Origin: Acidobacteriota bacterium
GTDB taxonomy: Bacteria > Acidobacteriota > Thermoanaerobaculia > Multivoradales > Multivoraceae
Assembly (NCBI GenBank): GCA_003388555.1
Contig: QQVD01000034.1
Coordinates: forward strand, 62,001 to 126,000
Direction: 5' to 3'
Length of the DNA: 64,000 bases
Part shown: positions 1 to 64,000 of the stretch, one piece after another
How the letters are laid out: each line of letters opens with the position of its first letter
Position numbering within the stretch: position 1 is the first letter of the stretch
The notes under the pieces: model-generated
What the model saw: only the letters and a program-made list of their open reading frames with translations
Database searches by the model: none
What the model was told of the DNA's origin: nothing
Made by a program: the position numbers and the translations under genes

Positions 1-632
1 GCGGGCAGCGCCCGGTGGCGGTGATCGCACCGCAGCGGGCGGCTCGCGTCCCAGCGGTCGGCGCGCAGGTCGGTGAGGACGGTGACGGGCGTCGCGGCCG
101 GGGCGGCGGGAGGATCGCCGCAGGGAGCGGCGCGCTGCGCGACGACCGCGTTGGGCGGCCGACTCTAGCAGCGCAGGGCGAGGCTGCCGATCGCGGGGGT
201 GGCCGCGACCGCAGCCCGGGAGCTCGAGCGGCGCACTGCGCGCAGCCCCGGCCTCTGGCGCGCCTCGGGAGTGGGAGTCCGGCGCGGGTTACACTCCGGA
301 GGAGCTCCGCAGGCCGACGCGGGCTCCGGAACTCGGGTGCGAGCGGCGGGCGCCTCCGCGGCCAGGCAGGAGCAACGGTCCGAGGGCGCCTGGGCACCGC
401 GGCGCGCGGCGCCGGACGTCGGTGACGTCCAGAGGCCGGGACGGGCGCCAGTGGACCACCACCCGGCGCTTGCCGCGCCTGCGCCAGCACGGCACCACCG
501 GTCGCGGCGACAGGACGCGCACCGCCGGCCAGCGCAGAACCGTTTGGTGGGCCGAGCACGAACAGTTCCGAGAATCGCCACGAGAAGCCACAACCAACGC
601 GGAGCCCGACAGGCGCCCGCAGGGAGATACAG
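1..632. other. Left-edge stretch without a supported gene
   Basis: I can support no gene here. On the minus strand, bases 1 to about 120 translate into a protein-like stretch (reading TVLTDLRADRWDAS), but an in-frame TAG lies upstream and no start codon follows it, so it is not called. Bases 430-632 hold the leader of the aldehyde dehydrogenase gene, ending in the ribosome binding site AGGGAG about eight bases before the ATG at 633. No tRNA or clear terminator was seen. Confidence 0.5.
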
Positions 633-2060
633 ATGAAGGAAGCTCTCCAGTTCTACATCGACGGCCAGTGGGTCGACCCCGTCACCCCGAAGACCCTCGA
701 CGTGATCAACCCGGCCACCGAGGAGGTCTACGGCCGGATCAGCCTCGGCAGCGCCGCCGACGTCGACAAGGCGGTGGCCGCTGCCCGCAAGGCGTTCGAT
801 TCGTTCTCGACCACCTCGCGCGAGCAGAGGATCGAGCTGCTCGGCAAGATCGTCGCCGCCTACCAGGCGCGGCTCGCCGACTTCGCCGCCACCATCTCGG
901 CCGAGATGGGCGCTCCCGCCTGGCTGGCCAAGGCGGCGCAGGCCCCGTCTGGCCTCGCTCACTTCGCCAACGCCCTCGAGGTGCTCAAGAGCTACGAGTT
1001 CGAGGAGGCGCAGGGCACCACTCTGGTGGTCAAGGAGCCGGTCGGTGTCTGCGGTCTGATCACGCCCTGGAACTGGCCGATCAACCAGATCGCCTGCAAG
1101 GTCGCACCGGCGCTCGCCGCCGGCTGCACGATGGTGCTGAAGCCGTCCGAGGTGGCGCCGCTCAACGCCATCCTGCTCGCCGAGGTGCTGCACGATGCCG
1201 GCGTGCCGGCGGGCGTGTTCAACCTGGTCAACGGTGACGGGCCGACGGTGGGCGCGGCGATCTCGGCGCACCCCGACATCGACATGGTCTCGTTCACCGG
1301 CTCGACGCGCGCCGGCCGCGAGGTCGCCAAGGCGGGAGCCGACTCGATCAAGCGGGTCGCCCAGGAGCTGGGCGGCAAGTCGGCCAACATCGTGCTCGAC
1401 GACGCCGACCTCGAGAAGGCGGTGGCGAGCGGCGTGCAGCAGTGCTTCATGAACTCCGGCCAGTCGTGCAACGCGCCGACCCGCATGTTCGTGCCGCGCG
1501 ACAAGCATGCCGAGGCGCTGGCCATCGCCAAGGCCGCTGCCGAGGGGACCGTGGTCGCGGCGCCGGACGCCGAGAAGGTCAACATCGGCCCGGTGGTCAG
1601 CGAGACGCAGTGGAAGAAGATCCAGGACCTGATCGCCAAGGGCATCGAGGAGGGCGCCGAGCTGGTCGCCGGCGGTCCCGGCAAGCCCGAGGGCCTGGAG
1701 AAGGGCTACTACGTCAAGCCGACGATCTTCGGCAACGTCAACAACGAGATGACGGTGGCGCGCGAGGAGATCTTCGGGCCGGTGCTGGTGATCATCCCGT
1801 ACGACGACGAGGAGGAGGCCATCCGCCTCGCCAACGACACCGTCTACGGGCTGTCGGGCTACGTGCAGAGCGGCGATGCGGCGCGCGCCCGTCGGGTCGC
1901 CTCGCGGCTGCGCACCGGCAACGTGCACATCAACGGCGCCGGCGCCGACTTCAAGGCGCCGTTCGGCGGCTACAAGCAGTCGGGCAACGGGCGCGAGTGG
2001 GGCGAGCACGGCTTCGAGGAGTTCCTCGAGGTCAAGGCGATCCTCGGGGGCGCCGCCTGA
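633..2060 (+). CDS. NAD(P)-dependent aldehyde dehydrogenase
   Basis: A 475-residue soluble enzyme of the aldehyde dehydrogenase superfamily, which oxidises aldehydes to acids with NAD(P). The full family layout is visible: the proline-tryptophan-asparagine segment TPWNWP near 145, the nucleotide-binding SFTGSTRAGREV, the general base Glu245 in AQELGGK, and the nucleophile Cys279 in NSGQSCNAPTR. The length is normal. An AGGGAG site supports the ATG start. A fumarylacetoacetase-family gene follows 73 bases downstream on the same strand, so the two may work in one aromatic or keto-acid degradation route. The substrate cannot be read from the sequence. Confidence 0.95.
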   Translation: MKEALQFYIDGQWVDPVTPKTLDVINPATEEVYGRISLGSAADVDKAVAAARKAFDSFSTTSREQRIELLGKIVAAYQARLADFAATISAEMGAPAWLAKAAQAPSGLAHFANALEVLKSYEFEEAQGTTLVVKEPVGVCGLITPWNWPINQIACKVAPALAAGCTMVLKPSEVAPLNAILLAEVLHDAGVPAGVFNLVNGDGPTVGAAISAHPDIDMVSFTGSTRAGREVAKAGADSIKRVAQELGGKSANIVLDDADLEKAVASGVQQCFMNSGQSCNAPTRMFVPRDKHAEALAIAKAAAEGTVVAAPDAEKVNIGPVVSETQWKKIQDLIAKGIEEGAELVAGGPGKPEGLEKGYYVKPTIFGNVNNEMTVAREEIFGPVLVIIPYDDEEEAIRLANDTVYGLSGYVQSGDAARARRVASRLRTGNVHINGAGADFKAPFGGYKQSGNGREWGEHGFEEFLEVKAILGGAA

Positions 2061-2133
2061 GCTCCGTCGGGCCGGCCGAGGACGGTGCTCGCCGCCGCCG
2101 GCCGGAGCGGCGGCAGCAGGGGCGGACCCGGCG

Positions 2134-2871
2134 ATGAAGAACGCCTTCCAGCCCCGCTGCCGCCCCAGCCTGTCGATCGTCGGCAGCTCGGATCGGTTTC
2201 CGGTCCGGCGCATCTACTGCGTCGGCCGGAACTACCGTGAGCACGCCCGCGAGATGGGTGACGACCCGTCGCGCGAGCCGCCCTTCTTCTTCTCCAAGCC
2301 GGCCGATGCGCTGCTCGAGCTGGCCGAGGGGGAAGGACAGGCGAAGCGCAATCGGGTGTTCTACCCGCCGCGCACGAAGCAGCTGCACCACGAGGTGGAG
2401 CTGGTCGCCGCTCTCGGGCGCGGCGGCTTCGAGATCGCCGCCGAGGTCGCGCTCGAGCACGTCTTCGCCTACGCCCTGGGCAACGACCTGACCCGCCGCG
2501 ACCTGCAGGCCGAGGCCAAGGAGAAGCGCCGGCCCTGGGATCTCGCCAAGGGCTTCGACGGTTCGGCGCTGTGCGGCCCGCTGCACGGCGTCGGTGAGAA
2601 CGGGCACCTGGAGGCGGGCCGGATCTGGCTCGAGGTGGCCGGCGAGCTGCGCCAGGAGGGCGACATCGGCGAGATGATCTGGTCGGTAGCCGAGATCGTC
2701 GCCGACCTCAGCACCTACGTGCGCCTGCACTGCGGCGATCTGATCTACACCGGGACGCCGGCGGGTGTCGGCGGGCTCGAGATCGGCGACAGCGTGCGCA
2801 GCGGCATCGAAGGCCTGGCGGAGATCGAGTTCCAGATCGTCGAGCCGCAGGCGGCCGAAGCCCCTGCCTGA
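2134..2871 (+). CDS. Fumarylacetoacetate hydrolase family protein
   Basis: A 245-residue FAH-family protein. Members hydrolyse or decarboxylate beta-diketo acids using a divalent metal. Visible hallmarks are the N-terminal IYCVGRNYREHAREMG, the FFFSKPADALL segment, the metal-binding HHEVELVAALG (Glu-x-Glu), NDLTRRDLQ with the third acidic ligand, and the C-terminal GDLIYTGTPAGVGGLEIGD. The ATG at 2134 is chosen because the family block starts about 30 residues later; the frame is open further upstream, but that part overlaps the aldehyde dehydrogenase gene. It ends four bases before the convergent decarboxylase gene. It could be an acylpyruvase or a 2-hydroxyhepta-2,4-diene-1,7-dioate isomerase-type enzyme; these cannot be separated by eye. 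Confidence 0.92.
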   Translation: MKNAFQPRCRPSLSIVGSSDRFPVRRIYCVGRNYREHAREMGDDPSREPPFFFSKPADALLELAEGEGQAKRNRVFYPPRTKQLHHEVELVAALGRGGFEIAAEVALEHVFAYALGNDLTRRDLQAEAKEKRRPWDLAKGFDGSALCGPLHGVGENGHLEAGRIWLEVAGELRQEGDIGEMIWSVAEIVADLSTYVRLHCGDLIYTGTPAGVGGLEIGDSVRSGIEGLAEIEFQIVEPQAAEAPA

Positions 2872-2875
2872 CGCC

Positions 2876-4282
2876 TCACAGGCATCGTCCGAGGATCGTC
2901 GCGATGCGTTCGATCCACGCTTCGTGCTGCGGCTTCATCAGACACGAGCGCAGGCAGGCCACCGAGACCCCGTCGCTGGGTCGCAGATCGGGCCAACGCG
3001 CCTCGACCAGCGGCGCCGGCACTTCGATGAGCGCCAGGTGTAGGCCCTCTTCGGCGGCGCGACGGAAGACGTGACGTGAGGCCTCGGCGGTGTCTTCCGC
3101 GCTCGCCTGACGCGGAGCGAAGACGACGATGTCGAGCTCCGGCTCGAGCAGCACCCGCCAGCGCCCGTCGGCGCCGAGACGCCGGTGCAGCTCGAGGGCG
3201 GCGCGGCGGCAGGCCGCGAGGCCATCAGCGAACGGTCCACCGGGCACCGGCGGCAGCACCTGGTGGGTGGCCCACAGTGCCACCGCGGCCGCCCCGGCGC
3301 GCGAGCACTCGAGACTGATCTCGCCGAGGTGCAGCTCCTGCGAGCTGAAGTAGGTGTAGGGCGAGTCGTGCCGGTAGTGGCGGCCGACCTCCGGGTCGGC
3401 GAAGAGCACCGCGCCGCAGCCGTACGGCTGCAGGCCGTGCTTGTGGGGGTCGATGACGACCGAGTCGGCCCTGCCGATCGCCGCGAAGGCCGCACGAGTG
3501 GGCTGCGGCAGCTCCTCGGCGTCGCGCAGCAGCGTGAAGTAGCCGCCGTACGCGGCGTCGACGTGCAGGCGGGCTCCTGCCTCGCGGCAGAGCTCGTGCA
3601 CGGCGTCGATCGGGTCGACGGCGCCGTAGCCGGTGGTGCCGGCGGTGGCGACCACGCAGCCGACGTCGCCGGCGGCGAGCCGTCGCTGCAGTGCCGCGAG
3701 GTCGATGCGGCCGTTCGAGTCGGAGGCGACGCTGTCGAACGGCAGTCCGAGCACCGCCGAGATCCGGGCGTGGGTGTAGTGGGCCTGGTCGGAGGCGAGC
3801 ACGGTGCGCCCCGGGTGCTCGCGGCCGGCCACCCAGAGCGCCTCGAGGTTGGCCACCGTGCCGCCCGAGGTGAGGTGGCCAAGATGATCTCGCCAACCCA
3901 GCATGCGCGCCAGATCGGACACCGCTTCGCGCTCCATGCGCGACGAGGCGCGTCCGCCGTCCAGGGCGTGGTTGTTGGGGTTGACGGTCAGCGCCAGGGC
4001 GTAGGCGAGGCGCGCCACAGGGTGCGGCGGCTTGAGCATCTGCCCGGCGTAGAGCGGATGGTGGTAGGGGTAGTTGTCCTCGAGCCGTGTGGCAGTGCGC
4101 TCGAGAGCCTGCAGCACCGAGGCGGGATCGATCTCGTGGCTGGCGGAGACCGCGGGCGTGCACTCGTCGAGCGCGGCGTCCGGCCGCAGCCGCCGCGCCA
4201 GGCCCTGCGCCGCCTTCGCCAGTGCCGACAGCTCGGCTTCGCTCCAGCCGAGCTCCGCTGCGGCTGCGTCGTCCGCGTCCAC
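2876..4282 (-). CDS. PLP-dependent group II amino acid decarboxylase
   Basis: A 468-residue fold-type I PLP enzyme of the glutamate/aromatic amino acid decarboxylase group. Seen are YHHPLYAGQMLKPPHP (substrate-side N-terminal segment), SGGTVANLEAL (phosphate-binding region), ATAGTTGYGAVDPID, HVDAAYGGYF with the Asp that binds the pyridine nitrogen, and the Schiff-base Lys281 in DPHKHGLQPYG. It starts at a GTG two bases after the stop of the upstream SDR gene, so the two are almost certainly co-transcribed and translationally coupled. The substrate (tyrosine, tryptophan, DOPA or another amino acid) is not determined. A second, distant member of the family lies at 47743-49149. Confidence 0.93.
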   Translation of the reverse strand: MDADDAAAAELGWSEAELSALAKAAQGLARRLRPDAALDECTPAVSASHEIDPASVLQALERTATRLEDNYPYHHPLYAGQMLKPPHPVARLAYALALTVNPNNHALDGGRASSRMEREAVSDLARMLGWRDHLGHLTSGGTVANLEALWVAGREHPGRTVLASDQAHYTHARISAVLGLPFDSVASDSNGRIDLAALQRRLAAGDVGCVVATAGTTGYGAVDPIDAVHELCREAGARLHVDAAYGGYFTLLRDAEELPQPTRAAFAAIGRADSVVIDPHKHGLQPYGCGAVLFADPEVGRHYRHDSPYTYFSSQELHLGEISLECSRAGAAAVALWATHQVLPPVPGGPFADGLAACRRAALELHRRLGADGRWRVLLEPELDIVVFAPRQASAEDTAEASRHVFRRAAEEGLHLALIEVPAPLVEARWPDLRPSDGVSVACLRSCLMKPQHEAWIERIATILGRCL

Positions 4283-4284
4283 GC

Positions 4285-5325
4285 TCAGCCCTCGTCGCCC
4301 TGTGGTTCGTCGCCGTGCACGCCATCGCCGCCGGCCGCGACCTCGAAGTGGCCCTGCTGCTGCAGCGCCTCGACGAAGGCCGGGTCGTAGACCGCCTCGG
4401 GCTGGGCCCGCACCAGCCGGTCGAGGGCCACCGCGTCGTCGCCGACCAGGATCCGCCAGCGCCCGGCGCGCACTCCGTCGAGGATGATGCGCGCCGCCTT
4501 CTCGGCGTCGAGCGGCGCCTGGTCGCGGAACTCGGTGGCGCGTTGGTGCGTCGCCTGGCGCACCTCATCGTCGCTGAGCGCCGCGGCGGCGCCGTCCTGC
4601 AGCTCGAGCCGGTGGCGGGCCCGGGCGACCTGCGCCGCGTCCATCTCCAGCGGTTCCGAGTGCCCGAGCACCCGCCCGGTGTTGAAGGCGATCTCGGTTC
4701 CGATGTGTCCCGGCATCACCACCGAGACGCGCACGTGCGGGGCGTGCAGGCGCAGGTCGGTGAGCAGCGCCTCGCTGAAGCCGCGCACCGCGAACTTGGC
4801 GGCGCTGTAGGCGGTGTGCGGGGTGTGCGGGCCGAGGCTGGCCCAGAAGCCGTTGACGCTGCTGACGTTCACCAGATGGCCGTTCTCGGAGCGCATCAGC
4901 GCCGGCAGGAAGACCCGGGTGCCGAGGTAGACACCGCGCCAGCAGACGTCGAAGGTGCGCTCCCACTCGTCACGGTCGTCGGCGACCAGGCTGCCGCCAC
5001 CGCCGATCCCGGCGTTGTTGAACAGCAGGTCGACGCTGTCGCGGCCGAGCTCACTGAGCGCCGCGTCGCGGAAGGCGACGAGGTCGTCCTCGCGGGTGAC
5101 GTCGCAGCGCGCCGTGCTGACGCCGATCTCGTGCCCCGCCGCGCGCGCCGCCGCCAGCGCCGCCTCGCGGCTGTGCTCGAGCGGCTCGCGCTGGATGTCG
5201 CACAGGGCCAGGTGACAGCCCTCGGCGGCGAGCAGCCGCGCCAGCTCGCGCCCCATGCCGCAGCCGGCACCGGTGATCGCGGCGAGCCGGCCTCGGTACG
5301 AGCGCTCGGCACTGGCTTCGTTCAC
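4285..5325 (-). CDS. SDR family NAD(P)-dependent oxidoreductase
   Basis: A classical short-chain dehydrogenase of 346 residues, about 80 longer than a minimal SDR because of a C-terminal extension. Visible are the cofactor loop TGAGCGMGRELA, NNAGIGGGG, the Ser region VNVSSVNG and the catalytic Tyr173-x3-Lys177 (YSAAK), followed by VVMPGHIGTEI. The GTG at 5325 is chosen because GGGGAGG sits five bases upstream; the frame stays open further upstream but loses SDR character. The C-terminal part (about 250-346) is acidic and probably carries a substrate-specific lid. First gene of a two-gene unit with the decarboxylase, so it may act on the aldehyde or ketone derived from that enzyme's substrate (inference). 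Confidence 0.9.
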   Translation of the reverse strand: MNEASAERSYRGRLAAITGAGCGMGRELARLLAAEGCHLALCDIQREPLEHSREAALAAARAAGHEIGVSTARCDVTREDDLVAFRDAALSELGRDSVDLLFNNAGIGGGGSLVADDRDEWERTFDVCWRGVYLGTRVFLPALMRSENGHLVNVSSVNGFWASLGPHTPHTAYSAAKFAVRGFSEALLTDLRLHAPHVRVSVVMPGHIGTEIAFNTGRVLGHSEPLEMDAAQVARARHRLELQDGAAAALSDDEVRQATHQRATEFRDQAPLDAEKAARIILDGVRAGRWRILVGDDAVALDRLVRAQPEAVYDPAFVEALQQQGHFEVAAGGDGVHGDEPQGDEG

Positions 5326-5692
5326 GTCGACCTCCCCTTCGGTGGCTGCGGCCTTGCGAGCCGCATCGCTGCGGCAGCTTAGCCCGGAGGCGTTCACGGA
5401 CGCCGTCGCGAGATCCTGGAGGCGTGCCCGTGGCGGCCACCACGGAGCCTGCGGTGCCGAGGCGGTGCTCGAAGGACGCCGCCGGCGCCGGCGTCCAGAG
5501 GACCGCCGGACGGGATTCCTCTGCGGGCGCAGCCGGTGGCTCATCGAGAGACCGAGCCAGCCGCCTCTGGAAACCCGCCGATGGAGTCCGTCTCCCGCAG
5601 AGCCAGTCGACCAGACAGCGATCAGCAAGTCGAGAGGTGACGGCAGGCGGAGGCGCGATCGCCGCCGCGAGCCGGGAGGGAGGCGGACCAGC
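5326..5692. other. Divergent intergenic region
   Basis: 367 bases between the divergent SDR and S41 peptidase genes. It must hold both promoters, but no convincing -35/-10 pair or operator is recognisable in this GC-rich stretch. The only clear signal is the purine-rich GGGAGGGAGG just before the peptidase ATG. Confidence 0.4.
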
Positions 5693-7612
5693 ATGCGGAG
5701 GGTGTGGGGCGCGCAGCGAGGAGACCGGGGCGGCGGAGGCCAGGCCCGCCTCGGCCGCGACGAGCTGACGCGCCTGGTCGGCATCCTGCGACTCGCCTTC
5801 TCCGAAGTCCGGGTCGGCGCCTCGCGCGAGGACGCCGTCGCCGAGCTCGATCTGATCTCTCGCCGGCCCGGAGTGCTGCCGGCGCGATCGCCGGCCGATC
5901 CCCTCGACGACGCCCGGCTCGATGCGCTGGCCGACCGCCTCGTCGAGATGGTGGCGGGGCTGGGCGACCCGCACACCCGGCTGACCCTCGCCGCCGCCGG
6001 GGCCGTCGGTGCCCTGGCTCTGCCGTTCCGGGTCGACCGCGACGAGGCAGGAGCGCTGCGCTGCATCGCGGCGACGAGCGAGACGTGGCTCGACGCCGCG
6101 CCGCCACCGGGCGTCCGCCTCACCCACTGGAACGGCGTCGCCGTCGAGCGCGTCGTGGCGGAGCTGGCGCTGCGCGGTTGCGGCGGCGAGCGCGCCGCTC
6201 TCCACCGCCTCACCCGTCGAACCCGGGCCGAGGGCGCTCCTCCGCGCGAGGACTGGGTCTGCGTGACCTACCGCGACGCAGCGGGTGGAGTGGGAGAGTG
6301 GAGAGGCGCCTGGACGGCCGGTCCAGCGCCGGCGGGGACCGGCGCGGCCAGGGGGGCTGCTGCCGCGATGCGCACACCGCCGGGCGACGCCGGATCCGAG
6401 CCGGAGCTCCGGCGCCGGGGATCCTGCGCCGGATTCGAGCCGATCGCGCGCGGCGCCGGATGGACCCTCTGGCGATGCAGCGAGACGCCGGGATGGATCG
6501 TCGCCCGCCTGGCGCGCATCGAGGACGGCGGCGCCACCGGCCGTCTCGCCGCGACAGTGCGCCAGCTCGCGGCTGCGGCCGTCGTGCTCGACCTGCGCGG
6601 CAACCCGGGCGGCGGTGTTGCCTCACTCGAGCCGCTGCTCGACCTGTTCGAGGGCCGTGCTGGCGACGCCGCGCCGGCGCCACGTCCCGCCTTCCAGTTC
6701 CGCGACACGGCGCTGCTGCGCCGGCTGCTGGTGGCCCGGCCCGGTTGGCGCGCCTGGGCCGAGGACGGCGGGCAGGGTCATCTCGCGGCGCTCCCCCTCG
6801 ATGGTGAGTCGGAGCCGCAGAGTCGTCGCGGTAGTCGGAGCCGTCAGAACGGGTCGGCTGAGGGCCGTCGGCCGCGGCTCGCCGCCATCCTGGTCGACGC
6901 GTGCACCTGGAGCGCCGCCGAGATCCTCGCCGCCATCCTGCGCCGGCACACCGGGGCGCCGGTGGTCGGACCGATCGTTCGCACCGCGGGGGCGACCGCC
7001 AACGTCTGGGCGCATCCCACCCTGCAGGACCTGGCACCGAACTGGATCGAGAGCCTCGATGCCGCCGCTGAGTCGTCGGCCCTGCCGCGGGCGCTGGCGT
7101 GCTGGGCGCGGCGTCTCGGCGGCGGCGAGGCGCGCGAGCTGGAGCCGGGACGACGCTGGGTGATCGCACGGCGCGCCGCTCCGCCGGTGCTCGCCGAGTG
7201 GGAGTGCGAGCGACACCGGCAGACGGCGCGAGCGGCGCGGCCGGGTGCGCTGGTGCTGTTCGATCGTGCGCGCCCGGTGTGGCCGCACCTGCCGGGACGC
7301 TGTGGTCTCCAGTTCGGAGTGCGGCGCGCGGTGCTGCCGGACGCCGGCGGCTGGCACCCGTTGGGTGCGGTGCCGGTCGATCTCGTGGTCTCGCAGCGGG
7401 ACGCGGCCGACCGTGCGGAGCTCTGGCGCTGGTCGGTCGACCAACTGGCGGCCGAACAGACCGGGAAGCACCCCAACGCTCTTCACAGTGCCCGACGATC
7501 TCGGCGTGCCGACGAAGGGTCGCGCACGCAACGCCCCGGACGCTCGATGCGGCCGGTTCCACGTAGACCGACGGGCGCCTCACGTCCGTCTTCCAGGGAG
7601 ACACTGAGATGA
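5693..7612 (+). CDS. S41 family peptidase (tail-specific protease-like)
   Basis: A 639-residue protein with the S41 (C-terminal processing peptidase) core. Asp300 opens DLRGNPGGG, the family's typical strand and oxyanion region. ACTWSAAEILAAIL carries the expected nucleophile Ser407 and the conserved Glu410, followed by GAPVVGPIVRTAG. The ATG at 5693 is preceded by GGGAGGGAGG. No signal peptide or PDZ domain is evident, and Arg/Gly/Pro-rich loops interrupt the fold near 215-250 and 365-390. The last 60 or so residues after DQLAAEQTG are Arg/Ser-rich and unlike a folded domain. The stop overlaps the next start (ATGA). Specificity and cell location are unknown. Confidence 0.75.
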   Translation: MRRVWGAQRGDRGGGGQARLGRDELTRLVGILRLAFSEVRVGASREDAVAELDLISRRPGVLPARSPADPLDDARLDALADRLVEMVAGLGDPHTRLTLAAAGAVGALALPFRVDRDEAGALRCIAATSETWLDAAPPPGVRLTHWNGVAVERVVAELALRGCGGERAALHRLTRRTRAEGAPPREDWVCVTYRDAAGGVGEWRGAWTAGPAPAGTGAARGAAAAMRTPPGDAGSEPELRRRGSCAGFEPIARGAGWTLWRCSETPGWIVARLARIEDGGATGRLAATVRQLAAAAVVLDLRGNPGGGVASLEPLLDLFEGRAGDAAPAPRPAFQFRDTALLRRLLVARPGWRAWAEDGGQGHLAALPLDGESEPQSRRGSRSRQNGSAEGRRPRLAAILVDACTWSAAEILAAILRRHTGAPVVGPIVRTAGATANVWAHPTLQDLAPNWIESLDAAAESSALPRALACWARRLGGGEARELEPGRRWVIARRAAPPVLAEWECERHRQTARAARPGALVLFDRARPVWPHLPGRCGLQFGVRRAVLPDAGGWHPLGAVPVDLVVSQRDAADRAELWRWSVDQLAAEQTGKHPNALHSARRSRRADEGSRTQRPGRSMRPVPRRPTGASRPSSRETLR

Positions 7613-8025
7613 TCCACGATGTCGCCTCGACCAGAGACCACCGGGAAGGCACCGCCGGGTTCGAGCAGCCGCCGATGCGGCACAGCGAGACGCGCCGGGA
7701 GGGCTTCGACCGTCATCCGCGCCGCGACCAGGTCGACTTCCCCTACATGGCGATCAAGATCTTCTCGGACTTCGGCCGCGAGGCCCGCAAGCCGCTGGCG
7801 GCCGGTGGCATCGAAGCGCTGCGGCCCTTCTGGGAGCGCATCGAGGAGCTGGTGGCCAGTGGTGAGCTCGACGTCGCCCTGGCCCGCCGCTGCACCCTGG
7901 CAGCGGCGCGCAACGCCCGCCGCCTCGCCGGTGCGGCGCGGGTGCTCGAGGCGTGGCACGTCAGCGAGGCGGTGCACCAGGTGCGCGCCGAGGCACGCGG
8001 CGTCGCCGGCGTGCTCTGTCGCTGA
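7609..8025 (+). CDS. Small protein coupled to the S41 peptidase
   Basis: A 138-residue protein I do not recognise. Its ATG overlaps the TGA of the peptidase gene (ATGA), so the two are translationally coupled and probably act together. The first 45 residues are polar and charged. From about residue 46 (MAIKIFSDFG) onward it looks like a compact, mostly helical soluble domain, with helices around ALRPFWERIEELVASGEL and LAAAARNARRLAGAARVLEAWH. No signal peptide, membrane segment, Cys pair or known motif is visible. A substrate or regulator of the upstream peptidase is one possibility, based on position only. Confidence 0.6.
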   Translation: MIHDVASTRDHREGTAGFEQPPMRHSETRREGFDRHPRRDQVDFPYMAIKIFSDFGREARKPLAAGGIEALRPFWERIEELVASGELDVALARRCTLAAARNARRLAGAARVLEAWHVSEAVHQVRAEARGVAGVLCR

Positions 8026-8067
8026 GCGGCCTCCGCTGGGCAGCCTCCGCTGAGCAGCCTCCGCTGA
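8026..8067. repeat. Three 14-bp tandem repeats
   Basis: Three consecutive 14-base units starting at 8026, 8040 and 8054, consensus GCAGCCTCCGCTGA. Units 2 and 3 are identical, and unit 1 differs at two positions. The array begins directly after the stop codon at 8023-8025, and a degenerate partial copy follows to about 8090. No function is apparent; replication slippage is the simplest origin. Confidence 0.85.
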
Positions 8068-8108
8068 GCTGCCGAGCAGCCGCCGAGCTGTTCGACCCGG
8101 CCCGACGC

Positions 8109-8160
8109 GGATGGCGCGCGCCGCGAACCGCGGTGCGCGCCATCCCGTCGCGCCTTTCTC
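8109..8160 (+). terminator. Strong hairpin, likely intrinsic terminator
   Basis: Bases 8109-8125 (GGATGGCGCGCGCCGCG) pair with 8129-8145 through a three-base AAC loop. Sixteen of 17 pairs are Watson-Crick and the remaining one is G-T. A pyrimidine-rich stretch with TTTCTC follows at 8151-8160. It lies between the S41/small-protein unit and the sigma-54 activator and probably ends the upstream transcript. The weak U-tract leaves an attenuator or mRNA-stability role open. Confidence 0.6.
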
Positions 8161-8220
8161 GACCGCCCTCTCGGGTACCATCGCCTCGCCGCTTTTCCCC
8201 CGCGGCGAGGGAGAGGTCCT

Positions 8221-9669
<1,449 letters not shown>

Positions 9670-9693
9670 CGTCGCCGGCTCCTGCCGGGCGCC

Positions 9694-12291
9694 TCAGTGC
9701 TCGACCCGCCGGCGTAGCGGCAGCAGCGTCGCCTCTTCCCGCTCGAGCGCACCGCGCAAGGCCCGGCCGAGACCCGTCGCGTCGGGGTAGCGGGCCGCGG
9801 GATCGTGGTGCAGCGCCCGGCGCAGCACCGCATCGAGCGCCTGCGGAACCGAAGCGGTGGCGGCAGGTTGGAAGCGCCCGCCCGACCGCATCGCGTCGCC
9901 CACGACCGTGGGGTCGCGGCCGGCCGGGTGGGCGCCGTGCAGGGCCTGCCACAGAGTCACCGAGAGCGCCCAGAGATCGCTCGCCGCGCCCGAGGTCTCA
10001 CCGCCGTTCCATGCCTCGGGAGGTGCGTAGAGCGCGGTGCCGTCGAGCGACGGGAGGCGGCCGCACCGCCGCTCCTTCCCGGCGCTGCCCGGTGAGCCGC
10101 TGCCTGATCCGGCGGCGGTCTCCCTGGTGCGACGCCACGGTCCGACCAGCCGCGCCAGACCGAAGTCGATCAGCTTGACCTCGCCACGGGCATCGAAGCC
10201 GACGTTGGCCGGTTTCACGTCGCCGTGCACGAAGCCCGCGAGGTGGATCGCTTCGAGCGCCTCGCAGAGCTGCAGACCGATGACCAGCACCTCGCGCCAC
10301 GGCATAGCGCCGGCCTCGAGTCGCTCGGCCAGCGAGCCGCCGTCGAGATGCTCGGCCACAAGCAGCAGAGTGTCGCCGTGCAGCTCGGCCCAGTAGACGG
10401 TCATCAGCCGCGGGTGCTCGACCGCTGCCAGCGAGCGTGCTTCGTGGCGCAGCTCGACGACCGAGGCGCTGCTGAGGTCGCGCAGCGCCTTGACTGCGAC
10501 GACACGTTGCAGCACCAGGTCGCGTCCACGGTACACGGTGGCGCCGCTGCCTTCGCCGATGCGCTGCTCGATCAAGAGCCTTCCCGGGAGCAGGTGCGGC
10601 ACCCGCGCCGGCGCCGTCCAGGCGCCGCAATGCGAGCAGCGCTCCTGCTGCTCCGGCGCCAGACGATGGCAGGCGACGCACTCGGCGCCACCGGGCCCGG
10701 ATCCGACTCGCCCGCGGTCTCTCGCCTCCAGGGCCAGCAGTCGCTCCAGGGCCAGTGCCACCGCGGCCGCGATGGTCACCATCGCGTCACGGTCGACGTC
10801 GGTGTACGCCTCCTGACTGCGCCGCTCGCCGAGCAGCAGCAGGCCGCAGACCCGGCCCTCGCTGCTGCGCACCGGGACGAGCGCGGCGAGCGCCGCCTGC
10901 TGCAGCCAGCCTTGCGCCGCTGCGGAGAGACCGGCGAGCGCCGAGCGATCGCTGGCGCGTTCGAGCAGCAGCGGCTCGGCACGCACCGCGAAGAGCGAGC
11001 CGACGATCTCGCTCGGCGTTCCGGGAACCAGCGGCCGTTCTTCGTCGTCACAGGGCGTCAACGAGGCGTGGGTGGCATCGAAGCGCTCGATCAGGTCGTC
11101 GGCGACGCGCCGGCACAGCTCGTCGAGCCGCCGCGCGTCCTGCAGCCGTCGCGCCAGGGGAACCAGCTCTTCGTCCGAGCTGCGGCGATCGAGCCCGAGC
11201 CAGCGGTCGCAGCGCTCGAGCAACCAGGAGCGCGTCAGCGGGGCGGTGAAGGCGAGCACCAACCAGAGGCTCGCAGTCACCGGATGGCGGCCCCAGAGCT
11301 CGCCGACGGTCTGCGCCGAGCGGGCCGACGCGGTCAGCAGGAGCGCCGCCGCGGGCACCAGAGGCAGCAGACCGACCACCAGGCGGAGCAGGCGACGCGA
11401 GGCCAGGCGCTGCACCAGCAGGCGCACGTCGAAGGTGTCGAGGAAGACCGCCCACGACACCCAGACGATCGCCGTCAGCAGCAGCAGACGCACCGGCAGC
11501 ACCGTCGCCCGCACGCCCTCCGGATCGAGCCAACCGGAGCTGCCGACGACGACGAACGCGATCACCGGGAGCAAGGCGGCGACGACGCCGAGCACGAAGA
11601 GGCGGGCTCGCTGCCGCTGCACGGTGTCGGCGCGCATCCAACGCAGCGGCAGCAGGCCGAGGGCGAGCACGCAGGGGAGGTAGACCAGGGTCACGAACGC
11701 CGCACCGGGCCGCGCATGGTCCAGCGGCAGGAGCCAGGTGGGCACCTCTGCAGCCGCCGCCCGGCGCACGGAGATCCACAGAGCGAGCGCGACGAGGGCC
11801 AGACCGAGAACCAGCAGGACCTGACGGCCGTGGTGCAGCAGACGGATCATCCAGCGCCGGTCGCTGGCGCGCGGGAAAGTGGACACGAAGCCCAGGAACA
11901 GCCAGCCGAGCAGACTCTCGACCGGCAGCCAGGACAGCGCTTCGGCGCCGTGACCGAGGGCCAGCAGCGGACTGGTCTCGGCCAGCCACTGCAGTGACTT
12001 CATCGACCAGGCTGCCGCGGCGACGAAGAAACATGCGCCGAGCAGCCGCGCCGCCGGCTCGTCGCGCTCTCCGAGACGCAGCGTGACGCCGAGCACGGCG
12101 AGGCACGAGATGGTGAGCCAACGGGTGGCCGACTCGAGTGGCGGCATCGCTCCGGAGTCCGCGGCGGCTACGCCGGCCGGCCAGCCCTGCGCCCAGCCGA
12201 GGGTCGACCCCGCCGCCGCGACGACGATCTGCAGGGTCGCCACCAACAGCAGGCCAGACTCGATGGGCGAAGGCCGGTTCGACGGATGCAT
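9694..12291 (-). CDS. Membrane Ser/Thr kinase with GAF and zinc ribbon
   Basis: 865 residues. The N-terminal third (about 10-330) is a polytopic membrane sensor with roughly eight hydrophobic helices. A GAF-like domain follows (about 370-525: RLDELCRRVADDLIERFDATHASL to ALALERLLALEARD). A zinc-ribbon knuckle C-x2-C-x10-C-x2-C (CVACH...CSHC) sits near 537-556. The C-terminal kinase domain (about 575-850) has the glycine loop GEGSGATVYRG, AVKAL with the ATP lysine, catalytic loop HGDVKPAN near 688 (RD changed to GD) and IDFGLA. It is a bacterial Hanks-type kinase acting at the inner membrane. The HGD loop suggests activation-loop phosphorylation may not be required (family knowledge). It converges on the sigma-54 activator with only 24 bases between stops. 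Confidence 0.93.
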   Translation of the reverse strand: MHPSNRPSPIESGLLLVATLQIVVAAAGSTLGWAQGWPAGVAAADSGAMPPLESATRWLTISCLAVLGVTLRLGERDEPAARLLGACFFVAAAAWSMKSLQWLAETSPLLALGHGAEALSWLPVESLLGWLFLGFVSTFPRASDRRWMIRLLHHGRQVLLVLGLALVALALWISVRRAAAAEVPTWLLPLDHARPGAAFVTLVYLPCVLALGLLPLRWMRADTVQRQRARLFVLGVVAALLPVIAFVVVGSSGWLDPEGVRATVLPVRLLLLTAIVWVSWAVFLDTFDVRLLVQRLASRRLLRLVVGLLPLVPAAALLLTASARSAQTVGELWGRHPVTASLWLVLAFTAPLTRSWLLERCDRWLGLDRRSSDEELVPLARRLQDARRLDELCRRVADDLIERFDATHASLTPCDDEERPLVPGTPSEIVGSLFAVRAEPLLLERASDRSALAGLSAAAQGWLQQAALAALVPVRSSEGRVCGLLLLGERRSQEAYTDVDRDAMVTIAAAVALALERLLALEARDRGRVGSGPGGAECVACHRLAPEQQERCSHCGAWTAPARVPHLLPGRLLIEQRIGEGSGATVYRGRDLVLQRVVAVKALRDLSSASVVELRHEARSLAAVEHPRLMTVYWAELHGDTLLLVAEHLDGGSLAERLEAGAMPWREVLVIGLQLCEALEAIHLAGFVHGDVKPANVGFDARGEVKLIDFGLARLVGPWRRTRETAAGSGSGSPGSAGKERRCGRLPSLDGTALYAPPEAWNGGETSGAASDLWALSVTLWQALHGAHPAGRDPTVVGDAMRSGGRFQPAATASVPQALDAVLRRALHHDPAARYPDATGLGRALRGALEREEATLLPLRRRVEH

Positions 12292-12821
12292 CCGGACCCA
12301 TTGGGGAGAAACCGGAGTGCGGCGCCGTGGCGTCGTCGGGGAGCGCCGGCGCCGGCTCCGGTGGAAAGCGAGAAGAGACCCACCAGTCTGACAGACGAGC
12401 GCCGCAACTGCCCACGATCTGGGCGCCTTCCAAAGAAGTGCCGGCTTCGGCGGCCGTGCTTCCGCGTCGCCCGCAGGTCGCCGTCGCTATCTCGGGTCCA
12501 CCACCGCCCAGATCGTGGGCAGTCGTGCCCCACACGTCGCCGGCGCCAGGCACACAGAGGCGGCGACGTCACGAGATTTCGCGGAATCCGCACGATCACC
12601 GCGGCGATGCCGTGCTCCGCTCCTGGCACGCCTCGTGCGCTGACGAGCTCTGCATCGAGTTCATGGGCCTGCGCCGCCGCGAGTGCGGAGGTCGCCCCGA
12701 AGCGGGGGCCTCCCTCTTCCAGGGGAAGTGGCGATGGGCCGTCCGGATGCGAGTCGGCGGGGCCGCGGACCAGGCGCGGCCCTCACTCCCATCCACTGCT
12801 CTGTAAGGGAGGTCAGCCCAC
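12292..12821. other. 530-bp divergent intergenic region
   Basis: Lies between the divergent kinase and sigma-factor genes. It holds two matching palindromes (described separately) and the AAGGGAGG site before the sigma-factor ATG. Open frames crossing it lack protein-like composition. No tRNA or other RNA was recognised. Confidence 0.5.
12407..12523. promoter_or_regulatory. Paired palindromes, candidate operator
   Basis: ACTGCCCACGATCTGGGCG at 12407-12425 recurs as its exact reverse complement at 12505-12523. Each 19-base arm also contains the smaller dyad GCCCA-N5-TGGGC. Two copies of a dyad about 98 bases (roughly nine helical turns) apart in a divergent promoter region suit a dimeric regulator that loops DNA. 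A long-looped RNA hairpin is the other reading. The repeat is seen directly; its role is inferred. Confidence 0.5.
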
Positions 12822-13859
12822 ATGGTCCCACGTCTCACCTCACGCCAGTCCGAGTCGGCGCAGAGGACTGCCCGGGTGCGCCCGTCGAGCCCATCGCATT
12901 CATCCAGCTCCGGGCGCGAACGGTCCCGGCCGTCGGACCGGGTCGAGGGTGTCCTCGTCTCGGCTCCCGCCGCCGACGAGGGCACCTCCGACGTGCCCGC
13001 CGCCGGCGAGTTCGCCGACCATCTCGAGCTGGTGCTCGAGGTGCTGCAGCGCCGCTGCCGGCTGCAGCTGCATTCGCTGGAGGAGCGCGAGGAGTTCCCC
13101 TCGTGGGCGATCATCCGTCTGATCGAGCGGTGGCCGCGGCTGGTCGCCGAGTTCCAGGGCCGCGCCCGCTTCTCGAGCTACCTGGACCGGGTGGTCGAGA
13201 ACCTGCTGCGCGACTACCGGATCGAGAAGTGGGGCAAGTGGCGGGCTTCGCAGCACGCCCGTCGCCGTGGGCTCCTGGCGCTGGAGCTCGAGCACCTGGT
13301 CTACCGCGAGCGCTGGGCGCCGGAGGAGGCGATCGAGAGCCTCGTCTTCCGCGCCCGCTGCCGTGATGAGTCGTCGCGCCGCGAGCTCCGGCAGAGACTC
13401 TGGGAGCTGCTCGCCGATCTGCCGCGGCGCGACGCGGTGCCGCTGCAGCTCGACCCCGACCTGATCGCCAACTGGTGCGCCGATCCACGTTGTCAGGACG
13501 GCGGCGCGCAGCTCGACGAGCAGCGCGGCAGCACACGGCTGACGATAGTCCTGGTGGTGGCGCTGGGAGAGCTCGACGAGCGCGCCCGGGCCCTGCTCTA
13601 CGCCTACTTCGTGGCCGGCACCGCCTACGTCGAGGTGGCGGACGAGAGCGGCCAGGACCGGCGTGACGTCTACAACCTGGCGCACCGGTCGCTGCGCAAG
13701 ATGCGGCGTCTCTTCGAGCGCCGAGGTCTCGGCCGCCCCGAGTTCCGCCGCCTGCTCGACGGCATCGATCTCGGGCGCCCGCTGGAGTGGATCTTCGCCG
13801 CGGCGAGCTGTCCCGAGGGACGTGCCTGGGCGGAGCGTCAGCTGGCGCGGGCCACCTGA
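12822..13859 (+). CDS. Sigma-70-like RNA polymerase sigma factor
   Basis: 345 residues. After a disordered Ser/Arg-rich N-terminus (1-60), residues about 100-145 match sigma region 2 in style (FQGRARFSSYLDRVVENLLR, then DYRIEKWGKWRAS). Residues about 255-300 resemble region 4 (LDERARALLYAYFVAGTAY, then RRDVYNLAHRSLRKMRRLF). A linker with WCADPRCQDG lies between them. The protein is longer and more divergent than ordinary ECF factors. ATG 12822 follows an AAGGGAGG site. It is divergent from the membrane kinase across a region with paired palindromes, so shared control is plausible. It could be a sigma-like regulator that does not direct promoter melting. Confidence 0.75.
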   Translation: MVPRLTSRQSESAQRTARVRPSSPSHSSSSGRERSRPSDRVEGVLVSAPAADEGTSDVPAAGEFADHLELVLEVLQRRCRLQLHSLEEREEFPSWAIIRLIERWPRLVAEFQGRARFSSYLDRVVENLLRDYRIEKWGKWRASQHARRRGLLALELEHLVYRERWAPEEAIESLVFRARCRDESSRRELRQRLWELLADLPRRDAVPLQLDPDLIANWCADPRCQDGGAQLDEQRGSTRLTIVLVVALGELDERARALLYAYFVAGTAYVEVADESGQDRRDVYNLAHRSLRKMRRLFERRGLGRPEFRRLLDGIDLGRPLEWIFAAASCPEGRAWAERQLARAT

Positions 13860-14139
13860 CGGCTCGCGGCCCGACTCGGCGCCGCGACTGGCGATGAGAC
13901 CTCGGCGCCGGCTACGGCGATGCCGGGCGGCGATCGTGGCCCTTGGGCCGAGCTCGAGGTGCCGAGGCTCGCCCGGGAGGCGGCCAACGCCACCCCGCGG
14001 ATTGTCTGATCCGGTCAGGCGACCTCTCCAGCCGAGCCTCGGGCTGGGTACACTGGCGCACCGAATCGCTGACGCACGCGCGGCGACGCGCGCTCGCGGA
14101 GTCGGCGGGCCGGGAGATCGCACGCACCGGAGAGTCGCT

Positions 14140-16395
14140 GTGGACCACGAACCTGCACCACGCCGAGAGGCCCGAGGCGCACGAGGCGCACGAGGCGCAC
14201 GAACGCCGAGTCGGCAGCCCGAGTCGTTCTCGACGCGAGGGCTCGCTCAGCTCACTCAGCTCGTTCTGCTGCTGGCCGCGACGGTCGCCGTCGTGTCGAC
14301 GGGCGCGCTCGCCCAAGGCGCTCTGGAAACGACCTCCAGTGACGCCGCTACCGACTCCCAGCCGCCGGAATCCCTGGTCGAGGAGCGCATCGTGGTCAGC
14401 GCCGGTCGCGATCCGATACCGCTCAGCGAGGCGGTGCCGTCGGTGGTGGTGCTCGATCGTCGCGCCCTGCGCGCGACCAGTGCGCTGACCGCGGCGGATC
14501 TCCTACGCGACGTCGCCGGCTTCAGCCTGCTGCGCGCCGACAGTTCTCTGGCGGCGCATCCGACGGCGCAGTCGATCACCCTGCGCGCGGTGGGTGGCAC
14601 CGGCGCCAGCCGCGCCCTGGTTCTGCTCGACGGGGTGCCGCTGAACGATGCCTACGCCAGCTGGATCTCCTGGAACATGGTGCCGCTCGAGGCGCTCGAG
14701 AGCATCGAGGTGACCCAGGGCGGCGGCTCGGCGAGCTGGGGCAACCTGGCGATGGGCGGCGTGCTCCATCTCGCCACCCGCGAACCGGGCCCGGGGCGGG
14801 TTGACCTGAGCGCGCGTGGCGGCGAACGAGGACTCGTCGACGTCGGCGTCGACCTCGCGACCCGCTTCGGCGAGCAGGAGCGCTGGGGCGTCTCGGGTCA
14901 TCTCGGCCGCTTCGACTTCGGTGGTTACTCCAACATCGCGCCGCAGCTGAGGGGCCCGGTCGACGTACCGCTCGAGACCACCGCGGCGACCGGCCACTTC
15001 TCCCTCGGCGGCAACCTGTCGGACGCACTGGCGCTGCGCACGCGTGTCGCCGCTCTCGACGAGGAGCGCGGCGCCGGCACGCCCCTGTCGCGCAACGCCA
15101 CGCGTCGGCTGCTCGCCTCGGTGTCGCTCGACGGCACCAGCGGCCGCTCCAACTGGACCACCCGGCTGCATCTGCAGGACTCCACCTTCGAGAACGTCAT
15201 CAGCACGGTGTCCGACGACCGCGCCAGCGAGGAGATCGCGGTCGACCAGTTCGACATCCCCTCGAGTGCCGTCGGCCTCAGCGCCACCTGGACGCGGGGC
15301 GGCGAGCGTCACGAGCCGTCTCTCGGTTTCGACACCCAGCTCACCGAGGGCGAGAACCGTGAGGACTTCCTGCTCGTCGGCGACCGGCTCACCCGCAGGC
15401 GCATCGCCGGTGGCGAGCAGTTCCTCGCCGGCCTCTACGTCGGCGACCGCTGGCGCTTCTCCGAGAGGATGGCGTTCGAGCTGGTCGGGCGCGTCGACCG
15501 CTGGGAGAAGCGGGACGGCACCCGGGACGTGCTCGATCTCGACCGCGGTGCCACGCTCTCGCAGGAGCGCTTCGCGGACGGCAGCGACACCCAGCTCAGC
15601 CCGCGCCTCGGTCTCGTCGCCTCGCTCGCCGACGGGCTGACGCTGCGCACCTCCGCCTACCGCGGCTTCCGGGCCCCCACCATCAACGAGCTCTACAAGC
15701 CGTTTCGCCTGCCCGGCAACGTGGTCAACGAGGCCAACCCCGAGCTGGTGCCGGAGTCGCTGCTCGGCGGCGAGGTGGGTCTGGACTGGAGCAGGCCGCG
15801 CCTGTTCGCCCGCGCCGTCGCCTTCTGGAACCGGATCGACGATCCGGTGATCAACCGCACCGTCGCCGTCGTCACCACCTCCGGGTTCGTGCCGCCCTGC
15901 GGCTTCGTGCCGGCGCCGGGGAGCTGCCGGGTGCGCGACAACGTCGGCAGCCAGGAGAGCTACGGGCTCGACGCGGAGCTGCGCGGCTCCTGGGGCCGGC
16001 GCCTGGGCTGGCGGCTGCAGGCGCTGCTGGTCGATGCCGAGATCGTCGAGGCGCCGCCCGAGCTGGGCCTGGTCGGCAGTGACCCGCCGCTGATCGCGAG
16101 CGAGACCTTCAGCGCCCAGTTGCGCTGGAGCGATCCGCGCTATCTCGACGTCACCCTCGACGCGCGCCATGTCGGCAGCCGTTTCGCAGACGACCGCAAC
16201 ACCTTCCCGCTGCCGTCGCAGACGCTGATCGACCTGCAGCTCTCGCGTCGCTTCGGCGAACACCTGCAGGGCTTCGTCGCGGTGCAGAACGTCGCCGGCG
16301 AGGAGAGCGTCATCGACGCCTCTCCGGCGCTCGAGCGCATCGGTCCACCCCGCCTGGTGCACGTCGGGCTGCGCCTGGGCTGGGGAGACCGCTGA
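14140..16395 (+). CDS. TonB-dependent outer-membrane receptor
   Basis: A 751-residue receptor that imports a chelate or other large ligand with energy from TonB. The N-terminus is a signal peptide (LTQLVLLLAATVAVVSTGALA, about 45-65). A plug domain begins at ERIVVSAGRDPIPL, with ALVLLDGVPLNDAY and the IEVTQGGGSASWG segment. A beta-barrel runs to the end, with the family segment RGFRAPTINELY near 505 and alternating strand pattern to GLRLGWGDR. Two cysteines in an extracellular-loop-like segment (PPCGFVPAPGSCRVRDN) may form a disulphide. GTG 14140 is chosen for the GGAGAG site and signal-peptide length. The substrate is unknown. It lies upstream of the acyl-CoA dehydrogenase pair (13 bases). 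Confidence 0.9.
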   Translation: MDHEPAPRREARGARGARGARTPSRQPESFSTRGLAQLTQLVLLLAATVAVVSTGALAQGALETTSSDAATDSQPPESLVEERIVVSAGRDPIPLSEAVPSVVVLDRRALRATSALTAADLLRDVAGFSLLRADSSLAAHPTAQSITLRAVGGTGASRALVLLDGVPLNDAYASWISWNMVPLEALESIEVTQGGGSASWGNLAMGGVLHLATREPGPGRVDLSARGGERGLVDVGVDLATRFGEQERWGVSGHLGRFDFGGYSNIAPQLRGPVDVPLETTAATGHFSLGGNLSDALALRTRVAALDEERGAGTPLSRNATRRLLASVSLDGTSGRSNWTTRLHLQDSTFENVISTVSDDRASEEIAVDQFDIPSSAVGLSATWTRGGERHEPSLGFDTQLTEGENREDFLLVGDRLTRRRIAGGEQFLAGLYVGDRWRFSERMAFELVGRVDRWEKRDGTRDVLDLDRGATLSQERFADGSDTQLSPRLGLVASLADGLTLRTSAYRGFRAPTINELYKPFRLPGNVVNEANPELVPESLLGGEVGLDWSRPRLFARAVAFWNRIDDPVINRTVAVVTTSGFVPPCGFVPAPGSCRVRDNVGSQESYGLDAELRGSWGRRLGWRLQALLVDAEIVEAPPELGLVGSDPPLIASETFSAQLRWSDPRYLDVTLDARHVGSRFADDRNTFPLPSQTLIDLQLSRRFGEHLQGFVAVQNVAGEESVIDASPALERIGPPRLVHVGLRLGWGDR
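14174..14200 (+). repeat. Three 9-bp repeats in the receptor leader
   Basis: GAGGCGCAC is repeated three times without a break, inside the region coding for the N-terminal arm ahead of the receptor's signal peptide. In the receptor frame it encodes Gly-Ala-Arg units, lengthening the positively charged n-region. Copy-number change would be in frame. Confidence 0.85.
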
Positions 16396-16408
16396 GCCGG
16401 AGTCCGAG

Positions 16409-17617
16409 ATGGAGAAGCCGAGCGCAGCCGAGCTGGAGCAGTTCCGCCGCGAGGTGGCTGCCTGGCTCGAGTCCGAGCGCCCCGAGCCGCCCGACTTCCT
16501 GCTGCCGGAGACCTTTCTCGAGGTCGGCACCGACGAGCAGCTCGAGTACCTGCGCGCCTGGCAGCGCAAGGTCTACGAGGCCGGCTATCTCGGCATGGCG
16601 TGGCCGCGCGAGTACGGAGGCGGCGGCCGGCCGGCGGTCTTCCAGGAGATCGTCAACCAGGAGATGCAGCGGCTGCGGGTCCCGTTCGTGCCCAACACCA
16701 TCGGGCTCAACTGGGCGGGGCCGCTGATCCTGCAGATGGCCAGCGAGGAGGACAAGCGACGCTACATCCCCGGCATCCTCAGCTGCGACGACATCTGGTG
16801 CCAGGGCTTCTCCGAGCCCGATCACGGCTCCGACCTCGGCTCGGTGCAGACGCGGGCGGTGCGCGACGGCGACTCCTACCGCATCCGCGGCAGCAAGATC
16901 TGGACGACGCTGGGCGGCCACGCGAAGTACATGATCCTGCTCGCGCGCACCGATCCAGACGGCGCCTCGAAGTACGCCGGCCTGTCGTTCTTCCTGGCGC
17001 CGATGCAGGTGCCCGGGATCACCACCCGCCCGATCCGCAAGCTCACCGGTGAGTACGGCTTCTACGAGACCTTCTTCGACGACGCCCGCATCGCCGCCGA
17101 CTGCCGGCTCGGCGAAGAGGGCCAGGGCTGGCAGATCGCGATGGCGACCCTCGCCTTCGAGCGCGGAGCGGCGGGCGGTCAGGCCGGCGGCCTCTCGTCG
17201 CAGGCGGTCGGCGTCGGCGACGTGGTCGAGCTGGCGCGCCGCGCCCGCCGCGATGGCCGGCCGGCGCTGGAGGATCCGATCGTGCGCGACGAGCTGGTCA
17301 AGTTCCTCATCGAGGAGCGGGCGGACGCCCTGTGCCGCGAGCGCGCCGCGATCCCGGCGCTGGTCAGCGAGCGCCCGGCGGCGATCGCGCTCTCCGGCAA
17401 GCTGCGCACCAGCGAGCACCGGCGCCGGCTGATGCGCTTCGCCCAGTCGCTGCTCGGCGCCCAGGCAGCGCGCTGGGTGGGGGATCCCGGCGTCGTCGAC
17501 GGCGGTCTGTGGCAGCGCTCCTACCTCAACACCTTCTCCTCGACGATCGGCGGCGGCACCAGCCAGGTGCTGGCCAACGTCGTCGGCGAGCGCGTGCTGG
17601 GACTGCCCAAGCAATGA
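16409..17617 (+). CDS. Acyl-CoA dehydrogenase, first subunit
   Basis: A 402-residue FAD-dependent acyl-CoA dehydrogenase, introducing a 2,3-double bond in an acyl-CoA. Seen are WPREYGGGGRP in the N-terminal helical domain, WCQGFSEPDHGSDLGSVQT and IRGSKIWTT of the FAD/substrate beta-domain, and the C-terminal TIGGGTSQVLANVVGERVLG typical of the family. Its stop overlaps the next start (ATGA), and the partner is also an acyl-CoA dehydrogenase. Such overlapping pairs are known to form alpha2-beta2 enzymes in actinobacterial sterol side-chain degradation (FadE28/29 type). A heterotetramer is therefore likely but not proven. The acyl substrate is unknown. Confidence 0.92.
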   Translation: MEKPSAAELEQFRREVAAWLESERPEPPDFLLPETFLEVGTDEQLEYLRAWQRKVYEAGYLGMAWPREYGGGGRPAVFQEIVNQEMQRLRVPFVPNTIGLNWAGPLILQMASEEDKRRYIPGILSCDDIWCQGFSEPDHGSDLGSVQTRAVRDGDSYRIRGSKIWTTLGGHAKYMILLARTDPDGASKYAGLSFFLAPMQVPGITTRPIRKLTGEYGFYETFFDDARIAADCRLGEEGQGWQIAMATLAFERGAAGGQAGGLSSQAVGVGDVVELARRARRDGRPALEDPIVRDELVKFLIEERADALCRERAAIPALVSERPAAIALSGKLRTSEHRRRLMRFAQSLLGAQAARWVGDPGVVDGGLWQRSYLNTFSSTIGGGTSQVLANVVGERVLGLPKQ

Positions 17618-18780
17618 GCAGTTCCGCAGCGACGGGTCGTCCGGCGGCCGGGATCGAGCTCTCGCGCGAGCAGGGACTGCTGCTCGAGATCGCGGCGCGC
17701 ACGGTGCGCGAGCGCTGGCCGATCGAGCGGGTGCGCGAGCATCTGGAGACCGAAGGCCGGGGCGAGGCCGCCGAGGCGCTCGAACGCGAGATCGCCGAGC
17801 TCGGCTGGTACGGCATCGCGATCGCCGAGGAGCACGGCGGCGCCGGCCAGGGCGTGGCCGACCTGGTGCCGCTGGTCGAGCCGCTGGGGCGCCACCTCGT
17901 CGGCGGGCCGTTCGTCGCCACGCAGATCGCGGCGGCAGCGCTCGGCGCGGCGCAGGACACGGGTCTGCAGGCGCACTGGCTGCCGCGCATCGCCGAGGGC
18001 CAGCCGCTGGCGCTCGCGCTCTTCGAGGGCGACGGGTCGTGGGACCTCGATGAGCCCGCCTGCGCCCTGCGCCGCGAGCCCGACGGCAGCCTGCGTCTGG
18101 TCGGTGAGAAGCAGTTCGTCACCGACCTCGGCTCCGCCGCCGGTCTGCTGGTCAGCGCCCGAGGCGAGGAGGGACCGGCGCTGGTGGTGCTCGAGCACCA
18201 CCAACTGGACGGCGTCGAGCGAACGCCGGAGGTGGTGATCGACCTCACGCGGCGCAGCACCACGGTGCGCTTCGACGCCCTGGCGGTGCCCGGCGACCAG
18301 GCGATCGTCGGCGCGCCAGCCCTGGCGGCTCTGCGGTCCGCGCAGGAGGCGGCCTGGCTGCTGCACGCGGCGGAGGCCTGCGGCGGCCTGCAGGGGGTGC
18401 TCGACGTCATCGTCGACTACCTGCGCTCGCGCCGGCAGTTCGGGCGCACCATCGGCAGCTACCAGTCGCTCAAGCATCCCACCGTCGATCTGCTCATCGG
18501 TCTCGAGCGGGCGCGCTCGCTGCTCTACCACGCGGCGACGGTGATCTCGCGGCCGGAGAGCTCGGCCGCCGAGCGCGAGACGGCGCTGCGCATGGCCAAG
18601 GCGGCGGCTTGCGAGGCCTTCGCCGACGCCGGCGACCGGGCGATCCAGTTCCACGGCGGCGTCGGCTTCACCTGGGAGTGCGACGCCCAGCTCTACCTGC
18701 GTCGAGCCCTCTGGCTGAACGCCCAGTGGGGAGACCCGCTCCACCATCGCCGTCGGCTGGCCGGGCTGCTCCTGGCCTGA
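17614..18780 (+). CDS. Acyl-CoA dehydrogenase, second subunit
   Basis: 388 residues, start ATG 17614 inside the stop of the previous gene. N-terminal segment ELGWYGIAIAEEHGGAGQG, middle domain with AGLLVSARGEEGPALVV, and C-terminal helical domain with RRQFGRTIGSYQSLKHPTVD and AIQFHGGVGFTWECDAQLY, the latter a strong family signature. The middle domain is more divergent than in the first subunit, as is usual when one partner of a pair has lost part of its active site. It presumably acts as an obligate partner of the 16409-17617 product. Which subunit carries the catalytic base was not settled. Confidence 0.9.
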   Translation: MSSSAATGRPAAGIELSREQGLLLEIAARTVRERWPIERVREHLETEGRGEAAEALEREIAELGWYGIAIAEEHGGAGQGVADLVPLVEPLGRHLVGGPFVATQIAAAALGAAQDTGLQAHWLPRIAEGQPLALALFEGDGSWDLDEPACALRREPDGSLRLVGEKQFVTDLGSAAGLLVSARGEEGPALVVLEHHQLDGVERTPEVVIDLTRRSTTVRFDALAVPGDQAIVGAPALAALRSAQEAAWLLHAAEACGGLQGVLDVIVDYLRSRRQFGRTIGSYQSLKHPTVDLLIGLERARSLLYHAATVISRPESSAAERETALRMAKAAACEAFADAGDRAIQFHGGVGFTWECDAQLYLRRALWLNAQWGDPLHHRRRLAGLLLA

Positions 18781-18830
18781 GGCCGTATCCCACAGCCCGA
18801 GCGCCGACCTGAACCCGAGAAGGAGAGTCG

Positions 18831-19823
18831 ATGAGAGTACCCATCCCGGATGCCCGTTCCCTCGCTTCGTGGATCGCCCTCGCCGGGATGAGTGCGTCGC
18901 TCGGCGCCTCCGAAGAGGGGCCGCGCGAGGGCGTGCTGCGCACGCCGGACGAGCGGTTCGAGAACCTGCCCGACTTCCCGTTCGAGCCGCACTACGCGAC
19001 GATCGACGGCCTGCGAGTCCACTACCTCGACGAGGGCCCCGAGGACGGTCCGGTGGTGCTGCTGCTGCACGGCGAGCCGACCTGGTCGTACCTCTACCGC
19101 AGGATGATCCCGGTGCTCAGCGAGGCCGGGATGCGCAGCATCGTGCCCGACCTCGTCGGCTTCGGGCGCTCCGACAAGCCGCGGTCGATGGAGGTGCACA
19201 CCTACGCCTTCCACGTCGACGTGATCACCCGGCTCGTCGAGCAGCTCGATCTCCAGGGCGCGACCTTCTTCGGTCAGGACTGGGGTGGCCTCATCGGGCT
19301 GCGCGTCGTTGCCGAGAATCCGGAGCGCTTCGCCGGCGTCGTGATCTCCAACACCGGCCTGCCGGTCGGCGACGCGCCGCTCAGCCCCGGGTTCATGCAG
19401 TGGAAGGCGATGAACCAGGCGATGATCGACCGCGGCGACATGGCGGTCGGCGCCATGGTGGCGCGCGCCACCGGCGATCCCTCGGTGGAGGCGGCCTACG
19501 ACGCTCCCTTCCCCGACCCGAGCTACAAGGCAGGGCCGCTGATCTTGCCGCAGCGCGTGCCGGTGACCGAGGACGATCCGGCGCGCGAGGCGAACCTCGC
19601 GGCCTGGCGTGTTTTCGAGCAGTGGGAGAAGCCGTTTCTCACCGCCTTCGGCGACAGCGACCCGGTGACCGGCGGCGGCCAGGAGGCGTTCAAGAGTCGG
19701 GTCCCCGGCGCCCGTGGTCTCGAGCACCCGATCCTCACCGGCGGGCGCCACTTCATCCAGGAGAGTCACGGCCCCGAGCTGGCGCGCCTGATCGTCGAGC
19801 AGATCCGCTCGTACGGTGACTGA
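18831..19823 (+). CDS. Haloalkane dehalogenase-like alpha/beta hydrolase
   Basis: 330 residues, closest by eye to haloalkane dehalogenase subfamily I. The signature RTPDERFENLPDFPFEP is followed by the oxyanion region LLLHGEPTWSYLYRRM. The nucleophile elbow FGQDWGG has Asp150 and the halide-binding Trp151. The acid is Asp277 (or Asp275) in FGDSDP and the base His307 in GGRHFIQ. These enzymes cleave carbon-halogen bonds by water. Unusually, about 35 residues precede the normal start and include a weak signal-like stretch (LASWIALAGMSASLGA). AAGGAGAG supports ATG 18831. A non-dehalogenating hydrolase is possible. Confidence 0.85.
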   Translation: MRVPIPDARSLASWIALAGMSASLGASEEGPREGVLRTPDERFENLPDFPFEPHYATIDGLRVHYLDEGPEDGPVVLLLHGEPTWSYLYRRMIPVLSEAGMRSIVPDLVGFGRSDKPRSMEVHTYAFHVDVITRLVEQLDLQGATFFGQDWGGLIGLRVVAENPERFAGVVISNTGLPVGDAPLSPGFMQWKAMNQAMIDRGDMAVGAMVARATGDPSVEAAYDAPFPDPSYKAGPLILPQRVPVTEDDPAREANLAAWRVFEQWEKPFLTAFGDSDPVTGGGQEAFKSRVPGARGLEHPILTGGRHFIQESHGPELARLIVEQIRSYGD

Positions 19824-19853
19824 GGCGCAGGGAACGAAGCGAGGAGGAGATCG

Positions 19854-20861
19854 ATGAGCGAACGGAACACCCAGGTGCTCTTGCGCACCCGCCCCGAGGG
19901 CAAGCTGTCGCCCGACCACTTCGAGATCCGCCAGGTTGCGATGCCCGAGGCGGCAGACGGCGAGGTGGTGGTGCGCAGCGTGCTGCTGTCGCTCGACGCG
20001 GCGAACCGCGCCTGGATGCAGGGCGCCACCTACAAGTCGGCGGTCGAGGAAGGCGACGTCATGCACGGCTACGCCATCGGCGAGGTGGTCACCGGCGGCG
20101 AGAGGTTCGAGCCGGGCGACCTGGTGGCCGGCGAGCTCGGCTGGCAGCAGTACGCCGCGATGCGCGAGAAGGCGCTGCAGCGCATGCCCGACCACCGTCC
20201 GATCTCGCACCTGCACTCGCTGCTCGGCATCGCCGGCAAGACCGCCTACCACGGGCTGCTGAACGTCGCCGGCATCGAGGCGGAGGAGACGCTGCTGGTC
20301 AGCGCCGCCGCCGGATCGGTGGGCTCGATCGTCGGCCAGATCGGCCGCATCCGCGGCGCCCACGTCGTCGGCATCGCCGGCGGCGCCGAGAAGTGCGCCT
20401 GGGTGCGCGACGAGCTCGGCTTCCACGCCTGCATCGACTACAAGAACGACGACGTCGCCGAGGCGATCCGCCGCCACTGCCCGAACGGCGTCGACGTCTA
20501 CTTCGACAACGTCGGCGGCCCGATCCTGCAGGCGGCGCTGTTCGCGATGAATCTGCGCGGGCGCATCGCCTGCTGCGGCGCGGTGTCGCAGTACGACACC
20601 GCCGAGCCGCGCAGCCCCGCCGGAATCCCCGGCCTGCTGGTGGTCAAGCGGCTGCGCATGGAGGGCTTCATCGTCATGGACTTCGCCGATCGCGACGACG
20701 AGGCGCAGCGCGACCTGCTCGAGTGGTCGCGCAGCGGCGAGCTGCGCGTCGCCGAGGACGTGCTCGAGGGCATCGAGAGCGCCCCGGCGGGCCTGGTCGG
20801 CCTGCTCGCCGGCGAGAACCGCGGCAAGCGCATGGTGCGGGTCGGCCCCGACCCGGCCTGA
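19854..20861 (+). CDS. NADP-dependent MDR-family alkenal/enone reductase
   Basis: 335 residues of the zinc-free medium-chain reductase group that includes leukotriene B4 dehydrogenase and CurA-type reductases, which reduce the double bond of enones with NADPH. Visible are RPEGKLSPDHFEI at the start, LSLDAANRAWM, the Rossmann segment SAAAGSVGSIVGQIGRI with GIAGGAEKC (NADP-binding Lys), and VDVYFDNVGGPILQAAL. AGGAGGAGATCG precedes the ATG. It lies 30 bases after the dehalogenase-like gene and four bases before the sialidase gene, suggesting a common transcript. The physiological substrate is unknown. Confidence 0.93.
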   Translation: MSERNTQVLLRTRPEGKLSPDHFEIRQVAMPEAADGEVVVRSVLLSLDAANRAWMQGATYKSAVEEGDVMHGYAIGEVVTGGERFEPGDLVAGELGWQQYAAMREKALQRMPDHRPISHLHSLLGIAGKTAYHGLLNVAGIEAEETLLVSAAAGSVGSIVGQIGRIRGAHVVGIAGGAEKCAWVRDELGFHACIDYKNDDVAEAIRRHCPNGVDVYFDNVGGPILQAALFAMNLRGRIACCGAVSQYDTAEPRSPAGIPGLLVVKRLRMEGFIVMDFADRDDEAQRDLLEWSRSGELRVAEDVLEGIESAPAGLVGLLAGENRGKRMVRVGPDPA

Positions 20862-20865
20862 ACGC

Positions 20866-22185
20866 GTGCCGGCCCTCCGCCCTCCACGCCTTGGCCCCGG
20901 TCCCGGTGGCGCCAGGCCAGCCGTCCCGGCGCGCCGACGCGCGGCGCGCCACAGTCTCGCGGTGAGCGCGGCGGTCCTGCCGCCGTTGGTCGCGGTCGCT
21001 GCGGCCCAGCCGGCTCCGCGCACCGGCCCGGTCGCCGAGCCGCACGGGCCGGTGGTGCTGCGCGAGCTCGTCTTCGAGCCGCCGGCGGAGTTCGCCGAGT
21101 GCCACGCCTCCACCGTGCTCGCCGTCGCCCCGGGTCCCGGGTCGGAGGGCGCCGCGACCGACGGCGAGCCGCGTCTGCTCGTCGCCTGGTTCGGCGGCAG
21201 CCGCGAGGGCGCCGAGGACGTGGCGATCTGGCTGGCGCAGCGCCCCCTGCAAGCCTCGGGCGCCGTGTCTCCCGGCGGCTGGAGCGCGCCCCGTCTGGTG
21301 GCGCGCAGCGCCGACACCGAGCCCGGGGCCGCGCCGCTGGCGACCTGGAACCCGGTGCTGCATCGCGGCCCCGGCGAAGACGATCCGATCGAGCTCTTCT
21401 ACAAGGTCGGCCCGAACCCCCGCCAGTGGTGGGGGGCGGTGCGGCGCTCCCACGATCTCGGCGACAGCTGGGGCCCCGCCGAGCGGCTGCCGGCGGGCTT
21501 CCTCGGCCCGATCCGCAGCAGACCGCTGGAGCTCGGAGGCGGCGTCCTGCTGGCCCCCTCGAGCAGCGAGCACGACGGCTGGCGCATCCACTTCGAGCGC
21601 CGCGGTGCCGATGGCACCTGGAGTCGGGTCGAGGTGCCAGGGCAGCAGCCGTCGAGCGCCGGGACGGGCGAGGCGCTCTCCGCGATCGAGGCGATCCAGC
21701 CCAGTTTGCTGCGCCATCCGGACGGCGACCTCCAGGCGCTCAGCCGCAGCCGCCAGGGCCGCATCGCCGAGACCTTCTCGCGCGACGGCGGCCGCAGCTG
21801 GTCACCGCCTCAGCTCACCGAGCTGCCGAATCCGAGCGCCGGAGTCGAGGCGCTCACGCTCCCGGGCGGCAACCACCTGCTGGTCTACAACCACCACCCC
21901 GGCGGCGTGCCCTGGCCTGAGGCCCGCTCGCGCCTCGACGTGGCGCTGAGCCGCGACGGTCGCACCTGGTACGCGCTCACCCAGCTCGAGTACGACGATC
22001 CCGAGCAGGGGGAGTTGCACGAGTACTCGTACCCGGCGGCTGTCGTCGGTCCCGACGGTCTGGTGCACGTCACCTACACCTGGAGGCGGCGCAGCATCCG
22101 TCACGTGGTGCTCGACCCGGCGCGCTTCGGCGATGCCTGGAGCGAGTCGCGGCGGATCGTCGGCGGCGAGTGGCCGGAGTGGTGA
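20866..22185 (+). CDS. Sialidase family protein with Asp-boxes
   Basis: A 439-residue six-bladed propeller protein of the bacterial sialidase/neuraminidase group. The N-terminus carries a signal-like stretch (SLAVSAAVLPPLVAVAAA). The body opens with HASTVLAV and VAWFGGSREGAEDVAIW, typical of predicted neuraminidases. Three Asp-boxes are visible: SHDLGDSWG, SRDGGRSWS and SRDGRTWY. It probably releases terminal sialic-acid-like sugars in the periplasm or outside. It starts with GTG four bases after the previous stop without a good ribosome site, so an internal GTG at 20962 is possible. A sodium symporter gene follows. Glycosidase specificity is not proven, since the propeller is also used by other hydrolases and lyases. 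Confidence 0.82.
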   Translation: MPALRPPRLGPGPGGARPAVPARRRAARHSLAVSAAVLPPLVAVAAAQPAPRTGPVAEPHGPVVLRELVFEPPAEFAECHASTVLAVAPGPGSEGAATDGEPRLLVAWFGGSREGAEDVAIWLAQRPLQASGAVSPGGWSAPRLVARSADTEPGAAPLATWNPVLHRGPGEDDPIELFYKVGPNPRQWWGAVRRSHDLGDSWGPAERLPAGFLGPIRSRPLELGGGVLLAPSSSEHDGWRIHFERRGADGTWSRVEVPGQQPSSAGTGEALSAIEAIQPSLLRHPDGDLQALSRSRQGRIAETFSRDGGRSWSPPQLTELPNPSAGVEALTLPGGNHLLVYNHHPGGVPWPEARSRLDVALSRDGRTWYALTQLEYDDPEQGELHEYSYPAAVVGPDGLVHVTYTWRRRSIRHVVLDPARFGDAWSESRRIVGGEWPEW

Positions 22186-22229
22186 GAAGGGCGTGCCGTG
22201 GCCGGCGTCCGTTGCGGCGGAGGCGCTGA

Positions 22230-23825
22230 GTGGAGCGCCTGCACCCGGTCGATCTCGCCGTGCTCCTCGGCTACCTCGTGGCGGTGGCCGCGCTCGGAGC
22301 GTCCTTCCGCAGCCGCAGCCGCGATCCGCGCGGCTTCAAGATCGCCAGCGGCCGGCTCGCCGGCTGGGCGGTCGGCATGTCGCTCTTCGGCACCTTCCTG
22401 TCGAGCAATACCTTCCTCGGCGTGCCGGGCAAGGCCTACGCCAGCGACTGGAACGCCTTCGTCTTCAGCCTCACCCTGCCGGTCGCGGCTTACGTCGCGG
22501 TGCGCTGGTTCCTGCCCTTCCACCGCGCCGGCGCCACCATCTCCGCGTACTCCCACTTCGCCGAGCGCTTCGGCGGCTGGGCGCAGATCTACGCCGCCGC
22601 CTGCTACCTGCTGACCCAGCTGGCGCGCATCGGCTCGATCCTCTTCGGGGTGTCGCTGGCGCTGTCGCAGCTCACCGGTTGGCCCCTGTGGGCGATCGTG
22701 CTGGCGCTCGGCGCTCTGGTCACCGCCTACACCGTGATCGGCGGCATCGAGGCGGTGATCTGGACCGACGTGGTGCAGAGCGTGGTGCTCTCGGCCGGCG
22801 CCCTCTTCGCCCTCGTCACCGTGCTGCGCGGCGTCCCGGGGGGGCTGCTCGGCGCCCTGCGCGAGGGCGCTGCGGCCGGCAAGACCAGCCTCGGCTCCTT
22901 CTCCCTCGATCCGGCACAGTCGACCTTCTGGGTGGTGCTGGCCTACGGCCTGGTGATCAACCTGACCAACTTCGGCATCGACCAGAGCTACGTGCAGCGC
23001 TACCACGCGGCGCGCAGCGCTGCGCACGCGGCGCGTTCGGTGTGGCTCGCCGCCTGGCTCTACCTGCCGGTGTCACTGGTCTTCTTCGTGCTCGGCACCA
23101 GCCTGTTCGTCTGGGGCGATCACAACCCCGAGCTGGTGCAGACGCTGCGCGCCGAGGTCGCCGTCGAGCGCGCCGTGCCGGAAAGCGAGGTCGGCGCGGC
23201 GGAGATCGGCGATCGCGTCTTCCCACGCTTCATCGCCGGCGAGCTGCCGATCGGGCTGCGCGGGCTGCTGCTCGCGGCGCTGCTGGCGGCGGCGATGTCG
23301 AGCATCGACACCAGCCTCAACAGCTCGGCGACGATCCTGCAGGAGGACGTGCTGCGTCCACGCGCCGGGCCGCGGAGCCCAACCAGCGACGGATCGGACC
23401 ACGGCCCGGACGCCGCGTCGGAGGACGTCGGACGCCGCGAGATGCGGATGCTCCACGCCTGCACTCTCGCCATGGGTCTGCTCGGCACGGCTGCGGCGCT
23501 GGCGCTGCTGCGGGTGCGCAGCATCCTCGACGCCTGGTGGACCCTCTCGGGCATCTTCGCCGGCGGCCTGCTCGGCCTCTTCCTGCTCGGTTTCGTGGTG
23601 CATCGGGCGCGCTCCGCCGAGGCGGCGCTGGCCGTGATCGTCGGCACCGGCGTGATCGGCTGGCTGACCCTCGAGCCACGGCTGCCCGAGACGCTGCTGG
23701 CGGCGGGCTCGCCGCTGCGCCTGGCGGTGCACGCCAACCTGATCACCGTGCTCGGCACCCTGACGGTGTTCGCGGTCGGCCTGCTCGCCAGCCGCCTGCG
23801 CCCTTCCCGATCGGTGGCCGGGTAG
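22230..23825 (+). CDS. Sodium:solute symporter (SSS family)
   Basis: 531 residues with about 13 hydrophobic helices. SSS features are the first helices (LLGYLVAVAALGASF), the sodium-site segment MSLFGTFLSSNTFLGVPGKAY, YTVIGGIEAVIWTDVVQ, and AAMSSIDTSLNSSATIL near residue 355. Its GTG start has GGCGGAGG upstream. It sits 44 bases after the sialidase gene, so the simplest reading is import of the sugar released by that enzyme (inference). No sialic acid aldolase, kinase or epimerase is in the window, so the substrate is not settled. The loop around 375-395 (DGSDHGPDAASEDVG) is cytoplasmic and acidic. Confidence 0.92.
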   Translation: MERLHPVDLAVLLGYLVAVAALGASFRSRSRDPRGFKIASGRLAGWAVGMSLFGTFLSSNTFLGVPGKAYASDWNAFVFSLTLPVAAYVAVRWFLPFHRAGATISAYSHFAERFGGWAQIYAAACYLLTQLARIGSILFGVSLALSQLTGWPLWAIVLALGALVTAYTVIGGIEAVIWTDVVQSVVLSAGALFALVTVLRGVPGGLLGALREGAAAGKTSLGSFSLDPAQSTFWVVLAYGLVINLTNFGIDQSYVQRYHAARSAAHAARSVWLAAWLYLPVSLVFFVLGTSLFVWGDHNPELVQTLRAEVAVERAVPESEVGAAEIGDRVFPRFIAGELPIGLRGLLLAALLAAAMSSIDTSLNSSATILQEDVLRPRAGPRSPTSDGSDHGPDAASEDVGRREMRMLHACTLAMGLLGTAAALALLRVRSILDAWWTLSGIFAGGLLGLFLLGFVVHRARSAEAALAVIVGTGVIGWLTLEPRLPETLLAAGSPLRLAVHANLITVLGTLTVFAVGLLASRLRPSRSVAG

Positions 23826-23880
23826 AGTGCGACCGCGGGCGGCGGACCGCGCGGGTTCGCTGTCGAGGAGGGACGCCGAC

Positions 23881-24609
23881 GTGGACTCGACCGGTGAGGT
23901 ACCTGAGGCTGGAGCGGTAGCCGGGGAGATGCGGCAGGACGAGGCGCGCCGCGGCGGCCGCGAGCAGTCGGCGCCCCAGGTCCTGCTGCTCTTCGCCCAT
24001 CCAGCCTACGAGCGCTCGCGCGCCAACCGGGCGCTGCTCGAAGCGGCGCGCACCCTGCCCGGAGTGCTGGTGCACGACCTCTACGAGACCTACCCCGACT
24101 TCGGCATCGACGTGGCCGCGGAGCAGCGCCTGCTGGCGGCCGCGCCCGCGGTGGTGCTGCAGCACCCGCTCTACTGGTACAGCGCTCCGGCGCTGGTCAA
24201 GGAGTGGCTCGACCTGGTGCTCCAGCACGGCTGGGCCTACGGTCACCAGGGGCACGCGCTGGACGGCAAGCGGCTGCTCAGCGTGGTCACCGCCGGCGGC
24301 CCGCGCAGCGCCTACGGCAGCACCGGCGCCAACCGCTTCACCCTCCCCGAGCTGCTGCGCCCCTTCGAGCAGACGGCGCGGCTGTGCCGCATGCACTGGC
24401 TGCCGCCGTTCGCGGTGACCGGCGTGCACGGCATGTCGGACGCCGAGCTGGAGGCGTCGGTGGCGCTCTATCTCGAGGCTCTCTCGTTCGTCTCGGGTGA
24501 AGCGCCCGCGGAGGTGGACCTGGCGAGTCACGAGCTGCTGAACGACCTGCTCGAGGGCGACGCGGCGCGGCGCCGTCGCGGGGAACCCTCGATCCGTCGG
24601 GAGGGCTGA
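23881..24609 (+). CDS. KefF-type NAD(P)H oxidoreductase, potassium efflux ancillary subunit
   Basis: A 242-residue flavodoxin-fold quinone reductase of the KefF/KefG group. LLLFAHPAYERSRANRALLE binds FMN phosphate, followed by VLVHDLYETYPDFGIDV and the highly conserved HPLYWYSAPALVKEWLD and HGWAYG. Known members sit on the cytoplasmic face of the KefB/KefC efflux channel and activate it. The next gene, two bases downstream, is that channel, supporting the assignment. GTG 23881 was chosen for its GAGGAGGG site. The first 35 residues are acidic and absent from the enterobacterial proteins. Confidence 0.9.
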   Translation: MDSTGEVPEAGAVAGEMRQDEARRGGREQSAPQVLLLFAHPAYERSRANRALLEAARTLPGVLVHDLYETYPDFGIDVAAEQRLLAAAPAVVLQHPLYWYSAPALVKEWLDLVLQHGWAYGHQGHALDGKRLLSVVTAGGPRSAYGSTGANRFTLPELLRPFEQTARLCRMHWLPPFAVTGVHGMSDAELEASVALYLEALSFVSGEAPAEVDLASHELLNDLLEGDAARRRRGEPSIRREG

Positions 24610-24611
24610 GC

Positions 24612-26549
24612 GTGCACGGACAGGAGTTCTTCACCCAGGCCTTCGTCTACCTGCTGGCGGGGGTCGTCTCGGTGCCGATCGCCAAGCGTTTGGGCCTGGG
24701 CTCGGTGCTCGGCTACCTGATCGCCGGGGTCGCGATCGGTCCGTTCGCGCTCGGCCTGGTGGCGGAGGAGGGCGAGGACGTCCTGCACTTCGCCGAGTTC
24801 GGCGTCGTGATGATGCTCTTCCTCATCGGCCTCGAGCTGCGGCCGCAGCGCCTGTGGCGGATGCGCGCCCAGATCCTCGGTCTCGGTGGAGTGCAGATCC
24901 TGCTCAGCGCGGTGCTGCTGGGCGCCGCCGCCTGGCTCGCCTTCGGCGACCTGCGCCAGGGCATCGCCATCGGTCTCGTCCTCGCGCTCAGCTCGACGGC
25001 GATCGTGCTGCAGACGATGCAGGAGAAGGGCCTGATGTCGACCGAGGCGGGCGAGAGCAGCTTCTCGGTGCTCCTTGCCCAGGACATCGCGGTGATCCCG
25101 ATGCTGGCCATGCTGCCACTGCTGGCGCTTCGCGGCGGCGGCGACGGTGCGCCGACGCATGCATCGGGGCACGCGGCGGACGGTCACGGGGCGGCGGAGG
25201 GGGCGCACGCCGGCTCGGCGTTCGCCATCGAGTCGCTGCCGATCTGGGGCCGCGGGCTGGTGGTGTTCGCCGCCGTGGCGCTGATCTTCGTCGCCGGCCG
25301 CTACCTGCTGCGGCCGGTCTTCCGCTTCATCGCCCGCGCCCGGCTGCGCGAGATCTTCACCGGCGCGGCGCTGCTGCTGGTGATCGGCATCGCTCTGCTG
25401 ATGGCGCAGGTCGGGCTCAGCCCGGCGCTGGGCACCTTCCTCGCCGGCGTGGTGCTGGCGAACAGCGAGTACCGCCACGAGCTGGAGAGCAGCGTCGAGC
25501 CGTTCAAGGGCCTGCTGCTCGGCCTCTTCTTCATCTCGGTCGGCGCAGCGGTCGACTTCGAGCTGGTGGGGGGCGCGCTGACCACCGTGGCCGGCGCCGT
25601 CGTGGTGCTGGTGGTGGCCAAGATCGCCGTGCTCCTGCTGCTCGCCCGTTTCTTCCGCCTCGGTCTCGACCAGGCGCTGCTCTTCGCCTTCTCGCTGGCC
25701 CAGGGCAGCGAGTTCGCCTTCGTGCTCTTCTCGTTCGCGGTGCAGTCCCAGGTGCTGCCGGCGGAGCTCGCCGAGACGATGGTCGCCGCGGTGGCGTTGA
25801 GCATGGCGCTGACGCCGCTGCTGATGCTCTTCGCCGAGCGGGTGCTGCTGCCCAGGGTCGGCACGGCGGAGGCCGAGGAGCGCGAGAGCGACGTCGAGGA
25901 CGACGAGGCGCCGGTGCTGATCGCCGGCTTCGGCCGCGTCGGCCAGATCGTCGAGCGGCTGCTGACCGCCCAGGGGATCCGCTCGACGGTGCTCGACTTC
26001 GACTCCGACCAGGTCGAGCTGCTGCGCGGCTTCGGCAACGAGGTCTACTACGGCGACGCGACGCGGCTCGACCTGCTGCGTGCCGCCGGCGCCGAGCGCG
26101 CCCGCCTGATCGTGCTGGCGGTGGACCGCCCCGCCACCCAGCTCAAGCTGGTGCACCGGATCCGCGAGCACTTCCCGCATCTGCGCATCGTCGCCCGTGC
26201 CCGCTCGCGTACCGATGCCTACGACCTGATCGATGCCGGTGCCGACGACGTCTTCCGCGAGACCTTCGACTCGGCGTTGCAGATGGGCATCCGCAGCCTC
26301 GAACGTCTCGGGGTGCGCTCCTACCGCGCCCACCGGCTGGCCCGTGCCTTCCGTCAGTTCGACGAGAAGAGCCTGCGCCGACTGCTGCAGCTGCGCAAGG
26401 ACCGCACCGCCTATGTCGGCGCGGCGCGGCGCCAGCGCGAGGACCTCGCCCTGGTGCTCGAGCGTGACGTCGAGCTGCTGCGCGACCCGGGGGACCCGGG
26501 GTGGGACGTCGAGTCGCTGGCTGCAGAATCGCGGGAAGGCAGCGGCTGA
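24612..26549 (+). CDS. kefC: KefB/KefC-type potassium-proton antiporter
   Basis: 645 residues of the CPA2 family. Residues 1-385 form about 12 membrane helices, including GYLIAGVAIGPFALGL, GLELRPQRLW and the transport-site region LALSSTAIVLQTMQEKG. Residues about 430-560 are a TrkA-N (RCK) domain with the NAD-binding GFGRVGQIVERLL and YYGDATRLDLLRAAG. A basic C-terminal tail follows. The family releases potassium in exchange for protons, in Gram-negatives under glutathione-adduct control, to protect against electrophiles. The adjacent KefF-like gene fits. A poorly conserved His/Gly-rich insert lies at about 175-205 (THASGHAADGHG). It starts at GTG two bases after the previous stop. Confidence 0.93.
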   Translation: MHGQEFFTQAFVYLLAGVVSVPIAKRLGLGSVLGYLIAGVAIGPFALGLVAEEGEDVLHFAEFGVVMMLFLIGLELRPQRLWRMRAQILGLGGVQILLSAVLLGAAAWLAFGDLRQGIAIGLVLALSSTAIVLQTMQEKGLMSTEAGESSFSVLLAQDIAVIPMLAMLPLLALRGGGDGAPTHASGHAADGHGAAEGAHAGSAFAIESLPIWGRGLVVFAAVALIFVAGRYLLRPVFRFIARARLREIFTGAALLLVIGIALLMAQVGLSPALGTFLAGVVLANSEYRHELESSVEPFKGLLLGLFFISVGAAVDFELVGGALTTVAGAVVVLVVAKIAVLLLLARFFRLGLDQALLFAFSLAQGSEFAFVLFSFAVQSQVLPAELAETMVAAVALSMALTPLLMLFAERVLLPRVGTAEAEERESDVEDDEAPVLIAGFGRVGQIVERLLTAQGIRSTVLDFDSDQVELLRGFGNEVYYGDATRLDLLRAAGAERARLIVLAVDRPATQLKLVHRIREHFPHLRIVARARSRTDAYDLIDAGADDVFRETFDSALQMGIRSLERLGVRSYRAHRLARAFRQFDEKSLRRLLQLRKDRTAYVGAARRQREDLALVLERDVELLRDPGDPGWDVESLAAESREGSG

Positions 26550-26573
26550 GCCGCGCTGGGCGCCGCTCCCAGG

Positions 26574-28274
<1,701 letters not shown>

Positions 28275-28364
28275 GGCGGTTGGCTCCAGGAGGTTCTCAG
28301 ACCGAGGCTAGCCGAGTCGGTGCATCCGGACGAGGTGACGTGCCCGTTGCGGTCCGCTCACGCC

Positions 28365-29891
28365 TCAGCGGCTCCAGTGGTCGTCGCGGTAGATCGCGGT
28401 GGTCTCGAACGACCGCGTCTCGGGCAGCGTCGCCGGGAGCTCGCGCAGACTCTTGCTCACCGCGCCTCCCGGGCGCTCGGCGGCGAGCAGCTCGAAGCCG
28501 TCGTAGAGCTCGCCGTCGGCGGTGTAGGCGCGGTACGAGAGGCGCAGGCCGTCGACCTCGACGACCTGGTAGAGCTGGCTGTTCTCGGCCATCCGGTCGA
28601 TCCGCGGCGGCGGCCCATCCTCGGGCAGATCGATCCACGACGACGGCTCCAGCTCGTACTGCTTGGCGCCGGCGACCGAGATCACGTAGACGGGGCCGGT
28701 TTGCTCGCCGGCCTCCTGGGCGCCGGTCTCCGCCGCCGGCTCGCCGCCGACGTCGCGTCCACGCCCGTAGGAGTGGTCGTGGCCCTGCAACACGAGGTCG
28801 ACTCCGGCCCGGGCGAACAGCGGCCGCACGAAGGCCCGCAGCTCCGGATTGTCGCGCTGCGGCGCGTTGGAGAAGGTGGGGAAGTGGAAGGAGACGATCT
28901 TCCAGCGCACTCCTTCGTCGACCGCGCGTTGCAGCTCGCGCGTGATCCACGGCGCCTGCTCGTCCTGGCCGAAGCTGGTGTTGAGCACGAAGAAGCGCGC
29001 GGCGCCGACGTCGAAGGAGTAGACGGTCTCGTGCAGCGAACGGGGTAGCTCGGCGACCTCGGGGAGAGCGAACTGAGCCCGCCAGTGGATCGACAGCAGG
29101 GGGTCGCCCTGGCGGGCGCGGTCGAGGGCGCGCACCTCGTGGTTGCCGACGACCGGTACCACCGGCAGGCTGGCGTGCACCCAGCCGCCGGCGGCGAACC
29201 ACTCCGCCCAGTCGCCGTCGTAGTGACCGTCGTTGACCAGGTCGCCGGCGTAGAGGGCGAAGGCGGCGTCCGGGGCGGCGGCGTAGGCCGTTCTCACGAC
29301 GCGTGCTCCGTGCGAGAGGATGCCGTTCTGCAGGTCGCCGAAGTAGAGGAAGCGGAAGGCGGCGTCCTCTCGGGCTTCGGCAGCCCCCGGCGCGTCGGTC
29401 GTCGCCGGCCTCGCGTCATCCGTGCAGGGAGGGGTCCGGAACTGGTGCCATTCGCTCCACGGGCCGTCTTCGCTGCCGACCCGGTAGGCGTAGGGCGTCG
29501 CCGGTTCGAGCGCGGTCAGCCGCGCGGAGTGGTAGCGCACCCGGCTCTGCGGCACGGCGTCGTTCCAGTCCGACTGCGCCAGCTCGAGGTCCTGGCTCGT
29601 CGCCTCGACGCGGCGCGCCGCAGCGTCGAGATCGGGCGCCGCCGTGGCCACCGCGAGCTGGGCGAGGCCGGTCTCGACCGTCGTCGCGGTGCGCCAGGTG
29701 ACGTTCATGGCGCGGCACGGCGGCTCGCCGAGGTTGAGCACCACGCGGTCGGGCAGCTCGCCGGCGCCGACCGCCAGGATCGGAAGGGGAGCCCGGCAGG
29801 AGAGCAGCACCGGCGCCGAGAGCAGGGCGATGGCGGCGAACGCGGCGCGGCGCCTCGGGATGCACCCGGTCGGCCGCCAGAGCCAGGACAT
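28365..29891 (-). CDS. Purple acid phosphatase-like metallophosphoesterase lipoprotein
   Basis: 508 residues from the ATG at 29891. That start leaves a lipoprotein signal ending in LLSAPVLLSC; an upstream in-frame ATG at 29975 would add 28 Arg-rich residues and is less likely. A fibronectin-like N-terminal domain (about 40-160, NVTWRTATTVETGLA to PYAYRVGSEDGPWSEW) precedes a calcineurin-like phosphoesterase domain. All metal motifs are present: FGDLQNG, YAGDLVNDG, VVGNHE, SFHFP and GHDHSYGR. This layout is that of plant-type purple acid phosphatases and their bacterial relatives, hydrolysing phosphate esters at the envelope. The insert between GHDHSYGR and VYVISVAGAKQY is unusually acidic. 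Confidence 0.9.
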   Translation of the reverse strand: MSWLWRPTGCIPRRRAAFAAIALLSAPVLLSCRAPLPILAVGAGELPDRVVLNLGEPPCRAMNVTWRTATTVETGLAQLAVATAAPDLDAAARRVEATSQDLELAQSDWNDAVPQSRVRYHSARLTALEPATPYAYRVGSEDGPWSEWHQFRTPPCTDDARPATTDAPGAAEAREDAAFRFLYFGDLQNGILSHGARVVRTAYAAAPDAAFALYAGDLVNDGHYDGDWAEWFAAGGWVHASLPVVPVVGNHEVRALDRARQGDPLLSIHWRAQFALPEVAELPRSLHETVYSFDVGAARFFVLNTSFGQDEQAPWITRELQRAVDEGVRWKIVSFHFPTFSNAPQRDNPELRAFVRPLFARAGVDLVLQGHDHSYGRGRDVGGEPAAETGAQEAGEQTGPVYVISVAGAKQYELEPSSWIDLPEDGPPPRIDRMAENSQLYQVVEVDGLRLSYRAYTADGELYDGFELLAAERPGGAVSKSLRELPATLPETRSFETTAIYRDDHWSR

Positions 29892-30257
29892 CGGGTCGCG
29901 ACGGCCCGCTCGGCTCGCCGGGAGCGGTCTCCGCCTTCTCCATGGAACGGCTGCGGTCTGCTCTGGCGGAGTCATGGTCGCGACGCAGCCTATCCGGCGT
30001 CGACGCGGGCGTGCTTTCCGGCACCGGCGAAATCTGCGAACATGGGCTGGGGAGAGTCGCGTGTCGCGTCGGTGCCAGCTGCCACCGGCGCCGCTCGCAG
30101 GGCGGCGCGCCAGGCCACCGGCCCGAGGTCCTGCGGGAAGGCGTCGGCGTCCTCCCGCGTTGCCAGGCGTGAGCAACGCAGCCTCGCCGCCCCTGGGCCG
30201 GGCGAGCGCCTCCGCCGTCGTCCCGGCGACCGCATCCTCCTCCACTTCGTAGGAACC
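29892..30257. other. Divergent intergenic region
   Basis: 366 bases between the divergent phosphoesterase and DUF454 genes. It contains the alternative ATG at 29975 for the minus-strand gene and an AGGA site for the plus-strand gene. I see no other gene, hairpin or recognisable promoter. Confidence 0.4.
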
Positions 30258-30719
30258 ATGCACGAGAATCACGAACCTCTCTCGCCGCGGCCGCTGGCGC
30301 GAGCGCCCCAGACCCGCCTGCAGCGCTGGCTGCTGGCGGCGATCGGCGTGCTCTGCGTGGCGGCTGGGGCTGTCGGGGTGTTCGTGCCGGGGTTGCCGAC
30401 GACTGTCTTCGTGCTGATCGCCAGCTACTGCTTCACCCGCAGCTGCCCGTGGCTCGAGCAGCGGCTGCTGCGCAACCGGCTCTTTGCCCGCTCGATGCGA
30501 TACGTCGACGGCGACCTGATCCTGTCGCCGCTGCAGCGCGCCTGCATCGCCGGCATCATCGCACTGTGCGTGTCGAGCAGCGTCGCGCTGCTGCTGTTCG
30601 CCGGCGCGCCCTGGCCAGTGCCGCTGGGCGTCGCGGCGCTCGGCGTCGTCGGCATGATCGCCGTCGCGTTGTGGCGTCGGCGCGCGGCGGAGATGGCCGG
30701 CAGCGAGGGCCGCGCCTGA
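30258..30719 (+). CDS. DUF454 (YbaN-like) inner-membrane protein
   Basis: 153 residues. The family block is clear: LAAIGVLCVAAGAVGVFVPG is followed by LPTTVFVLIASYCFTRSCP, LEQRLLRNRLF, and two C-terminal membrane helices (IIALCVSSSVALLLFAG and VPLGVAALGVVGMIAVALW). Three to four membrane segments are predicted with a short basic C-terminus. The function of DUF454 proteins is not established. AGGA precedes the ATG at close spacing. It stands alone between divergent and downstream neighbours. Confidence 0.9.
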   Translation: MHENHEPLSPRPLARAPQTRLQRWLLAAIGVLCVAAGAVGVFVPGLPTTVFVLIASYCFTRSCPWLEQRLLRNRLFARSMRYVDGDLILSPLQRACIAGIIALCVSSSVALLLFAGAPWPVPLGVAALGVVGMIAVALWRRRAAEMAGSEGRA

Positions 30720-31046
30720 TCGTCTGACCGCTTCGCGTCCAGCGGCTGCGGGCGTCTCCTCGAAGGGCGCCGCGCGCCGTTCCGCTGCGCCCGAGCTGTG
30801 CTCGCACCCGGCCACCGGATGGCCGGGCGTGCCGGGGTGACGAGTGCGACGCTCGGTGCCGGCTCCCGTCCTGCACGATGGCGCGAACCCCACCCCCTCC
30901 CTCTTCGGAAACACCTTCGGCGGCCGGATCGCTCGCCAGGAACCGGTTCGCCGCGACCCCTGCCAGACGGATCGAGAAGTAGCCCCGGAAGCGGCGGATC
31001 TACTTCCCTGTACCCAGATCCCCTGTACCCAGAGACGAGACCTCCC
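30720..31046. other. Intergenic region before ychF with a direct repeat
   Basis: 327 bases without a supported gene. A 13-base direct repeat CCCTGTACCCAGA occurs at 31006-31018 and 31021-31033, just before the ychF start. Its composition resembles the low-complexity element found right after ychF, but it is too short to call the same family. No terminator for the DUF454 gene was recognised. Confidence 0.45.
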
Positions 31047-32135
31047 ATGGGATTCAGCTGCGGCATCGTCGGCCTGCCCAACGTCGGCAAGTCGACCCTC
31101 TTCAACGCCCTCACCCGATCCGAGATCGCGGCCGAGAACTACCCCTTCTGCACCATCGAGCCGTCGACCGGCGTGGTGCCGGTGCCCGACCCGCGCCTCG
31201 ACGCGCTGGCGGCGATCGCCAAGCCCGAGAAGGTGGTTCCGGCGATCATGGAGTTCGTCGACATCGCCGGCCTGGTCAAGGGCGCCTCGCAGGGCGAGGG
31301 GCTGGGCAATCAGTTCCTCGCCAACATCCGTGAGGTGCAGGCGATCGCCCACGTCGTGCGCTGCTTCGAGGACGAGAACGTCACCCACGTCGCCAGCCGC
31401 GTCGACCCGCGCAGCGACATCGAGACCATCGACACCGAGTTGGTCCTGGCCGACCTGCAGACGGTGGAGAAGACTCTCCAGCGGGTGCAGCGCGCCGCCA
31501 AGGGAGGCGACAAGGAGGCGCAGCAGCAGCTGGCGCTGCTCGAGCGGCTACAGCCGCACCTCGACGCCTTGCGCCCGGCCCGCACCCTGCCCACCGACGA
31601 CCGCGAGCGCCGGCTCCTGCGCACCTTCCAGCTGTTGACGGTCAAACCGACGCTGTACGTCGCCAACGTCGCCGAGGACGGCTTCGAGGACAACCCGCAC
31701 CTCGACGCGGTGCGCCAGCACGCCGAGGCCGAAGGCGCCGAGGTCGTGGCGCTGTGCAACCAGCTCGAGGCCGAGCTGGCCGAGCTCGACGACGCCGGCC
31801 AGGCCGAGATGCTGGCCGGGCTCGGCTTCGAGGAGCCCGGGCTGCACCAGGTGATCCGCGCCGGCTACCGCCTGCTCGGTCTGCACAACTACTTCACCGC
31901 CGGCCCCAAGGAGGTGCGCGCCTGGACCATCCCGGTCGGTGCCACCGCGCCGCAGGCCGCCGGTGTCATCCACACCGACTTCCAGCGCGGCTTCATCCGC
32001 GCCGAGGTCATCGCCTACGACGACTACGTCGCGCTCGGCGAGCAGGGCGCCAAGGAAGCCGGAAAGCGCCGCTCCGAAGGCAAGGACTACGTGGTGCGCG
32101 ACGGCGACGTGGTGCACTTCCTGTTCAACGTCTAG
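31047..32135 (+). CDS. ychF: Redox-regulated ATPase YchF
   Basis: 362 residues, the normal length of this Obg-family P-loop ATPase that associates with ribosomes and responds to oxidative stress. Visible are G1 [12 protein letters not shown] near residue 8, [19 protein letters not shown], the G3 region [20 protein letters not shown], and the C-terminal TGS domain ([18 protein letters not shown], then [19 protein letters not shown]) ending in VHFLFNV. The ATG at 31047 matches the universal N-terminus ([15 protein letters not shown]); upstream open frame is non-coding. The stop lies three bases before a large repeat element. Confidence 0.98.
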
Positions 32136-32138
32136 CGG

Positions 32139-32600
32139 TCAGGGGGACGAGGGAAAAGGGACAAGGGACAAGGGAAAAGTAGGGAACGGTGAAAGGGGTC
32201 AGGGGTCAGGGGATAGGGGTCAGGGGATAGGGAGAAGGGACAAGGGAAAGGGAAAAGGGGAAAAGGGACAAGGGAGAAGGGACAAGGGAAAAGGGAAGAG
32301 GGAGAAGGGAAGAGGGAGAAGGGAAGAGGGAGAAGGGAAGAGGGAAGGCGGAAGGAAGAGGGAAGAAGGAAGGCGGAAGGAAGAGGGAAGAAGGAAGGCA
32401 GGAGGACAGGCAGGAGGAGCACGGGTGCGGGTGTAGGAGTCAGGAAGGCCCCCAACCCCCAAACCCTGACCCCTTCCCAGTTCCCTACTCTGCCCCGTTT
32501 CCCGTTTCCCGTTTCCCGTTTCCCGTTCCCTACTTTTCCCTTTTCCCTTTTCCCTCGTCCCCTGACCCCCAACCCCTGACCCCTAGCCCCCAACCCCGCC
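32139..32600. repeat. Low-complexity G/A-rich element with inverted arms
   Basis: The space between ychF and the convergent CHAT gene is filled by GGGAAAAGGG, GGGGTCAG and related words. The ends are inverted copies: GGGAAAAGTAGGGAACGG at 32172-32189 is the exact complement of 32523-32540, and GACGAGGGAAAAGG at 32146-32159 pairs with bases near 32546-32559, so the whole can fold into one long hairpin. Inside are three 14-base units (32293-32334), 2.3 units of 25 bases (32343-32399) and four CCCGTTT units (32494-32521). The strand asymmetry is almost complete (purine left, pyrimidine right). It resembles the short tandem repetitive sequences of some cyanobacteria only in general style. Confidence 0.85.
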
Positions 32601-35469
32601 GCCGGCCGACGCCGACCAGCACAGCGACCGCGGCGAGCCCGCCGAGCGCTACCATCAGCGCGACGGGCCCCGGCAGGCCGGGCTCGGTGCGCGGCGCCAG
32701 GCGCAGGGTGGGATCGCCGAGCAGGACGAAGCCGCCCCAGGCTTCGGACGGGAGCCCGCGTTGGCGCGCCTCGCGCTGTGCCTCGGCCAGTGCCTCGGCT
32801 ACGGGCTCGCCGCGGGCGGCGGAGCGGTAGAAGGCGGCGATCAGCTCCCGCGCGTGGTCGTCGCGCAGCGGCCAGCGGGTGGCGAGCACGGTGCGGCTGC
32901 CGGCGCGGAAGAAGCTGCGCGCCAGGCTGAGCACGCCTTCGCCGCGCAGCTGCCGCCCCGCCGCCGTGTCGCAGGCGGAGAGCACCACCAGCGATCCGGC
33001 GAGCGGCAGCGCCGCGATCTCCCGCGACTGGAGCAGCCCGTCCTCGTCCTCCGAGCCCGCCGCCAGCACGACGCTGGAGCGGGCCGGCTCGCGCTCGTCG
33101 ACGATGGCGTGGGCGGCGAGATGGAGCAGCTCGACGCGCTCGCCGTCGAGCAGTGCCCGGGACAGCCGCGCCTCGCTGGCCTCGACTCCGCTGAGCACCG
33201 CGCCGCGGCCGAGGGTGGAGCGGGACTCGCGCAGCTCGCGCCTCGCCCATGGCAGGCGGGGGACGTTTGCGGCGAGGGCGAAGAGGCCGGCATCGGCGCC
33301 GGCCTGAGGGGAACTGGCTCCGTCCGCCTGCTCCGGGCTGCCGACGAGCAGGACGCTGCCTGCACCCGGCCCGGCACCTGTATCCGGTTCGCCCTGCTGG
33401 CGCAGCCGTGACCAGATCGTCGCCGAGGGCACCAGGGCCAGGCGCCGGAACGGGCCGCCGCCGTCCGCCTCGGGGAGGAGCAGGGTGTCGATCGGCAGCC
33501 CGTGCAGCACGCCGTCGGCGGCCACGAGGAGCGTGTCGACACCGCTCGGCAGACGGGAGAGCACCGGGTCGAGGAGGCGGCGTCGCAGCGCCGCCGCAAT
33601 GGCTGGACTCCAGGTGGCGCCGCGACGGAACATGCCGCGGTACAGGCGCACCGCGGGCTCGAGCTCGGTGCGTTCCGGGATCGGCTCGACACCGAAGGAG
33701 TCGCGGGTCAGATAGAAGACCCAGGAGCCGCTGCTGGGATCGCCGTAGAGGTCGCGGCGGAGCCCGACGACGAAGGAGAGCAGCGCCTCGCCGGGAGCCA
33801 GGGAGGCCTGGATCTCGGCCAGCGAGCTGGCCCTCGCGTCGGGCGCGGCGGCGCTCTCGAGGGCGGATCGCAGCTCCGCCTCCTCGAGCTCGAGCTGGGC
33901 GAGATCGGCGTGCAGTCGCTGCCGTGAGGCGGCGTCGAGCGAGGGATCGAGGAGCCGACGCTGCACGCCGACGATGCGCGCCTCGAGGTCCTCCAGCGCC
34001 GGCGACAGCTGGGCGCGACTGCGGCCCGAGGCTTCGAGCTGCTCGACCAGCACCTGGGCGCGCCGTTGCTCGGCCAGATCGAAAGCCGCCTGGAGCTGGC
34101 CGTCGTCGACCAGCCGTCCGACGACGTAGAGCGCCTCCTCGAGCCAGACGCCCGCCATCTCGGCCCGCAGCAGCCCCTGCTGCTGGCGCTGCACGGATTC
34201 GAGGATCGACAGCGCCTCCAGCGCCCCGCTCGCCGCGGGCGCTTCGTCGAGGGCGTCGAAGACCACGTGCACCACGGCGCGCGCGGCCCACATCTCCGCG
34301 GTCGGATCGGCCTCGCGTTGCGCGACGCGCAGGGTGTTCTCGGCCAGCTCGAGCGCCTCGTGCGGCGCTTCCCGGCGCAGCAGCAACGCTCTCGTCCACC
34401 GGCACTGCGCCGAGAGCTCCTGCGGCTGCCGCTCGGCGAGCTCGACACAGGCGTCGGCGTGGGCGGCGGCACGCTGCTGGTCGAGGTTGCGCCAGAGCTC
34501 CGCCAGGGTGCGGTGGAAGTAGACGGCGATGCGCAGGTCCTGCTGCTCGAGCGCCTGCGCCAGCCCCCTCTCGGCGCGCTCGATCAGATCGACTCGCGCC
34601 TGCTGGTCGGGACGCTGCTCGAGCTCGGTGAGCTCGAGGTTCACCAGGTTGTATTCGATGGTCGGCAGATCGTGCAGCAGCTCCTCGTTCTGCGCCAGAA
34701 GCCGCCATCGCTGGTAGGCGTCGCGCGCGTCCTCGGTGCGCTCGAGCCGGAACGAGATGGTCGCCAGCAGGTCGAGCACCCACCGACGCAGCAGCACCGG
34801 CCCGTCTGGAAAGGCCGCCTGTTCCGCCCGCAGCACGGCGCGCAGGGCGGGAGCGAGAGCGGAGACGTCGTCGAGCTGATGCTGCGCCTCGATCAGCGAG
34901 GCTCGGATGCGTGCCTCGGCGTGACCGGACCTCTCGGCGACGGTGCGCGCCTCCTCGACGACCCGGCGTGCTTCGTCGCCGCGGCCGGCCGCGCGCAGCA
35001 GCAGCCGGCGGTTGGTCAAGGCGATGACGCGGCCGAGGTCGGCCTCGGGGTGGGCGCTGGCGGCGAAGCGTTCGCTGGCCTCGGCGTAGAGCGCGAGTGC
35101 ACGAGGCGGATCGCCGAAGGCCAGGTGGCCCCGGACCAGTGTCGGCCAGGCCTCGGGGGCGCCCGGCTCGTGTCGTTGCAGCTCCGCGTCGGCCAGCTCG
35201 ACCAGGTGCGGCTCGGTGGCCCGCATCCACAGGCAGCGGTAGCCGGAGTACGCTGCCGGATCGCTGGCGATCTGTTGCCGGCAGTCGGCGAACGGATCCG
35301 CCTCCTGGCCGACGGCTGGTGCCGGGACGAGCACGGTCAGAGCGGCCAGTGCGACCAGGACCAGTGCGATCAGGACCAGTGGGCTCAGGACCCCGAGGAC
35401 GGGACGCCGCTGCCGGGCCGCGCACGTCCTGCGCCGCCTGGCGGCAGGTCGCTGGGACGACACCGACAC
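32530..35469 (-). CDS. CHAT-domain caspase-like protease with TPR-like region
   Basis: 979 residues. A membrane anchor or signal lies at the N-terminus (VLSPLVLIALVLVALAALTVLV, about 25-46). A long helical TPR-like region spans about 60-560. The C-terminal CHAT domain (about 600-915) has the catalytic pair His787 in LHLAAHA and Cys833 in LSACDT, then GEGVLSLARSFFRAGSRTV and GGFVLLGDPTLRL. CHAT proteases are related to separase and caspases and cleave protein partners. A second hydrophobic helix near 930-950 precedes a Gly/Lys-rich tail encoded by the adjoining repeat. GTG start. It is last in a run of sigma factor, anti-sigma-like and secreted-protein genes, suggesting joint control (inference). 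Confidence 0.9.
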   Translation of the reverse strand: MSVSSQRPAARRRRTCAARQRRPVLGVLSPLVLIALVLVALAALTVLVPAPAVGQEADPFADCRQQIASDPAAYSGYRCLWMRATEPHLVELADAELQRHEPGAPEAWPTLVRGHLAFGDPPRALALYAEASERFAASAHPEADLGRVIALTNRRLLLRAAGRGDEARRVVEEARTVAERSGHAEARIRASLIEAQHQLDDVSALAPALRAVLRAEQAAFPDGPVLLRRWVLDLLATISFRLERTEDARDAYQRWRLLAQNEELLHDLPTIEYNLVNLELTELEQRPDQQARVDLIERAERGLAQALEQQDLRIAVYFHRTLAELWRNLDQQRAAAHADACVELAERQPQELSAQCRWTRALLLRREAPHEALELAENTLRVAQREADPTAEMWAARAVVHVVFDALDEAPAASGALEALSILESVQRQQQGLLRAEMAGVWLEEALYVVGRLVDDGQLQAAFDLAEQRRAQVLVEQLEASGRSRAQLSPALEDLEARIVGVQRRLLDPSLDAASRQRLHADLAQLELEEAELRSALESAAAPDARASSLAEIQASLAPGEALLSFVVGLRRDLYGDPSSGSWVFYLTRDSFGVEPIPERTELEPAVRLYRGMFRRGATWSPAIAAALRRRLLDPVLSRLPSGVDTLLVAADGVLHGLPIDTLLLPEADGGGPFRRLALVPSATIWSRLRQQGEPDTGAGPGAGSVLLVGSPEQADGASSPQAGADAGLFALAANVPRLPWARRELRESRSTLGRGAVLSGVEASEARLSRALLDGERVELLHLAAHAIVDEREPARSSVVLAAGSEDEDGLLQSREIAALPLAGSLVVLSACDTAAGRQLRGEGVLSLARSFFRAGSRTVLATRWPLRDDHARELIAAFYRSAARGEPVAEALAEAQREARQRGLPSEAWGGFVLLGDPTLRLAPRTEPGLPGPVALMVALGGLAAVAVLVGVGRRRGWGLGVRGWGSGDEGKGKREK

Positions 35470-35503
35470 CTTCGACTCGCCCCGGGGCCGTGAGCCGACG
35501 CGA

Positions 35504-36013
35504 CTACTGGGCGGGGACGAAGTCGATGATGCCGACGCAGTTGCCGATCGGACCGCCGGCCGACGCGTTGCGCCCGTTGCAGCTCCAGCCGCCTTCGTTG
35601 GCGAAGCCGTTGGGATCGTAGACGTCGACGTTGACCACCGGTTCGCCCTCCTCGGAGCGGTTGCTGATCCTGAGATCGATGCGCACCAGCTCCCTCGGAT
35701 CGCTGCCGATCTGGCCGGCGTCGAGGATGGTCTCGAAAGGCCGCGTCGGGCTCACCACACCGACGTCGCGAGCCACGACGCGTCCGGTGTCGTCGCGGAA
35801 GACCACCGTGACCCTGGCCGGCGCGGCGCGCGGATCGAGCTCGGTGACGCGCACGATGAGCTGTCGGCCGGCGAGCAGGCTCTCGAGCCCGGTGCGGTAG
35901 CGGAGATCGTCGGCCTGCTGCTGGGCGAGAGACGACGCCGGCAGGGTCGCCACCAGGGCGATCGAGATCAGGGCGGCGGTGAACAGTCTCGCGCCAACTC
36001 TGGCGTGCTTCAT
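35504..36013 (-). CDS. Secreted protein of unknown function
   Basis: 169 residues with a clear signal peptide (LFTAALISIALVATLPASSLAQ, about 10-31). The mature part reads as a small beta-sandwich: alternating hydrophobic strands such as RQLIVRVTELD and ARVTVVFRDDTGRVVARD, with a C-terminal GGWSCNGRN...GNCVGIID whose two cysteines could form a disulphide. I recognise no family. It lies between an anti-sigma-like gene and a CHAT protease gene on the same strand, 34 bases from the latter. A periplasmic signal-input component or CHAT target is conceivable from position only. Confidence 0.75.
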   Translation of the reverse strand: MKHARVGARLFTAALISIALVATLPASSLAQQQADDLRYRTGLESLLAGRQLIVRVTELDPRAAPARVTVVFRDDTGRVVARDVGVVSPTRPFETILDAGQIGSDPRELVRIDLRISNRSEEGEPVVNVDVYDPNGFANEGGWSCNGRNASAGGPIGNCVGIIDFVPAQ

Positions 36014-36082
36014 GGGGCGTCCTCCTGCTTGGGGTCTTCGGGATGGAACGGGCGGGGCAGATGGGTGCGGATCTTGGCTCGT

Positions 36083-36787
36083 TCAGCGATCGGAGGCCGG
36101 TTCCTGCAGCAGCTCGAGCGCGAACGTCGGGCCCTCCTCGTCGGCCCGGTCGCCGTCGAGGGGAGTCGCCTGCCAGTAGATCGTCGTCGGGGCGAGCCGG
36201 CGCACCGTCTCCTCGGGCACCCGGTAGCGCGGCTGGTCGACGATCTGTCGGTCGAGCGGCTCGAGCTCGCCGTCGGTCAGCTCCACCCTCCAGCGGCTGG
36301 CGTCGCCCGCCGACCAGCTGAGGACACAGGGCTGCTCGGCAGCGGATGCCGCGAAGCAGCGGCCGTCCGGCGGCCCCAGGGCCTCGAGGACCTCCGGCGT
36401 CTCGGCGGAGCGGTACACGGGTTGCGGCTCCTGGCCGAAGCGCGACGCGACGGCGAGGGTGAGAGCCAGGGCGAGGAGCAGACCCGCCGCCAGGGCGAGC
36501 AGACCGCGATGACGCGCCGCCCATCCCTTTGCAGGTCCTTCATCGAGGTGCGGCGATGCGGCGTGCTGCTGCATCTCTTCGTGCAGCGCCACCGCCAGCC
36601 GCCACTCCTCGAGCCGTTCCGGCTCGCTGGCGAGGCGGGCGAGCACCGCCTCGAGCTCGCTCTCCGACGCCTCGCCGGAGACCGCATCCCACAGGCGTCC
36701 GGCGTCGATCGGATCGTCGCCGCGGTCCGCCACGCCGACCTGGGCGAACGCCCGCCGCAGCGCCTCGAGGTCGCGTGGTTCGCTCAT
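36083..36787 (-). CDS. Single-pass anti-sigma-factor-like protein
   Basis: 234 residues. The cytoplasmic N-terminus (1-95) is acidic and helical (DAGRLWDAVSGEASESELEAVL and ERLEEWRLAVALHEEMQQHA), the arrangement seen in anti-sigma domains. One membrane helix (LLALAAGLLLALALTLAVAS) lies near 107-126. The periplasmic part contains two cysteines (RCFAASAAEQPCVLSWS) and ends in a beta-rich stretch. Its ATG overlaps the stop of the upstream sigma-factor gene (ATGA) and follows AAGGGGATCAGG. No HXXXCXXC zinc motif is visible, so it is not a ZAS-type anti-sigma. The anti-sigma role is inferred from topology and coupling. Confidence 0.72.
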   Translation of the reverse strand: MSEPRDLEALRRAFAQVGVADRGDDPIDAGRLWDAVSGEASESELEAVLARLASEPERLEEWRLAVALHEEMQQHAASPHLDEGPAKGWAARHRGLLALAAGLLLALALTLAVASRFGQEPQPVYRSAETPEVLEALGPPDGRCFAASAAEQPCVLSWSAGDASRWRVELTDGELEPLDRQIVDQPRYRVPEETVRRLAPTTIYWQATPLDGDRADEEGPTFALELLQEPASDR

Positions 36788-37350
36788 GGCCTGATCCCCT
36801 TGCCGAGCAGGCACTGGCGCAGGTCGGCGAGGCCGCGGTAGACGAGGTTCTCGGTCTTCTTGAGCGTCCAGCCGAGCAGGCGTGCGCTCTCCGGCACCGA
36901 GTGACCGGCCAGGTACAGGGTCACCGCCGAGCGGCGCGGCGCCAGCAGGTGGCCGAGGCAGTCGCGGATCGCCGCACCCTGCTCGGAGGCCTGGGTCACG
37001 GCGTCGGGGCCGGGGGCGCTGGTGGTGTGCTGGATCACTGCGGGTCCTTCGCCGTCGAGGTCTGTTTCGTCGCGTCGGCGGATGCGGCGGATCTCGTCGA
37101 TCATCGCGCTGTAGGCGACGCGGTACAGGTAGGACGATCCCAGCTCGCGGTTCCCCTCACCCCGTTCGTCGCTGCGCCGCTGCACGTCCATCACTCGCAG
37201 GACGGCGACCTGCACCAGATCCTCCTGACGGTCGCGCAGCCAGGCCGGGCAGACACGGCGCACCGCGCGCTCGAGGTCGGCGCGGATCGCGGTGTAGCGC
37301 GCTTCGCGATCGGGCGCATCCGTCGCGGCTCGATGCGCCGTGCTGGTCAT
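36784..37350 (-). CDS. ECF-like sigma-70 family RNA polymerase sigma factor
   Basis: 188 residues. Region 2 is visible in RDRQEDLVQVAVLRVMDVQR and YLYRVAYSAMIDEIRRIRRRD. Region 4 is at the C-terminus (LLAPRRSAVTLYLAGHSVPE, then SARLLGWTLKKTENLVYRGLADLR), which forms the helix-turn-helix for -35 recognition. The length is usual for ECF factors. It overlaps the anti-sigma-like gene by four bases. The operon then runs through a secreted protein to the CHAT protease, so these are probably its targets and regulators. Which signal releases it is unknown. Confidence 0.88.
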   Translation of the reverse strand: MTSTAHRAATDAPDREARYTAIRADLERAVRRVCPAWLRDRQEDLVQVAVLRVMDVQRRSDERGEGNRELGSSYLYRVAYSAMIDEIRRIRRRDETDLDGEGPAVIQHTTSAPGPDAVTQASEQGAAIRDCLGHLLAPRRSAVTLYLAGHSVPESARLLGWTLKKTENLVYRGLADLRQCLLGKGIRP

Positions 37351-37644
37351 ACGTCGATGGCAACGAATGTATCAGCGCGAGGCGGACGGGCGGCAGTTCT
37401 TTGGCGTGCGGCGCAGTGCGGCTCGGTGCGCCGATGCAGAGCCGGCAGGCGCACCCCACGGCGGGCCTCACCTCGCACCGCCACAGCCGGCACGAGCGGT
37501 CGCACGGGCCGCCGAGCTCACCGCTCTGCCGGCGATCGGCGGTAGCGATGAGGGGAACGCCGGGCAGCGGTCGTTGGATCTGCGTGGCCCCGATGGAGAG
37601 ACGGGCTCGCACCGGACCCGATCGACCGCAGGAGGACGCCTTCA
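37351..37644. other. Divergent region of sigma factor and FG-GAP gene
   Basis: 294 bases holding the start regions of the divergent sigma-factor operon and the first FG-GAP gene. The sequence CAACGAATGTATCAGCG next to the sigma-factor start is locally AT-richer and could include its promoter, but no confident boxes can be assigned. AGGAGGA lies before the FG-GAP ATG. Confidence 0.4.
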
Positions 37645-39336
37645 ATGTACGAGACCATAGACGAGAAGCCCGAAGCAACGATCCTCCTGCGCCCGCCCGG
37701 GAGCACGCGACCTGCCGACGCGCGACCTCGCGCTGGGGCATCGACAGCGTGGTTCGTGACATCGACCTTCGTGCTAATGGCGATTGCGCCGAGCATCGAT
37801 GCACAGTCGCTGGCGCCGGAGACCGGCGAGCTGTGGTCGAAGAACACACCCGGCATCAGTGACGACGGCCTGCCTGGTGACGAGCTCGGCACGGCGGTCG
37901 TCGCCTGCGACTTCGACTTCGACGGCTACGAGGACCTCGCGATCGGCTCGCCCGGCGACGATTTCCTCACCGTGCTCGACGACTCGGGAGCGGTGAACGT
38001 CCTCTACGGGTCGCCGAGCGGGCTCGGCGCGGCCGGCAACCAGCACCTCTTCCAGAACGGCGACTCGGCCCCCGAGGCCGACGATCGCTACGGCTCGGCG
38101 CTCGCGGCCGGGTACTTCGACAGCGACTTCTACTGCGACCTGGCGGTGGGCGTGCCGGGAGAGGACCTCGACGGCGACGAGGACGTCGGCGCCTTCGAGA
38201 TCCACTACGGAGGGCCGAGCGGTCTCGCCACCGCTTCGACGACCTTCTACCAGCAGGCGATACCCAACCACGGATCCTCGCCCGAGCCGTTCGATCTGTT
38301 CGGCGCCACGCTGGTGGCGGGCAACTTCAACGGTGACTTCTGGACCGACCTGGCGGTCGCCGCGCCGCTCGAGAACTGGAACACCACGACGAACTCAGGA
38401 CACGTGATCGTCTACCACGGCGGTGCGGCAGGGCTCAGCGCGCACTCCGGCTGGTCACAGGCGCGCGTCGACCTCCAGGACGGCGAGGAGCCCGGCGACG
38501 AGTTCGGTGACGCCCTCGCTGCCGGGGACTTCGACGGCGACGGCTTCGACGACCTGGCGGTGGGCGTGCCCGGCGAGGAGGTCGACGGCACCGTGGCGGT
38601 CGGGGCGGTGCAGGTCATCGTCGGCAGCGCCACCGGCCTGACCGGCGACTTCGACCTCTTCTACTCGCAGCACACGCCGGGCATCTTCACCAACCCCGAG
38701 ACCGGCGATCGCTGGGGCAGCGCTCTCGCGGCCGGCAACTTCGACGGCGACGACTACGTCGACCTCGCCGTCGGCACCCCAAACGAGTCGGTGGGCACCG
38801 AGCTGGACGCCGGAGCCGTCGGCATCCTCTACGGCTCGGCGCTCGGGCCGCTCCCCGGTTCCTACGAATCGTTCACCGAGAGCGAGCTGGCCCTGCCCGG
38901 CGACTCCGAGGCCGGAGACCAGTGGGGCTTCTCTCTGGCGACCGGCGACATCGACGGCGACGGCTTCGACGAGCTGCTGGTCGGCGCCCCCTACGAGGAC
39001 TACAGCTTCATCAACGCTGGTAGCTTCTCGGTCCTCTACGGCACCGCCGTCGGCGTCTCCGAGCAGCGCTACCAGCGTGTCGTGCAGTGGTTCACCGGCG
39101 TCGAGGCCAACGAGCAGGCCGACTACTTCGGCTTCGCGCTGACCCTCGGCGACTTCGACGGCAACGGCCAGGACGAGGTCGCCGTCGGGGCGCCGGGCGA
39201 GGACATCGACTGCACCACCGGATGCGTCGGCAGCGCCGAGGACGCCGGAGTGGTCATCGTGATGGGCAACGGCGCGCTCTTCGGCGACGGTTTCGAGACC
39301 GGGGACGTGTCGGCGTGGTCGACGTCGGTGCCCTGA
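37645..39336 (+). CDS. Secreted FG-GAP beta-propeller protein, copy 1
   Basis: 563 residues. A signal-like stretch (FVTSTFVLMAIAPSIDAQ, near 37-54) follows a 35-residue polar arm. Seven FG-GAP repeats of about 65 residues follow, each with the pattern G-x-x-L/V-x-x-x-DFDGDG-x-x-DLAVG-x-P (for example DFDGDGFDDLAVGVPGEE), which together make one seven-bladed integrin-like propeller binding calcium through the DxDxDG loops. The C-terminus ends in LFGDGFETGDVSAWS, a short conserved tail. Extracellular adhesion or a structural role is the usual inference. A paralogue follows at 39766, and the intervening DNA holds a phospholipase pseudogene. AGGAGGA precedes the ATG. Confidence 0.92.
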   Translation: MYETIDEKPEATILLRPPGSTRPADARPRAGASTAWFVTSTFVLMAIAPSIDAQSLAPETGELWSKNTPGISDDGLPGDELGTAVVACDFDFDGYEDLAIGSPGDDFLTVLDDSGAVNVLYGSPSGLGAAGNQHLFQNGDSAPEADDRYGSALAAGYFDSDFYCDLAVGVPGEDLDGDEDVGAFEIHYGGPSGLATASTTFYQQAIPNHGSSPEPFDLFGATLVAGNFNGDFWTDLAVAAPLENWNTTTNSGHVIVYHGGAAGLSAHSGWSQARVDLQDGEEPGDEFGDALAAGDFDGDGFDDLAVGVPGEEVDGTVAVGAVQVIVGSATGLTGDFDLFYSQHTPGIFTNPETGDRWGSALAAGNFDGDDYVDLAVGTPNESVGTELDAGAVGILYGSALGPLPGSYESFTESELALPGDSEAGDQWGFSLATGDIDGDGFDELLVGAPYEDYSFINAGSFSVLYGTAVGVSEQRYQRVVQWFTGVEANEQADYFGFALTLGDFDGNGQDEVAVGAPGEDIDCTTGCVGSAEDAGVVIVMGNGALFGDGFETGDVSAWSTSVP

Positions 39337-39354
39337 GTCGCGGCGAACGCTGCG

Positions 39355-39650
39355 TCAGAGCGGCCCGTCTAGCCGCGACTGCTCGAGGACGGAGCCGAAG
39401 AAGGCGCCCCGATCAGCCGCCGCTTCGGCTTCGGCGCGGCTGCCGCAGCCCTCGATCGACGACGCGAGCAGCGCGCAGGGTCGGACTGTCGGGTGCGTCG
39501 ACACTTGCCGAGTCGAGGAGGTCGAAGCCGTACCTCGCCCAGTCGCGACCGGCCAGGTCGATAGTTGCTGGATCATCGGGCGGTCAGCACTTCTTGGGTC
39601 AAAGTCGTAGTCCAAGTCGGTCGAGGTCGCCGCGCGAACGAAGAAGGTTG
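39355..39650 (-). pseudogene. Decayed copy of the phosphoesterase gene
   Basis: The minus strand keeps recognisable pieces of the intact phospholipase-like gene at 41458-43221. About 39497-39550 encodes RDWARYGFDLLDSASVD, matching RDWAMYGFDLFDSANFD of the intact gene, and 39590-39640 encodes AATSTDLDYD, matching AATSTGLTYN. After an internal deletion, 39357-39460 encodes LLASSIEGCGSRAEAE...ADRGAF, matching its extreme C-terminus LLAASTESYMSRAEAE. The pieces lie in different frames, so the copy is frameshifted and most of the gene is missing. Position and orientation next to the first FG-GAP gene mirror the intact pair. Confidence 0.85.
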
Positions 39651-39765
39651 CACTCTGTCTCTTTGCCCACACTGAATTCTTCGGGTAGGGTCGAGACGTC
39701 TCTCTTTCTTTTCTATTGCAGTTCCTGCGCTCCAAGGGCACTCCACTCCAAAGAGGGGGGAAGCG
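39651..39765 (+). other. AT-richer leader of FG-GAP gene 2
   Basis: This short stretch is clearly less GC-rich than its surroundings (it includes GTCTCTCTTTCTTTTCTATTG) and ends in AGAGGGGGGAAGCG before the ATG at 39766. It probably contains the promoter of the second FG-GAP gene. TTGCAC at 39648-39653 is a possible -35 box, but no good -10 box at proper spacing is seen. Confidence 0.35.
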
Positions 39766-41430
39766 ATGGACCTGAAGAACTCGATCTTGGCGGCGTTCTC
39801 CTCGCCCCACGGGGCACTGCGATCAGCAGGGCGTCGGTGCTCTCTGCGACTCGCTGTCGCGCTCGCGGCCGTCCTTCCGGGCGTCGGCGCCGAGGGTTCC
39901 GCCCTCGATGCCAGGACCGCTCAGGTGTGGTGGGAGGGAACCCAGGGGATTCCGGGTGTCGCGCAGGAAGGCGATGTTCTGGGCGTTGCCATGGCCGCGT
40001 GCGACTTCGACGGCGATGGCTACGAGGACCTCGCGATCGGGATCCCGGGAGATCGACACGAGGGCGGGAAGACAGCGGATGCCGGAGCCGTGCTCGTGGT
40101 CTACGGTTCGCCGCGAGGCCTCGTCGCTGACGACAGTCAGACGCTTCGCGACTCGGCTCCGGCCATGGGCGACATGTTCGGATACACGCTCGCGGCGGGC
40201 TTCTTCGACACGGATGCCTACTGCGATCTGGCGGTGGGCATTCCCTGGCAAGATCTACTCGCTCTCGACAACGTCGGCGCCTTCGCGATCCATGCCGGAG
40301 GCCCGGGCGGCCTGCAGACCGAGGCCGAGTACTTCTTCCAGGAGGCGATCGCCAACGGCACATCGCCAGAATCGGGAGACATGTTCGGTTCTTCGTTGGC
40401 TGCCGGCGACTTCAACGACGACACCTACACCGACCTGGCCGTCGGAGCGGCTCTCGAAGACTGGGACGTCAACGCCGATGCCGGTCACGTCTTCGTCTAC
40501 CACGGCGGTGTCGGCGGCCTCACGTTGCACTCGGGTTGGACGCAGGCTCGCTCAGACCTGCAGGACGACGACGAAGCCGGAGACCGATTCGGAGACGCGC
40601 TGTCGGCCGGCGACTTCGATGGCGACGGATACGACGATCTCGCGATCGGAGTGCCGGGCGAGGAGGTGAACGGCGTCGAACAGGTGGGCGCCGTGCAGGT
40701 GATCCCCGGCGGGTCCTCGGGTCTCGATCCCGACCCCGATCTTCTTTTCTCGCAGGAGACGCCAGGGATATCCGCCGCGCCAGAGCATGGCGATAGATGG
40801 GGCACCGCTCTCGCTGCCGGCGACTTCGACGGCGACGGTTCGGACGATCTTGCGGTGGGAACGCCCCACGAGTCGGTCGACGGCGACCTCGATGCGGGCG
40901 CCGTCGGGGTGCTCTACGGCTCGATCCTCGGCCCGGATCCGCTCTCCTATCAGTCGTGGACCGAGGACGTGATCGTGGTGCTCGGCGGAGCAGAGCCGGG
41001 TGATCAGTGGGGCTTCGCCCTGGCGACCGGCGACATCGACGGAGATGGCTTTGATGACCTGATCGTCGGCGCGCCCTATGAGGACGTCGTCGAGGTGGAC
41101 GCTGGTGCCTTCACCGCCATGTACGGCAGCGACGCGGGAATCGTGGCCTTCGGCGCCAGGCGCTGGAGCCAGGACCTCATCGGCCTCTCGGACAGCGAAG
41201 AGGAGGACTGGTTCGGCTACGCCCTCACGCTCGGCGACTTCGATGGAAACGGTCACGACGAAGCCGCCGTCGGTGCGCCGCGTGAAGACAGTGACTGTAT
41301 GGGCCCCCTTCCTTGCATAGGGGGTACTGACACCGGAATGGTCACCGCCATCGGCGACGGCTCCATCTTCGTCGACGGTTTCGAGTCGGGCGACACCACG
41401 GCCTGGTCTGACACCGTTCCGTCAGCCTAG
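39766..41430 (+). CDS. Secreted FG-GAP beta-propeller protein, copy 2
   Basis: 554 residues, a paralogue of the 37645-39336 product with the same order of seven FG-GAP blades (for example DFDGDGYEDLAIGIPGD and DFDGNGHDEAAVGAPRED) and the same kind of C-terminal tail, IFVDGFESGDTTAWS. The N-terminus is a signal peptide (LRLAVALAAVLPGVGAEG, about 27-44), shorter than in copy 1. Codon use is slightly less GC-rich than in copy 1. The gene converges on an intact phospholipase-like gene 27 bases downstream; copy 1 has the same arrangement with a decayed neighbour. Cell-surface or secreted calcium-binding role inferred. Confidence 0.92.
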   Translation: MDLKNSILAAFSSPHGALRSAGRRCSLRLAVALAAVLPGVGAEGSALDARTAQVWWEGTQGIPGVAQEGDVLGVAMAACDFDGDGYEDLAIGIPGDRHEGGKTADAGAVLVVYGSPRGLVADDSQTLRDSAPAMGDMFGYTLAAGFFDTDAYCDLAVGIPWQDLLALDNVGAFAIHAGGPGGLQTEAEYFFQEAIANGTSPESGDMFGSSLAAGDFNDDTYTDLAVGAALEDWDVNADAGHVFVYHGGVGGLTLHSGWTQARSDLQDDDEAGDRFGDALSAGDFDGDGYDDLAIGVPGEEVNGVEQVGAVQVIPGGSSGLDPDPDLLFSQETPGISAAPEHGDRWGTALAAGDFDGDGSDDLAVGTPHESVDGDLDAGAVGVLYGSILGPDPLSYQSWTEDVIVVLGGAEPGDQWGFALATGDIDGDGFDDLIVGAPYEDVVEVDAGAFTAMYGSDAGIVAFGARRWSQDLIGLSDSEEEDWFGYALTLGDFDGNGHDEAAVGAPREDSDCMGPLPCIGGTDTGMVTAIGDGSIFVDGFESGDTTAWSDTVPSA

Positions 41431-41457
41431 GCTCGTCGTGGCTCCTGGCTCTGGGGC

Positions 41458-43221
41458 CTAGCCGGGCTCCTTCGAGGAGGACTGCTTGGTGACCAGCGCG
41501 AGGAAGGCGGCCCGATCGGCCGCCTTCTCGGCCTCGGCGCGGCTCATGTAGCTCTCGGTCGACGCCGCGAGCAGCGAGCCGTCGCCGTCGCGCAGATGGA
41601 AGCGCCAGCGCTTGCCGGCGTCCTCGTAGAGCTCGAAGCGGGCCTGCTTCCAGTCGCCGCTGCGGTACCAGGCGTCGTAGCGCCTGCGCTGCTCGATGTA
41701 GGCGAGCAGGTCGCGGTTGGTCGGGAACTCGCCGGCGATGCGACGCCGGGTGTCGGGGTGGCCCTCGAGCTTGGCGGTGTAGCGCCGGGTCCACTCCTTC
41801 TGCTTCGGGCCTGGCGGCTCGGCCATGTAGAGCTCGGGGTCCTCGGCCGGCAGGTCGGGGCTCGGCAGCGTCTGCGGGCAGTCCTCGCGCGCCTCGGGCA
41901 GGGACAGCGCCGCGGCGAAGGAGCTGGCGGCGGCGTCACGAGCGCCGAGCGACTCGCAGCCGAGCAGGTCCTCGAGGAAGCGCAGCACCGAGGTGTGCTG
42001 GTAGGGGGTCGAGTCGACGACGCCGCGCTGGATCCACGGCGAGACCAGGATCGCCGGCACACGGAAGCCGAGTTGGCTGAAGGCGAAGTCGTAGTTGGGC
42101 CCGACGAGGTACGTCTTGCCGTACTTGCGCGCCTCCTCCTGCATGAAGGCGTTGGGCGAGGTCGCCGCGTCCGGGGCCGGGGCGCTCGGCGGCTCGACGT
42201 GATCGTAGTAGCCGCCGTGCTCGTCGTAGGTGACCACCAGCAGGGTGTTCGGCCACGCACTCGAGGAGCGCAGGGCGCGATAGACGTCGGCGATCAGCTG
42301 ATCGCCGTAGCGCACGTCGTGCGGCGCGTGCTGCGAGTTGGCGCGGCCCTCGGGAGCGTCGGCGTAGCGCGGGCAGAGGAAGGTGTACAGCGGCAGCTCG
42401 CCGGCCTCGGCGTCGGAGAAGAAGCGCGACATCGGCAGCTTGCCGCAGTCGCGATCCTTGATGGCGTCGAAGTTCGCCGAGTCGAAGAGGTCGAAGCCGT
42501 ACATCGCCCAGTCGCGGCCGGCCTGCTCGATGCGCTCGTAGATCGTCGGGGCGGTGAGGATGTCGTGCGCCCAGGGGTTGTAGGTCAGGCCGGTCGAAGT
42601 CGCTGCGTGCATGAACAACCGGTTGGGCTCGGTCGGCCCGGGGATCTCGCTGTGCCACCGGTCGCAGACGCAGAACTCCCGGGCCAGGGTGTGGATCGCC
42701 GGCAGCTGCTCGGCGGTGAACACCTCCATGACCTCCTGTACCGGGTCGGGCTCGCCGGCGGCCTTGGCGGCGGCCTGCTGCTCGGCAAGCGAGGTGTGGT
42801 TGCTCTCGAACGTCCTCGAGAGCTCGCCGACGAAGCTGGCGACGAAGCCGGAGGCGCTCGCCGGCGAGGTGGACGGAGCGCCGCCGCCGTAGGGGGTGGT
42901 CTCGGCGTCGCCCGATCCCACCGTCTCGACGCCGAACAGCTGCTGGGTCGCGGCGGGGAAGCTGTGTGACGGTCCGCCGTACTCGCCGCCGCTGGTCTGC
43001 TGGATCGTAGGGGTCGCGAACTGGGCGCCGAGGACCGGCCGGTAGGTCGTCGACGCGTCGTCGGTCGGATCGACGCGGTTGAAGAGGTCGGCCTTGACCG
43101 CCCCCTCCGCGTCGACGACGCCGTCGACGTGCGGCAGCGATCCCAGCATGTGATCGAAGGAACGGTTCTCGAGCATCAGCACCACGACGTGGCGCAGGTT
43201 GGCGAGGCCGGGTCGGGTCAT
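41458..43221 (-). CDS. Phosphoesterase family (phospholipase C/acid phosphatase-like) protein
   Basis: 587 residues of the phosphoesterase family that contains non-haemolytic phospholipase C and AcpA acid phosphatase. The N-terminal LRHVVVLMLENRSFDHMLG bears the metal and nucleophile region (Glu and Asn after the strand). Later segments are CDRWHSEIPGPTEPNRLFMH, LLVVTYDEHGGYYDHVEPP (second metal site) and GFRVPAILVSPWIQRGVV. The C-terminal 120 residues (RRYTAKLEGHP...RAEAEKAADRAAF) form an extra domain. Unlike most secreted relatives it starts directly at the catalytic domain with no signal peptide. It converges on FG-GAP gene 2; a dead copy lies beside FG-GAP gene 1. It may also act as a phosphatase. 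Confidence 0.9.
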   Translation of the reverse strand: MTRPGLANLRHVVVLMLENRSFDHMLGSLPHVDGVVDAEGAVKADLFNRVDPTDDASTTYRPVLGAQFATPTIQQTSGGEYGGPSHSFPAATQQLFGVETVGSGDAETTPYGGGAPSTSPASASGFVASFVGELSRTFESNHTSLAEQQAAAKAAGEPDPVQEVMEVFTAEQLPAIHTLAREFCVCDRWHSEIPGPTEPNRLFMHAATSTGLTYNPWAHDILTAPTIYERIEQAGRDWAMYGFDLFDSANFDAIKDRDCGKLPMSRFFSDAEAGELPLYTFLCPRYADAPEGRANSQHAPHDVRYGDQLIADVYRALRSSSAWPNTLLVVTYDEHGGYYDHVEPPSAPAPDAATSPNAFMQEEARKYGKTYLVGPNYDFAFSQLGFRVPAILVSPWIQRGVVDSTPYQHTSVLRFLEDLLGCESLGARDAAASSFAAALSLPEAREDCPQTLPSPDLPAEDPELYMAEPPGPKQKEWTRRYTAKLEGHPDTRRRIAGEFPTNRDLLAYIEQRRRYDAWYRSGDWKQARFELYEDAGKRWRFHLRDGDGSLLAASTESYMSRAEAEKAADRAAFLALVTKQSSSKEPG

Positions 43222-43342
43222 CGAGTGCTCCCGCGGTGTACGGAGGTTGCGGCGACTTCCGGTTCCGAGAGGACCGAAGCCGGTGGCCCTGAGGGCCCCG
43301 CTTTCCTAACGGGAGAGGTTGCCGTTGTTTCGGCGCGCGGCC

Positions 43343-46186
43343 TCAGGGCACCTGGCCGCTGCCGCCGGCGGCCCGCAGCGGTGCGCTCAAGCGGCGGGAG
43401 GCGTTCGCGAAGCGGGGATCCGCGCGCAGCGCCGCGAAGGCCGGGTCGCGTTCGACGATCGGGTTGCGCAGCCCTGCCTCGAGCCCGGTCGTCAGCTGGG
43501 CGAAGGCGTCGTCGACGCGGCCGAGCAGAGCCGAGGTCTTCGCCTCGACGAAGGCGAGGTCGGCGATCTGCGAGCTGTCGGTCGGATCGCCCGCCAGCTG
43601 CCGCGCCCGTGCAGCGAGCTCCTGGGCGACGGCGGCGTCGCCGAGCAGAGCCGCGGCGTGGGCCTCCAGCCACAGGCTCTCCTGCACCAGGGCCGGATCG
43701 TCGATCTCCTCGGCGTGACCTCTGGCCTGGCGCGCCAGGGAGCCGGCGCGCTCGCCGTCGCCGGCGCGGCGCTGCGCCTCCCCGAGGGCTATCTGGAAGC
43801 GGATCCAGGAACGCCTCATCCCCGGCGCCGACTGCGCGGCTTCGGCAGCGTCGTCGACGATGCGCCCGAGCACGCCGACCGCCTCTTCGAGGTCGCCCTC
43901 TTCCGCCCGCGCCGACAGGCTGACGCCGAGCTGGTTGCGGGCCAGCAGCACCATGCGATGTCGCGGCGGGTAGCTGGCGTCGAGGTTGGCCACCGCGGCG
44001 CGCGCAGCGGCCACCGAGTCGTCCCAGCGGCCCAGCCGCAGATCGACCGCCGCGGTGTTGATCAGCACCGGCCCGAGCGCCGGATGGTCCTCGCCCATCA
44101 CCCTGCGGGTCAGCGCGAGGTCGCGTTCGAGCAGGTCGTGCGCCTCCTCGAACCGCCCCAGCTTGCGGTAGGCGAAGGCGAGGTTGCCCATCAACACGCC
44201 GACCCGTGGGTCGCTCTCGCCGTGGAACTCCTCGATCATCGGCAGCGCCTCGGACATGCGCCGCGCCGCCTCCTCGTACCGGCCGCTCCTCGCCGCGTTG
44301 GCGCCCAGGCTGGCCAGGAGTAGCCCGATCTCACCGCTGCGCTCACCCTCCTGTTCGCGCTTGATGGCCAGCGCCTCCTCGAACAACCGCGACGAGGCCT
44401 CGATATCGTCGCGGTTGAGCACGTTGGCGTAGGCGTTGAGAGCCGAGGCGATGGAGCTGCGGTGGTCGCCCTCGGCTTCGCGCAGGATACGCAGTGCCTC
44501 CTCCAACGCCTGCGCCGCCTCCGGCAGACGGTCGTTGCGCCAGTACAGCCGCCCGAACTCGACCAGGTTCTTGGCTCGCTCGACGTCGTACTCCGGACCG
44601 AGCTGGTCGTAGAGCGCGGCGGCCTTGTGCAGCAGCTGCTCGGCCTCGTCGTAGCGCGCCAGCTCGGTGTCGACCGAAGCGATGGTCTTGAGTAGCTCCG
44701 CCTGTAGTGGCGGCTGGTCGGCCAGCTCCTTCTCCACCCGCTCGACGCCGGCGTCGAAGACCTCGGCGACGGTGAGCTCGCGCCCGTCGGCGCGCTGCGG
44801 TTGCAGGCCCTGGAAGAGATCGATCAGGAAGCTCTTCGAGCGCTCCGCCAGCTCGGCCTGCTCGCGCGCCTCGGCGGCGGCCCGCAGCGCCTCGCGCTCC
44901 GCTCTGCCGGCGCGGACCATGCCGACGCTGGTGCCGACCACCGCGGCGAGGGTGGCCAGCGTCAGCAGCACCGCCGCGGCGCTGAGCAGGCGGTTGCGCG
45001 AGACGAAGCGACGCAGCCGGTAGCCGGCTCCCGGCGGGCCCGCCGAGACCGGACGGCGCTCGAGGTAGCGGCGCAGGTCGGCGGCCAGCGCGGCGACCGA
45101 CGGGTAGCGGCGCTCGGTGTCCTCCTCGAGAGCCTTCAGCACGACCCATTCGAGATCGCCGCGCAGGGTGCGACGGAGCAACGCCGGAGTGGTGCGGCGA
45201 CGGCGCGCCAGCACGGTGATCGAGTCTTCCGGCAGGGTCAATCGCGTCGGCGGGACCCACGATTCACTGCGCGGTGTGCTCGAAGCGCTGGATCTTCGAG
45301 GGGTCTCGCCGGTCAACAGCTCGTAGAGGATCACGCCGAGCGAGAAGACGTCGGTGCGCACGTCGACTTCGGCACCCTGGCCGGCGCTCTGCTCCGGGCT
45401 CATGTACTGCGGGGTGCCGACCACCTCGCCGCGGCGGGTGAGATCCGAGTCACGCTCCGGGGTGGTCGCCTTGGAGATCCCGAAATCGATGATCTTGGGC
45501 AGCGGCCGGTCGTCGCTGCCGCCCGCCTGGGCGACCAGCACGTTCGACGGCTTCAGATCGCGGTGGATGACCCCACGCTGGTGGGCGTGGCTGACGCCGT
45601 CGCAGACGTCGATCAGCAGGCGGATGCGCGCCTCGACGTCGAGCTCGTGCGCGTCGCAGTAGCGGGTGATCGCCTCCCCCTCGACGAACTCCATGGCGAA
45701 GTAGGGTCGACCGTCGGGAGTCTCCCCGGCCTCGAAGACCTGGGCGATGTAGGGGTGCGACATCGCCGCGATGGTCTGCCGCTCGGCCTCGAAGCGGGCC
45801 ACGACCCGCTCGCTGTCGAGGCCGGTGGGCACGACCTTGATCGCCACCACGCGTCGGATCGGTCGCAGCTGCTCGGCCTGCCAGACGACGCCCATGCCGC
45901 CGGAGCCGACCTGTCGGAGCAGCCGGTAGTTGCCCCAGCGCAGGACCGTCTCCTCGCGGTCGGTGCGCGGCGCTGCGCCGAGCCCTTCGAGCTCGAGGCC
46001 GGGCAGGTCGCTGCCGCGCTCCTGCGCCTGTAGCAGCCGCTCGAGCTGTCGGTAGACCTCGGGCTCGCTGTCACGGATCGGCGCCAGGATCTCCTCGCGC
46101 TCGCTCTCGGGCAGGTCGGCGACGCGGTGGAAGAGCTCCTCGACCCGGCGGAACGGGTCGGAGCCGTCGCTGGGGGGAATCGTCAT
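43343..46186 (-). CDS. Pkn-type Ser/Thr protein kinase with TPR domain
   Basis: 947 residues. A short acidic N-terminal region is followed by a kinase domain (about 85-370) with glycine loop VGSGGMGVVW, AIKVV lysine, the active HRDLKPSN loop (Asp210) and DFGIS. A juxtamembrane region leads to one membrane helix near 390-415 (LLSAAAVLLTLATLAAVVGTS). The periplasmic part (about 440-940) is all-helical with many TPR-type repeats (for example AYRKLGRFEEAHDLLERDLAL). This is the common layout of Acidobacteriota and Myxococcota kinases, where the TPR part is thought to bind proteins. The ATG at 46186 lacks a strong ribosome site. It is divergent from the M20 peptidase gene. Confidence 0.93.
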   Translation of the reverse strand: MTIPPSDGSDPFRRVEELFHRVADLPESEREEILAPIRDSEPEVYRQLERLLQAQERGSDLPGLELEGLGAAPRTDREETVLRWGNYRLLRQVGSGGMGVVWQAEQLRPIRRVVAIKVVPTGLDSERVVARFEAERQTIAAMSHPYIAQVFEAGETPDGRPYFAMEFVEGEAITRYCDAHELDVEARIRLLIDVCDGVSHAHQRGVIHRDLKPSNVLVAQAGGSDDRPLPKIIDFGISKATTPERDSDLTRRGEVVGTPQYMSPEQSAGQGAEVDVRTDVFSLGVILYELLTGETPRRSSASSTPRSESWVPPTRLTLPEDSITVLARRRRTTPALLRRTLRGDLEWVVLKALEEDTERRYPSVAALAADLRRYLERRPVSAGPPGAGYRLRRFVSRNRLLSAAAVLLTLATLAAVVGTSVGMVRAGRAEREALRAAAEAREQAELAERSKSFLIDLFQGLQPQRADGRELTVAEVFDAGVERVEKELADQPPLQAELLKTIASVDTELARYDEAEQLLHKAAALYDQLGPEYDVERAKNLVEFGRLYWRNDRLPEAAQALEEALRILREAEGDHRSSIASALNAYANVLNRDDIEASSRLFEEALAIKREQEGERSGEIGLLLASLGANAARSGRYEEAARRMSEALPMIEEFHGESDPRVGVLMGNLAFAYRKLGRFEEAHDLLERDLALTRRVMGEDHPALGPVLINTAAVDLRLGRWDDSVAAARAAVANLDASYPPRHRMVLLARNQLGVSLSARAEEGDLEEAVGVLGRIVDDAAEAAQSAPGMRRSWIRFQIALGEAQRRAGDGERAGSLARQARGHAEEIDDPALVQESLWLEAHAAALLGDAAVAQELAARARQLAGDPTDSSQIADLAFVEAKTSALLGRVDDAFAQLTTGLEAGLRNPIVERDPAFAALRADPRFANASRRLSAPLRAAGGSGQVP

Positions 46187-46366
46187 CGGCGGGCGGAGGT
46201 CCGACCAGAGGCGCGACTTGGCCGTGCGGGCCGGTCGCGGGGCACCTGTGGAGGGGACCCCAGAGCATAGCCGTCCGGCACTCCATCCGCTCCCGGGCAG
46301 TGTCCCGCGGAGACCTCGGAGGCGGTGTGCACGTCGGTGGATAGAGTGCCTGCCGGAGGTGACGCC

Positions 46367-47746
46367 ATGAGCAGCACAGGGAGGCCACGGTGTGCGCGTG
46401 CGGCGACGGTCGCGCTCCTCTCGTGCTTCGTCGCGACAGGCCCAGGCTCTCCGCTGGCAGCGGACGATGCGGCGCTCGAGCAGCGCATCGCGGACCGCGT
46501 GACGGCGGGCGAGGCGCGGGCACTCGAGCTGCTCGAGGAGCTCGTCGAGATCAACAGCGGCACGATGAACTTCGCCGGAGTCCGGCGGGTGGGCGAGGGC
46601 CTGGGCGAGGAGCTCGCACGTCTCGGATTCGAGGTCGACTGGGCCGACGGCGCCGCCTTCGGCCGCGCCGGGCACCTGATCGCTCGTCGCGCCGCGGCGG
46701 AGGCCGGGGCGCCGACGGTCCTCCTCATCGGCCACCTCGACACGGTGTTCGAGCCAGACAGCCCGTTCCAGCAGTGGCGGCGCGTCGATGCCGAGGAGGG
46801 CCATGCCGCGGCCAGCGGTCCGGGAGTCACCGACATGAAGGGTGGCGACGTGGTGATGCTCATGGCGCTCGAGGCCCTGCACGGCGTCGGGGTGCTCGAC
46901 GAGCTGGAGGTCCGGGTGGTGCTCACCGGCGACGAGGAGAAGGCCGGCGAGCCTCTCTCCGAGGCGCGCGCCGTGCTGCGCGAGCTGGCCGACGGAGCGA
47001 CGGCGGCGATCGGGTTCGAGGACGGCGACAGCGATCCACGCACCGCGGTGATCGCGCGCCGGGGTGCGTCGGGCTGGATCCTGCGCTCGCGGGGCACCCC
47101 GGCCCACTCGTCGCAGATCTTCCAGCCCGGTGTCGGCGCCGGTGCCATCTTCGAGCTGGCGCGGGTGCTCGAGGCCTTCCGCCGGGAGCTGGCGGAGATC
47201 CCCGATCTGACCTTCAACCCGGGAGTGGTCCTCGGTGGCACCGACGTCGAGTACGACGACGGCGCTTCCGCCGGCGAGGCCTTCGGCAAATCGAACGTGA
47301 TCGCCGAGACGGCGACCGCGAGCGGTGACCTGCGCGCCCTCAGCCCCGCCGACCTGCGCCGCGCCCGCCGGGTGATGGAGGAGGTGGTGGCGACCCCGCT
47401 CGCCGGCGCCGACAGCACCATCGAGTGGCGCGACGGCTATCCGCCGATGGCGGCCAGCGACGGCAACCGCGCGTTGCTGGCGCTCTACGATCGGGTGTCG
47501 AGGGACCTCGGACACGGCGCGGTGACGGCAGTCGATCCACGCAACGCGGGCGCGGCCGACATCTCCTTCGTCGCCGAGCAGGTTCCGCACTGCCTCGACG
47601 GCATCGGTCTGATGGGTCGTGGTGGACACACCACCGACGAGACGGCCGACCTGCGCACGCTGGTCTCGCAGGCGCAGCGTGCCGCCGTCCTCCTCCTGCG
47701 CATCGCGCGCGGCGGGCTGGTGCCTCGAGCGGAGGCGAGCCAGTGA
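46367..47746 (+). CDS. M20 family metallopeptidase (glutamate carboxypeptidase-like)
   Basis: 459 residues with a signal peptide (AATVALLSCFVATGPGSPLAA). Zinc ligands and catalytic residues fit the M20 family: His123 in GHLDTV, Asp156 in GPGVTDMKGGD, Glu190/Glu191 in TGDEEKAG and the C-terminal His421 in GRGGHTTDE. The dimerisation-domain segment GTPAHSSQIFQPG is also present. The closest functional group is periplasmic carboxypeptidase G2, which removes C-terminal glutamate. GGAGGTGACGCC supports ATG 46367. Its stop overlaps the GTG of a PLP decarboxylase, suggesting that the amino acid released is related to that enzyme's substrate (inference), although the two act in different compartments. 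Confidence 0.93.
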   Translation: MSSTGRPRCARAATVALLSCFVATGPGSPLAADDAALEQRIADRVTAGEARALELLEELVEINSGTMNFAGVRRVGEGLGEELARLGFEVDWADGAAFGRAGHLIARRAAAEAGAPTVLLIGHLDTVFEPDSPFQQWRRVDAEEGHAAASGPGVTDMKGGDVVMLMALEALHGVGVLDELEVRVVLTGDEEKAGEPLSEARAVLRELADGATAAIGFEDGDSDPRTAVIARRGASGWILRSRGTPAHSSQIFQPGVGAGAIFELARVLEAFRRELAEIPDLTFNPGVVLGGTDVEYDDGASAGEAFGKSNVIAETATASGDLRALSPADLRRARRVMEEVVATPLAGADSTIEWRDGYPPMAASDGNRALLALYDRVSRDLGHGAVTAVDPRNAGAADISFVAEQVPHCLDGIGLMGRGGHTTDETADLRTLVSQAQRAAVLLLRIARGGLVPRAEASQ

Positions 47747-49149
47747 GCGACGACGCGCTGCTCCAGGGCGCCCTCGACGCGGCACGGGACTTCGGCTGCG
47801 CCGAGCGACGCCACCGCATCGCGCCGGAGGTCGACCCCGCGACGATCCGCGCCCACCTGCGCGAGGTCTACGGCGATTTCGCGCAGCCGCTCTCCGGCCA
47901 GACGGTGCTCGCCGACGTGGTGCGCATGCTGCGCGAGTGGAACCTGCACATCACCCACCCGCGCTACTTCGGGCTGTTCAATCCCAGTGTCGTCCCAGCG
48001 TCGGTGGCGGGCGACCTGCTGGTGGCCGCGTTCAATCCCCAGCTGGCGGCGTGGTCGCATGCGCCGGCGGCGAACGAGATAGAGCGCTACACGCTCGCCT
48101 TCTTCGCCCGCCGCCTCGGCCTGCCCGAGCACACCGTCGCCCACTTCACCAGCGGCGGCGCGGAGGCCAACCACACCGCCTTCGTCGTCGCGCTGGCGGA
48201 CGGCTTCCCGGAGCACGTCGAGCAGGGCCTCGCGGCGCTGCCGCGACGACCGGTGGTCTACGCCTCGGGCGAGAGTCACCACTCGCTCGACAAGATCGCC
48301 CGCGCCACCGGCCTCGGTCGCAGCGCGCTGAGGCTGGTCGCGGTGGACACAGCGATGCGCATCGACGTAGCGGCCCTGCGGGCGGCGATCGAGCGGGATC
48401 GCGCCGCTGGCCTGGCGCCGTTCCTTGTCGTCGCCACCGCCGGCACCACCGGCGTCGGCGCCGTCGATCCACTCCCCGAGCTGGCGCGGCTGTGCGCCGA
48501 GGAGCGACTGTGGCTGCACGTCGATGCGGCCTGGGGAGGCGCGGCCTGCCTTTCGCCGCGACTGCGCGCTGAGATCTCCAGCATCGAGCGCGCCGACTCG
48601 GTGACCTGGGACGCCCACAAGTATCTCTCGGTGCCGATGGGCGCCGGGATGTTCTTCTGCAGCCGGCCGGGGGCGGTGCGTCGGGCGTTCGAGGCGCGCA
48701 CGCCGTACATGCCGCAGCCGATCGATGGCACGGTCGATCCCTACTCGTCGACCCTGCAGTGGTCCAGGCGCCACACCGGGCTCAAGGTCTTCATGGCCCT
48801 GGCGGCTCTCGGCGAGGAAGGCTACAGGCGTCAGATCGAGCACCAGGCCGACATGGGCGACGCGATGCGGGCGGCGCTGCGGCGCCGCCGCTTCACAGTG
48901 CTCGGGGACGGACCGCTGCCGGTGGTCTGTTTCACGCGCCAGGAGATCGCAGGAGGCCGGATCGCGGCGGCGGATCTCGCGGCGTGGACGGTGCGCCAGA
49001 ACTTCTGGGTCTCGCCGCTGCGCGTCCCGGGCCACGAGCGGCCGGTGTTGCGAGCGTGCATCACCAGCTACGCGACGCAGCAGGGCGACGTCGAGGCGCT
49101 GGCCGAGACGGTCGATCGCGGCATCGCCGAGCTGGCGCCGAGCAGCTGA
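47743..49149 (+). CDS. PLP-dependent group II decarboxylase, second type
   Basis: 468 residues, a fold-type I PLP enzyme of the glutamate/tyrosine/aspartate decarboxylase group. It shows ITHPRYFGLFNPSVVPASV, FTSGGAEANHTAFVVAL, ATAGTTGVGAVDPLPELARL, HVDAAWGGAACLSP and the cofactor Lys293 in WDAHKYLSVPMGAG. Only the core motifs agree with the 2876-4282 decarboxylase; the rest differs enough that these are distinct subfamilies. It starts at GTG overlapping the peptidase stop (GTGA) after a GGAGGCGAG site, so the two are coupled. The substrate is not determined. Confidence 0.93.
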   Translation: MSDDALLQGALDAARDFGCAERRHRIAPEVDPATIRAHLREVYGDFAQPLSGQTVLADVVRMLREWNLHITHPRYFGLFNPSVVPASVAGDLLVAAFNPQLAAWSHAPAANEIERYTLAFFARRLGLPEHTVAHFTSGGAEANHTAFVVALADGFPEHVEQGLAALPRRPVVYASGESHHSLDKIARATGLGRSALRLVAVDTAMRIDVAALRAAIERDRAAGLAPFLVVATAGTTGVGAVDPLPELARLCAEERLWLHVDAAWGGAACLSPRLRAEISSIERADSVTWDAHKYLSVPMGAGMFFCSRPGAVRRAFEARTPYMPQPIDGTVDPYSSTLQWSRRHTGLKVFMALAALGEEGYRRQIEHQADMGDAMRAALRRRRFTVLGDGPLPVVCFTRQEIAGGRIAAADLAAWTVRQNFWVSPLRVPGHERPVLRACITSYATQQGDVEALAETVDRGIAELAPSS

Positions 49150-49226
49150 TCCGATCCGGGTCGGCGCAGCGGTCGGCGACGCTATGCTCGATCGTCCTGC
49201 AAATGCTCGGGGAGCGAGGTGACGGA

Positions 49227-50405
49227 GTGCGGGGTGCGCTGTTGTTGGGAGGTCTGCTTCTGGTCATCGTCGCCTGCGCGGCGGTGCTGCTCGTCGACCG
49301 CTTCGTGGTGCAGCCGCGCCGCGCCGCCGCGGCGGCGCCACCGGACCAGCGACTGGCCGCGGAGTGGGGCTTCGAGCCGGTGGCGCCGGAGCACCGGCAG
49401 CGCGAGGTCCGGCGGCTGCTCGCCGGCTTCGAGCCGTTCGTGGAGATCGACGCCTTCGAGGTGCCGAGCATGGTGGTGCGCCGCGAGGCCGCCGGCAGCG
49501 TCTGGGCCTTCGAGCTCGACGTGCCGGGAGCCGCGCCGGTCGCGAGGCCGGGAAGCGGGCAGTTCATGGAGCTCGAGATGGGGCTGCTGCAGCCGGTCGT
49601 CGTCGTCGAGCGGGACGCCGGCACGCCTGGTGAGGGCGAGAGCACGCCGCCGTTCTGGTTCGGCTTCCGCCCGCACCTCGGTAGCGACCCCGAGGGCCCC
49701 CCGACCCCCTGGGCCGAGCTGCTCGCGGACGTGCGCCAGCGCGGCGCCGCCTCGCGGATCGATCTCGGAACCGGTGTCGACGTCGACCGGGGGCTCGCGG
49801 GCACGGAGCAGGCGCCCTTCGTCGCGATGAGCCCGCAGCCTGAGCGAGCCGCGGCGCTCCTCTCGCAGGCGGCGGTCCAGCGCATGGCGAGCTGGCCCGA
49901 CGTCCTCTTCCTGGGTGAGGGGGGACGACTGGTCCTCCTGTGGCCGCCGCCGAACGCCTCGTTGGCCTACTGGGCGGCGCGCTCGACCAACCCGGCGTTG
50001 GTGCCTTCGCTCTCCTCGCCCGGCGTCGAATGGGACCTGCAGCGTGCGGTCGACGTCGCCAACCGGATCGCGCCCGAGGCGCCGCCGCTGGCACGGGTGG
50101 TCGAGATCGAGGTCGAGGTCCCCGAGATCCCGATCCCCGAGCTCGACCTCGCCGGGCCGCTCGAGGAGATCCGCCGCGAGACGGAGCGGGAGAACGCCGA
50201 GACGATGGCGGAGTTCGAGCGTGACCTCGAGGAGTTCCGTCGACGCAACGAAGAGAATCTCGAGCGGTTCAGGCGCTCTCTCGCGCAACGGCTGGAGGGC
50301 GACACGGGAGCTGCCGGCCGAGGCGACGAGGTGGCCGGACCGTCCGAGGCGGCGGAGGACCCGTCGCCGGCAGACGACGCTCCGTCGGCGCCTCCGCTGC
50401 GCTGA
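49227..50405 (+). CDS. Membrane-anchored protein of unknown function
   Basis: 392 residues from GTG 49227, which has a GAGG site seven bases upstream; an ATG at 49203 is the alternative. One N-terminal membrane helix (GALLLGGLLLVIVACAAVLLV) anchors it. Residues about 40-265 look like a globular alpha/beta domain (EWGFEPVAPEHRQREVRRLL to FLGEGGRLVLLWPPPNASL). Residues 300-365 are a highly charged helix rich in Glu and Arg (EEIRRETERENAETMAEF), probably a coiled coil. The end is acidic and disordered. I recognise no family. It lies 77 bases after the decarboxylase and 52 bases before the MFS gene. Confidence 0.75.
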   Translation: MRGALLLGGLLLVIVACAAVLLVDRFVVQPRRAAAAAPPDQRLAAEWGFEPVAPEHRQREVRRLLAGFEPFVEIDAFEVPSMVVRREAAGSVWAFELDVPGAAPVARPGSGQFMELEMGLLQPVVVVERDAGTPGEGESTPPFWFGFRPHLGSDPEGPPTPWAELLADVRQRGAASRIDLGTGVDVDRGLAGTEQAPFVAMSPQPERAAALLSQAAVQRMASWPDVLFLGEGGRLVLLWPPPNASLAYWAARSTNPALVPSLSSPGVEWDLQRAVDVANRIAPEAPPLARVVEIEVEVPEIPIPELDLAGPLEEIRRETERENAETMAEFERDLEEFRRRNEENLERFRRSLAQRLEGDTGAAGRGDEVAGPSEAAEDPSPADDAPSAPPLR

Positions 50406-50457
50406 CCCGGATCGTTCGCCGCGGCATCGACACATCGCTCTCGGGGAACCGAAGTCC

Positions 50458-52014
50458 TTGGCGCGACTCAGCCTCTTCTCGGCGCGGTTCCTGAAGCTCA
50501 GCACCGCCATGGTGCTGACCACCGGGCTGATCGCCTTCGAGGCGCTCTCGGTGGTCGCCGCTCTCGGCGAGATCGGTGTCGACCTGGGATCGGTGCGCGG
50601 CCTCCCGTGGGTGGTGACCAGCTTCCTGCTCGCCTCGGGGCTGGCGGTGGCGGCGACGGGATCTCTGGTCGACCGGGTGGGCACGCGGGTCTCGTTCCGC
50701 TGGGCGGCGCTGGTGTTCGTGCTCTCCAGCGGTCTGTGCGGCGCCAGCCAGTCGATCGTGGTGCTGGTCGGCTCGCGGCTGCTGCAGGGGGCCGCCTCGG
50801 GCGCGTTCATGGCGGTGGCTGGCGCCGCCGCCGGCCTCGGCTACCCCTCGGCTCTGCGCAGTCGCGTCTATGCGATGAACGCCACGGTCTGGGGCGTGTT
50901 GGCGTTCGCCGGCCCGGCGCTCGGTGGCCTGTTGCTCGCCACGCTCGGGTGGCGCTGGATCTTCTGGGTCAACGTGCCGCTGGCGACGTTCGCGCTCGTG
51001 CTCGGCTGGAACGCCTTCCCCGAGCGCCCTGTCGGCCACGGTGTCGGCCACGGTGTCGGCCACGGTGTCGGCCACGGTGTCGGTCACGATGCCGGCTACG
51101 AACGCGGGACCTCCGCCAACGCGCGTGGGGACGAGGAGGTCGGGAGTGTCTTCGACCTGCGTGGGTCAGTGCTGCTGGCGATCGCCTTTACCGCCGCGGT
51201 CGTCGGGCTCTCGTCCCTCGCCGGCCGTGCCCTCGGCGCCGCGGCGCCGCTGGTGGTCGCGGCGGTGGCGGCGGGGCTGTACGTGCGGCACGCCCGCGCC
51301 AGGCGCGGGGCGGTCCTCGCCTGGCGCTTCTTCGGCCGGGATCCGTACGCCGCGCTCGCCATCGCCGCCGGCGGGGTGATGGCGGCCGGCGTCGCGGTCG
51401 AGAACTACCTTCCCCTCTACTCGCAGGCGGCGCGGGGCGTGGCGGTGGAGTGGGCGGCGTGGACGGTGATCTTCCTCACCCTCGGCTGGACGACTGCGGC
51501 CAACGTGGCGAGCCGTCTGTACCACCGCTGGAACGAGATCAGGGTGATCGCGGCCGGAGCGGCGGTGATGCCCCTGACGCTCGTCGGCGGCTGGATCTCG
51601 GTGCGTGTCGAGGCGCCCCTGCCCACGGTGCTCGGGCTCTTCTACGTGCTCGGTCTTGGCATCGGTGCGGTGACCAACGCCGCCCTGACCCTGGTCCAGG
51701 ACGCCGCCGACGCGAGCGAGGTGGGCCGTGCGACGAGCGCCCACCAGTTCGTGCGCAACGTGGCGGTGACCCTGGGCACCGCCGCCGGCGGCGCGGCGCT
51801 GGTGGGGCACGGGGTCGAGGCGGCGCCCGAGGCGGCCCTTGCCGCCGCCAGCGTCGAGGCCCTCGCCGCGCCGATCGCGCGGGGATTCGCCGCGGCGCAT
51901 CTCGCCGCGCTGCCCTTCGCCCTGCTCGGAGTCTGGGGGGCCGTGCGCCTGCGCTCATCGGGCCGTGCCCGGGAGGCCGCGACGTCGGCGAGCCGCGACG
52001 CGCGCGCGGGGTGA
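50458..52014 (+). CDS. MFS transporter (DHA2-like, 14 helices)
   Basis: 518 residues with about 14 hydrophobic helices. The MFS signature GSLVDRVGTRVSFRW lies in the helix 2-3 loop, GSRLLQGAASGAFMAVAGA is helix 4, and AFAGPALGGLLLATLGWRWIFWVNVPLA is typical of drug/proton antiporters. A TTG at 50458 after GGGGAACCG is the most likely start, since ATG 50509 would remove the cytoplasmic arm before helix 1. The central loop carries a Gly-His repeat, described separately. Export of a small organic compound is the family inference; the substrate is unknown. It ends 34 bases before a convergent DUF1648 gene. Confidence 0.88.
   Translation: MARLSLFSARFLKLSTAMVLTTGLIAFEALSVVAALGEIGVDLGSVRGLPWVVTSFLLASGLAVAATGSLVDRVGTRVSFRWAALVFVLSSGLCGASQSIVVLVGSRLLQGAASGAFMAVAGAAAGLGYPSALRSRVYAMNATVWGVLAFAGPALGGLLLATLGWRWIFWVNVPLATFALVLGWNAFPERPVGHGVGHGVGHGVGHGVGHDAGYERGTSANARGDEEVGSVFDLRGSVLLAIAFTAAVVGLSSLAGRALGAAAPLVVAAVAAGLYVRHARARRGAVLAWRFFGRDPYAALAIAAGGVMAAGVAVENYLPLYSQAARGVAVEWAAWTVIFLTLGWTTAANVASRLYHRWNEIRVIAAGAAVMPLTLVGGWISVRVEAPLPTVLGLFYVLGLGIGAVTNAALTLVQDAADASEVGRATSAHQFVRNVAVTLGTAAGGAALVGHGVEAAPEAALAAASVEALAAPIARGFAAAHLAALPFALLGVWGAVRLRSSGRAREAATSASRDARAG
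51031..51090 (+). repeat. Five 12-bp units coding a Gly-His loop
   Basis: GTCGGCCACGGT is repeated four times exactly from 51031, followed by a degenerate fifth copy ending at 51090. In the MFS frame it reads VGHGVGHGVGHG and onward, giving five histidines in the central cytoplasmic loop. Unit length keeps the frame, so copy number can vary without breaking the gene. Confidence 0.9.
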
Positions 52015-52048
52015 GGCCGCACTCGGAGCCCGGCCTCGCCGGATGGGC

Positions 52049-52582
52049 CTACGCCGGACCTATGGCGGCGTTCTCGTCCGGCGGCTGGCGGAAGCTCCAC
52101 AGGAGCCGACCGACCCACGCCAACGTCCACGCCATGTAGATGCCTAGCGCCCAGAGAAATCCCGAGCTCAGACGCGCCTCCTCACCGCTCGTCGCTGCCT
52201 CCAGATTGGCGGTCACGGTGAAGTGGTTGATCGCGATGGCGAAGAGCACGGAAGCCACTCCGAACCACTCCATCGCGCCGCGCAGCCGGTCCAGCGTCGC
52301 CTCGCGCCGTTCCTCTGCCAGCCAGAACTCGCGGTGGGGGATGTTGATCAGGCTCGGCGGCAGACGCGAGATCAGGGCGTTGATCAGCGGTGCGAAGAGG
52401 GCGAAGGCGAGCAGCAGGATGGTGGCGAAGGTGGCAAAGGTGGCCACGTCGCTCCAGCCGTCGGCTCGGCCGGCGAGCCCGAAGTGGGTGGCGACCCGTT
52501 CGGGCAGGCGGGGCAGGTAGTACAGCAGGTGGATGGTGCCGGCGAGCACGGCTGCGACCAGCACGAGGAGCGAGGTGCGCAT
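52049..52582 (-). CDS. DUF1648 domain membrane protein
   Basis: 177 residues with four or five membrane helices. The start has the DUF1648 signature: a first helix, then LPERVATHFGLAGRADGWSD. A second helix (FATFATILLLAFALFAPLI) and two C-terminal helices follow (EWFGVASVLFAIAINHF and FLWALGIYMAWTLAWVGRLLW). In Firmicutes such domains occur in SdpI-type immunity proteins, but here the SdpI C-terminal part is not evident, so no immunity role is claimed. CAGGAG precedes the ATG at 52582. It is on the same strand as the respiratory operon but 166 bases beyond its last gene. Confidence 0.85.
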   Translation of the reverse strand: MRTSLLVLVAAVLAGTIHLLYYLPRLPERVATHFGLAGRADGWSDVATFATFATILLLAFALFAPLINALISRLPPSLINIPHREFWLAEERREATLDRLRGAMEWFGVASVLFAIAINHFTVTANLEAATSGEEARLSSGFLWALGIYMAWTLAWVGRLLWSFRQPPDENAAIGPA

Positions 52583-52748
52583 CGAAGGCTCCTGATCAGT
52601 GGCGGTCCTTGGCGAGGATCGAGATGGTCGGTCCGTTCCAGCTTACGACGGCGGCCGGTGAGGCATTCCCCGAGAGTCCGGATCGGCGCGGACGCGCCAG
52701 AGGCCTGAGGCGTCACAGGCCGTGTTGAGCCACGGAGGGAGCGCGGGG

Positions 52749-54062
52749 TCAGCGATCCAGGCGCGCCGACCACACCGCGTAGAGCATTGCCTTGGTGGTG
52801 TCGGCGAAGAGATCCTCGGCGTGGTAGTCGGCGACGCGCAACGCCAGGAGCGGCCCCTCGGCGCCGCCGAGACGCAGGCTGACCTCGGCGTCGAGCTCGC
52901 TGCCGTAGTCCTGCCTCGAAGGGGCGCCTCCGTCGGCCCCGAAGCGGTGCAGCCACACCGACCACGACCAGCGGCCGTGCTCCTGGTCGTAGCGCACGAA
53001 GAGGTCCTCCAGCCCCCACACCGGCGTGGTGAGGAACTTGTCGGCCCAGCCGTTGAACTTGTGCAGCGTGGCGAGCGGTGTCTGCAGCGCCACCTCGCCG
53101 TCGCCGCCGAGCAGTTCCCAGCCGGCGCGCACGCTCCATGCCTCGCCGCCGATGCCGAGCTCACCCCGGGCGTACAGGGCTTCGAAGTCGAGGGGATTGC
53201 CACCGGCGTCGCGCTGCTGGGCGAGCTGCGCCTCGAAGAGCAGCTCGCGCCCGCCACGCAGCGGAGCGCTGCCGGAGTATCGCCCTCCCAGCGTGTTGCT
53301 CGAGAGGAAGCGGCGGGAGTCCGCGTCGTAGTCGAGCTGGTAGCCGAACAGCACCAGGCGCCCGGGCCCCAGAGCGGCGGAGAGATTGAGCAGGTGACCG
53401 GTGAGATCGTCGCGTCCGCCGTTGATCCGGTGCACCCGGTCGAGGAGGGCGTAGCGCGCCCGCCAGCGTCCACCGATCGCCTGCTCGAGGGTCAGGGCAT
53501 CGACGCTCTGGTGGTGCTGCCGCCAGGCCACCGTGCCGACGAAGCGATGATCGTCGTAGGCGAGCCGGCGGCGTCCGATCTGCACCTCGGTCTGCTCGCT
53601 GGGCGTCCACACCAGCGCCGCCTCGAGAACCTCGGTGAGGTCGGGATCGGCGACCACCGGCCGGTCGGAGACCTGGTTCGACAGGCTGCCCGCGCCGAGG
53701 TTGTCGTAGAGCTGTCCGTTGCCGAGCACCGAGACGTCCTCGACAGCCAGGCGGACCGAGAAGCCGCGCAGCTGGCCGGTCTCGACGGCGAGCTCGGTGC
53801 GCAGGGTCGAGGCGAGCGCGTTGCGGCCGGCGAAGCGTGGGGTGTCGTCCTCGACCTGCTCCAGCCGGTAGCGCAGGCCGAGAGTGACCTTCGAGCTCCG
53901 CAGCGCCTCGCGGAAGGCGGACGTTGGAGTCGGCTGCGCGCCGTCCACGCTCGCTGCGGAGTCCTGCGCGACCAGCCTCGTCGGAGCGGCAGGCAGAACC
54001 GCGAGCAGCGCGGCGACGGCGACGCGGAGGCTGCGGAACCGCAGCCGACCGACGCGACTCAT
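52749..54062 (-). CDS. Outer-membrane beta-barrel protein at end of respiratory operon
   Basis: 437 residues: a signal peptide (LRVAVAALLAVLPAAPTRLVAQ), then an alternating pattern of about 16-18 amphipathic strands with aromatic ends (VTLGLRYRLEQVED, RYALLDRVHRINGG, AWSVRAGWELLGGDG, MLYAVWSARLD). The layout is that of alginate-export/AlgE-like or general porins; the segment TEVQIGRRRLAYDDHRFVG is typical of that group. The ATG overlaps the stop of the double-NapB gene (ATGA), so it is part of the operon. A channel for nitrate, nitrite or another oxyanion, or an outer-membrane partner of the cytochromes, is inferred from context only. Confidence 0.75.
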   Translation of the reverse strand: MSRVGRLRFRSLRVAVAALLAVLPAAPTRLVAQDSAASVDGAQPTPTSAFREALRSSKVTLGLRYRLEQVEDDTPRFAGRNALASTLRTELAVETGQLRGFSVRLAVEDVSVLGNGQLYDNLGAGSLSNQVSDRPVVADPDLTEVLEAALVWTPSEQTEVQIGRRRLAYDDHRFVGTVAWRQHHQSVDALTLEQAIGGRWRARYALLDRVHRINGGRDDLTGHLLNLSAALGPGRLVLFGYQLDYDADSRRFLSSNTLGGRYSGSAPLRGGRELLFEAQLAQQRDAGGNPLDFEALYARGELGIGGEAWSVRAGWELLGGDGEVALQTPLATLHKFNGWADKFLTTPVWGLEDLFVRYDQEHGRWSWSVWLHRFGADGGAPSRQDYGSELDAEVSLRLGGAEGPLLALRVADYHAEDLFADTTKAMLYAVWSARLDR

Positions 54063-54775
54063 GGCGCGATCTCCGCGCCCCGGCCCGGCCAGGTGTCGAG
54101 GCGTTCCGCGGCGAGCACCCGATCGACCGGCACGTGGCACTGCCGGCAGACCACCCGCTCGGGGTGGCTGGTGGCGATCTCCGGGCGCGCCGCCGGACCG
54201 GCATGGCAGGCGAGGCAGTTCTCCCGCATCCACGACGGATGGGGGATGCGCGGCGGCGCCAGCGGATGCTGCCTGCTGCCTCGCTGCGAGGGACTGCGAA
54301 GACCGGCGAATTCGCTGGCGACGAACGTCGACTCGACGACTCGCGGCACGTGGCACTGACGGCAGTCGCGGGTGCGGCCGGAGATCTCCTGGTGCAGCGA
54401 CAGCGCAGGTGCGGCCGACGAGCTGGCATCGACGACGCCGTGGGGATTCGCCGGCGCGATACCGACTCCCGCCACCACCACCGCCTGGCCGGCGTGGCAG
54501 GCGGTGCACGGCGAGGGGTGCTCGCCGTGAGGGATCACCGGAGGCGCGCCCCGGTAGGCGCGGCGCTCGCGGCGCACCTCGTCGTTCGTCGCCTCGACGC
54601 TCGCGGCGTCGCCCCAGTGGGGGCCGCGGCCTCGCTGGGTCGGCACGCAGCCGACGGCGGCCAGCACGAGCCACACCGCGGCGATCGCGACCGGCGCCGT
54701 CGCAGCCCGGTCGATCGCCGAGGTGGAAGAGCGCGGGCGGCGTTCGGCGGACCGGTCGCGGCGCATCGTCGGCAT
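54059..54775 (-). CDS. Tetraheme NapB-like lipoprotein (duplicated module)
   Basis: 238 residues. The signal ends in a lipobox, LVLAAVGC (Cys43). Four haem c sites are visible: CTACH (90-94), CRQCH (138-142), CLACH (187-191) and CRQCH (210-214). Each half repeats the diheme NapB layout: APPVIPHG...CTACHAG...CRQCHVP, then APPRIPHP...CLACHAG...CRQCHVP. NapB normally has two haems and passes electrons to NapA; here the module is doubled in one chain and membrane-anchored. The start lies one base after the napA stop, and its end overlaps the porin start, so all three are coupled. Role as electron donor to the adjacent NapA is inferred. Confidence 0.85.
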   Translation of the reverse strand: MPTMRRDRSAERRPRSSTSAIDRAATAPVAIAAVWLVLAAVGCVPTQRGRGPHWGDAASVEATNDEVRRERRAYRGAPPVIPHGEHPSPCTACHAGQAVVVAGVGIAPANPHGVVDASSSAAPALSLHQEISGRTRDCRQCHVPRVVESTFVASEFAGLRSPSQRGSRQHPLAPPRIPHPSWMRENCLACHAGPAARPEIATSHPERVVCRQCHVPVDRVLAAERLDTWPGRGAEIAP

Positions 54776-54776
54776 C

Positions 54777-57149
54777 TCAGGCCCGCTCGACCGCCACGGC
54801 GCACTTCTTGTAGTCGGGCTCCTTGCTGATGTTGTCCATCGCGTCCAGGGTCAGCAGGTTGACCAGCTTCGACTCGTCGAAGAAGGGCACGAAGAGCGAG
54901 CCGCGCGGGGCGTGTCCCTTGGCGTCGGAGCGCGCCGGAAGCACCAGCTCACCGCGCCGGCTGCGCAGCCGCACCGGCTGCCCCTCCTGCACGCCCAGCT
55001 CGGTCATGTCGGCGGGGTTCATCTCGACGTAGGCCGCAGGCACCGCCTGGTGCAGCTCGCGGACCCGGCGCGTCATCGAGCCGGTGTGCCAGTGCTCGAG
55101 CACCCGCCCGGTGCAGAGCCAGAACGGGTACTGCTCGTCGGGCTCCTCGGCCGGCGGGTGGTAGGGGCGCAGCCACACCGCGGCCTTCTGCTCGTAGCCC
55201 TTGGCCTTGTAGAAGTGCACGCCCTCGCGCTTGGTGACGTAGGGGTCTTCGCCGGCCGCGTATCGGTAGCGGGTCTCCCGGCCGTCGACCACCGGCCAGC
55301 GCAGGCCGCGCGCCTCCTGCAGCTGACGGTACGAGGCGAGGTCCTTGCCGATTCCCAGAGTGAAGCGGCGGTACTCCTCGAACATCGGCTCGTGCCAGTT
55401 CTCGCCGTCGGGCCACGGGAAGAGGTGCGCCATGCCCATGCGCCGCGCCACCTCGATGATCTGCTGCGCGTCCTCCATCGCCTCGCCGGGCGGCTCCACC
55501 ATCTTGTGCCACTGCTGGGTGCGACGCTCGGAGTTGCCGAACACGCCTTCGCGCTCCACCCAGGCGGCCGAGGGCAGGATCAGGTCGGCGACCTCCGTCG
55601 TCGGCGTCGGATAGATGTCGCTGACCACCAGGAAGCGACCGTCGCCGGGCTGGCGGCGCCATCGATTCAGGTTGGGCAGCGACACCCAAGGATTGGTGGT
55701 CTGGATCCACAGCGAGCGCACCTCGCCGCGCTGGAAGGCACGGAACAGGTCGACCGTGTGCAGGCCCGGCTTCGGGTTGATCGTGCCGGGCTCGAGCCCC
55801 CAGATCTCCTCGGCCTTCGCCCGATGCTCGGGGTTGGTCACCACCATGTCGGCCGGCAACCGGTTCGAGAGGGTGCCGACCTCGCGCGCCGTGCCGCAGG
55901 CCGACGGCTGGCCGGTGAGGCTCCACGGGTTGGCGCCCGGTCGCGAGATCTTGCCGGTGACCAGATGCAGATCGTTGAGCAGGTTGTTCATCCAGGTGCC
56001 GCGGGTGTGCTGGTTGACCCCCATGCACCAGAGACTCACCGTGCCGCGCCGCAGGTCGCCGTAGACGTCGGCGAGGCGCTCGATCGTGGCCGGATCGACG
56101 CCGCTGATCTCGCCGACCCGCTGCGGCGTATACGGCTCGAGGAAGCCGGCGAACTCCTCGAAGCTGGCCACGCTGGCGGTGTCCTGGAAGGTGTAGCGCT
56201 CGGCCTGCTCTCCGTAGCAGCCGAAGCCGATCTCGTCGAGATCCTCGATGCCGCGGCGGAACACCACGTTCTCGGCGATGAACGAGCGGTCGATGCGTCC
56301 CGAGCGGACCAGGAGGTGGAGGATCCCGTTGGCCAGCGCGAGATCGCTGCCGGGTCGGAACTCCACGTACAGGTCGGCATAGTCGGTGGTCGGTGTGCGC
56401 CGCGTGCCGAGGTCGATGAGCCGGGTTCCGGGCTTGCGCTGCTTCGTCTCGAGGATGCGGCTGAACAGCACCGGGTGCATCTCGGCCATGTTGTTGCCCC
56501 AGAGCACGAAGTCGTCGGCCGCCTCGAAGTCGTCGTAGCAGCCCATCGGCTCGTCGCTCTGGAACTGGGTCATGAAGCCCATGACGGCGCTCGCCATGCA
56601 CAGGCGGGCGTTGGGGTCGAGGTTGTTCGAGCGCATGCCGCCCTTGACCCACTTGAGCGCCGCGTAGCCGTCGAACACCGTCCACTGTCCGGAGCCGTAC
56701 ATGCCGACGGCATCGGGGCCGAGCTCGTCGAGAGTGCGCCCGAACTCCGTGGCGACCAGATCGAGGGCCTCGTCCCAGCCGATGCGCTCCAGCGTCCCGT
56801 CGGCGCGCCGGCGCTGCGGGTGGCGCAGGCGATCCTCGCCGTAGAGGAAGCCGGGCAGGTGGTAGCCCTTGACGCAGAGCAGGCCGCGGTTGACCGGTGC
56901 TGCCTGGTCGCCGCGCACGGCGACGACACGTCCCTCGCGCACCCCGACCTCGACGCCGCAGCCGGTGCCGCAGAATCGGCAGGGAGCCTTGTCCCAGGAG
57001 ACGCCGCCGAGGTCGGTGGTCAGGGCGCGCTCGGTGATGGCGCGGGCGCGCTCCTGGTCGCCGCACGAGAACGCCACCACCGCGCTGCCTCCGGCTCCGA
57101 GGGCGTAGAGGAAGTGCCGGCGGTCCAGATTGCGGTGGAAGTGACTCAT
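54777..57149 (-). CDS. napA: NapA-type periplasmic nitrate reductase catalytic subunit
   Basis: 790 residues, a molybdenum bis-MGD enzyme that reduces nitrate to nitrite. The N-terminus has a twin-arginine signal (LDRRHFLYALGAGG), so it is exported folded. The [4Fe-4S] site is Cys57, Cys60, Cys64 and Cys92, with the conserved Lys94 after it (LLCVKGYHLPG). The molybdenum ligand is Cys184 in ARLCMASAVMGF. Later family segments are GQPSACGTAREVGTLSNRLP and PADMVVTNPEHR, and DYKKCAVAVE at the end. It is close to NapA in these segments, but an assimilatory-type or other oxyanion reductase cannot be fully excluded. Neighbours are an octaheme cytochrome upstream and a NapB-like protein downstream. 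No napD or napC is present. Confidence 0.9.
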   Translation of the reverse strand: MSHFHRNLDRRHFLYALGAGGSAVVAFSCGDQERARAITERALTTDLGGVSWDKAPCRFCGTGCGVEVGVREGRVVAVRGDQAAPVNRGLLCVKGYHLPGFLYGEDRLRHPQRRRADGTLERIGWDEALDLVATEFGRTLDELGPDAVGMYGSGQWTVFDGYAALKWVKGGMRSNNLDPNARLCMASAVMGFMTQFQSDEPMGCYDDFEAADDFVLWGNNMAEMHPVLFSRILETKQRKPGTRLIDLGTRRTPTTDYADLYVEFRPGSDLALANGILHLLVRSGRIDRSFIAENVVFRRGIEDLDEIGFGCYGEQAERYTFQDTASVASFEEFAGFLEPYTPQRVGEISGVDPATIERLADVYGDLRRGTVSLWCMGVNQHTRGTWMNNLLNDLHLVTGKISRPGANPWSLTGQPSACGTAREVGTLSNRLPADMVVTNPEHRAKAEEIWGLEPGTINPKPGLHTVDLFRAFQRGEVRSLWIQTTNPWVSLPNLNRWRRQPGDGRFLVVSDIYPTPTTEVADLILPSAAWVEREGVFGNSERRTQQWHKMVEPPGEAMEDAQQIIEVARRMGMAHLFPWPDGENWHEPMFEEYRRFTLGIGKDLASYRQLQEARGLRWPVVDGRETRYRYAAGEDPYVTKREGVHFYKAKGYEQKAAVWLRPYHPPAEEPDEQYPFWLCTGRVLEHWHTGSMTRRVRELHQAVPAAYVEMNPADMTELGVQEGQPVRLRSRRGELVLPARSDAKGHAPRGSLFVPFFDESKLVNLLTLDAMDNISKEPDYKKCAVAVERA

Positions 57150-57190
57150 CGAGGGTCTCCTGGGATGTTCGGCTCGCCGCCACGGTCGGG

Positions 57191-58813
57191 CTACGAACGG
57201 TCCCCGTAGCGCTCCCGCATCGCTTCGCGGATCGCCTCGGCCTGGGCCTCGGCGCCCTCCTCGAACCAGGCGTGCTCGGGGCGCGCCAGGATCTCGTCGA
57301 TCACCCGTTCGACCTCGGCGCCGCGCGCCCCGGCTCCCTCGGCGAGGTGCCGCGCCTGCGGGATGAGCTCCATGTAGAAGCGCTCGGCGACCTCGAACAT
57401 CCCGTGCCAGTGGGTGTAGTCCGGCGCCATCATCGAAGCGCCGTGGCGCGCTCGCCGTCCCTCGTGGTGCCACAGGTAGAACCAGGTGAACTCGATCTCC
57501 TCGTCGAACTCGGTGGGGGTGAGGAGCTGCTGCTCGCGCAGCGCGGCGATGATCTTCTGGCCCGGCTTGGCGAACTTCTCGTTGTAGAGGATCACCAGGT
57601 CGTCGTACTGCTCGTAGAAGGCGTCGACGTAGTTCGGGGTGTGGCAGTGCTGGCAGACGGCGCGCATCCGGTTGCGCTTGTTCTGCGCGCTGTCGGCGAT
57701 CAGCTCCTGGCGGGTCGCCAGGTCGGTCTCGGTGACGATGTGGCCTTCGATGTCGGTGTCCATCACCAGGCTGACCGGCGGCCGGTTGGTCCACGAGATG
57801 CGCTCGCCCGGATCGTGGGTGATCTTGCCGCCGTTGCGGCTGTGTCCCGACATGTGGCAGGTGGCGCAGGTCGGCGCCTGGGCGTAGTCGACGCCGAGCA
57901 CCCAGGTGTCGCCGTCGAGCTCGAGCTCGTCCCTGAGGTCGCGGTAGGCGACGCCGTGCTTCGATTCCTCGAAGATCTCCTTCTGCGGGTGGTCGGGGCC
58001 CAGGTGGCACTTGCCGCAGTTCTCGGGCTGGCGGGCGCGCCTCGGCGAGAAGTCGTGGCGGCTGTGGCAGGCCGAGCAGGAGCCGCGCGAGCCGTCGAGA
58101 TTGAGCCGGCCGATGCCGGTGTTGGGCCAGGTCGACGAAGCCAGCACCGGACGGCCCTCGGGGCCGCGCAGGATGCGGCCGACGGCTTCGAGATTGGTCG
58201 GCCTGCCGTCGGCGTCCGGCTGCAGGTCGTCGACAGTGATCAGGCCCCCGTCGGTCGACTCCAGCGCGATCTTGCTGCCGTGGCACTGCTGGCAGCCGCT
58301 GGCGGCGCTGGCCATGCCGTTGACCGCCATCTCGCCGCGGCCCGGGGTCGGCGAGTGGGGGTTGAACGAGCCACGGAACCCCTCGACCGTTTCGGCGAGG
58401 AAGTTGTCGAGGGAAGCGAGGATGTTGCCGCCTGCCGCGTGGTGGCTCCCCTCGAACTCGGCCGCCTCGGTGACGTGGCATTCGCCGCAGTCCTTCGGCG
58501 TGACGATGGTGGCGATGACGTTGCCGTAGTGGGTGTGCGCGTCGGCGTCGGTCTGCTCGGCGCGGTGGCACTCGACGCACCCCACGCCCGCCTCGGCGTG
58601 GCGGCTGGTCTCCCAGTGCTGGATGATCCCGGTGCTCACCTGGGTGTGGCAGCTGACGCAGTCCTGGGACGACGACGGCACCGGATGTCGGGCCTCGGAG
58701 ATACCGGCCTCCTCGGCTCGGCGCACGATCTCCATCCACTGCACGAAGACGAGCGACAGCAGGAAGACCGCCGCGAGCGCGACGATCACCCAGCGTTTCT
58801 GATCGAGAGTCAT
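57191..58813 (-). CDS. Membrane-anchored octaheme cytochrome, HAO family
   Basis: 540 residues. One uncleaved-looking membrane helix (VIVALAAVFLLSLVFVQWM, 9-27) anchors it. Eight CXXCH sites are seen at 52, 79, 109, 174, 246, 266, 316 and 387 (CVSCH, CVECH, CGECH, CQQCH, CSACH, CGKCH, CATCH, CQHCH). Spacing, the segments IIQHWETSRHAEAGVGC and DYTHWHGMFEVAERF, and the 150-residue helical C-terminus fit hydroxylamine oxidoreductase-like octaheme proteins. Such enzymes either oxidise hydroxylamine/hydrazine or, when the P460 cross-link Tyr is absent, reduce nitrite. Which applies is undecided. It sits between cytochrome b and NapA, so it may take the place of cytochrome c1 (inference). Confidence 0.85.
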   Translation of the reverse strand: MTLDQKRWVIVALAAVFLLSLVFVQWMEIVRRAEEAGISEARHPVPSSSQDCVSCHTQVSTGIIQHWETSRHAEAGVGCVECHRAEQTDADAHTHYGNVIATIVTPKDCGECHVTEAAEFEGSHHAAGGNILASLDNFLAETVEGFRGSFNPHSPTPGRGEMAVNGMASAASGCQQCHGSKIALESTDGGLITVDDLQPDADGRPTNLEAVGRILRGPEGRPVLASSTWPNTGIGRLNLDGSRGSCSACHSRHDFSPRRARQPENCGKCHLGPDHPQKEIFEESKHGVAYRDLRDELELDGDTWVLGVDYAQAPTCATCHMSGHSRNGGKITHDPGERISWTNRPPVSLVMDTDIEGHIVTETDLATRQELIADSAQNKRNRMRAVCQHCHTPNYVDAFYEQYDDLVILYNEKFAKPGQKIIAALREQQLLTPTEFDEEIEFTWFYLWHHEGRRARHGASMMAPDYTHWHGMFEVAERFYMELIPQARHLAEGAGARGAEVERVIDEILARPEHAWFEEGAEAQAEAIREAMRERYGDRS

Positions 58814-58886
58814 GAGCCTGTTCCTTGCATTCCGTGGTTGGTGAGACGTTCGTGCGGTGCTGGCGGGCCGGCCCGCCGGGGGCCGC

Positions 58887-59963
58887 TCAGTGCGCCACGA
58901 CCGCCTCCCAGACGGTGAGGGCGATGATCGCGAAGACGCCGCAGATGCCGATCCACACGCTGGCCTCGGTGAACCGTGTGCGCCTGCGGATCTGCTCGTC
59001 GATGAACGGCCAGGCGAACATCACGAAGACGACGAAGCCCATCGACAGCACCGCGGTGAGGCCGGAGAACAGCTTCAGCCAGCGGAAGGAGACGTAGAAG
59101 AACCACTCCGGCTTGATCACGTCGGGCGTGACCAGCGGATCGGCGCGCGGCCCCATGGTGGCGGGCCAGAGGGTGGCGAGGAAGCTGAGCATCACCATGA
59201 GGACCAGGCCGATCGCCAGCTCGGTCAGCATGTGGTCGGGGAAGAAGTCGAAGGTCCTTCGTGACGGCGGGCTCTCCCCGGGCTCGGCCCTCTCGTCCTC
59301 GAACTCGAACTTGGTGACGCCCTGCAGCCGGATGATCGCGATGTGCAGCACGATCAGCAGGATCAGCACCACCGGCAGCACCGCGGCGTGGAGGATGAAG
59401 AAGCGCGGCAGGGTGCGTGGGTTGTAGCCGTCGCCGCCGAGCAGCATGTCGCGCATCAGGCCGCCGACCAGCGGCACCTGACCGGCGATGTTGGCGCCCA
59501 CGGTGGCGCCCCAGTAGCTGAGCTGCTCGTAGACCAGGCTGTAGCCGGTGAAGCCCAGGGTCAGGGTGCAGATCAGCATCAGCATGCCGACGATCCAGTT
59601 GATCTCGCGCGGCTTGCGGTAGGCGCCGGTGAAGTAGACCCGCATCTGGTGCAGGATGACCGCCGCGATCATCAGAGTGGCGGCCCACTTGTGCACGCTG
59701 CGCAGGTACCAGCCGTAGGGCAGCTGGGTGGTGATGTACTCCACCGACTCGTAGGCGGTGGTCGGCGAGGGCTGGTAGTAGACCGCCAGCAGGATGCCGG
59801 TGACGATCTGCACCACGAACAGGTAGGCCGGAGTGCCGCCGAGCGCGAACCACCAGCGCTTGAGGTGGTTGGGGACCGGCTCGTTGGTGAGCTCGCGCAG
59901 GTCGGCGGCCGAGACCGGCAACCGCTCGGTGATCCACGAGCCGACGGCGGAGAAGGCGTTCAT
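58887..59963 (-). CDS. Cytochrome b of a Rieske/cytochrome b complex
   Basis: 358 residues with about eight membrane helices, so the b6-like and subunit IV-like halves are fused. Haem ligands are His91 and His105 (13 residues between) in helix B, and His192 and His207 (14 between) in helix D; the 13/14 spacing is that of b6-type proteins. The Qo-site motif is PEWF where most relatives have PEWY. It oxidises quinol and passes electrons to the Rieske protein. The ATG overlaps the Rieske stop (ATGA). No cytochrome c1 gene follows; the next gene encodes the octaheme cytochrome 73 bases away. Confidence 0.94.
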   Translation of the reverse strand: MNAFSAVGSWITERLPVSAADLRELTNEPVPNHLKRWWFALGGTPAYLFVVQIVTGILLAVYYQPSPTTAYESVEYITTQLPYGWYLRSVHKWAATLMIAAVILHQMRVYFTGAYRKPREINWIVGMLMLICTLTLGFTGYSLVYEQLSYWGATVGANIAGQVPLVGGLMRDMLLGGDGYNPRTLPRFFILHAAVLPVVLILLIVLHIAIIRLQGVTKFEFEDERAEPGESPPSRRTFDFFPDHMLTELAIGLVLMVMLSFLATLWPATMGPRADPLVTPDVIKPEWFFYVSFRWLKLFSGLTAVLSMGFVVFVMFAWPFIDEQIRRRTRFTEASVWIGICGVFAIIALTVWEAVVAH

Positions 59964-60691
59964 GCGCGGCGAGTCCCCGAGAGATTCGCGGCTCTCGGGC
60001 GGCCGGACGGTCTGCCGAGGCGCGTCGTCGAGGTCTCGGCGCGGGTCTGCGCGGCCGGCGCCAGGCAGGCTCCGGCGGTGGCCTGAGACGCCTGCATCGG
60101 CTCGAGCCGCGGCCGGCGCAGGCTCGCGCCGTGCAGAGCCGAGAAGGCGGCGAGCTCCTCCCTCGGCAGCTGGATGAAGAGCATGCCGCGGTCGTCGCGC
60201 ACCGGGTAGCGCAGCAGGCTCTGGCCCGCCTCGGCGGGCGGCCCGGCGGTGGCGACCCCGTCGGGATCGAAGACGCCGTTGTGGCAAGGACAGAAGAACC
60301 GGTTGTTGTGGGCTTCCCAGTGCACCTGGCAGCCGAGATGAGGGCAGGTGCTCGACAGGGCGGCGAAGTCGCTCCCGTCCCCGCCTTCGCCTGACGCGGC
60401 GGCTGCCGCCGCCACGCCGCGTCGGGTGACGTTCACCGGCTCGCCGCGCGGCGTGCGGAACAGCCGCGCTTCGCCGGGCTGGAGCTCCGAGGTCCGGGCG
60501 ACGAAGAACCACGAGCGATCGGTCGGCTCGGGATAAAGGAATCGGCCGACGAAGGCCGCCAAGGTGCCGTACGAGGCCGCCAGGCCCGCGGCGACGGCGC
60601 CCCAGGCGAGCAGCTCGCGCCGGTTGCGGCCGGAGCGCTCGGGCGGCCGGTCGTTCGGTCTTTCCGTCGTGGTGTCGTGTGGGGAGCTCAT
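59960..60691 (-). CDS. Rieske 2Fe-2S protein
   Basis: 243 residues. The N-terminus has a twin-arginine-like GRNRRELLAWGAVAAG and one membrane helix (about 27-48). The Rieske cluster is held by Cys116 and His118 (CPHLGC) and Cys134 and His137 (CPCHNGVFD), with Cys121 and Cys136 as the disulphide pair. It accepts electrons from quinol at the cytochrome b Qo site. After the cluster domain there is an extra tail of about 60 residues, Ala/Arg-rich with one Cys (ATAGACLAPAAQ), which is not part of the usual fold. The stop overlaps the cytochrome b start. ATG 60691 is the only start giving a normal N-terminus. Confidence 0.94.
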   Translation of the reverse strand: MSSPHDTTTERPNDRPPERSGRNRRELLAWGAVAAGLAASYGTLAAFVGRFLYPEPTDRSWFFVARTSELQPGEARLFRTPRGEPVNVTRRGVAAAAAASGEGGDGSDFAALSSTCPHLGCQVHWEAHNNRFFCPCHNGVFDPDGVATAGPPAEAGQSLLRYPVRDDRGMLFIQLPREELAAFSALHGASLRRPRLEPMQASQATAGACLAPAAQTRAETSTTRLGRPSGRPRAANLSGTRRA

Positions 60692-60768
60692 CGCGATCTC
60701 CGGCGTCGGTGCGGGTGCGAACGGGGACGGCGCAAAAGGGCGCAAGGGCCCAGGATCCGAGGGAAGGA

Positions 60769-62451
60769 TCAGAAGGGGCGGAACGGCAGCGAGCCGTAGC
60801 GCTCCAGGCTCAGCAGGTCGTAGATCGGCTTGGCGTACGCCGCGATCACCAGCACCACGGCGATCAGTGCCCACAGCCCGATGCGGTCCCAGACCGGGCG
60901 ACGCTCGGGCAGTGGATCGAGGGCCGCGGCGAACTCGATCTCGAGCTCCGCGGCCTCGGTGACCGGCCTGCCCCAGCGCCAGGTGGCGACGACGACGGCC
61001 AGGAACATCAGCGAGGAGACGAAGAGCACGACGCCGCCGGCGGCCGACATGCCGGTCAGCAGCCGCCACGAGCCGGCCACCTCGTCACCGAAGTAGCTAG
61101 AGCTGAAGACCCGGCGCGGCTGCCCCATCAATCCGGTGGCGTGCGAGGTGAGCGAGAAGAGCATCATGCCGCCGAACCAGACGTAGGGCTGCCAGGTGGC
61201 GAGTGGGCGCAGCGCCAGCCTGCGGCCGGTGAGCTTGGGCAGGAACCAGTAGGTGGCCCCCATGAAGGTCAGCGTCACCGCGGTGCCGACGGTGAGGTGG
61301 AAGTGGCCCTGGATCCACGCCGTGTTGTGCACTACCGTGTTCATCGCGTAGGCGGCGTTGATCGCGCCGCCGAAGCCGCCGATCGCGAAGGTGAGCATCG
61401 CCAGCGCCACGCCCGAGAACAGCGGATCGCGCCACGGCAGGGTTCTCAGCCAGCCGAACAGGCCCTTGCCGCCGCGCATCCGGCCGGCGACCTCGAGCGA
61501 GGCGATGATGGTGAAGGCGGTGACCAGCGACGGGTAGAGGATCGCGTAGGTGGTGAAGGTGTGCACCAGCTTCCACCCGGCGTGCACCCCCGGGTCGACG
61601 AACTGGTGGTGGAAGCCCACCGGCGTCGAGAAGAGGATGAACATCACGAAGACCACCCGTCCGAGCTTGTCGGAGAACAGGAGGCCGCCGGCGACGCGCG
61701 GCAGGATGGTGTACCAGACGACGTAGGCCGGCACCAGCCAGAAGTAGGTGAGCGGGTGTCCGAACCACCAGAACCAGGTGCGGGCGACGATCGGGTCGAT
61801 CGTCTCCACCCAGCCGAGAGACCAGGGGATCAGTTGACCGAGAACCTCGGCCGCCAGGCCGGAGGTGGCGAGGACCCAGATCACCACCGTGGTCAGGATG
61901 CCGTGCGCCGCCAGCGGCATCGGCTCCTGGTGGGTTCGGCGCCACACCAGCCAGGTGCGGATCATCACCGCGCACCAGAGCCACGAGCCGACCACCAGCA
62001 GCGTCGCGCCGATGTAGAAGGTGGGGTGGGCCTCGAGCGGCGGGTAGAAGGTGTAGAGCACCGTGCTGGTGCCCGAGAGGATCGCCAGCGTCGTCATCAC
62101 GGTGCCGAAGACGGCGGTCCAGAACGAGACCCAGCCGAGGGTCTCCCACTCGAGGCCGCCGAAGGCGCGGCGCATCAGTAGGTAGCCGAGGCCCATGATG
62201 AAGAAGGTGGTGAAGACCAGCGCCATCAGCACCCCGTGGGCGGTGACCGAGAGGTAGTAGACCGCCGGCGAGGAGAACCACACCGGCAGGTCGGCGCGCG
62301 CCAGCGCCTGCATCACCGCCATCAACGCACCGAGGCCGAAGGCGGCGATCGCGACGGCGAAGTTGCAGCTCGCCAGCCGCCTCGAAGCGAGCAGATCGAG
62401 GGCGTCGCGGTCCGCCGCGAAGGCGCCGAGCACCGGGCTCGCCACGCTCAC
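60769..62451 (-). CDS. cbaA: ba3-type (B family) cytochrome c oxidase subunit I
   Basis: 560 residues with about 13 membrane helices. The low-spin haem ligand is the His in TAHGVLMALVFTTFF. FWWFGHPLTYFWLVPAY has the CuB His and, four residues on, the cross-linked Tyr. The other CuB histidines are in STPVGFHHQ, and the two haem histidines in IQGHFHLTVG. Keeping the His-Tyr pair argues for an oxygen reductase rather than a nitric oxide reductase of the same family. GTG 62451 overlaps the subunit II stop and follows GGAGGAGG. The K-channel-only B-family enzymes have high oxygen affinity (family knowledge). First half of the operon, upstream of Rieske by 77 bases. Confidence 0.95.
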   Translation of the reverse strand: MSVASPVLGAFAADRDALDLLASRRLASCNFAVAIAAFGLGALMAVMQALARADLPVWFSSPAVYYLSVTAHGVLMALVFTTFFIMGLGYLLMRRAFGGLEWETLGWVSFWTAVFGTVMTTLAILSGTSTVLYTFYPPLEAHPTFYIGATLLVVGSWLWCAVMIRTWLVWRRTHQEPMPLAAHGILTTVVIWVLATSGLAAEVLGQLIPWSLGWVETIDPIVARTWFWWFGHPLTYFWLVPAYVVWYTILPRVAGGLLFSDKLGRVVFVMFILFSTPVGFHHQFVDPGVHAGWKLVHTFTTYAILYPSLVTAFTIIASLEVAGRMRGGKGLFGWLRTLPWRDPLFSGVALAMLTFAIGGFGGAINAAYAMNTVVHNTAWIQGHFHLTVGTAVTLTFMGATYWFLPKLTGRRLALRPLATWQPYVWFGGMMLFSLTSHATGLMGQPRRVFSSSYFGDEVAGSWRLLTGMSAAGGVVLFVSSLMFLAVVVATWRWGRPVTEAAELEIEFAAALDPLPERRPVWDRIGLWALIAVVLVIAAYAKPIYDLLSLERYGSLPFRPF

Positions 62452-62924
62452 CGCGCCTCCTCCACGATCAGCTTGCCGGACATCAAATGGTGGGAGAGGC
62501 CGCAGTACTCGTTGCACACCACGAGGTGCTCACCCGGTTCCGGGAAGGTCAACGAGAACTCGCTCACGTAGCCGGGCGCCACCATCACGTTGGCGTTGGT
62601 GCCCACCACCTGGAAGCCGTGCAGCACGTCGGGAGAGGTCACCCGGAAGGTGACCTTCTCGCCGGCGGGGACGCGGATCACGCTGGGCTCGAAGCGGAAC
62701 ATCTCGGCGACCACGACGACCGTCGTCTCACCACCCGGGCCCCGGTGTACGCCGGGCGCCGCGAACTCCCCCTGGATCCGCACCTGGAGCGGGTCGATCG
62801 TCTCGACCTCGCCCGGTGGATGCACCGCCTGGGTCGCGGCCGAGAAGGCGACCACGGCCAGGAACAGGGCGATCATCGCGCTCGCCGCCCACATCCAGAT
62901 GCGTTCGTAGAGATCGACGTGCAT
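62448..62924 (-). CDS. cbaB: ba3-type cytochrome c oxidase subunit II (CuA)
   Basis: 158 residues: one N-terminal membrane helix (WAASAMIALFLAVVAFSAAT) and a cupredoxin domain exposed to the periplasm. The CuA ligands are all visible: His102 in DVLHGFQ, Cys137, Cys141, His145 and Met148 in CNEYCGLSHHLM. Length and single helix are as in ba3-type oxidases. It accepts electrons from a soluble or attached cytochrome c and passes them to subunit I. The stop overlaps the subunit I start (GTGA). Confidence 0.95.
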   Translation of the reverse strand: MHVDLYERIWMWAASAMIALFLAVVAFSAATQAVHPPGEVETIDPLQVRIQGEFAAPGVHRGPGGETTVVVVAEMFRFEPSVIRVPAGEKVTFRVTSPDVLHGFQVVGTNANVMVAPGYVSEFSLTFPEPGEHLVVCNEYCGLSHHLMSGKLIVEEAR

Positions 62925-62951
62925 GACGCGCTTGCCGTCTGACGACGCCCC

Positions 62952-63140
62952 TCAGTGGGTCGGTGCGCCGCGGGCGATGAACAGGAAGACGTAGATGGCG
63001 AACCACCCCAGCGCGAAGAGCAGGCCGTAGACGAGCACGATGGCCAGCGTGCCGACGGGGTGCTCGGGGAGCTCGTGGGGCGCCGCGCGGTAGGCGGTCT
63101 CGGTGGAGCCGCTGCTGTCGTCGGGATCGGTGGCCGACAT
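62952..63140 (-). CDS. Cytochrome c oxidase subunit IIa
   Basis: 62 residues with one membrane helix (TLAIVLVYGLLFALGWFAIYVFLF, split by no charged residue). Small single-helix subunits IIa precede subunit II in ba3-type oxidase operons, and the spacing here (27 bases) fits. The cytoplasmic arm is polar (SATDPDDSSGSTETAYRAAP). The ATG at 63140 has GGAG 11-14 bases upstream, a little far. This is the first gene of the respiratory operon. Confidence 0.8.
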   Translation of the reverse strand: MSATDPDDSSGSTETAYRAAPHELPEHPVGTLAIVLVYGLLFALGWFAIYVFLFIARGAPTH

Positions 63141-63533
63141 CGTGGTCGTGGCAACTCCTGGTCGGTGTCGAAGTGATATCTGGCAAGCCTGCGTGAGCTC
63201 GTCGAACAGGGCCATCGTGGAAATCCACGAGGAGACCCGAAGGGCGGATCCACGAAGGCCCCGGCGTTTCAGGTATAGCCTCCGCCGCACTCCACCACGC
63301 CAGCGGAGCTCGACCGCGGGTACAACCTGGTGCGTCGTTGGCCTACACGCCGGCGTGCGCCCGTCCGACGCCACGTCGGAGAGCCTCTTTCGTAGACTGG
63401 GGCCAGCAGCGTCGCGGCGTGCACGGGGGCGAATGCCGCGGCACCGCGACCCGTGTGTCCGCTCGCTCTTGCGTCACCCGGTCGTGGCCATCACCTCTTC
63501 GAGATTTCGAGCCGACGAGCTCAGAGACATCCC
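63141..63533. other. Divergent control region of the respiratory operon
   Basis: 393 bases between oxidase subunit IIa and the divergent membrane-protein gene. It holds the palindrome listed separately and, on the minus strand, TATACC (complement of 63273-63282 area) as a weak -10 candidate without a recognisable -35. No FNR-type TTGAT-N4-ATCAA site was found by eye. No additional gene is supported. Confidence 0.4.
63215..63230. promoter_or_regulatory. Palindrome upstream of respiratory operon
   Basis: TCGTGGAAATCCACGA is an inverted repeat with six-base arms and a four-base spacer, 75 bases upstream of the subunit IIa start. A further half-site TCCACGA lies at 63249-63255, 24 bases (a little over two helical turns) from the matching half of the palindrome. 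This spacing would suit a dimeric repressor or activator of the operon. It is seen directly; the binding protein is unknown. Confidence 0.45.
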
Positions 63534-64000
63534 GTGCAGCGACAGTCGACGGACCAAGAAGACTCTCGGTCACTCGTGTCCGACGCCGCCGAGCCGTCCG
63601 AAGGCTGGCTCGCCGCTGCCGGTGGGCGTTGGGCCCGGACCGTCGCGCGGATCGTCGGAGACCCCGAGTCGAATCCGCTGGAGGTGCGCTTTCTCAACGG
63701 CGTCAGCCTGATCGCCTTTCTCGCCACGGCCGTCATGGTCACCGTGAATCTCCTGCTGATCGAGCAGCCCTGGCTCGACGTCACTCTCGCGGCGCTCGCT
63801 TCTGCGTGCTCCGGAGTGACCTACTGGCTGTCTCGCCATCACGGCCTCGGACAGCGCCTCGCGACGCCCTTCTACGTCGTCCTCCTGGGGCTGGTTTCCG
63901 CCTCCTGGTTCAGCAACGAGGGGTTGGTGGGCAGCGCCACCTACGTCTTCTTCACCCTGCTCGTCGGTGGTGTCGTCCTGTTGCCCCATCGCGGGCGGCT
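63534..64000 (+). CDS. Membrane protein, N-terminal part (runs off window)
   Basis: Partial. From GTG 63534 (or GTG 63576) an open frame continues to the window end and has clear membrane character: after a soluble 50-residue arm and the segment NPLEVRFLNGVSLIAFL come at least four hydrophobic helices (about 64-83, 91-110, 118-132 and 138-155). The frame has good codon bias, while the opposite-strand frame does not. The style (arm, charged NPLEVRFLNG, then paired helices) resembles the sensor part of membrane histidine kinases or diguanylate cyclases, but no catalytic domain is inside the window. It is divergent from the respiratory operon and could sense its conditions. Confidence 0.65.
   Translation, partial: MQRQSTDQEDSRSLVSDAAEPSEGWLAAAGGRWARTVARIVGDPESNPLEVRFLNGVSLIAFLATAVMVTVNLLLIEQPWLDVTLAALASACSGVTYWLSRHHGLGQRLATPFYVVLLGLVSASWFSNEGLVGSATYVFFTLLVGGVVLLPHRGR

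What the first reader, a model, noticed from the sequence alone, without database searches (positions are those of the whole stretch)
32139..32600. Large purine-pyrimidine inverted repeat between convergent genes
About 460 bases made of G/A words on one side and C/T words on the other, with arms such as GGGAAAAGTAGGGAACGG exactly complementary over 350 bases apart, and three internal tandem arrays. It could form a long hairpin, triplex or G-quadruplexes and may be a bidirectional terminator, a recombination hot spot or a non-coding mobile repeat.
Basis: partly seen in the sequence, partly recalled or inferred. Interest (0 to 1): 0.62.

Follow-up and report, generated by a model that had tools for sequence, protein, structure and literature searches.

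The report
G-rich seven-base repeats flanking genes
The odd purine/pyrimidine block between two genes that face each other is two opposed stretches of a seven-base G-rich repeat that this bacterium's genome carries in dozens of places at gene edges, a known kind of bacterial repeat with an unusually strict orientation and no proven job.

Summary
Window 32142-32597 holds a G-rich heptad array (GGGNNNN; 90% purine to 32448) and an opposed C-rich array (32449-32597), filling the gap between ychF (stop 32133-32135) and a convergent CHAT-domain gene whose frame runs 68 nt into the second array. It is not a one-off: 51 array clusters lie in the 1.90 Mb of this 6.8-Mb genome that I read. They are almost absent from 17 relatives scanned, and their composite word pattern occurs in 2 of 396 genomes of the phylum (Acidobacteriota, inferred).

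The family is ordered by gene edges, not by hairpins. The 5' end of the G strand faces the gene at 50 of 53 gene borders within 60 nt, and 19 of 19 two-array clusters run G then C. Arms of one cluster pair no better than arms swapped between clusters, so the "large inverted repeat" is two separate arrays. It contains no intrinsic terminator.

The kind is known: G-rich heptamers of Xanthomonas and Nostoc (Rehm 2015), with the same placement. New are the lineage, the mixture of words and the near-absolute polarity. I read it as slippage-grown minisatellites kept at gene borders. A transcription-valve role is possible but untested.

The parts
31047..32135 (+). ychF (YchF-type ATPase/GTPase); stop codon TAG at 32133-32135
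   Evidence: Pfam YchF-GTPase_C 2.4e-37 and MMR_HSR1; ORF
32142..32346 (+). G-rich heptad array (GGGAAAA, GGGACAA, GGGGTCA, GGGGATA, GGGAAGA, GGGAGAA); its head (5' end of the G strand) lies 7-9 nt after the ychF stop
   Evidence: cluster C3:94144
32334..32406 (+). 25-nt purine tandem repeat (AGGGAAGAAGGAAGGCGGAAGGAAG), 2.9 copies, at the tail of the G-rich side
32407..32448 (.). Spacer between the two arrays, still G-rich
32449..32597 (-). Opposed heptad array, G-rich on the - strand; its head faces and overlaps the 3' end of the CHAT gene
32172..32189 (+). Irregular word GGGAAAAGTAGGGAACGG, copy 1; also at C37:62119-62136 of the same genome
   Evidence: exactly 3 places genome-wide
32523..32540 (-). 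Irregular word GGGAAAAGTAGGGAACGG, copy 2
32530..35469 (-). CHAT-domain gene (979 aa); its reading frame runs 68 nt into the C-rich array, so the array supplies the last residues and the stop codon
   Evidence: ORF; Pfam CHAT 1.1e-49 over residues 624-919

Best explanation
The block is two separate members of a genome-wide family of G-rich heptad minisatellites, each anchored at the 3' end of one of two convergent genes. SHOWN: heptad period, many copies, intergenic placement, excess between convergent genes, and the rule that the G strand runs 5' to 3' away from the gene edge. INFERRED: arrays arise and grow by slippage or unequal exchange of G-rich heptads in DNA free of selection just beyond stop codons (less often upstream of starts), with occasional copying between loci. 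They are tolerated there and sometimes replace the gene's own stop codon. Any function is a by-product of composition: a transcript leaving a gene is G-rich, and any transcription coming in towards a gene is C-rich and G-poor, so arrays may help insulate gene ends. The hairpin between opposed arrays is incidental.
For: Family: 136 BLAST matches in the own genome, with 40 of 117 candidate places scored; 737 + 689 31-mer hits; 51 clusters in 1.90 Mb, none wholly inside a predicted gene. TRF period spectrum of 1.54 Mb: 30 arrays of period 7 against 4 of period 6 and 5 of period 8. Polarity: head faces stop 37, head faces start 13, tail faces stop 3, tail faces start 0; single-orientation clusters 22 of 24; mixed clusters 19 of 19 G then C. 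Heads abut stops (median 6 nt; 27 of 41 within 15 nt; 13 of 41 at or before the predicted gene end). Own arms are not matched to each other. Rehm 2015 reports the same placement in three genomes.
Against: Simple slippage does not explain why the G strand points away from the gene. The irregular 18-mer shared with C37 argues for copying between loci, at least here. Slippage and length change could not be seen, because no congener or strain was among the relatives held. The polarity does not clearly hold in relatives: the head is nearer its gene in 2 of 4 heptad arrays of G002 and G026.
Confidence: 0.68

Rival explanations
1. A dedicated bidirectional terminator: the opposed arrays pair in the transcript of either gene into a long hairpin that ends transcription.
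For: Both strands fold better than shuffles: -214.7 kcal/mol, z -3.6, and -205.8, z -5.3. Array clusters are in excess between convergent genes (9 of 18 against 77 of 636). In Xanthomonas, transcripts start or stop at quadruplex-type heptads more often than at control repeats (Rehm 2015, section read).
Against: Own arms pair no better than arms swapped among 19 clusters (for the window, rank 10 of 19 for its G arm and 4 of 19 for its C arm). No U tract and no intrinsic-terminator pattern. 32 of 51 clusters have a single orientation and cannot form such a hairpin.
Confidence: 0.12
2. A transposable or copied repeat: arrays are inserted as ready-made cassettes, for example by a Y1 (REP-type) transposase.
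For: An irregular 18-mer at three places genome-wide; a recurrent gcggaa lead before arrays (seen, not tested statistically); three Y1_Tnp genes at C21:100-109 kb.
Against: Spacers between arrays show no common core; the spacer matches found involve short tandem repeats or a palindrome in 4 of 19. Sharing of 30-mers between loci equals an order-7 null (122 against mean 118). Block order is at most weakly fixed: first block 26 to 22, p = 0.67; mean position 32 to 16, p = 0.03. No reverse transcriptase (PF00078) in the genome.
Confidence: 0.15
3. Assembly or binning artefact, or sequence from another organism.
For: Several contig ends lie in arrays (C1 end, C4 end, C24 end, C27, C21, C61 and C66 starts).
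Against: 51 clusters are spread over many contigs with predicted genes beside them; the genome is rated 98.76% complete and 1.07% contaminated (the column heads). Breaks at repeats are what short-read assembly would give.
Confidence: 0.03

Closest known systems
G-rich heptameric repeats GGGNATC of Xanthomonas and GGGGA(C/T)T of Nostoc (Rehm et al. 2015, PMC4692102; abstract, sections 15 and 16 and found passages read)
   Same: GGG-led heptads dispersed genome-wide, mostly intergenic; G strand on the sense strand within 50 bp after stops or antisense within 50 bp before starts; opposed ('convergent') pairs; rare between divergent ORFs; function unknown to the authors
   Different: Here many words are mixed in one array instead of one consensus; runs are longer (median 7 tracts among runs of 4 or more, against a preference for 4 units there); and I count borders by which end of the G strand faces the gene (50 of 53)
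STRR heptamers of filamentous cyanobacteria (PMC2670836, passages read; the primary papers of the 1990s are recalled, not read)
   Same: 7-bp tandem repeats between genes, some able to form hairpins, proposed to affect transcript stability or ends
   Different: Other phylum and words; I compared no cyanobacterial sequence here
TAACTGA heptamer direct repeats of Beggiatoaceae (PMC4679880; search listing and start of abstract only)
   Same: Abundant intergenic 7-base direct repeats in one lineage
   Different: Not G-rich; the start of the abstract suggests a post-transcriptional role

Membership tests
G-rich heptameric repeats (Rehm 2015) | Tandem 7-nt units led by GGG, at many places in one genome | tested here: met
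G-rich heptameric repeats (Rehm 2015) | Over-represented in non-coding DNA | tested here: met
   0 of 51 clusters wholly inside a predicted gene (own gene finder)
G-rich heptameric repeats (Rehm 2015) | G strand sense within 50 bp of a stop, or antisense close to a start | tested here: met
   Head faces stop 37 and start 13, tail faces stop 3 and start 0, within 60 nt
G-rich heptameric repeats (Rehm 2015) | One consensus unit per genome (GGGNATC or GGGGAYT) | tested here: not met
   GGGGTCA, GGGGTTG, GGGAAAA, GGGACAA, GGGAAGA, GGGACGA all common and mixed
G-rich heptameric repeats (Rehm 2015) | Preference for four units | tested here: inconclusive
   Four tracts is the commonest run (10 of 50) but the median is 7 and runs reach 21; runs under 4 were not counted
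G-rich heptameric repeats (Rehm 2015) | Opposed pairs close together | tested here: met
   19 of 51 clusters, all G then C
G-rich heptameric repeats (Rehm 2015) | Quadruplex formation | not testable with these tools
   Needs CD or melting assays
Intrinsic transcription terminator | Short GC-rich hairpin followed by a T tract | tested here: not met
   0 found in 31500-33200
Composite mobile element (MITE-like) | Common core between inverted ends, at several loci | tested here: not met
   19 spacers compared by BLASTN: no common core

The most novel reading that the evidence does not exclude
The arrays are one-way transcription valves at gene borders. Because the G strand runs away from the gene, RNA polymerase leaving a gene makes G-rich RNA, while polymerase entering a gene, antisense from a convergent neighbour or by read-through from upstream, makes RNA with 57% C and 7% G. 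That resembles the C-rich, G-poor sites where Rho loads (recalled). One rule would explain both placements (sense after stops, antisense before starts) here and in Xanthomonas and Nostoc, where no function was found. Support: rho is present; the 10 most C/G-skewed 78-nt windows in 1.54 Mb all lie in arrays, and stops without arrays show no such skew.
Probability: 0.12. Interest if true: 0.7.

Novelty: new variant of a known kind. Interest (0 to 1): 0.4.

Why it matters
It extends the G-rich heptad repeats to a further lineage and sharpens their placement into a rule about polarity towards gene edges that covers both published placements. The rule makes a testable prediction: C-rich RNA only for transcription entering a gene. 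If selection keeps the polarity, it would point to a repeat-based insulator of gene borders. If not, it would be a clean case of directional growth of minisatellites in bacteria.

Tried and rejected
Hairpin as the selected unit: rejected for the family by arm similarity and duplex energy. Common cassette with ordered blocks (GGGGTYR, then GGGAMRA): looked striking by eye, but only weakly supported. Copying between loci from shared 30-mers: not above an order-7 null; only the irregular 18-mer stands. Telomerase-like or retro-writing origin: no RVT_1 in the genome. Rfam: only sub-threshold matches to eukaryotic families. Extension of the polarity rule to other genomes: head nearer in 2 of 4 arrays of G002 and G026; among the six loci the ORF context was clear in too few to count. 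Viral contigs: 4 contigs hold GGGACAA arrays, not pursued beyond ORF positions. Shared site in a relative: of 30 ychF loci (own and 29 of the 40 relatives searched), only own and G002 have a heptad array in the 600 nt after the gene; its word (GGGCAGT) and strand differ, so common origin is unproven. One search read 14 of those loci on the wrong strand (so did for some); one search repeated the 14.

Full report
OBSERVATION. The block between the two genes is as described: 32142-32448 is 90% purine and 32449-32597 is 81% pyrimidine, built mostly of heptads GGGNNNN and their complement. The named 18-mer lies at 32172-32189 and, reversed, at 32523-32540. The left gene is ychF (stop 32133-32135) and the right gene, on the other strand, encodes a CHAT-domain protein. 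The array begins 7-9 nt after the ychF stop, and the CHAT frame ends at 32530, 68 nt inside the second array. Three order-3 Markov simulations of 1.54 Mb gave no comparable 31-mer, against 314 observed.

THE FAMILY. The window lies in a 6.80-Mb assembly of 74 contigs, 98.76% complete. BLAST with the block gave 136 matches there (only 40 of 117 candidate places were scored), and the bare pattern (GGGN4)4GGG gave 737 + 689 overlapping hits. I read 1.54 Mb without regard to arrays (C1-C4 complete, most of C5 and C6) and 0.36 Mb chosen mainly for matches (C21 1-20000 and the 20 stretches). With a home-made gene finder (coding-frame Markov model), 51 clusters were found: 20 in the unselected part, which would scale to about 90 in the genome. 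Two of the 51 (C24 end, C27 start) share at least 108 nt and may be one array cut by the assembly. Contig ends often lie in arrays, so the true number may be higher.

PLACEMENT. No cluster lies wholly inside a predicted gene. In the unselected part, 9 of 18 clusters with both neighbours known lie between convergent genes, against 77 of 636 intergenic gaps of at least 60 nt (odds ratio 7.3, p = 0.00014); depletion between divergent genes is not significant (p = 0.18). I call the 5' end of the G strand the head. Within 60 nt of a cluster edge there are 53 gene borders: head faces stop 37, head faces start 13, tail faces stop 3, tail faces start 0. Among 24 single-orientation clusters with both neighbours known, the head is nearer its gene in 22 (p = 3.6e-5). 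All 19 mixed clusters run G then C. Heads abut stops closely: 27 of 41 within 15 nt, and 13 of 41 at or before the predicted gene end. Without arrays, the 80 nt after stops show no G-C skew (-0.01 in 316 codirectional and +0.01 in 92 convergent cases); with arrays it is about +0.6 (14 convergent, 5 codirectional).

IS IT A HAIRPIN? Either transcript of the window block folds better than shuffles. But across the 19 mixed clusters, the two arms of one cluster are no more alike than arms of different clusters (p = 0.86) and pair no better (p = 0.80). There is no intrinsic-terminator pattern. The pairing follows from two members of one family lying tail to tail. Here, in addition, an irregular 18-mer is shared by both arms and by one other place, C37:62119-62136, which suggests some copying between arrays.

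ORIGIN. Period 7 dominates the tandem repeats of the genome (30 arrays, against 4 and 5 for periods 6 and 8). The family is local: of 17 relatives scanned for the bare pattern, 7 have none and the other 10 have 2-55 overlapping hits per genome, among those listed mostly G runs, low-complexity stretches or other words. A stricter composite pattern was found in 2 of 396 genomes of the phylum, own included, and in 6 stretches of the 84,980-species collection, two of them named Acidobacteria (records of the own genome may be left out there). The hit in G183 (same phylum as the window) and that in 'Acidobacteria bacterium ACE_ACI2' have the same letters and position and the same second array 433 nt further on, from which I infer phylum Acidobacteriota; no tool stated it. 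No reverse transcriptase was found and three Y1 transposase genes were, with nothing linking them to arrays. In the related genus of G002, ychF is also followed, 13 nt after its stop, by a heptad array between convergent genes, but with the word GGGCAGT on the other strand and a penicillin-amidase gene as neighbour; none of the other 28 relatives' ychF loci examined has a heptad array there.

KNOWN KIND. Rehm et al. 2015 (PMC4692102) described GGGNATC repeats in Xanthomonas and GGGGA(C/T)T in Nostoc: intergenic, sense after stops or antisense before starts, with opposed pairs, transcripts that start or stop at them more often than at controls, and no function found. The placement here is the same; the mixture of words, longer runs and different lineage are not. 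My searches of the paper library for heptad repeats listed no report for Acidobacteria; that library holds open-licence papers only.

MECHANISM. I favour tolerated minisatellites that grow beyond gene ends, with the polarity unexplained by simple slippage. The boldest reading is a transcription valve: reading towards a gene gives C-rich, G-poor RNA (57% C, 7% G over 70 arms), and the 10 most skewed 78-nt windows of 1.54 Mb all lie in arrays; rho is present. Against it, arrays facing starts sit at a median of 59 nt, so some would lie in the gene's own leader; relatives do without such arrays; and no expression data were available.

Noticed in passing
Own genome C1:61272-61472, C3:251165-251371, C13:137207-137488, C13:146690-146915: Four of the 19 spacers between opposed arrays share a palindrome of the type CCTCCCCCTGAAGGGGGAGG with similar flanks, resembling REP elements (resemblance recalled, not tested).
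   Followed up: no
Own genome C21:100285-109111: Three Y1_Tnp (REP-type transposase family) genes within 9 kb.
   Followed up: no
Own genome C2:176864-176944: A GGCAGAA heptad array of 11.9 copies beside a GGG-type array: the heptad tendency is not limited to GGG words.
   Followed up: no
L215 (G002:C55) 7457-7494: In a related genus the gene after which the window array lies (ychF) also has a heptad array 13 nt after its stop, with another word and strand: a hot spot, inheritance or chance.
   Followed up: partly
L180, L182, L183: Flammeovirgaceae, Planctomycetota and Selenomonadaceae MAG contigs carry arrays of the same words (GGGACGA, GGGACAA, GGGGTTA, GGGGTCA); they were found with a pattern made from this genome, so the sharing of words is not independent evidence.
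   Followed up: partly
window 51030-51100: A 12-nt tandem repeat TGTCGGCCACGG of 5.9 copies (period divisible by 3, possibly coding).
   Followed up: no

Follow-up and report, generated by a model that had tools for sequence, protein, structure and literature searches.

The stretch of DNA analysed here (the window) comprises 64,000 nucleotides of an Acidobacteriota genome. Reading of its frames gave nine open reading frames, all on the minus strand and running from 63140 down to 52749 without internal stops, so that the row of nine same-strand genes described in an earlier sequence-only reading is intact. In gene order, with the upstream spacer first, the features are as follows.

63141..63452, no strand: spacer to a divergent reading frame, with no same-strand gene directly upstream; likely operon promoter region
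62952..63140, minus strand: 62-aa membrane peptide resembling ba3 oxidase subunit IIa (CbaD-like; CoxIIa PF08113, 16.9 bits)
62448..62924, minus strand: CoxB, ba3 oxidase subunit II (COX2 E 1e-7, over cut-off; relative of T. thermophilus ba3 subunit II)
60769..62451, minus strand: CoxA, ba3 oxidase subunit I, with a GTG start and a GTGA overlap with subunit II (COX1 E 9e-90)
59960..60691, minus strand: Rieske iron-sulfur protein with an N-terminal anchor (PF00355 2.6e-10; ligands CPHLGC...CPCHNG)
58887..59963, minus strand: cytochrome b, a single chain of 358 aa with both domains (PF00033 1.5e-50, PF00032 2.3e-10)
57191..58813, minus strand: membrane-anchored octahaem cytochrome c of the HAO family (8 CxxCH, Multi-haem_cyto 4e-23)
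54777..57149, minus strand: NapA, Tat-exported periplasmic nitrate reductase catalytic subunit (PRK13532 equivalog)
54059..54775, minus strand: NapB-like protein, tandem-duplicated, with four CxxCH (PF03892 29.6 bits, cut-off 25.1)
52749..54062, minus strand: outer-membrane beta-barrel protein, Alginate_exp (PF13372 34.1 bits)

The junctions measure, in the same order, 27, -4, 77, -4, 73, 41, 1 and -4 bases. There are thus three 4-base overlaps (CoxB/CoxA, Rieske/cytochrome b and NapB/barrel) and not the four ATGA/GTGA overlaps originally counted, while the remaining gaps do span the 1-77 bases reported. As the next upstream frame is divergent (a plus-strand open reading frame from about 63453), the gene for the small IIa-like subunit is probably the first of the operon. 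A sigma-70 scan, which has little power here, found no promoter-like site, and terminator-like sites did not rise above shuffled sequence. A chance cluster of nine genes was rejected because the gene order recurs in other genomes.

The oxidase genes are readily placed. The 62-aa peptide scores just under the curated CoxIIa cut-off of 20.7 bits, and a IIa-type frame also precedes CoxB in eight other loci (L088, L100, L117, L118, L127, L129-L131). The best solved relative of subunit II is T. thermophilus ba3 subunit II (E 2e-39), and its CuA site is complete (C-N-E-Y-C-G-L-S-H-H-L-M). Subunit I matches T. thermophilus ba3 subunit I (1ehk) at E 4e-122; among the other haem-copper oxidases, 7deg follows at E 3e-99 and the rest at 5e-14 or worse. 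Judged by this nearest relative and the complete CuA site, the enzyme is a ba3 (B-type) cytochrome c oxidase. With such a site it should draw electrons from cytochrome c rather than quinol, which disfavours the idea of a ba3 quinol oxidase.

The next two genes carry the hallmarks of a bc complex, namely two pairs of haem b histidines, a PEWY-type Qo motif and the Rieske 2Fe-2S ligands. Cytochrome b shows b6-type histidine spacing (H91/H105 and H192/H207) and the Qo motif PEWF; among 82 homologues the four haem histidines are near-invariant and the motif reads PEWF/W/Y. The Rieske gene adjoins cytochrome b in nearly all homologous loci, and the operon's cytochrome b is the sole PF00033 protein found in the genome. 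No cytochrome c1 or f lies beside it. The octahaem cytochrome is the only adjoining c-type protein, which bears out the earlier observation that c1 is missing, and the flanks of homologous loci revealed no conserved c1-like neighbour.

This octahaem cytochrome begins with a hydrophobic helix, and all homologous frames checked (n=100) carry eight haem motifs. Its solved relatives belong to the HAO family, the best, with a profile, being 4qo5 of Ignicoccus (E 2e-52), followed by 6h5l, HAO and hydrazine dehydrogenase. Mean column identity among 20 homologues from several phyla is 77%. An AlphaFold model built from 20 homologues was of too low a quality to rely on (pLDDT 56, pTM 0.39); the following comparison is one of aligned residues. 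Asp274-His275, which aligns with the Asp-His pair of Nitrosomonas HAO (1fgj), is invariant in 20/20 sequences, and the PDHP motif is retained in 93 of 94 octahaems. Across the window protein and 84 relatives, the column of the cross-link Tyr467 of N. europaea HAO (reference sequence identical to PDB 4fas over 503 residues) holds Trp, or His with the gap moved one residue, and never Tyr. An invariant Tyr466 sits two to three residues upstream of that column, so a small doubt remains about the missing cross-link residue. A metagenome-assembled genome labelled Kuenenia (L096) was considered as a source of anammox HAO and set aside, as it has one HAO-family match only and does not look anammox.

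On this alignment the octahaem is an HAO family member with a catalytic-type Asp-His pair and without the cross-link tyrosine. Absence of that tyrosine has been read as the sign of a reductase (PMC5317091). With the Asp-His pair kept and this tyrosine missing, the protein probably reduces nitrite (or NO/hydroxylamine), besides standing in for cytochrome c1; the sequence-only reading had not mentioned such a reductase site. IhOCC of Ignicoccus hospitalis (4qo5) and the 6h5l octahaem share the fold family and likewise have no Tyr at this column; 4qo5 has Val at the position of His275, whereas the window protein retains the pair. A true HAO, oxidising hydroxylamine and supplying either the quinone pool or ba3 with electrons, would agree with the fold and the retained Asp-His pair. 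The lack of Tyr at the Tyr467 position, in these two structures as in ours, makes it very improbable, with nearby Tyr466 the source of what small doubt there is.

The N-terminus of the octahaem suggests how it might be held in place. Among octahaems linked to Rieske/b, 84 of 86 share a common anchor motif, and the other two have a hydrophobic helix of different sequence. In three octahaems of loci that lack Rieske/b (L109, L132 and L133) the start resembles a cleavable signal peptide rather than an anchor; such unlinked octahaems are few, two of them are tree sisters, and L025 could not be scored for Rieske/b. An anchor found only with Rieske/b is what would be expected if it holds the octahaem in the Rieske/b complex.

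Occupying the place of c1 and anchored like it, the octahaem might also be an electron wire only, a non-catalytic replacement for c1, with terminal catalysis left to NapA and ba3 or to partners located elsewhere. A bc-like operon in which an octahaem is the sole c subunit is known, with no activity assigned to it in the passage describing it (PMC3578206), and loci consisting of the three genes alone have no conserved adjoining terminal enzyme. The invariant Asp-His pair and the PDHP motif fit an enzyme instead, the more so as they occur also in secreted-looking homologues without Rieske/b, and the models tried found no other nitrite reductase in the genome. We consider a purely conducting role unlikely, if well worth keeping in mind.

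Downstream, NapA matches PRK13532 at 940.7 bits (cut-off 904), falls just under the cut-off of TIGR01706 (918.6 against 930.6) and aligns with the PDB NapA 3ml1 at E 1e-243. With its Fe4S4 domain (PF04879), Tat signal RRHFL and the Mo-Cys motif NARLCMAS, it is by all sequence marks a normal NapA. Its neighbour is less usual: the NapB domain scores over its cut-off, yet the protein carries four haems in tandem halves rather than the two of NapB. An HHalign comparison of one half with the other gives probability 99.2 and E 1e-19, and 29 homologous frames also have four haems, which upholds the description of a double NapB. The operon encodes neither NapC nor NapD, the usual NapA chaperone, and so departs from a NapABC/NapD locus. 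The barrel is a candidate porin for nitrate/nitrite.

To see how far this arrangement is shared, we drew on a scan of named genomes that gave more than 500 relatives. Its best 80 loci fall, by their record titles, in Acidobacteriota, Gemmatimonadota, Planctomycetota, Myxococcota and others; in the window's own phylum about twenty of 396 sampled genomes have a close full-length form. Adjacency was counted over 93 loci, the window included, with scorable loci as denominators. Cytochrome b adjoins the octahaem in 86/90; of the four loci that depart from this, L040 has an adjoining truncated cytochrome b frame. NapA adjoins in 36/85 loci and is absent from 49/85, ba3 adjoins in 11/59 and is absent from 48/59, and the barrel lies on either side of the cassette in 12/64. 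The link of the cassette to both NapA and ba3 is thus loose. The core is a three-gene Rieske-b-octahaem cassette, and Nap and ba3 are optional add-ons. No further conserved partner gene was found in the cassette flanks; a search for a conserved neighbour in loci without NapA likewise gave none, the reverse-strand clusters being shadow frames.

The order ba3-Rieske-b-octahaem-NapA-NapB is common to six other loci, of which four (L127, L129, L130 and L131) come from one other acidobacterial family and two are L088 and L100. L117 has all nine families, L035 has eight of the nine, and L118 and L039 have ba3 without NapA, each of these four in a different order. Acidobacteria bacterium Mor1 (L050) carries Rieske-b-octahaem-NapA-NapB. 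The check proposed earlier, a search of genomes for the nine families in this order, thus gave the ba3-to-NapB part in six loci and all nine families, reordered, in L117. The sequence-only reading is supported in part, namely for a single conserved unit that joins a quinol-oxidising Rieske/b pair, an HAO-like octahaem, Nap and ba3. Between the window and the six same-order loci, ba3 subunit I is 62-64% and the octahaem 65-68% identical, so that ba3 and the cassette either came together long ago or did so on two occasions. On the octahaem tree, built by a quick method and with many weak branches, the state of NapA changes at least 15 times and that of ba3 at least 5 times, which suggests that these add-ons joined or left repeatedly.

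Such looseness raises the question of whether the genes are merely housed together, that is, whether low-oxygen respiration genes share one promoter without direct coupling, ba3 being fed by soluble cytochrome c from elsewhere and Rieske/b feeding Nap only or neither. Soluble cytochrome c is the usual electron donor of CuA oxidases, and ba3, absent from most loci, varies in position among genomes (upstream, downstream or divergent). However, the operon contains no gene for a soluble monohaem cytochrome c, nor is one a conserved neighbour, and on the tree the pairing of cassette and ba3 genes turns up in at least two distinct clades. Co-location without coupling seems to us a serious possibility, though not the probable one.

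The rest of the genome was also considered. With 74 contigs and a completeness of 98.8%, the assembly makes gene absences likely but not certain. NrfA, NirS and NapD were not found in it, and NirK and clade II NosZ gave nothing above cut-off. It does have an alternative-complex-III-like cluster with an adjoining aa3 oxidase, a further aa3-type oxidase and, outside the operon, a single NapC/NrfH-like protein; other routes to ba3 or Nap therefore exist.

Taking these lines together, we favour as rather probable a reading of the operon as a single branched respiratory module, in which a Q-cycle complex would use the octahaem to pass electrons to oxygen, to nitrate and probably also to nitrite. 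From established biochemistry one would expect the Rieske/b pair to oxidise quinol in a Q-cycle. The high-potential electron would pass from Rieske/b to the octahaem, which its N-terminal helix would keep in the complex, and from there along one of two branches, to the CuA site of ba3 and on to oxygen, or via the double NapB to NapA and nitrate. At the haem-4 site the octahaem would probably itself reduce nitrite, the product of NapA, or NO/hydroxylamine; if nitrite is reduced there, nitrate could proceed towards ammonium. The hand-over may take place without a soluble carrier, and the barrel may serve for passage of nitrate/nitrite across the outer membrane. A stronger version would make the nine proteins one physical supercomplex, a complex III with the octahaem as hub, passing electrons directly and without soluble carrier to oxygen (ba3), nitrate (double NapB) and nitrite (octahaem) as a three-acceptor switchable respirasome; this we think improbable.

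Parts of the branched module have precedents. In the nap locus of Caldithrix abyssi the Rieske (Cabys_2558), cytochrome b (Cabys_2557) and octahaem (Cabys_2556) genes are consecutive beside nap, and the authors propose that Rieske/b feeds Nap and that the octahaem is a nitrite reductase (PMC5317091). Likened by gene content, Cabys_2564-2556 and the window both have a Rieske-b-octahaem row beside napA, with no NapC and no c1; Caldithrix has NapM, NapG and NapH and no NapB, while the window has a double NapB and no NapGHM, plus ba3 and the barrel. Nitrospina gracilis, Kuenenia and Methylomirabilis oxyfera have been described as carrying a bc-like operon in which the sole c subunit is an octahaem (PMC3578206). 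According to the describing passage, cytochrome b is there split into b6 and subunit IV, in contrast to the single chain of the window, and that passage mentions neither Nap nor ba3, both of which the window has. The anammox Kuste4569-4574 complex comprises a Rieske protein, a b-type chain, a multihaem c and an HAO-like octahaem, with nitrite reduction proposed (PMC12954380); its split b6/SUIV, two multihaem proteins and NAD(P) oxidoreductase are all absent from the window operon. An independent case for the principle is Campylobacter jejuni, which no longer respires nitrate once qcrABC is deleted; Nap is fed there by QcrABC, so that nitrate reduction can be electrogenic (PMC6195509). Nap is driven there, as we propose here, by a proton-motive Rieske/b complex without NapC, the deletion proof belonging to C. 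jejuni only; QcrABC, however, stands apart as a conventional complex that brings its own c-type subunit, without an octahaem hub or a ba3 in one operon.

The earlier statement that no system with this exact set had been described thus holds for the precise nine genes, but Rieske/b with an octahaem, and the same with Nap, have been published (PMC3578206, PMC5317091). In the open-access literature we found no publication on a tetrahaem NapB with a Rieske protein or on an acidobacterial octahaem with Nap. As far as we found, what is new is the version with ba3 and double NapB and its anchored, strongly conserved octahaem; Rieske/b plus octahaem, alone or with Nap, was already known.

Nitrate reduction by Nap is usually regarded as not energy-conserving, since NapC circumvents the Q-cycle. 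Were quinol oxidised here by Rieske/b and not NapC, nitrate reduction would conserve energy. If the proposal is right, a widespread Rieske/b-octahaem cassette replacing both NapC and c1 would render nitrate respiration in the periplasm, and probably that of nitrite, proton-motive in Acidobacteriota, Gemmatimonadota and Planctomycetota, and ba3 in the same operon would allow a test of whether one complex III can serve both oxygen and nitrate. Multihaem proteins in early bc complexes have been proposed previously (cited in PMC5317091), and this large conserved family of anchored, Tyr-free octahaems may provide material for asking whether multihaem proteins predate c1 in bc complexes.

The Rieske-cytochrome b-octahaem cassette occurs twice in one genome (G238, loci L118 and L119), and these copies differ downstream, with ba3 oxidase following one and NapA the other. 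NapD was undetected in the whole genome of the window, although NapA is encoded there; this NapA may use a substitute chaperone, or its NapD may have diverged beyond detection.

A further gene lies beyond the outer-membrane barrel gene:

52049-52582, minus strand: small membrane protein (MRTSLLVLVAAVLAGTIHLLYYLPRLPERVATHFG...), starting 166 bases past the barrel gene

The product looks like a DUF1648-type protein, and the gene possibly sits at the tail end of the operon.

Many cassette Rieske proteins carry a conserved C-terminal tail beyond the Rieske fold, GPGHDPCL, often accompanied by an extra Cys (loci L035, L036, L041, L051, L060 and others). In its place, the window Rieske C-terminus (about 59960-60100) has only a degenerate AGACLAPA.

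One homologous locus, L096 (CAMDPK010000213.1), is labelled Candidatus Kuenenia stuttgartiensis. This label is probably wrong, because the 7.4 Mb genome contains a single HAO-family match and the octahaem groups among Planctomycetota.

In the N-terminal region of cassette cytochrome b, we compared the position equivalent to cytochrome b6 Cys35 (haem c_n/c_i):

about 59830-59850, minus strand: cytochrome b N-terminal ALGG, with Ala at the Cys35 position

Cys occupies this position in 33 of 82 homologues and Ala in the other 49, the window among them. Judged from these residues, the extra haem (c_n/c_i) seems to have been both gained and lost within the cassette cytochrome b family.
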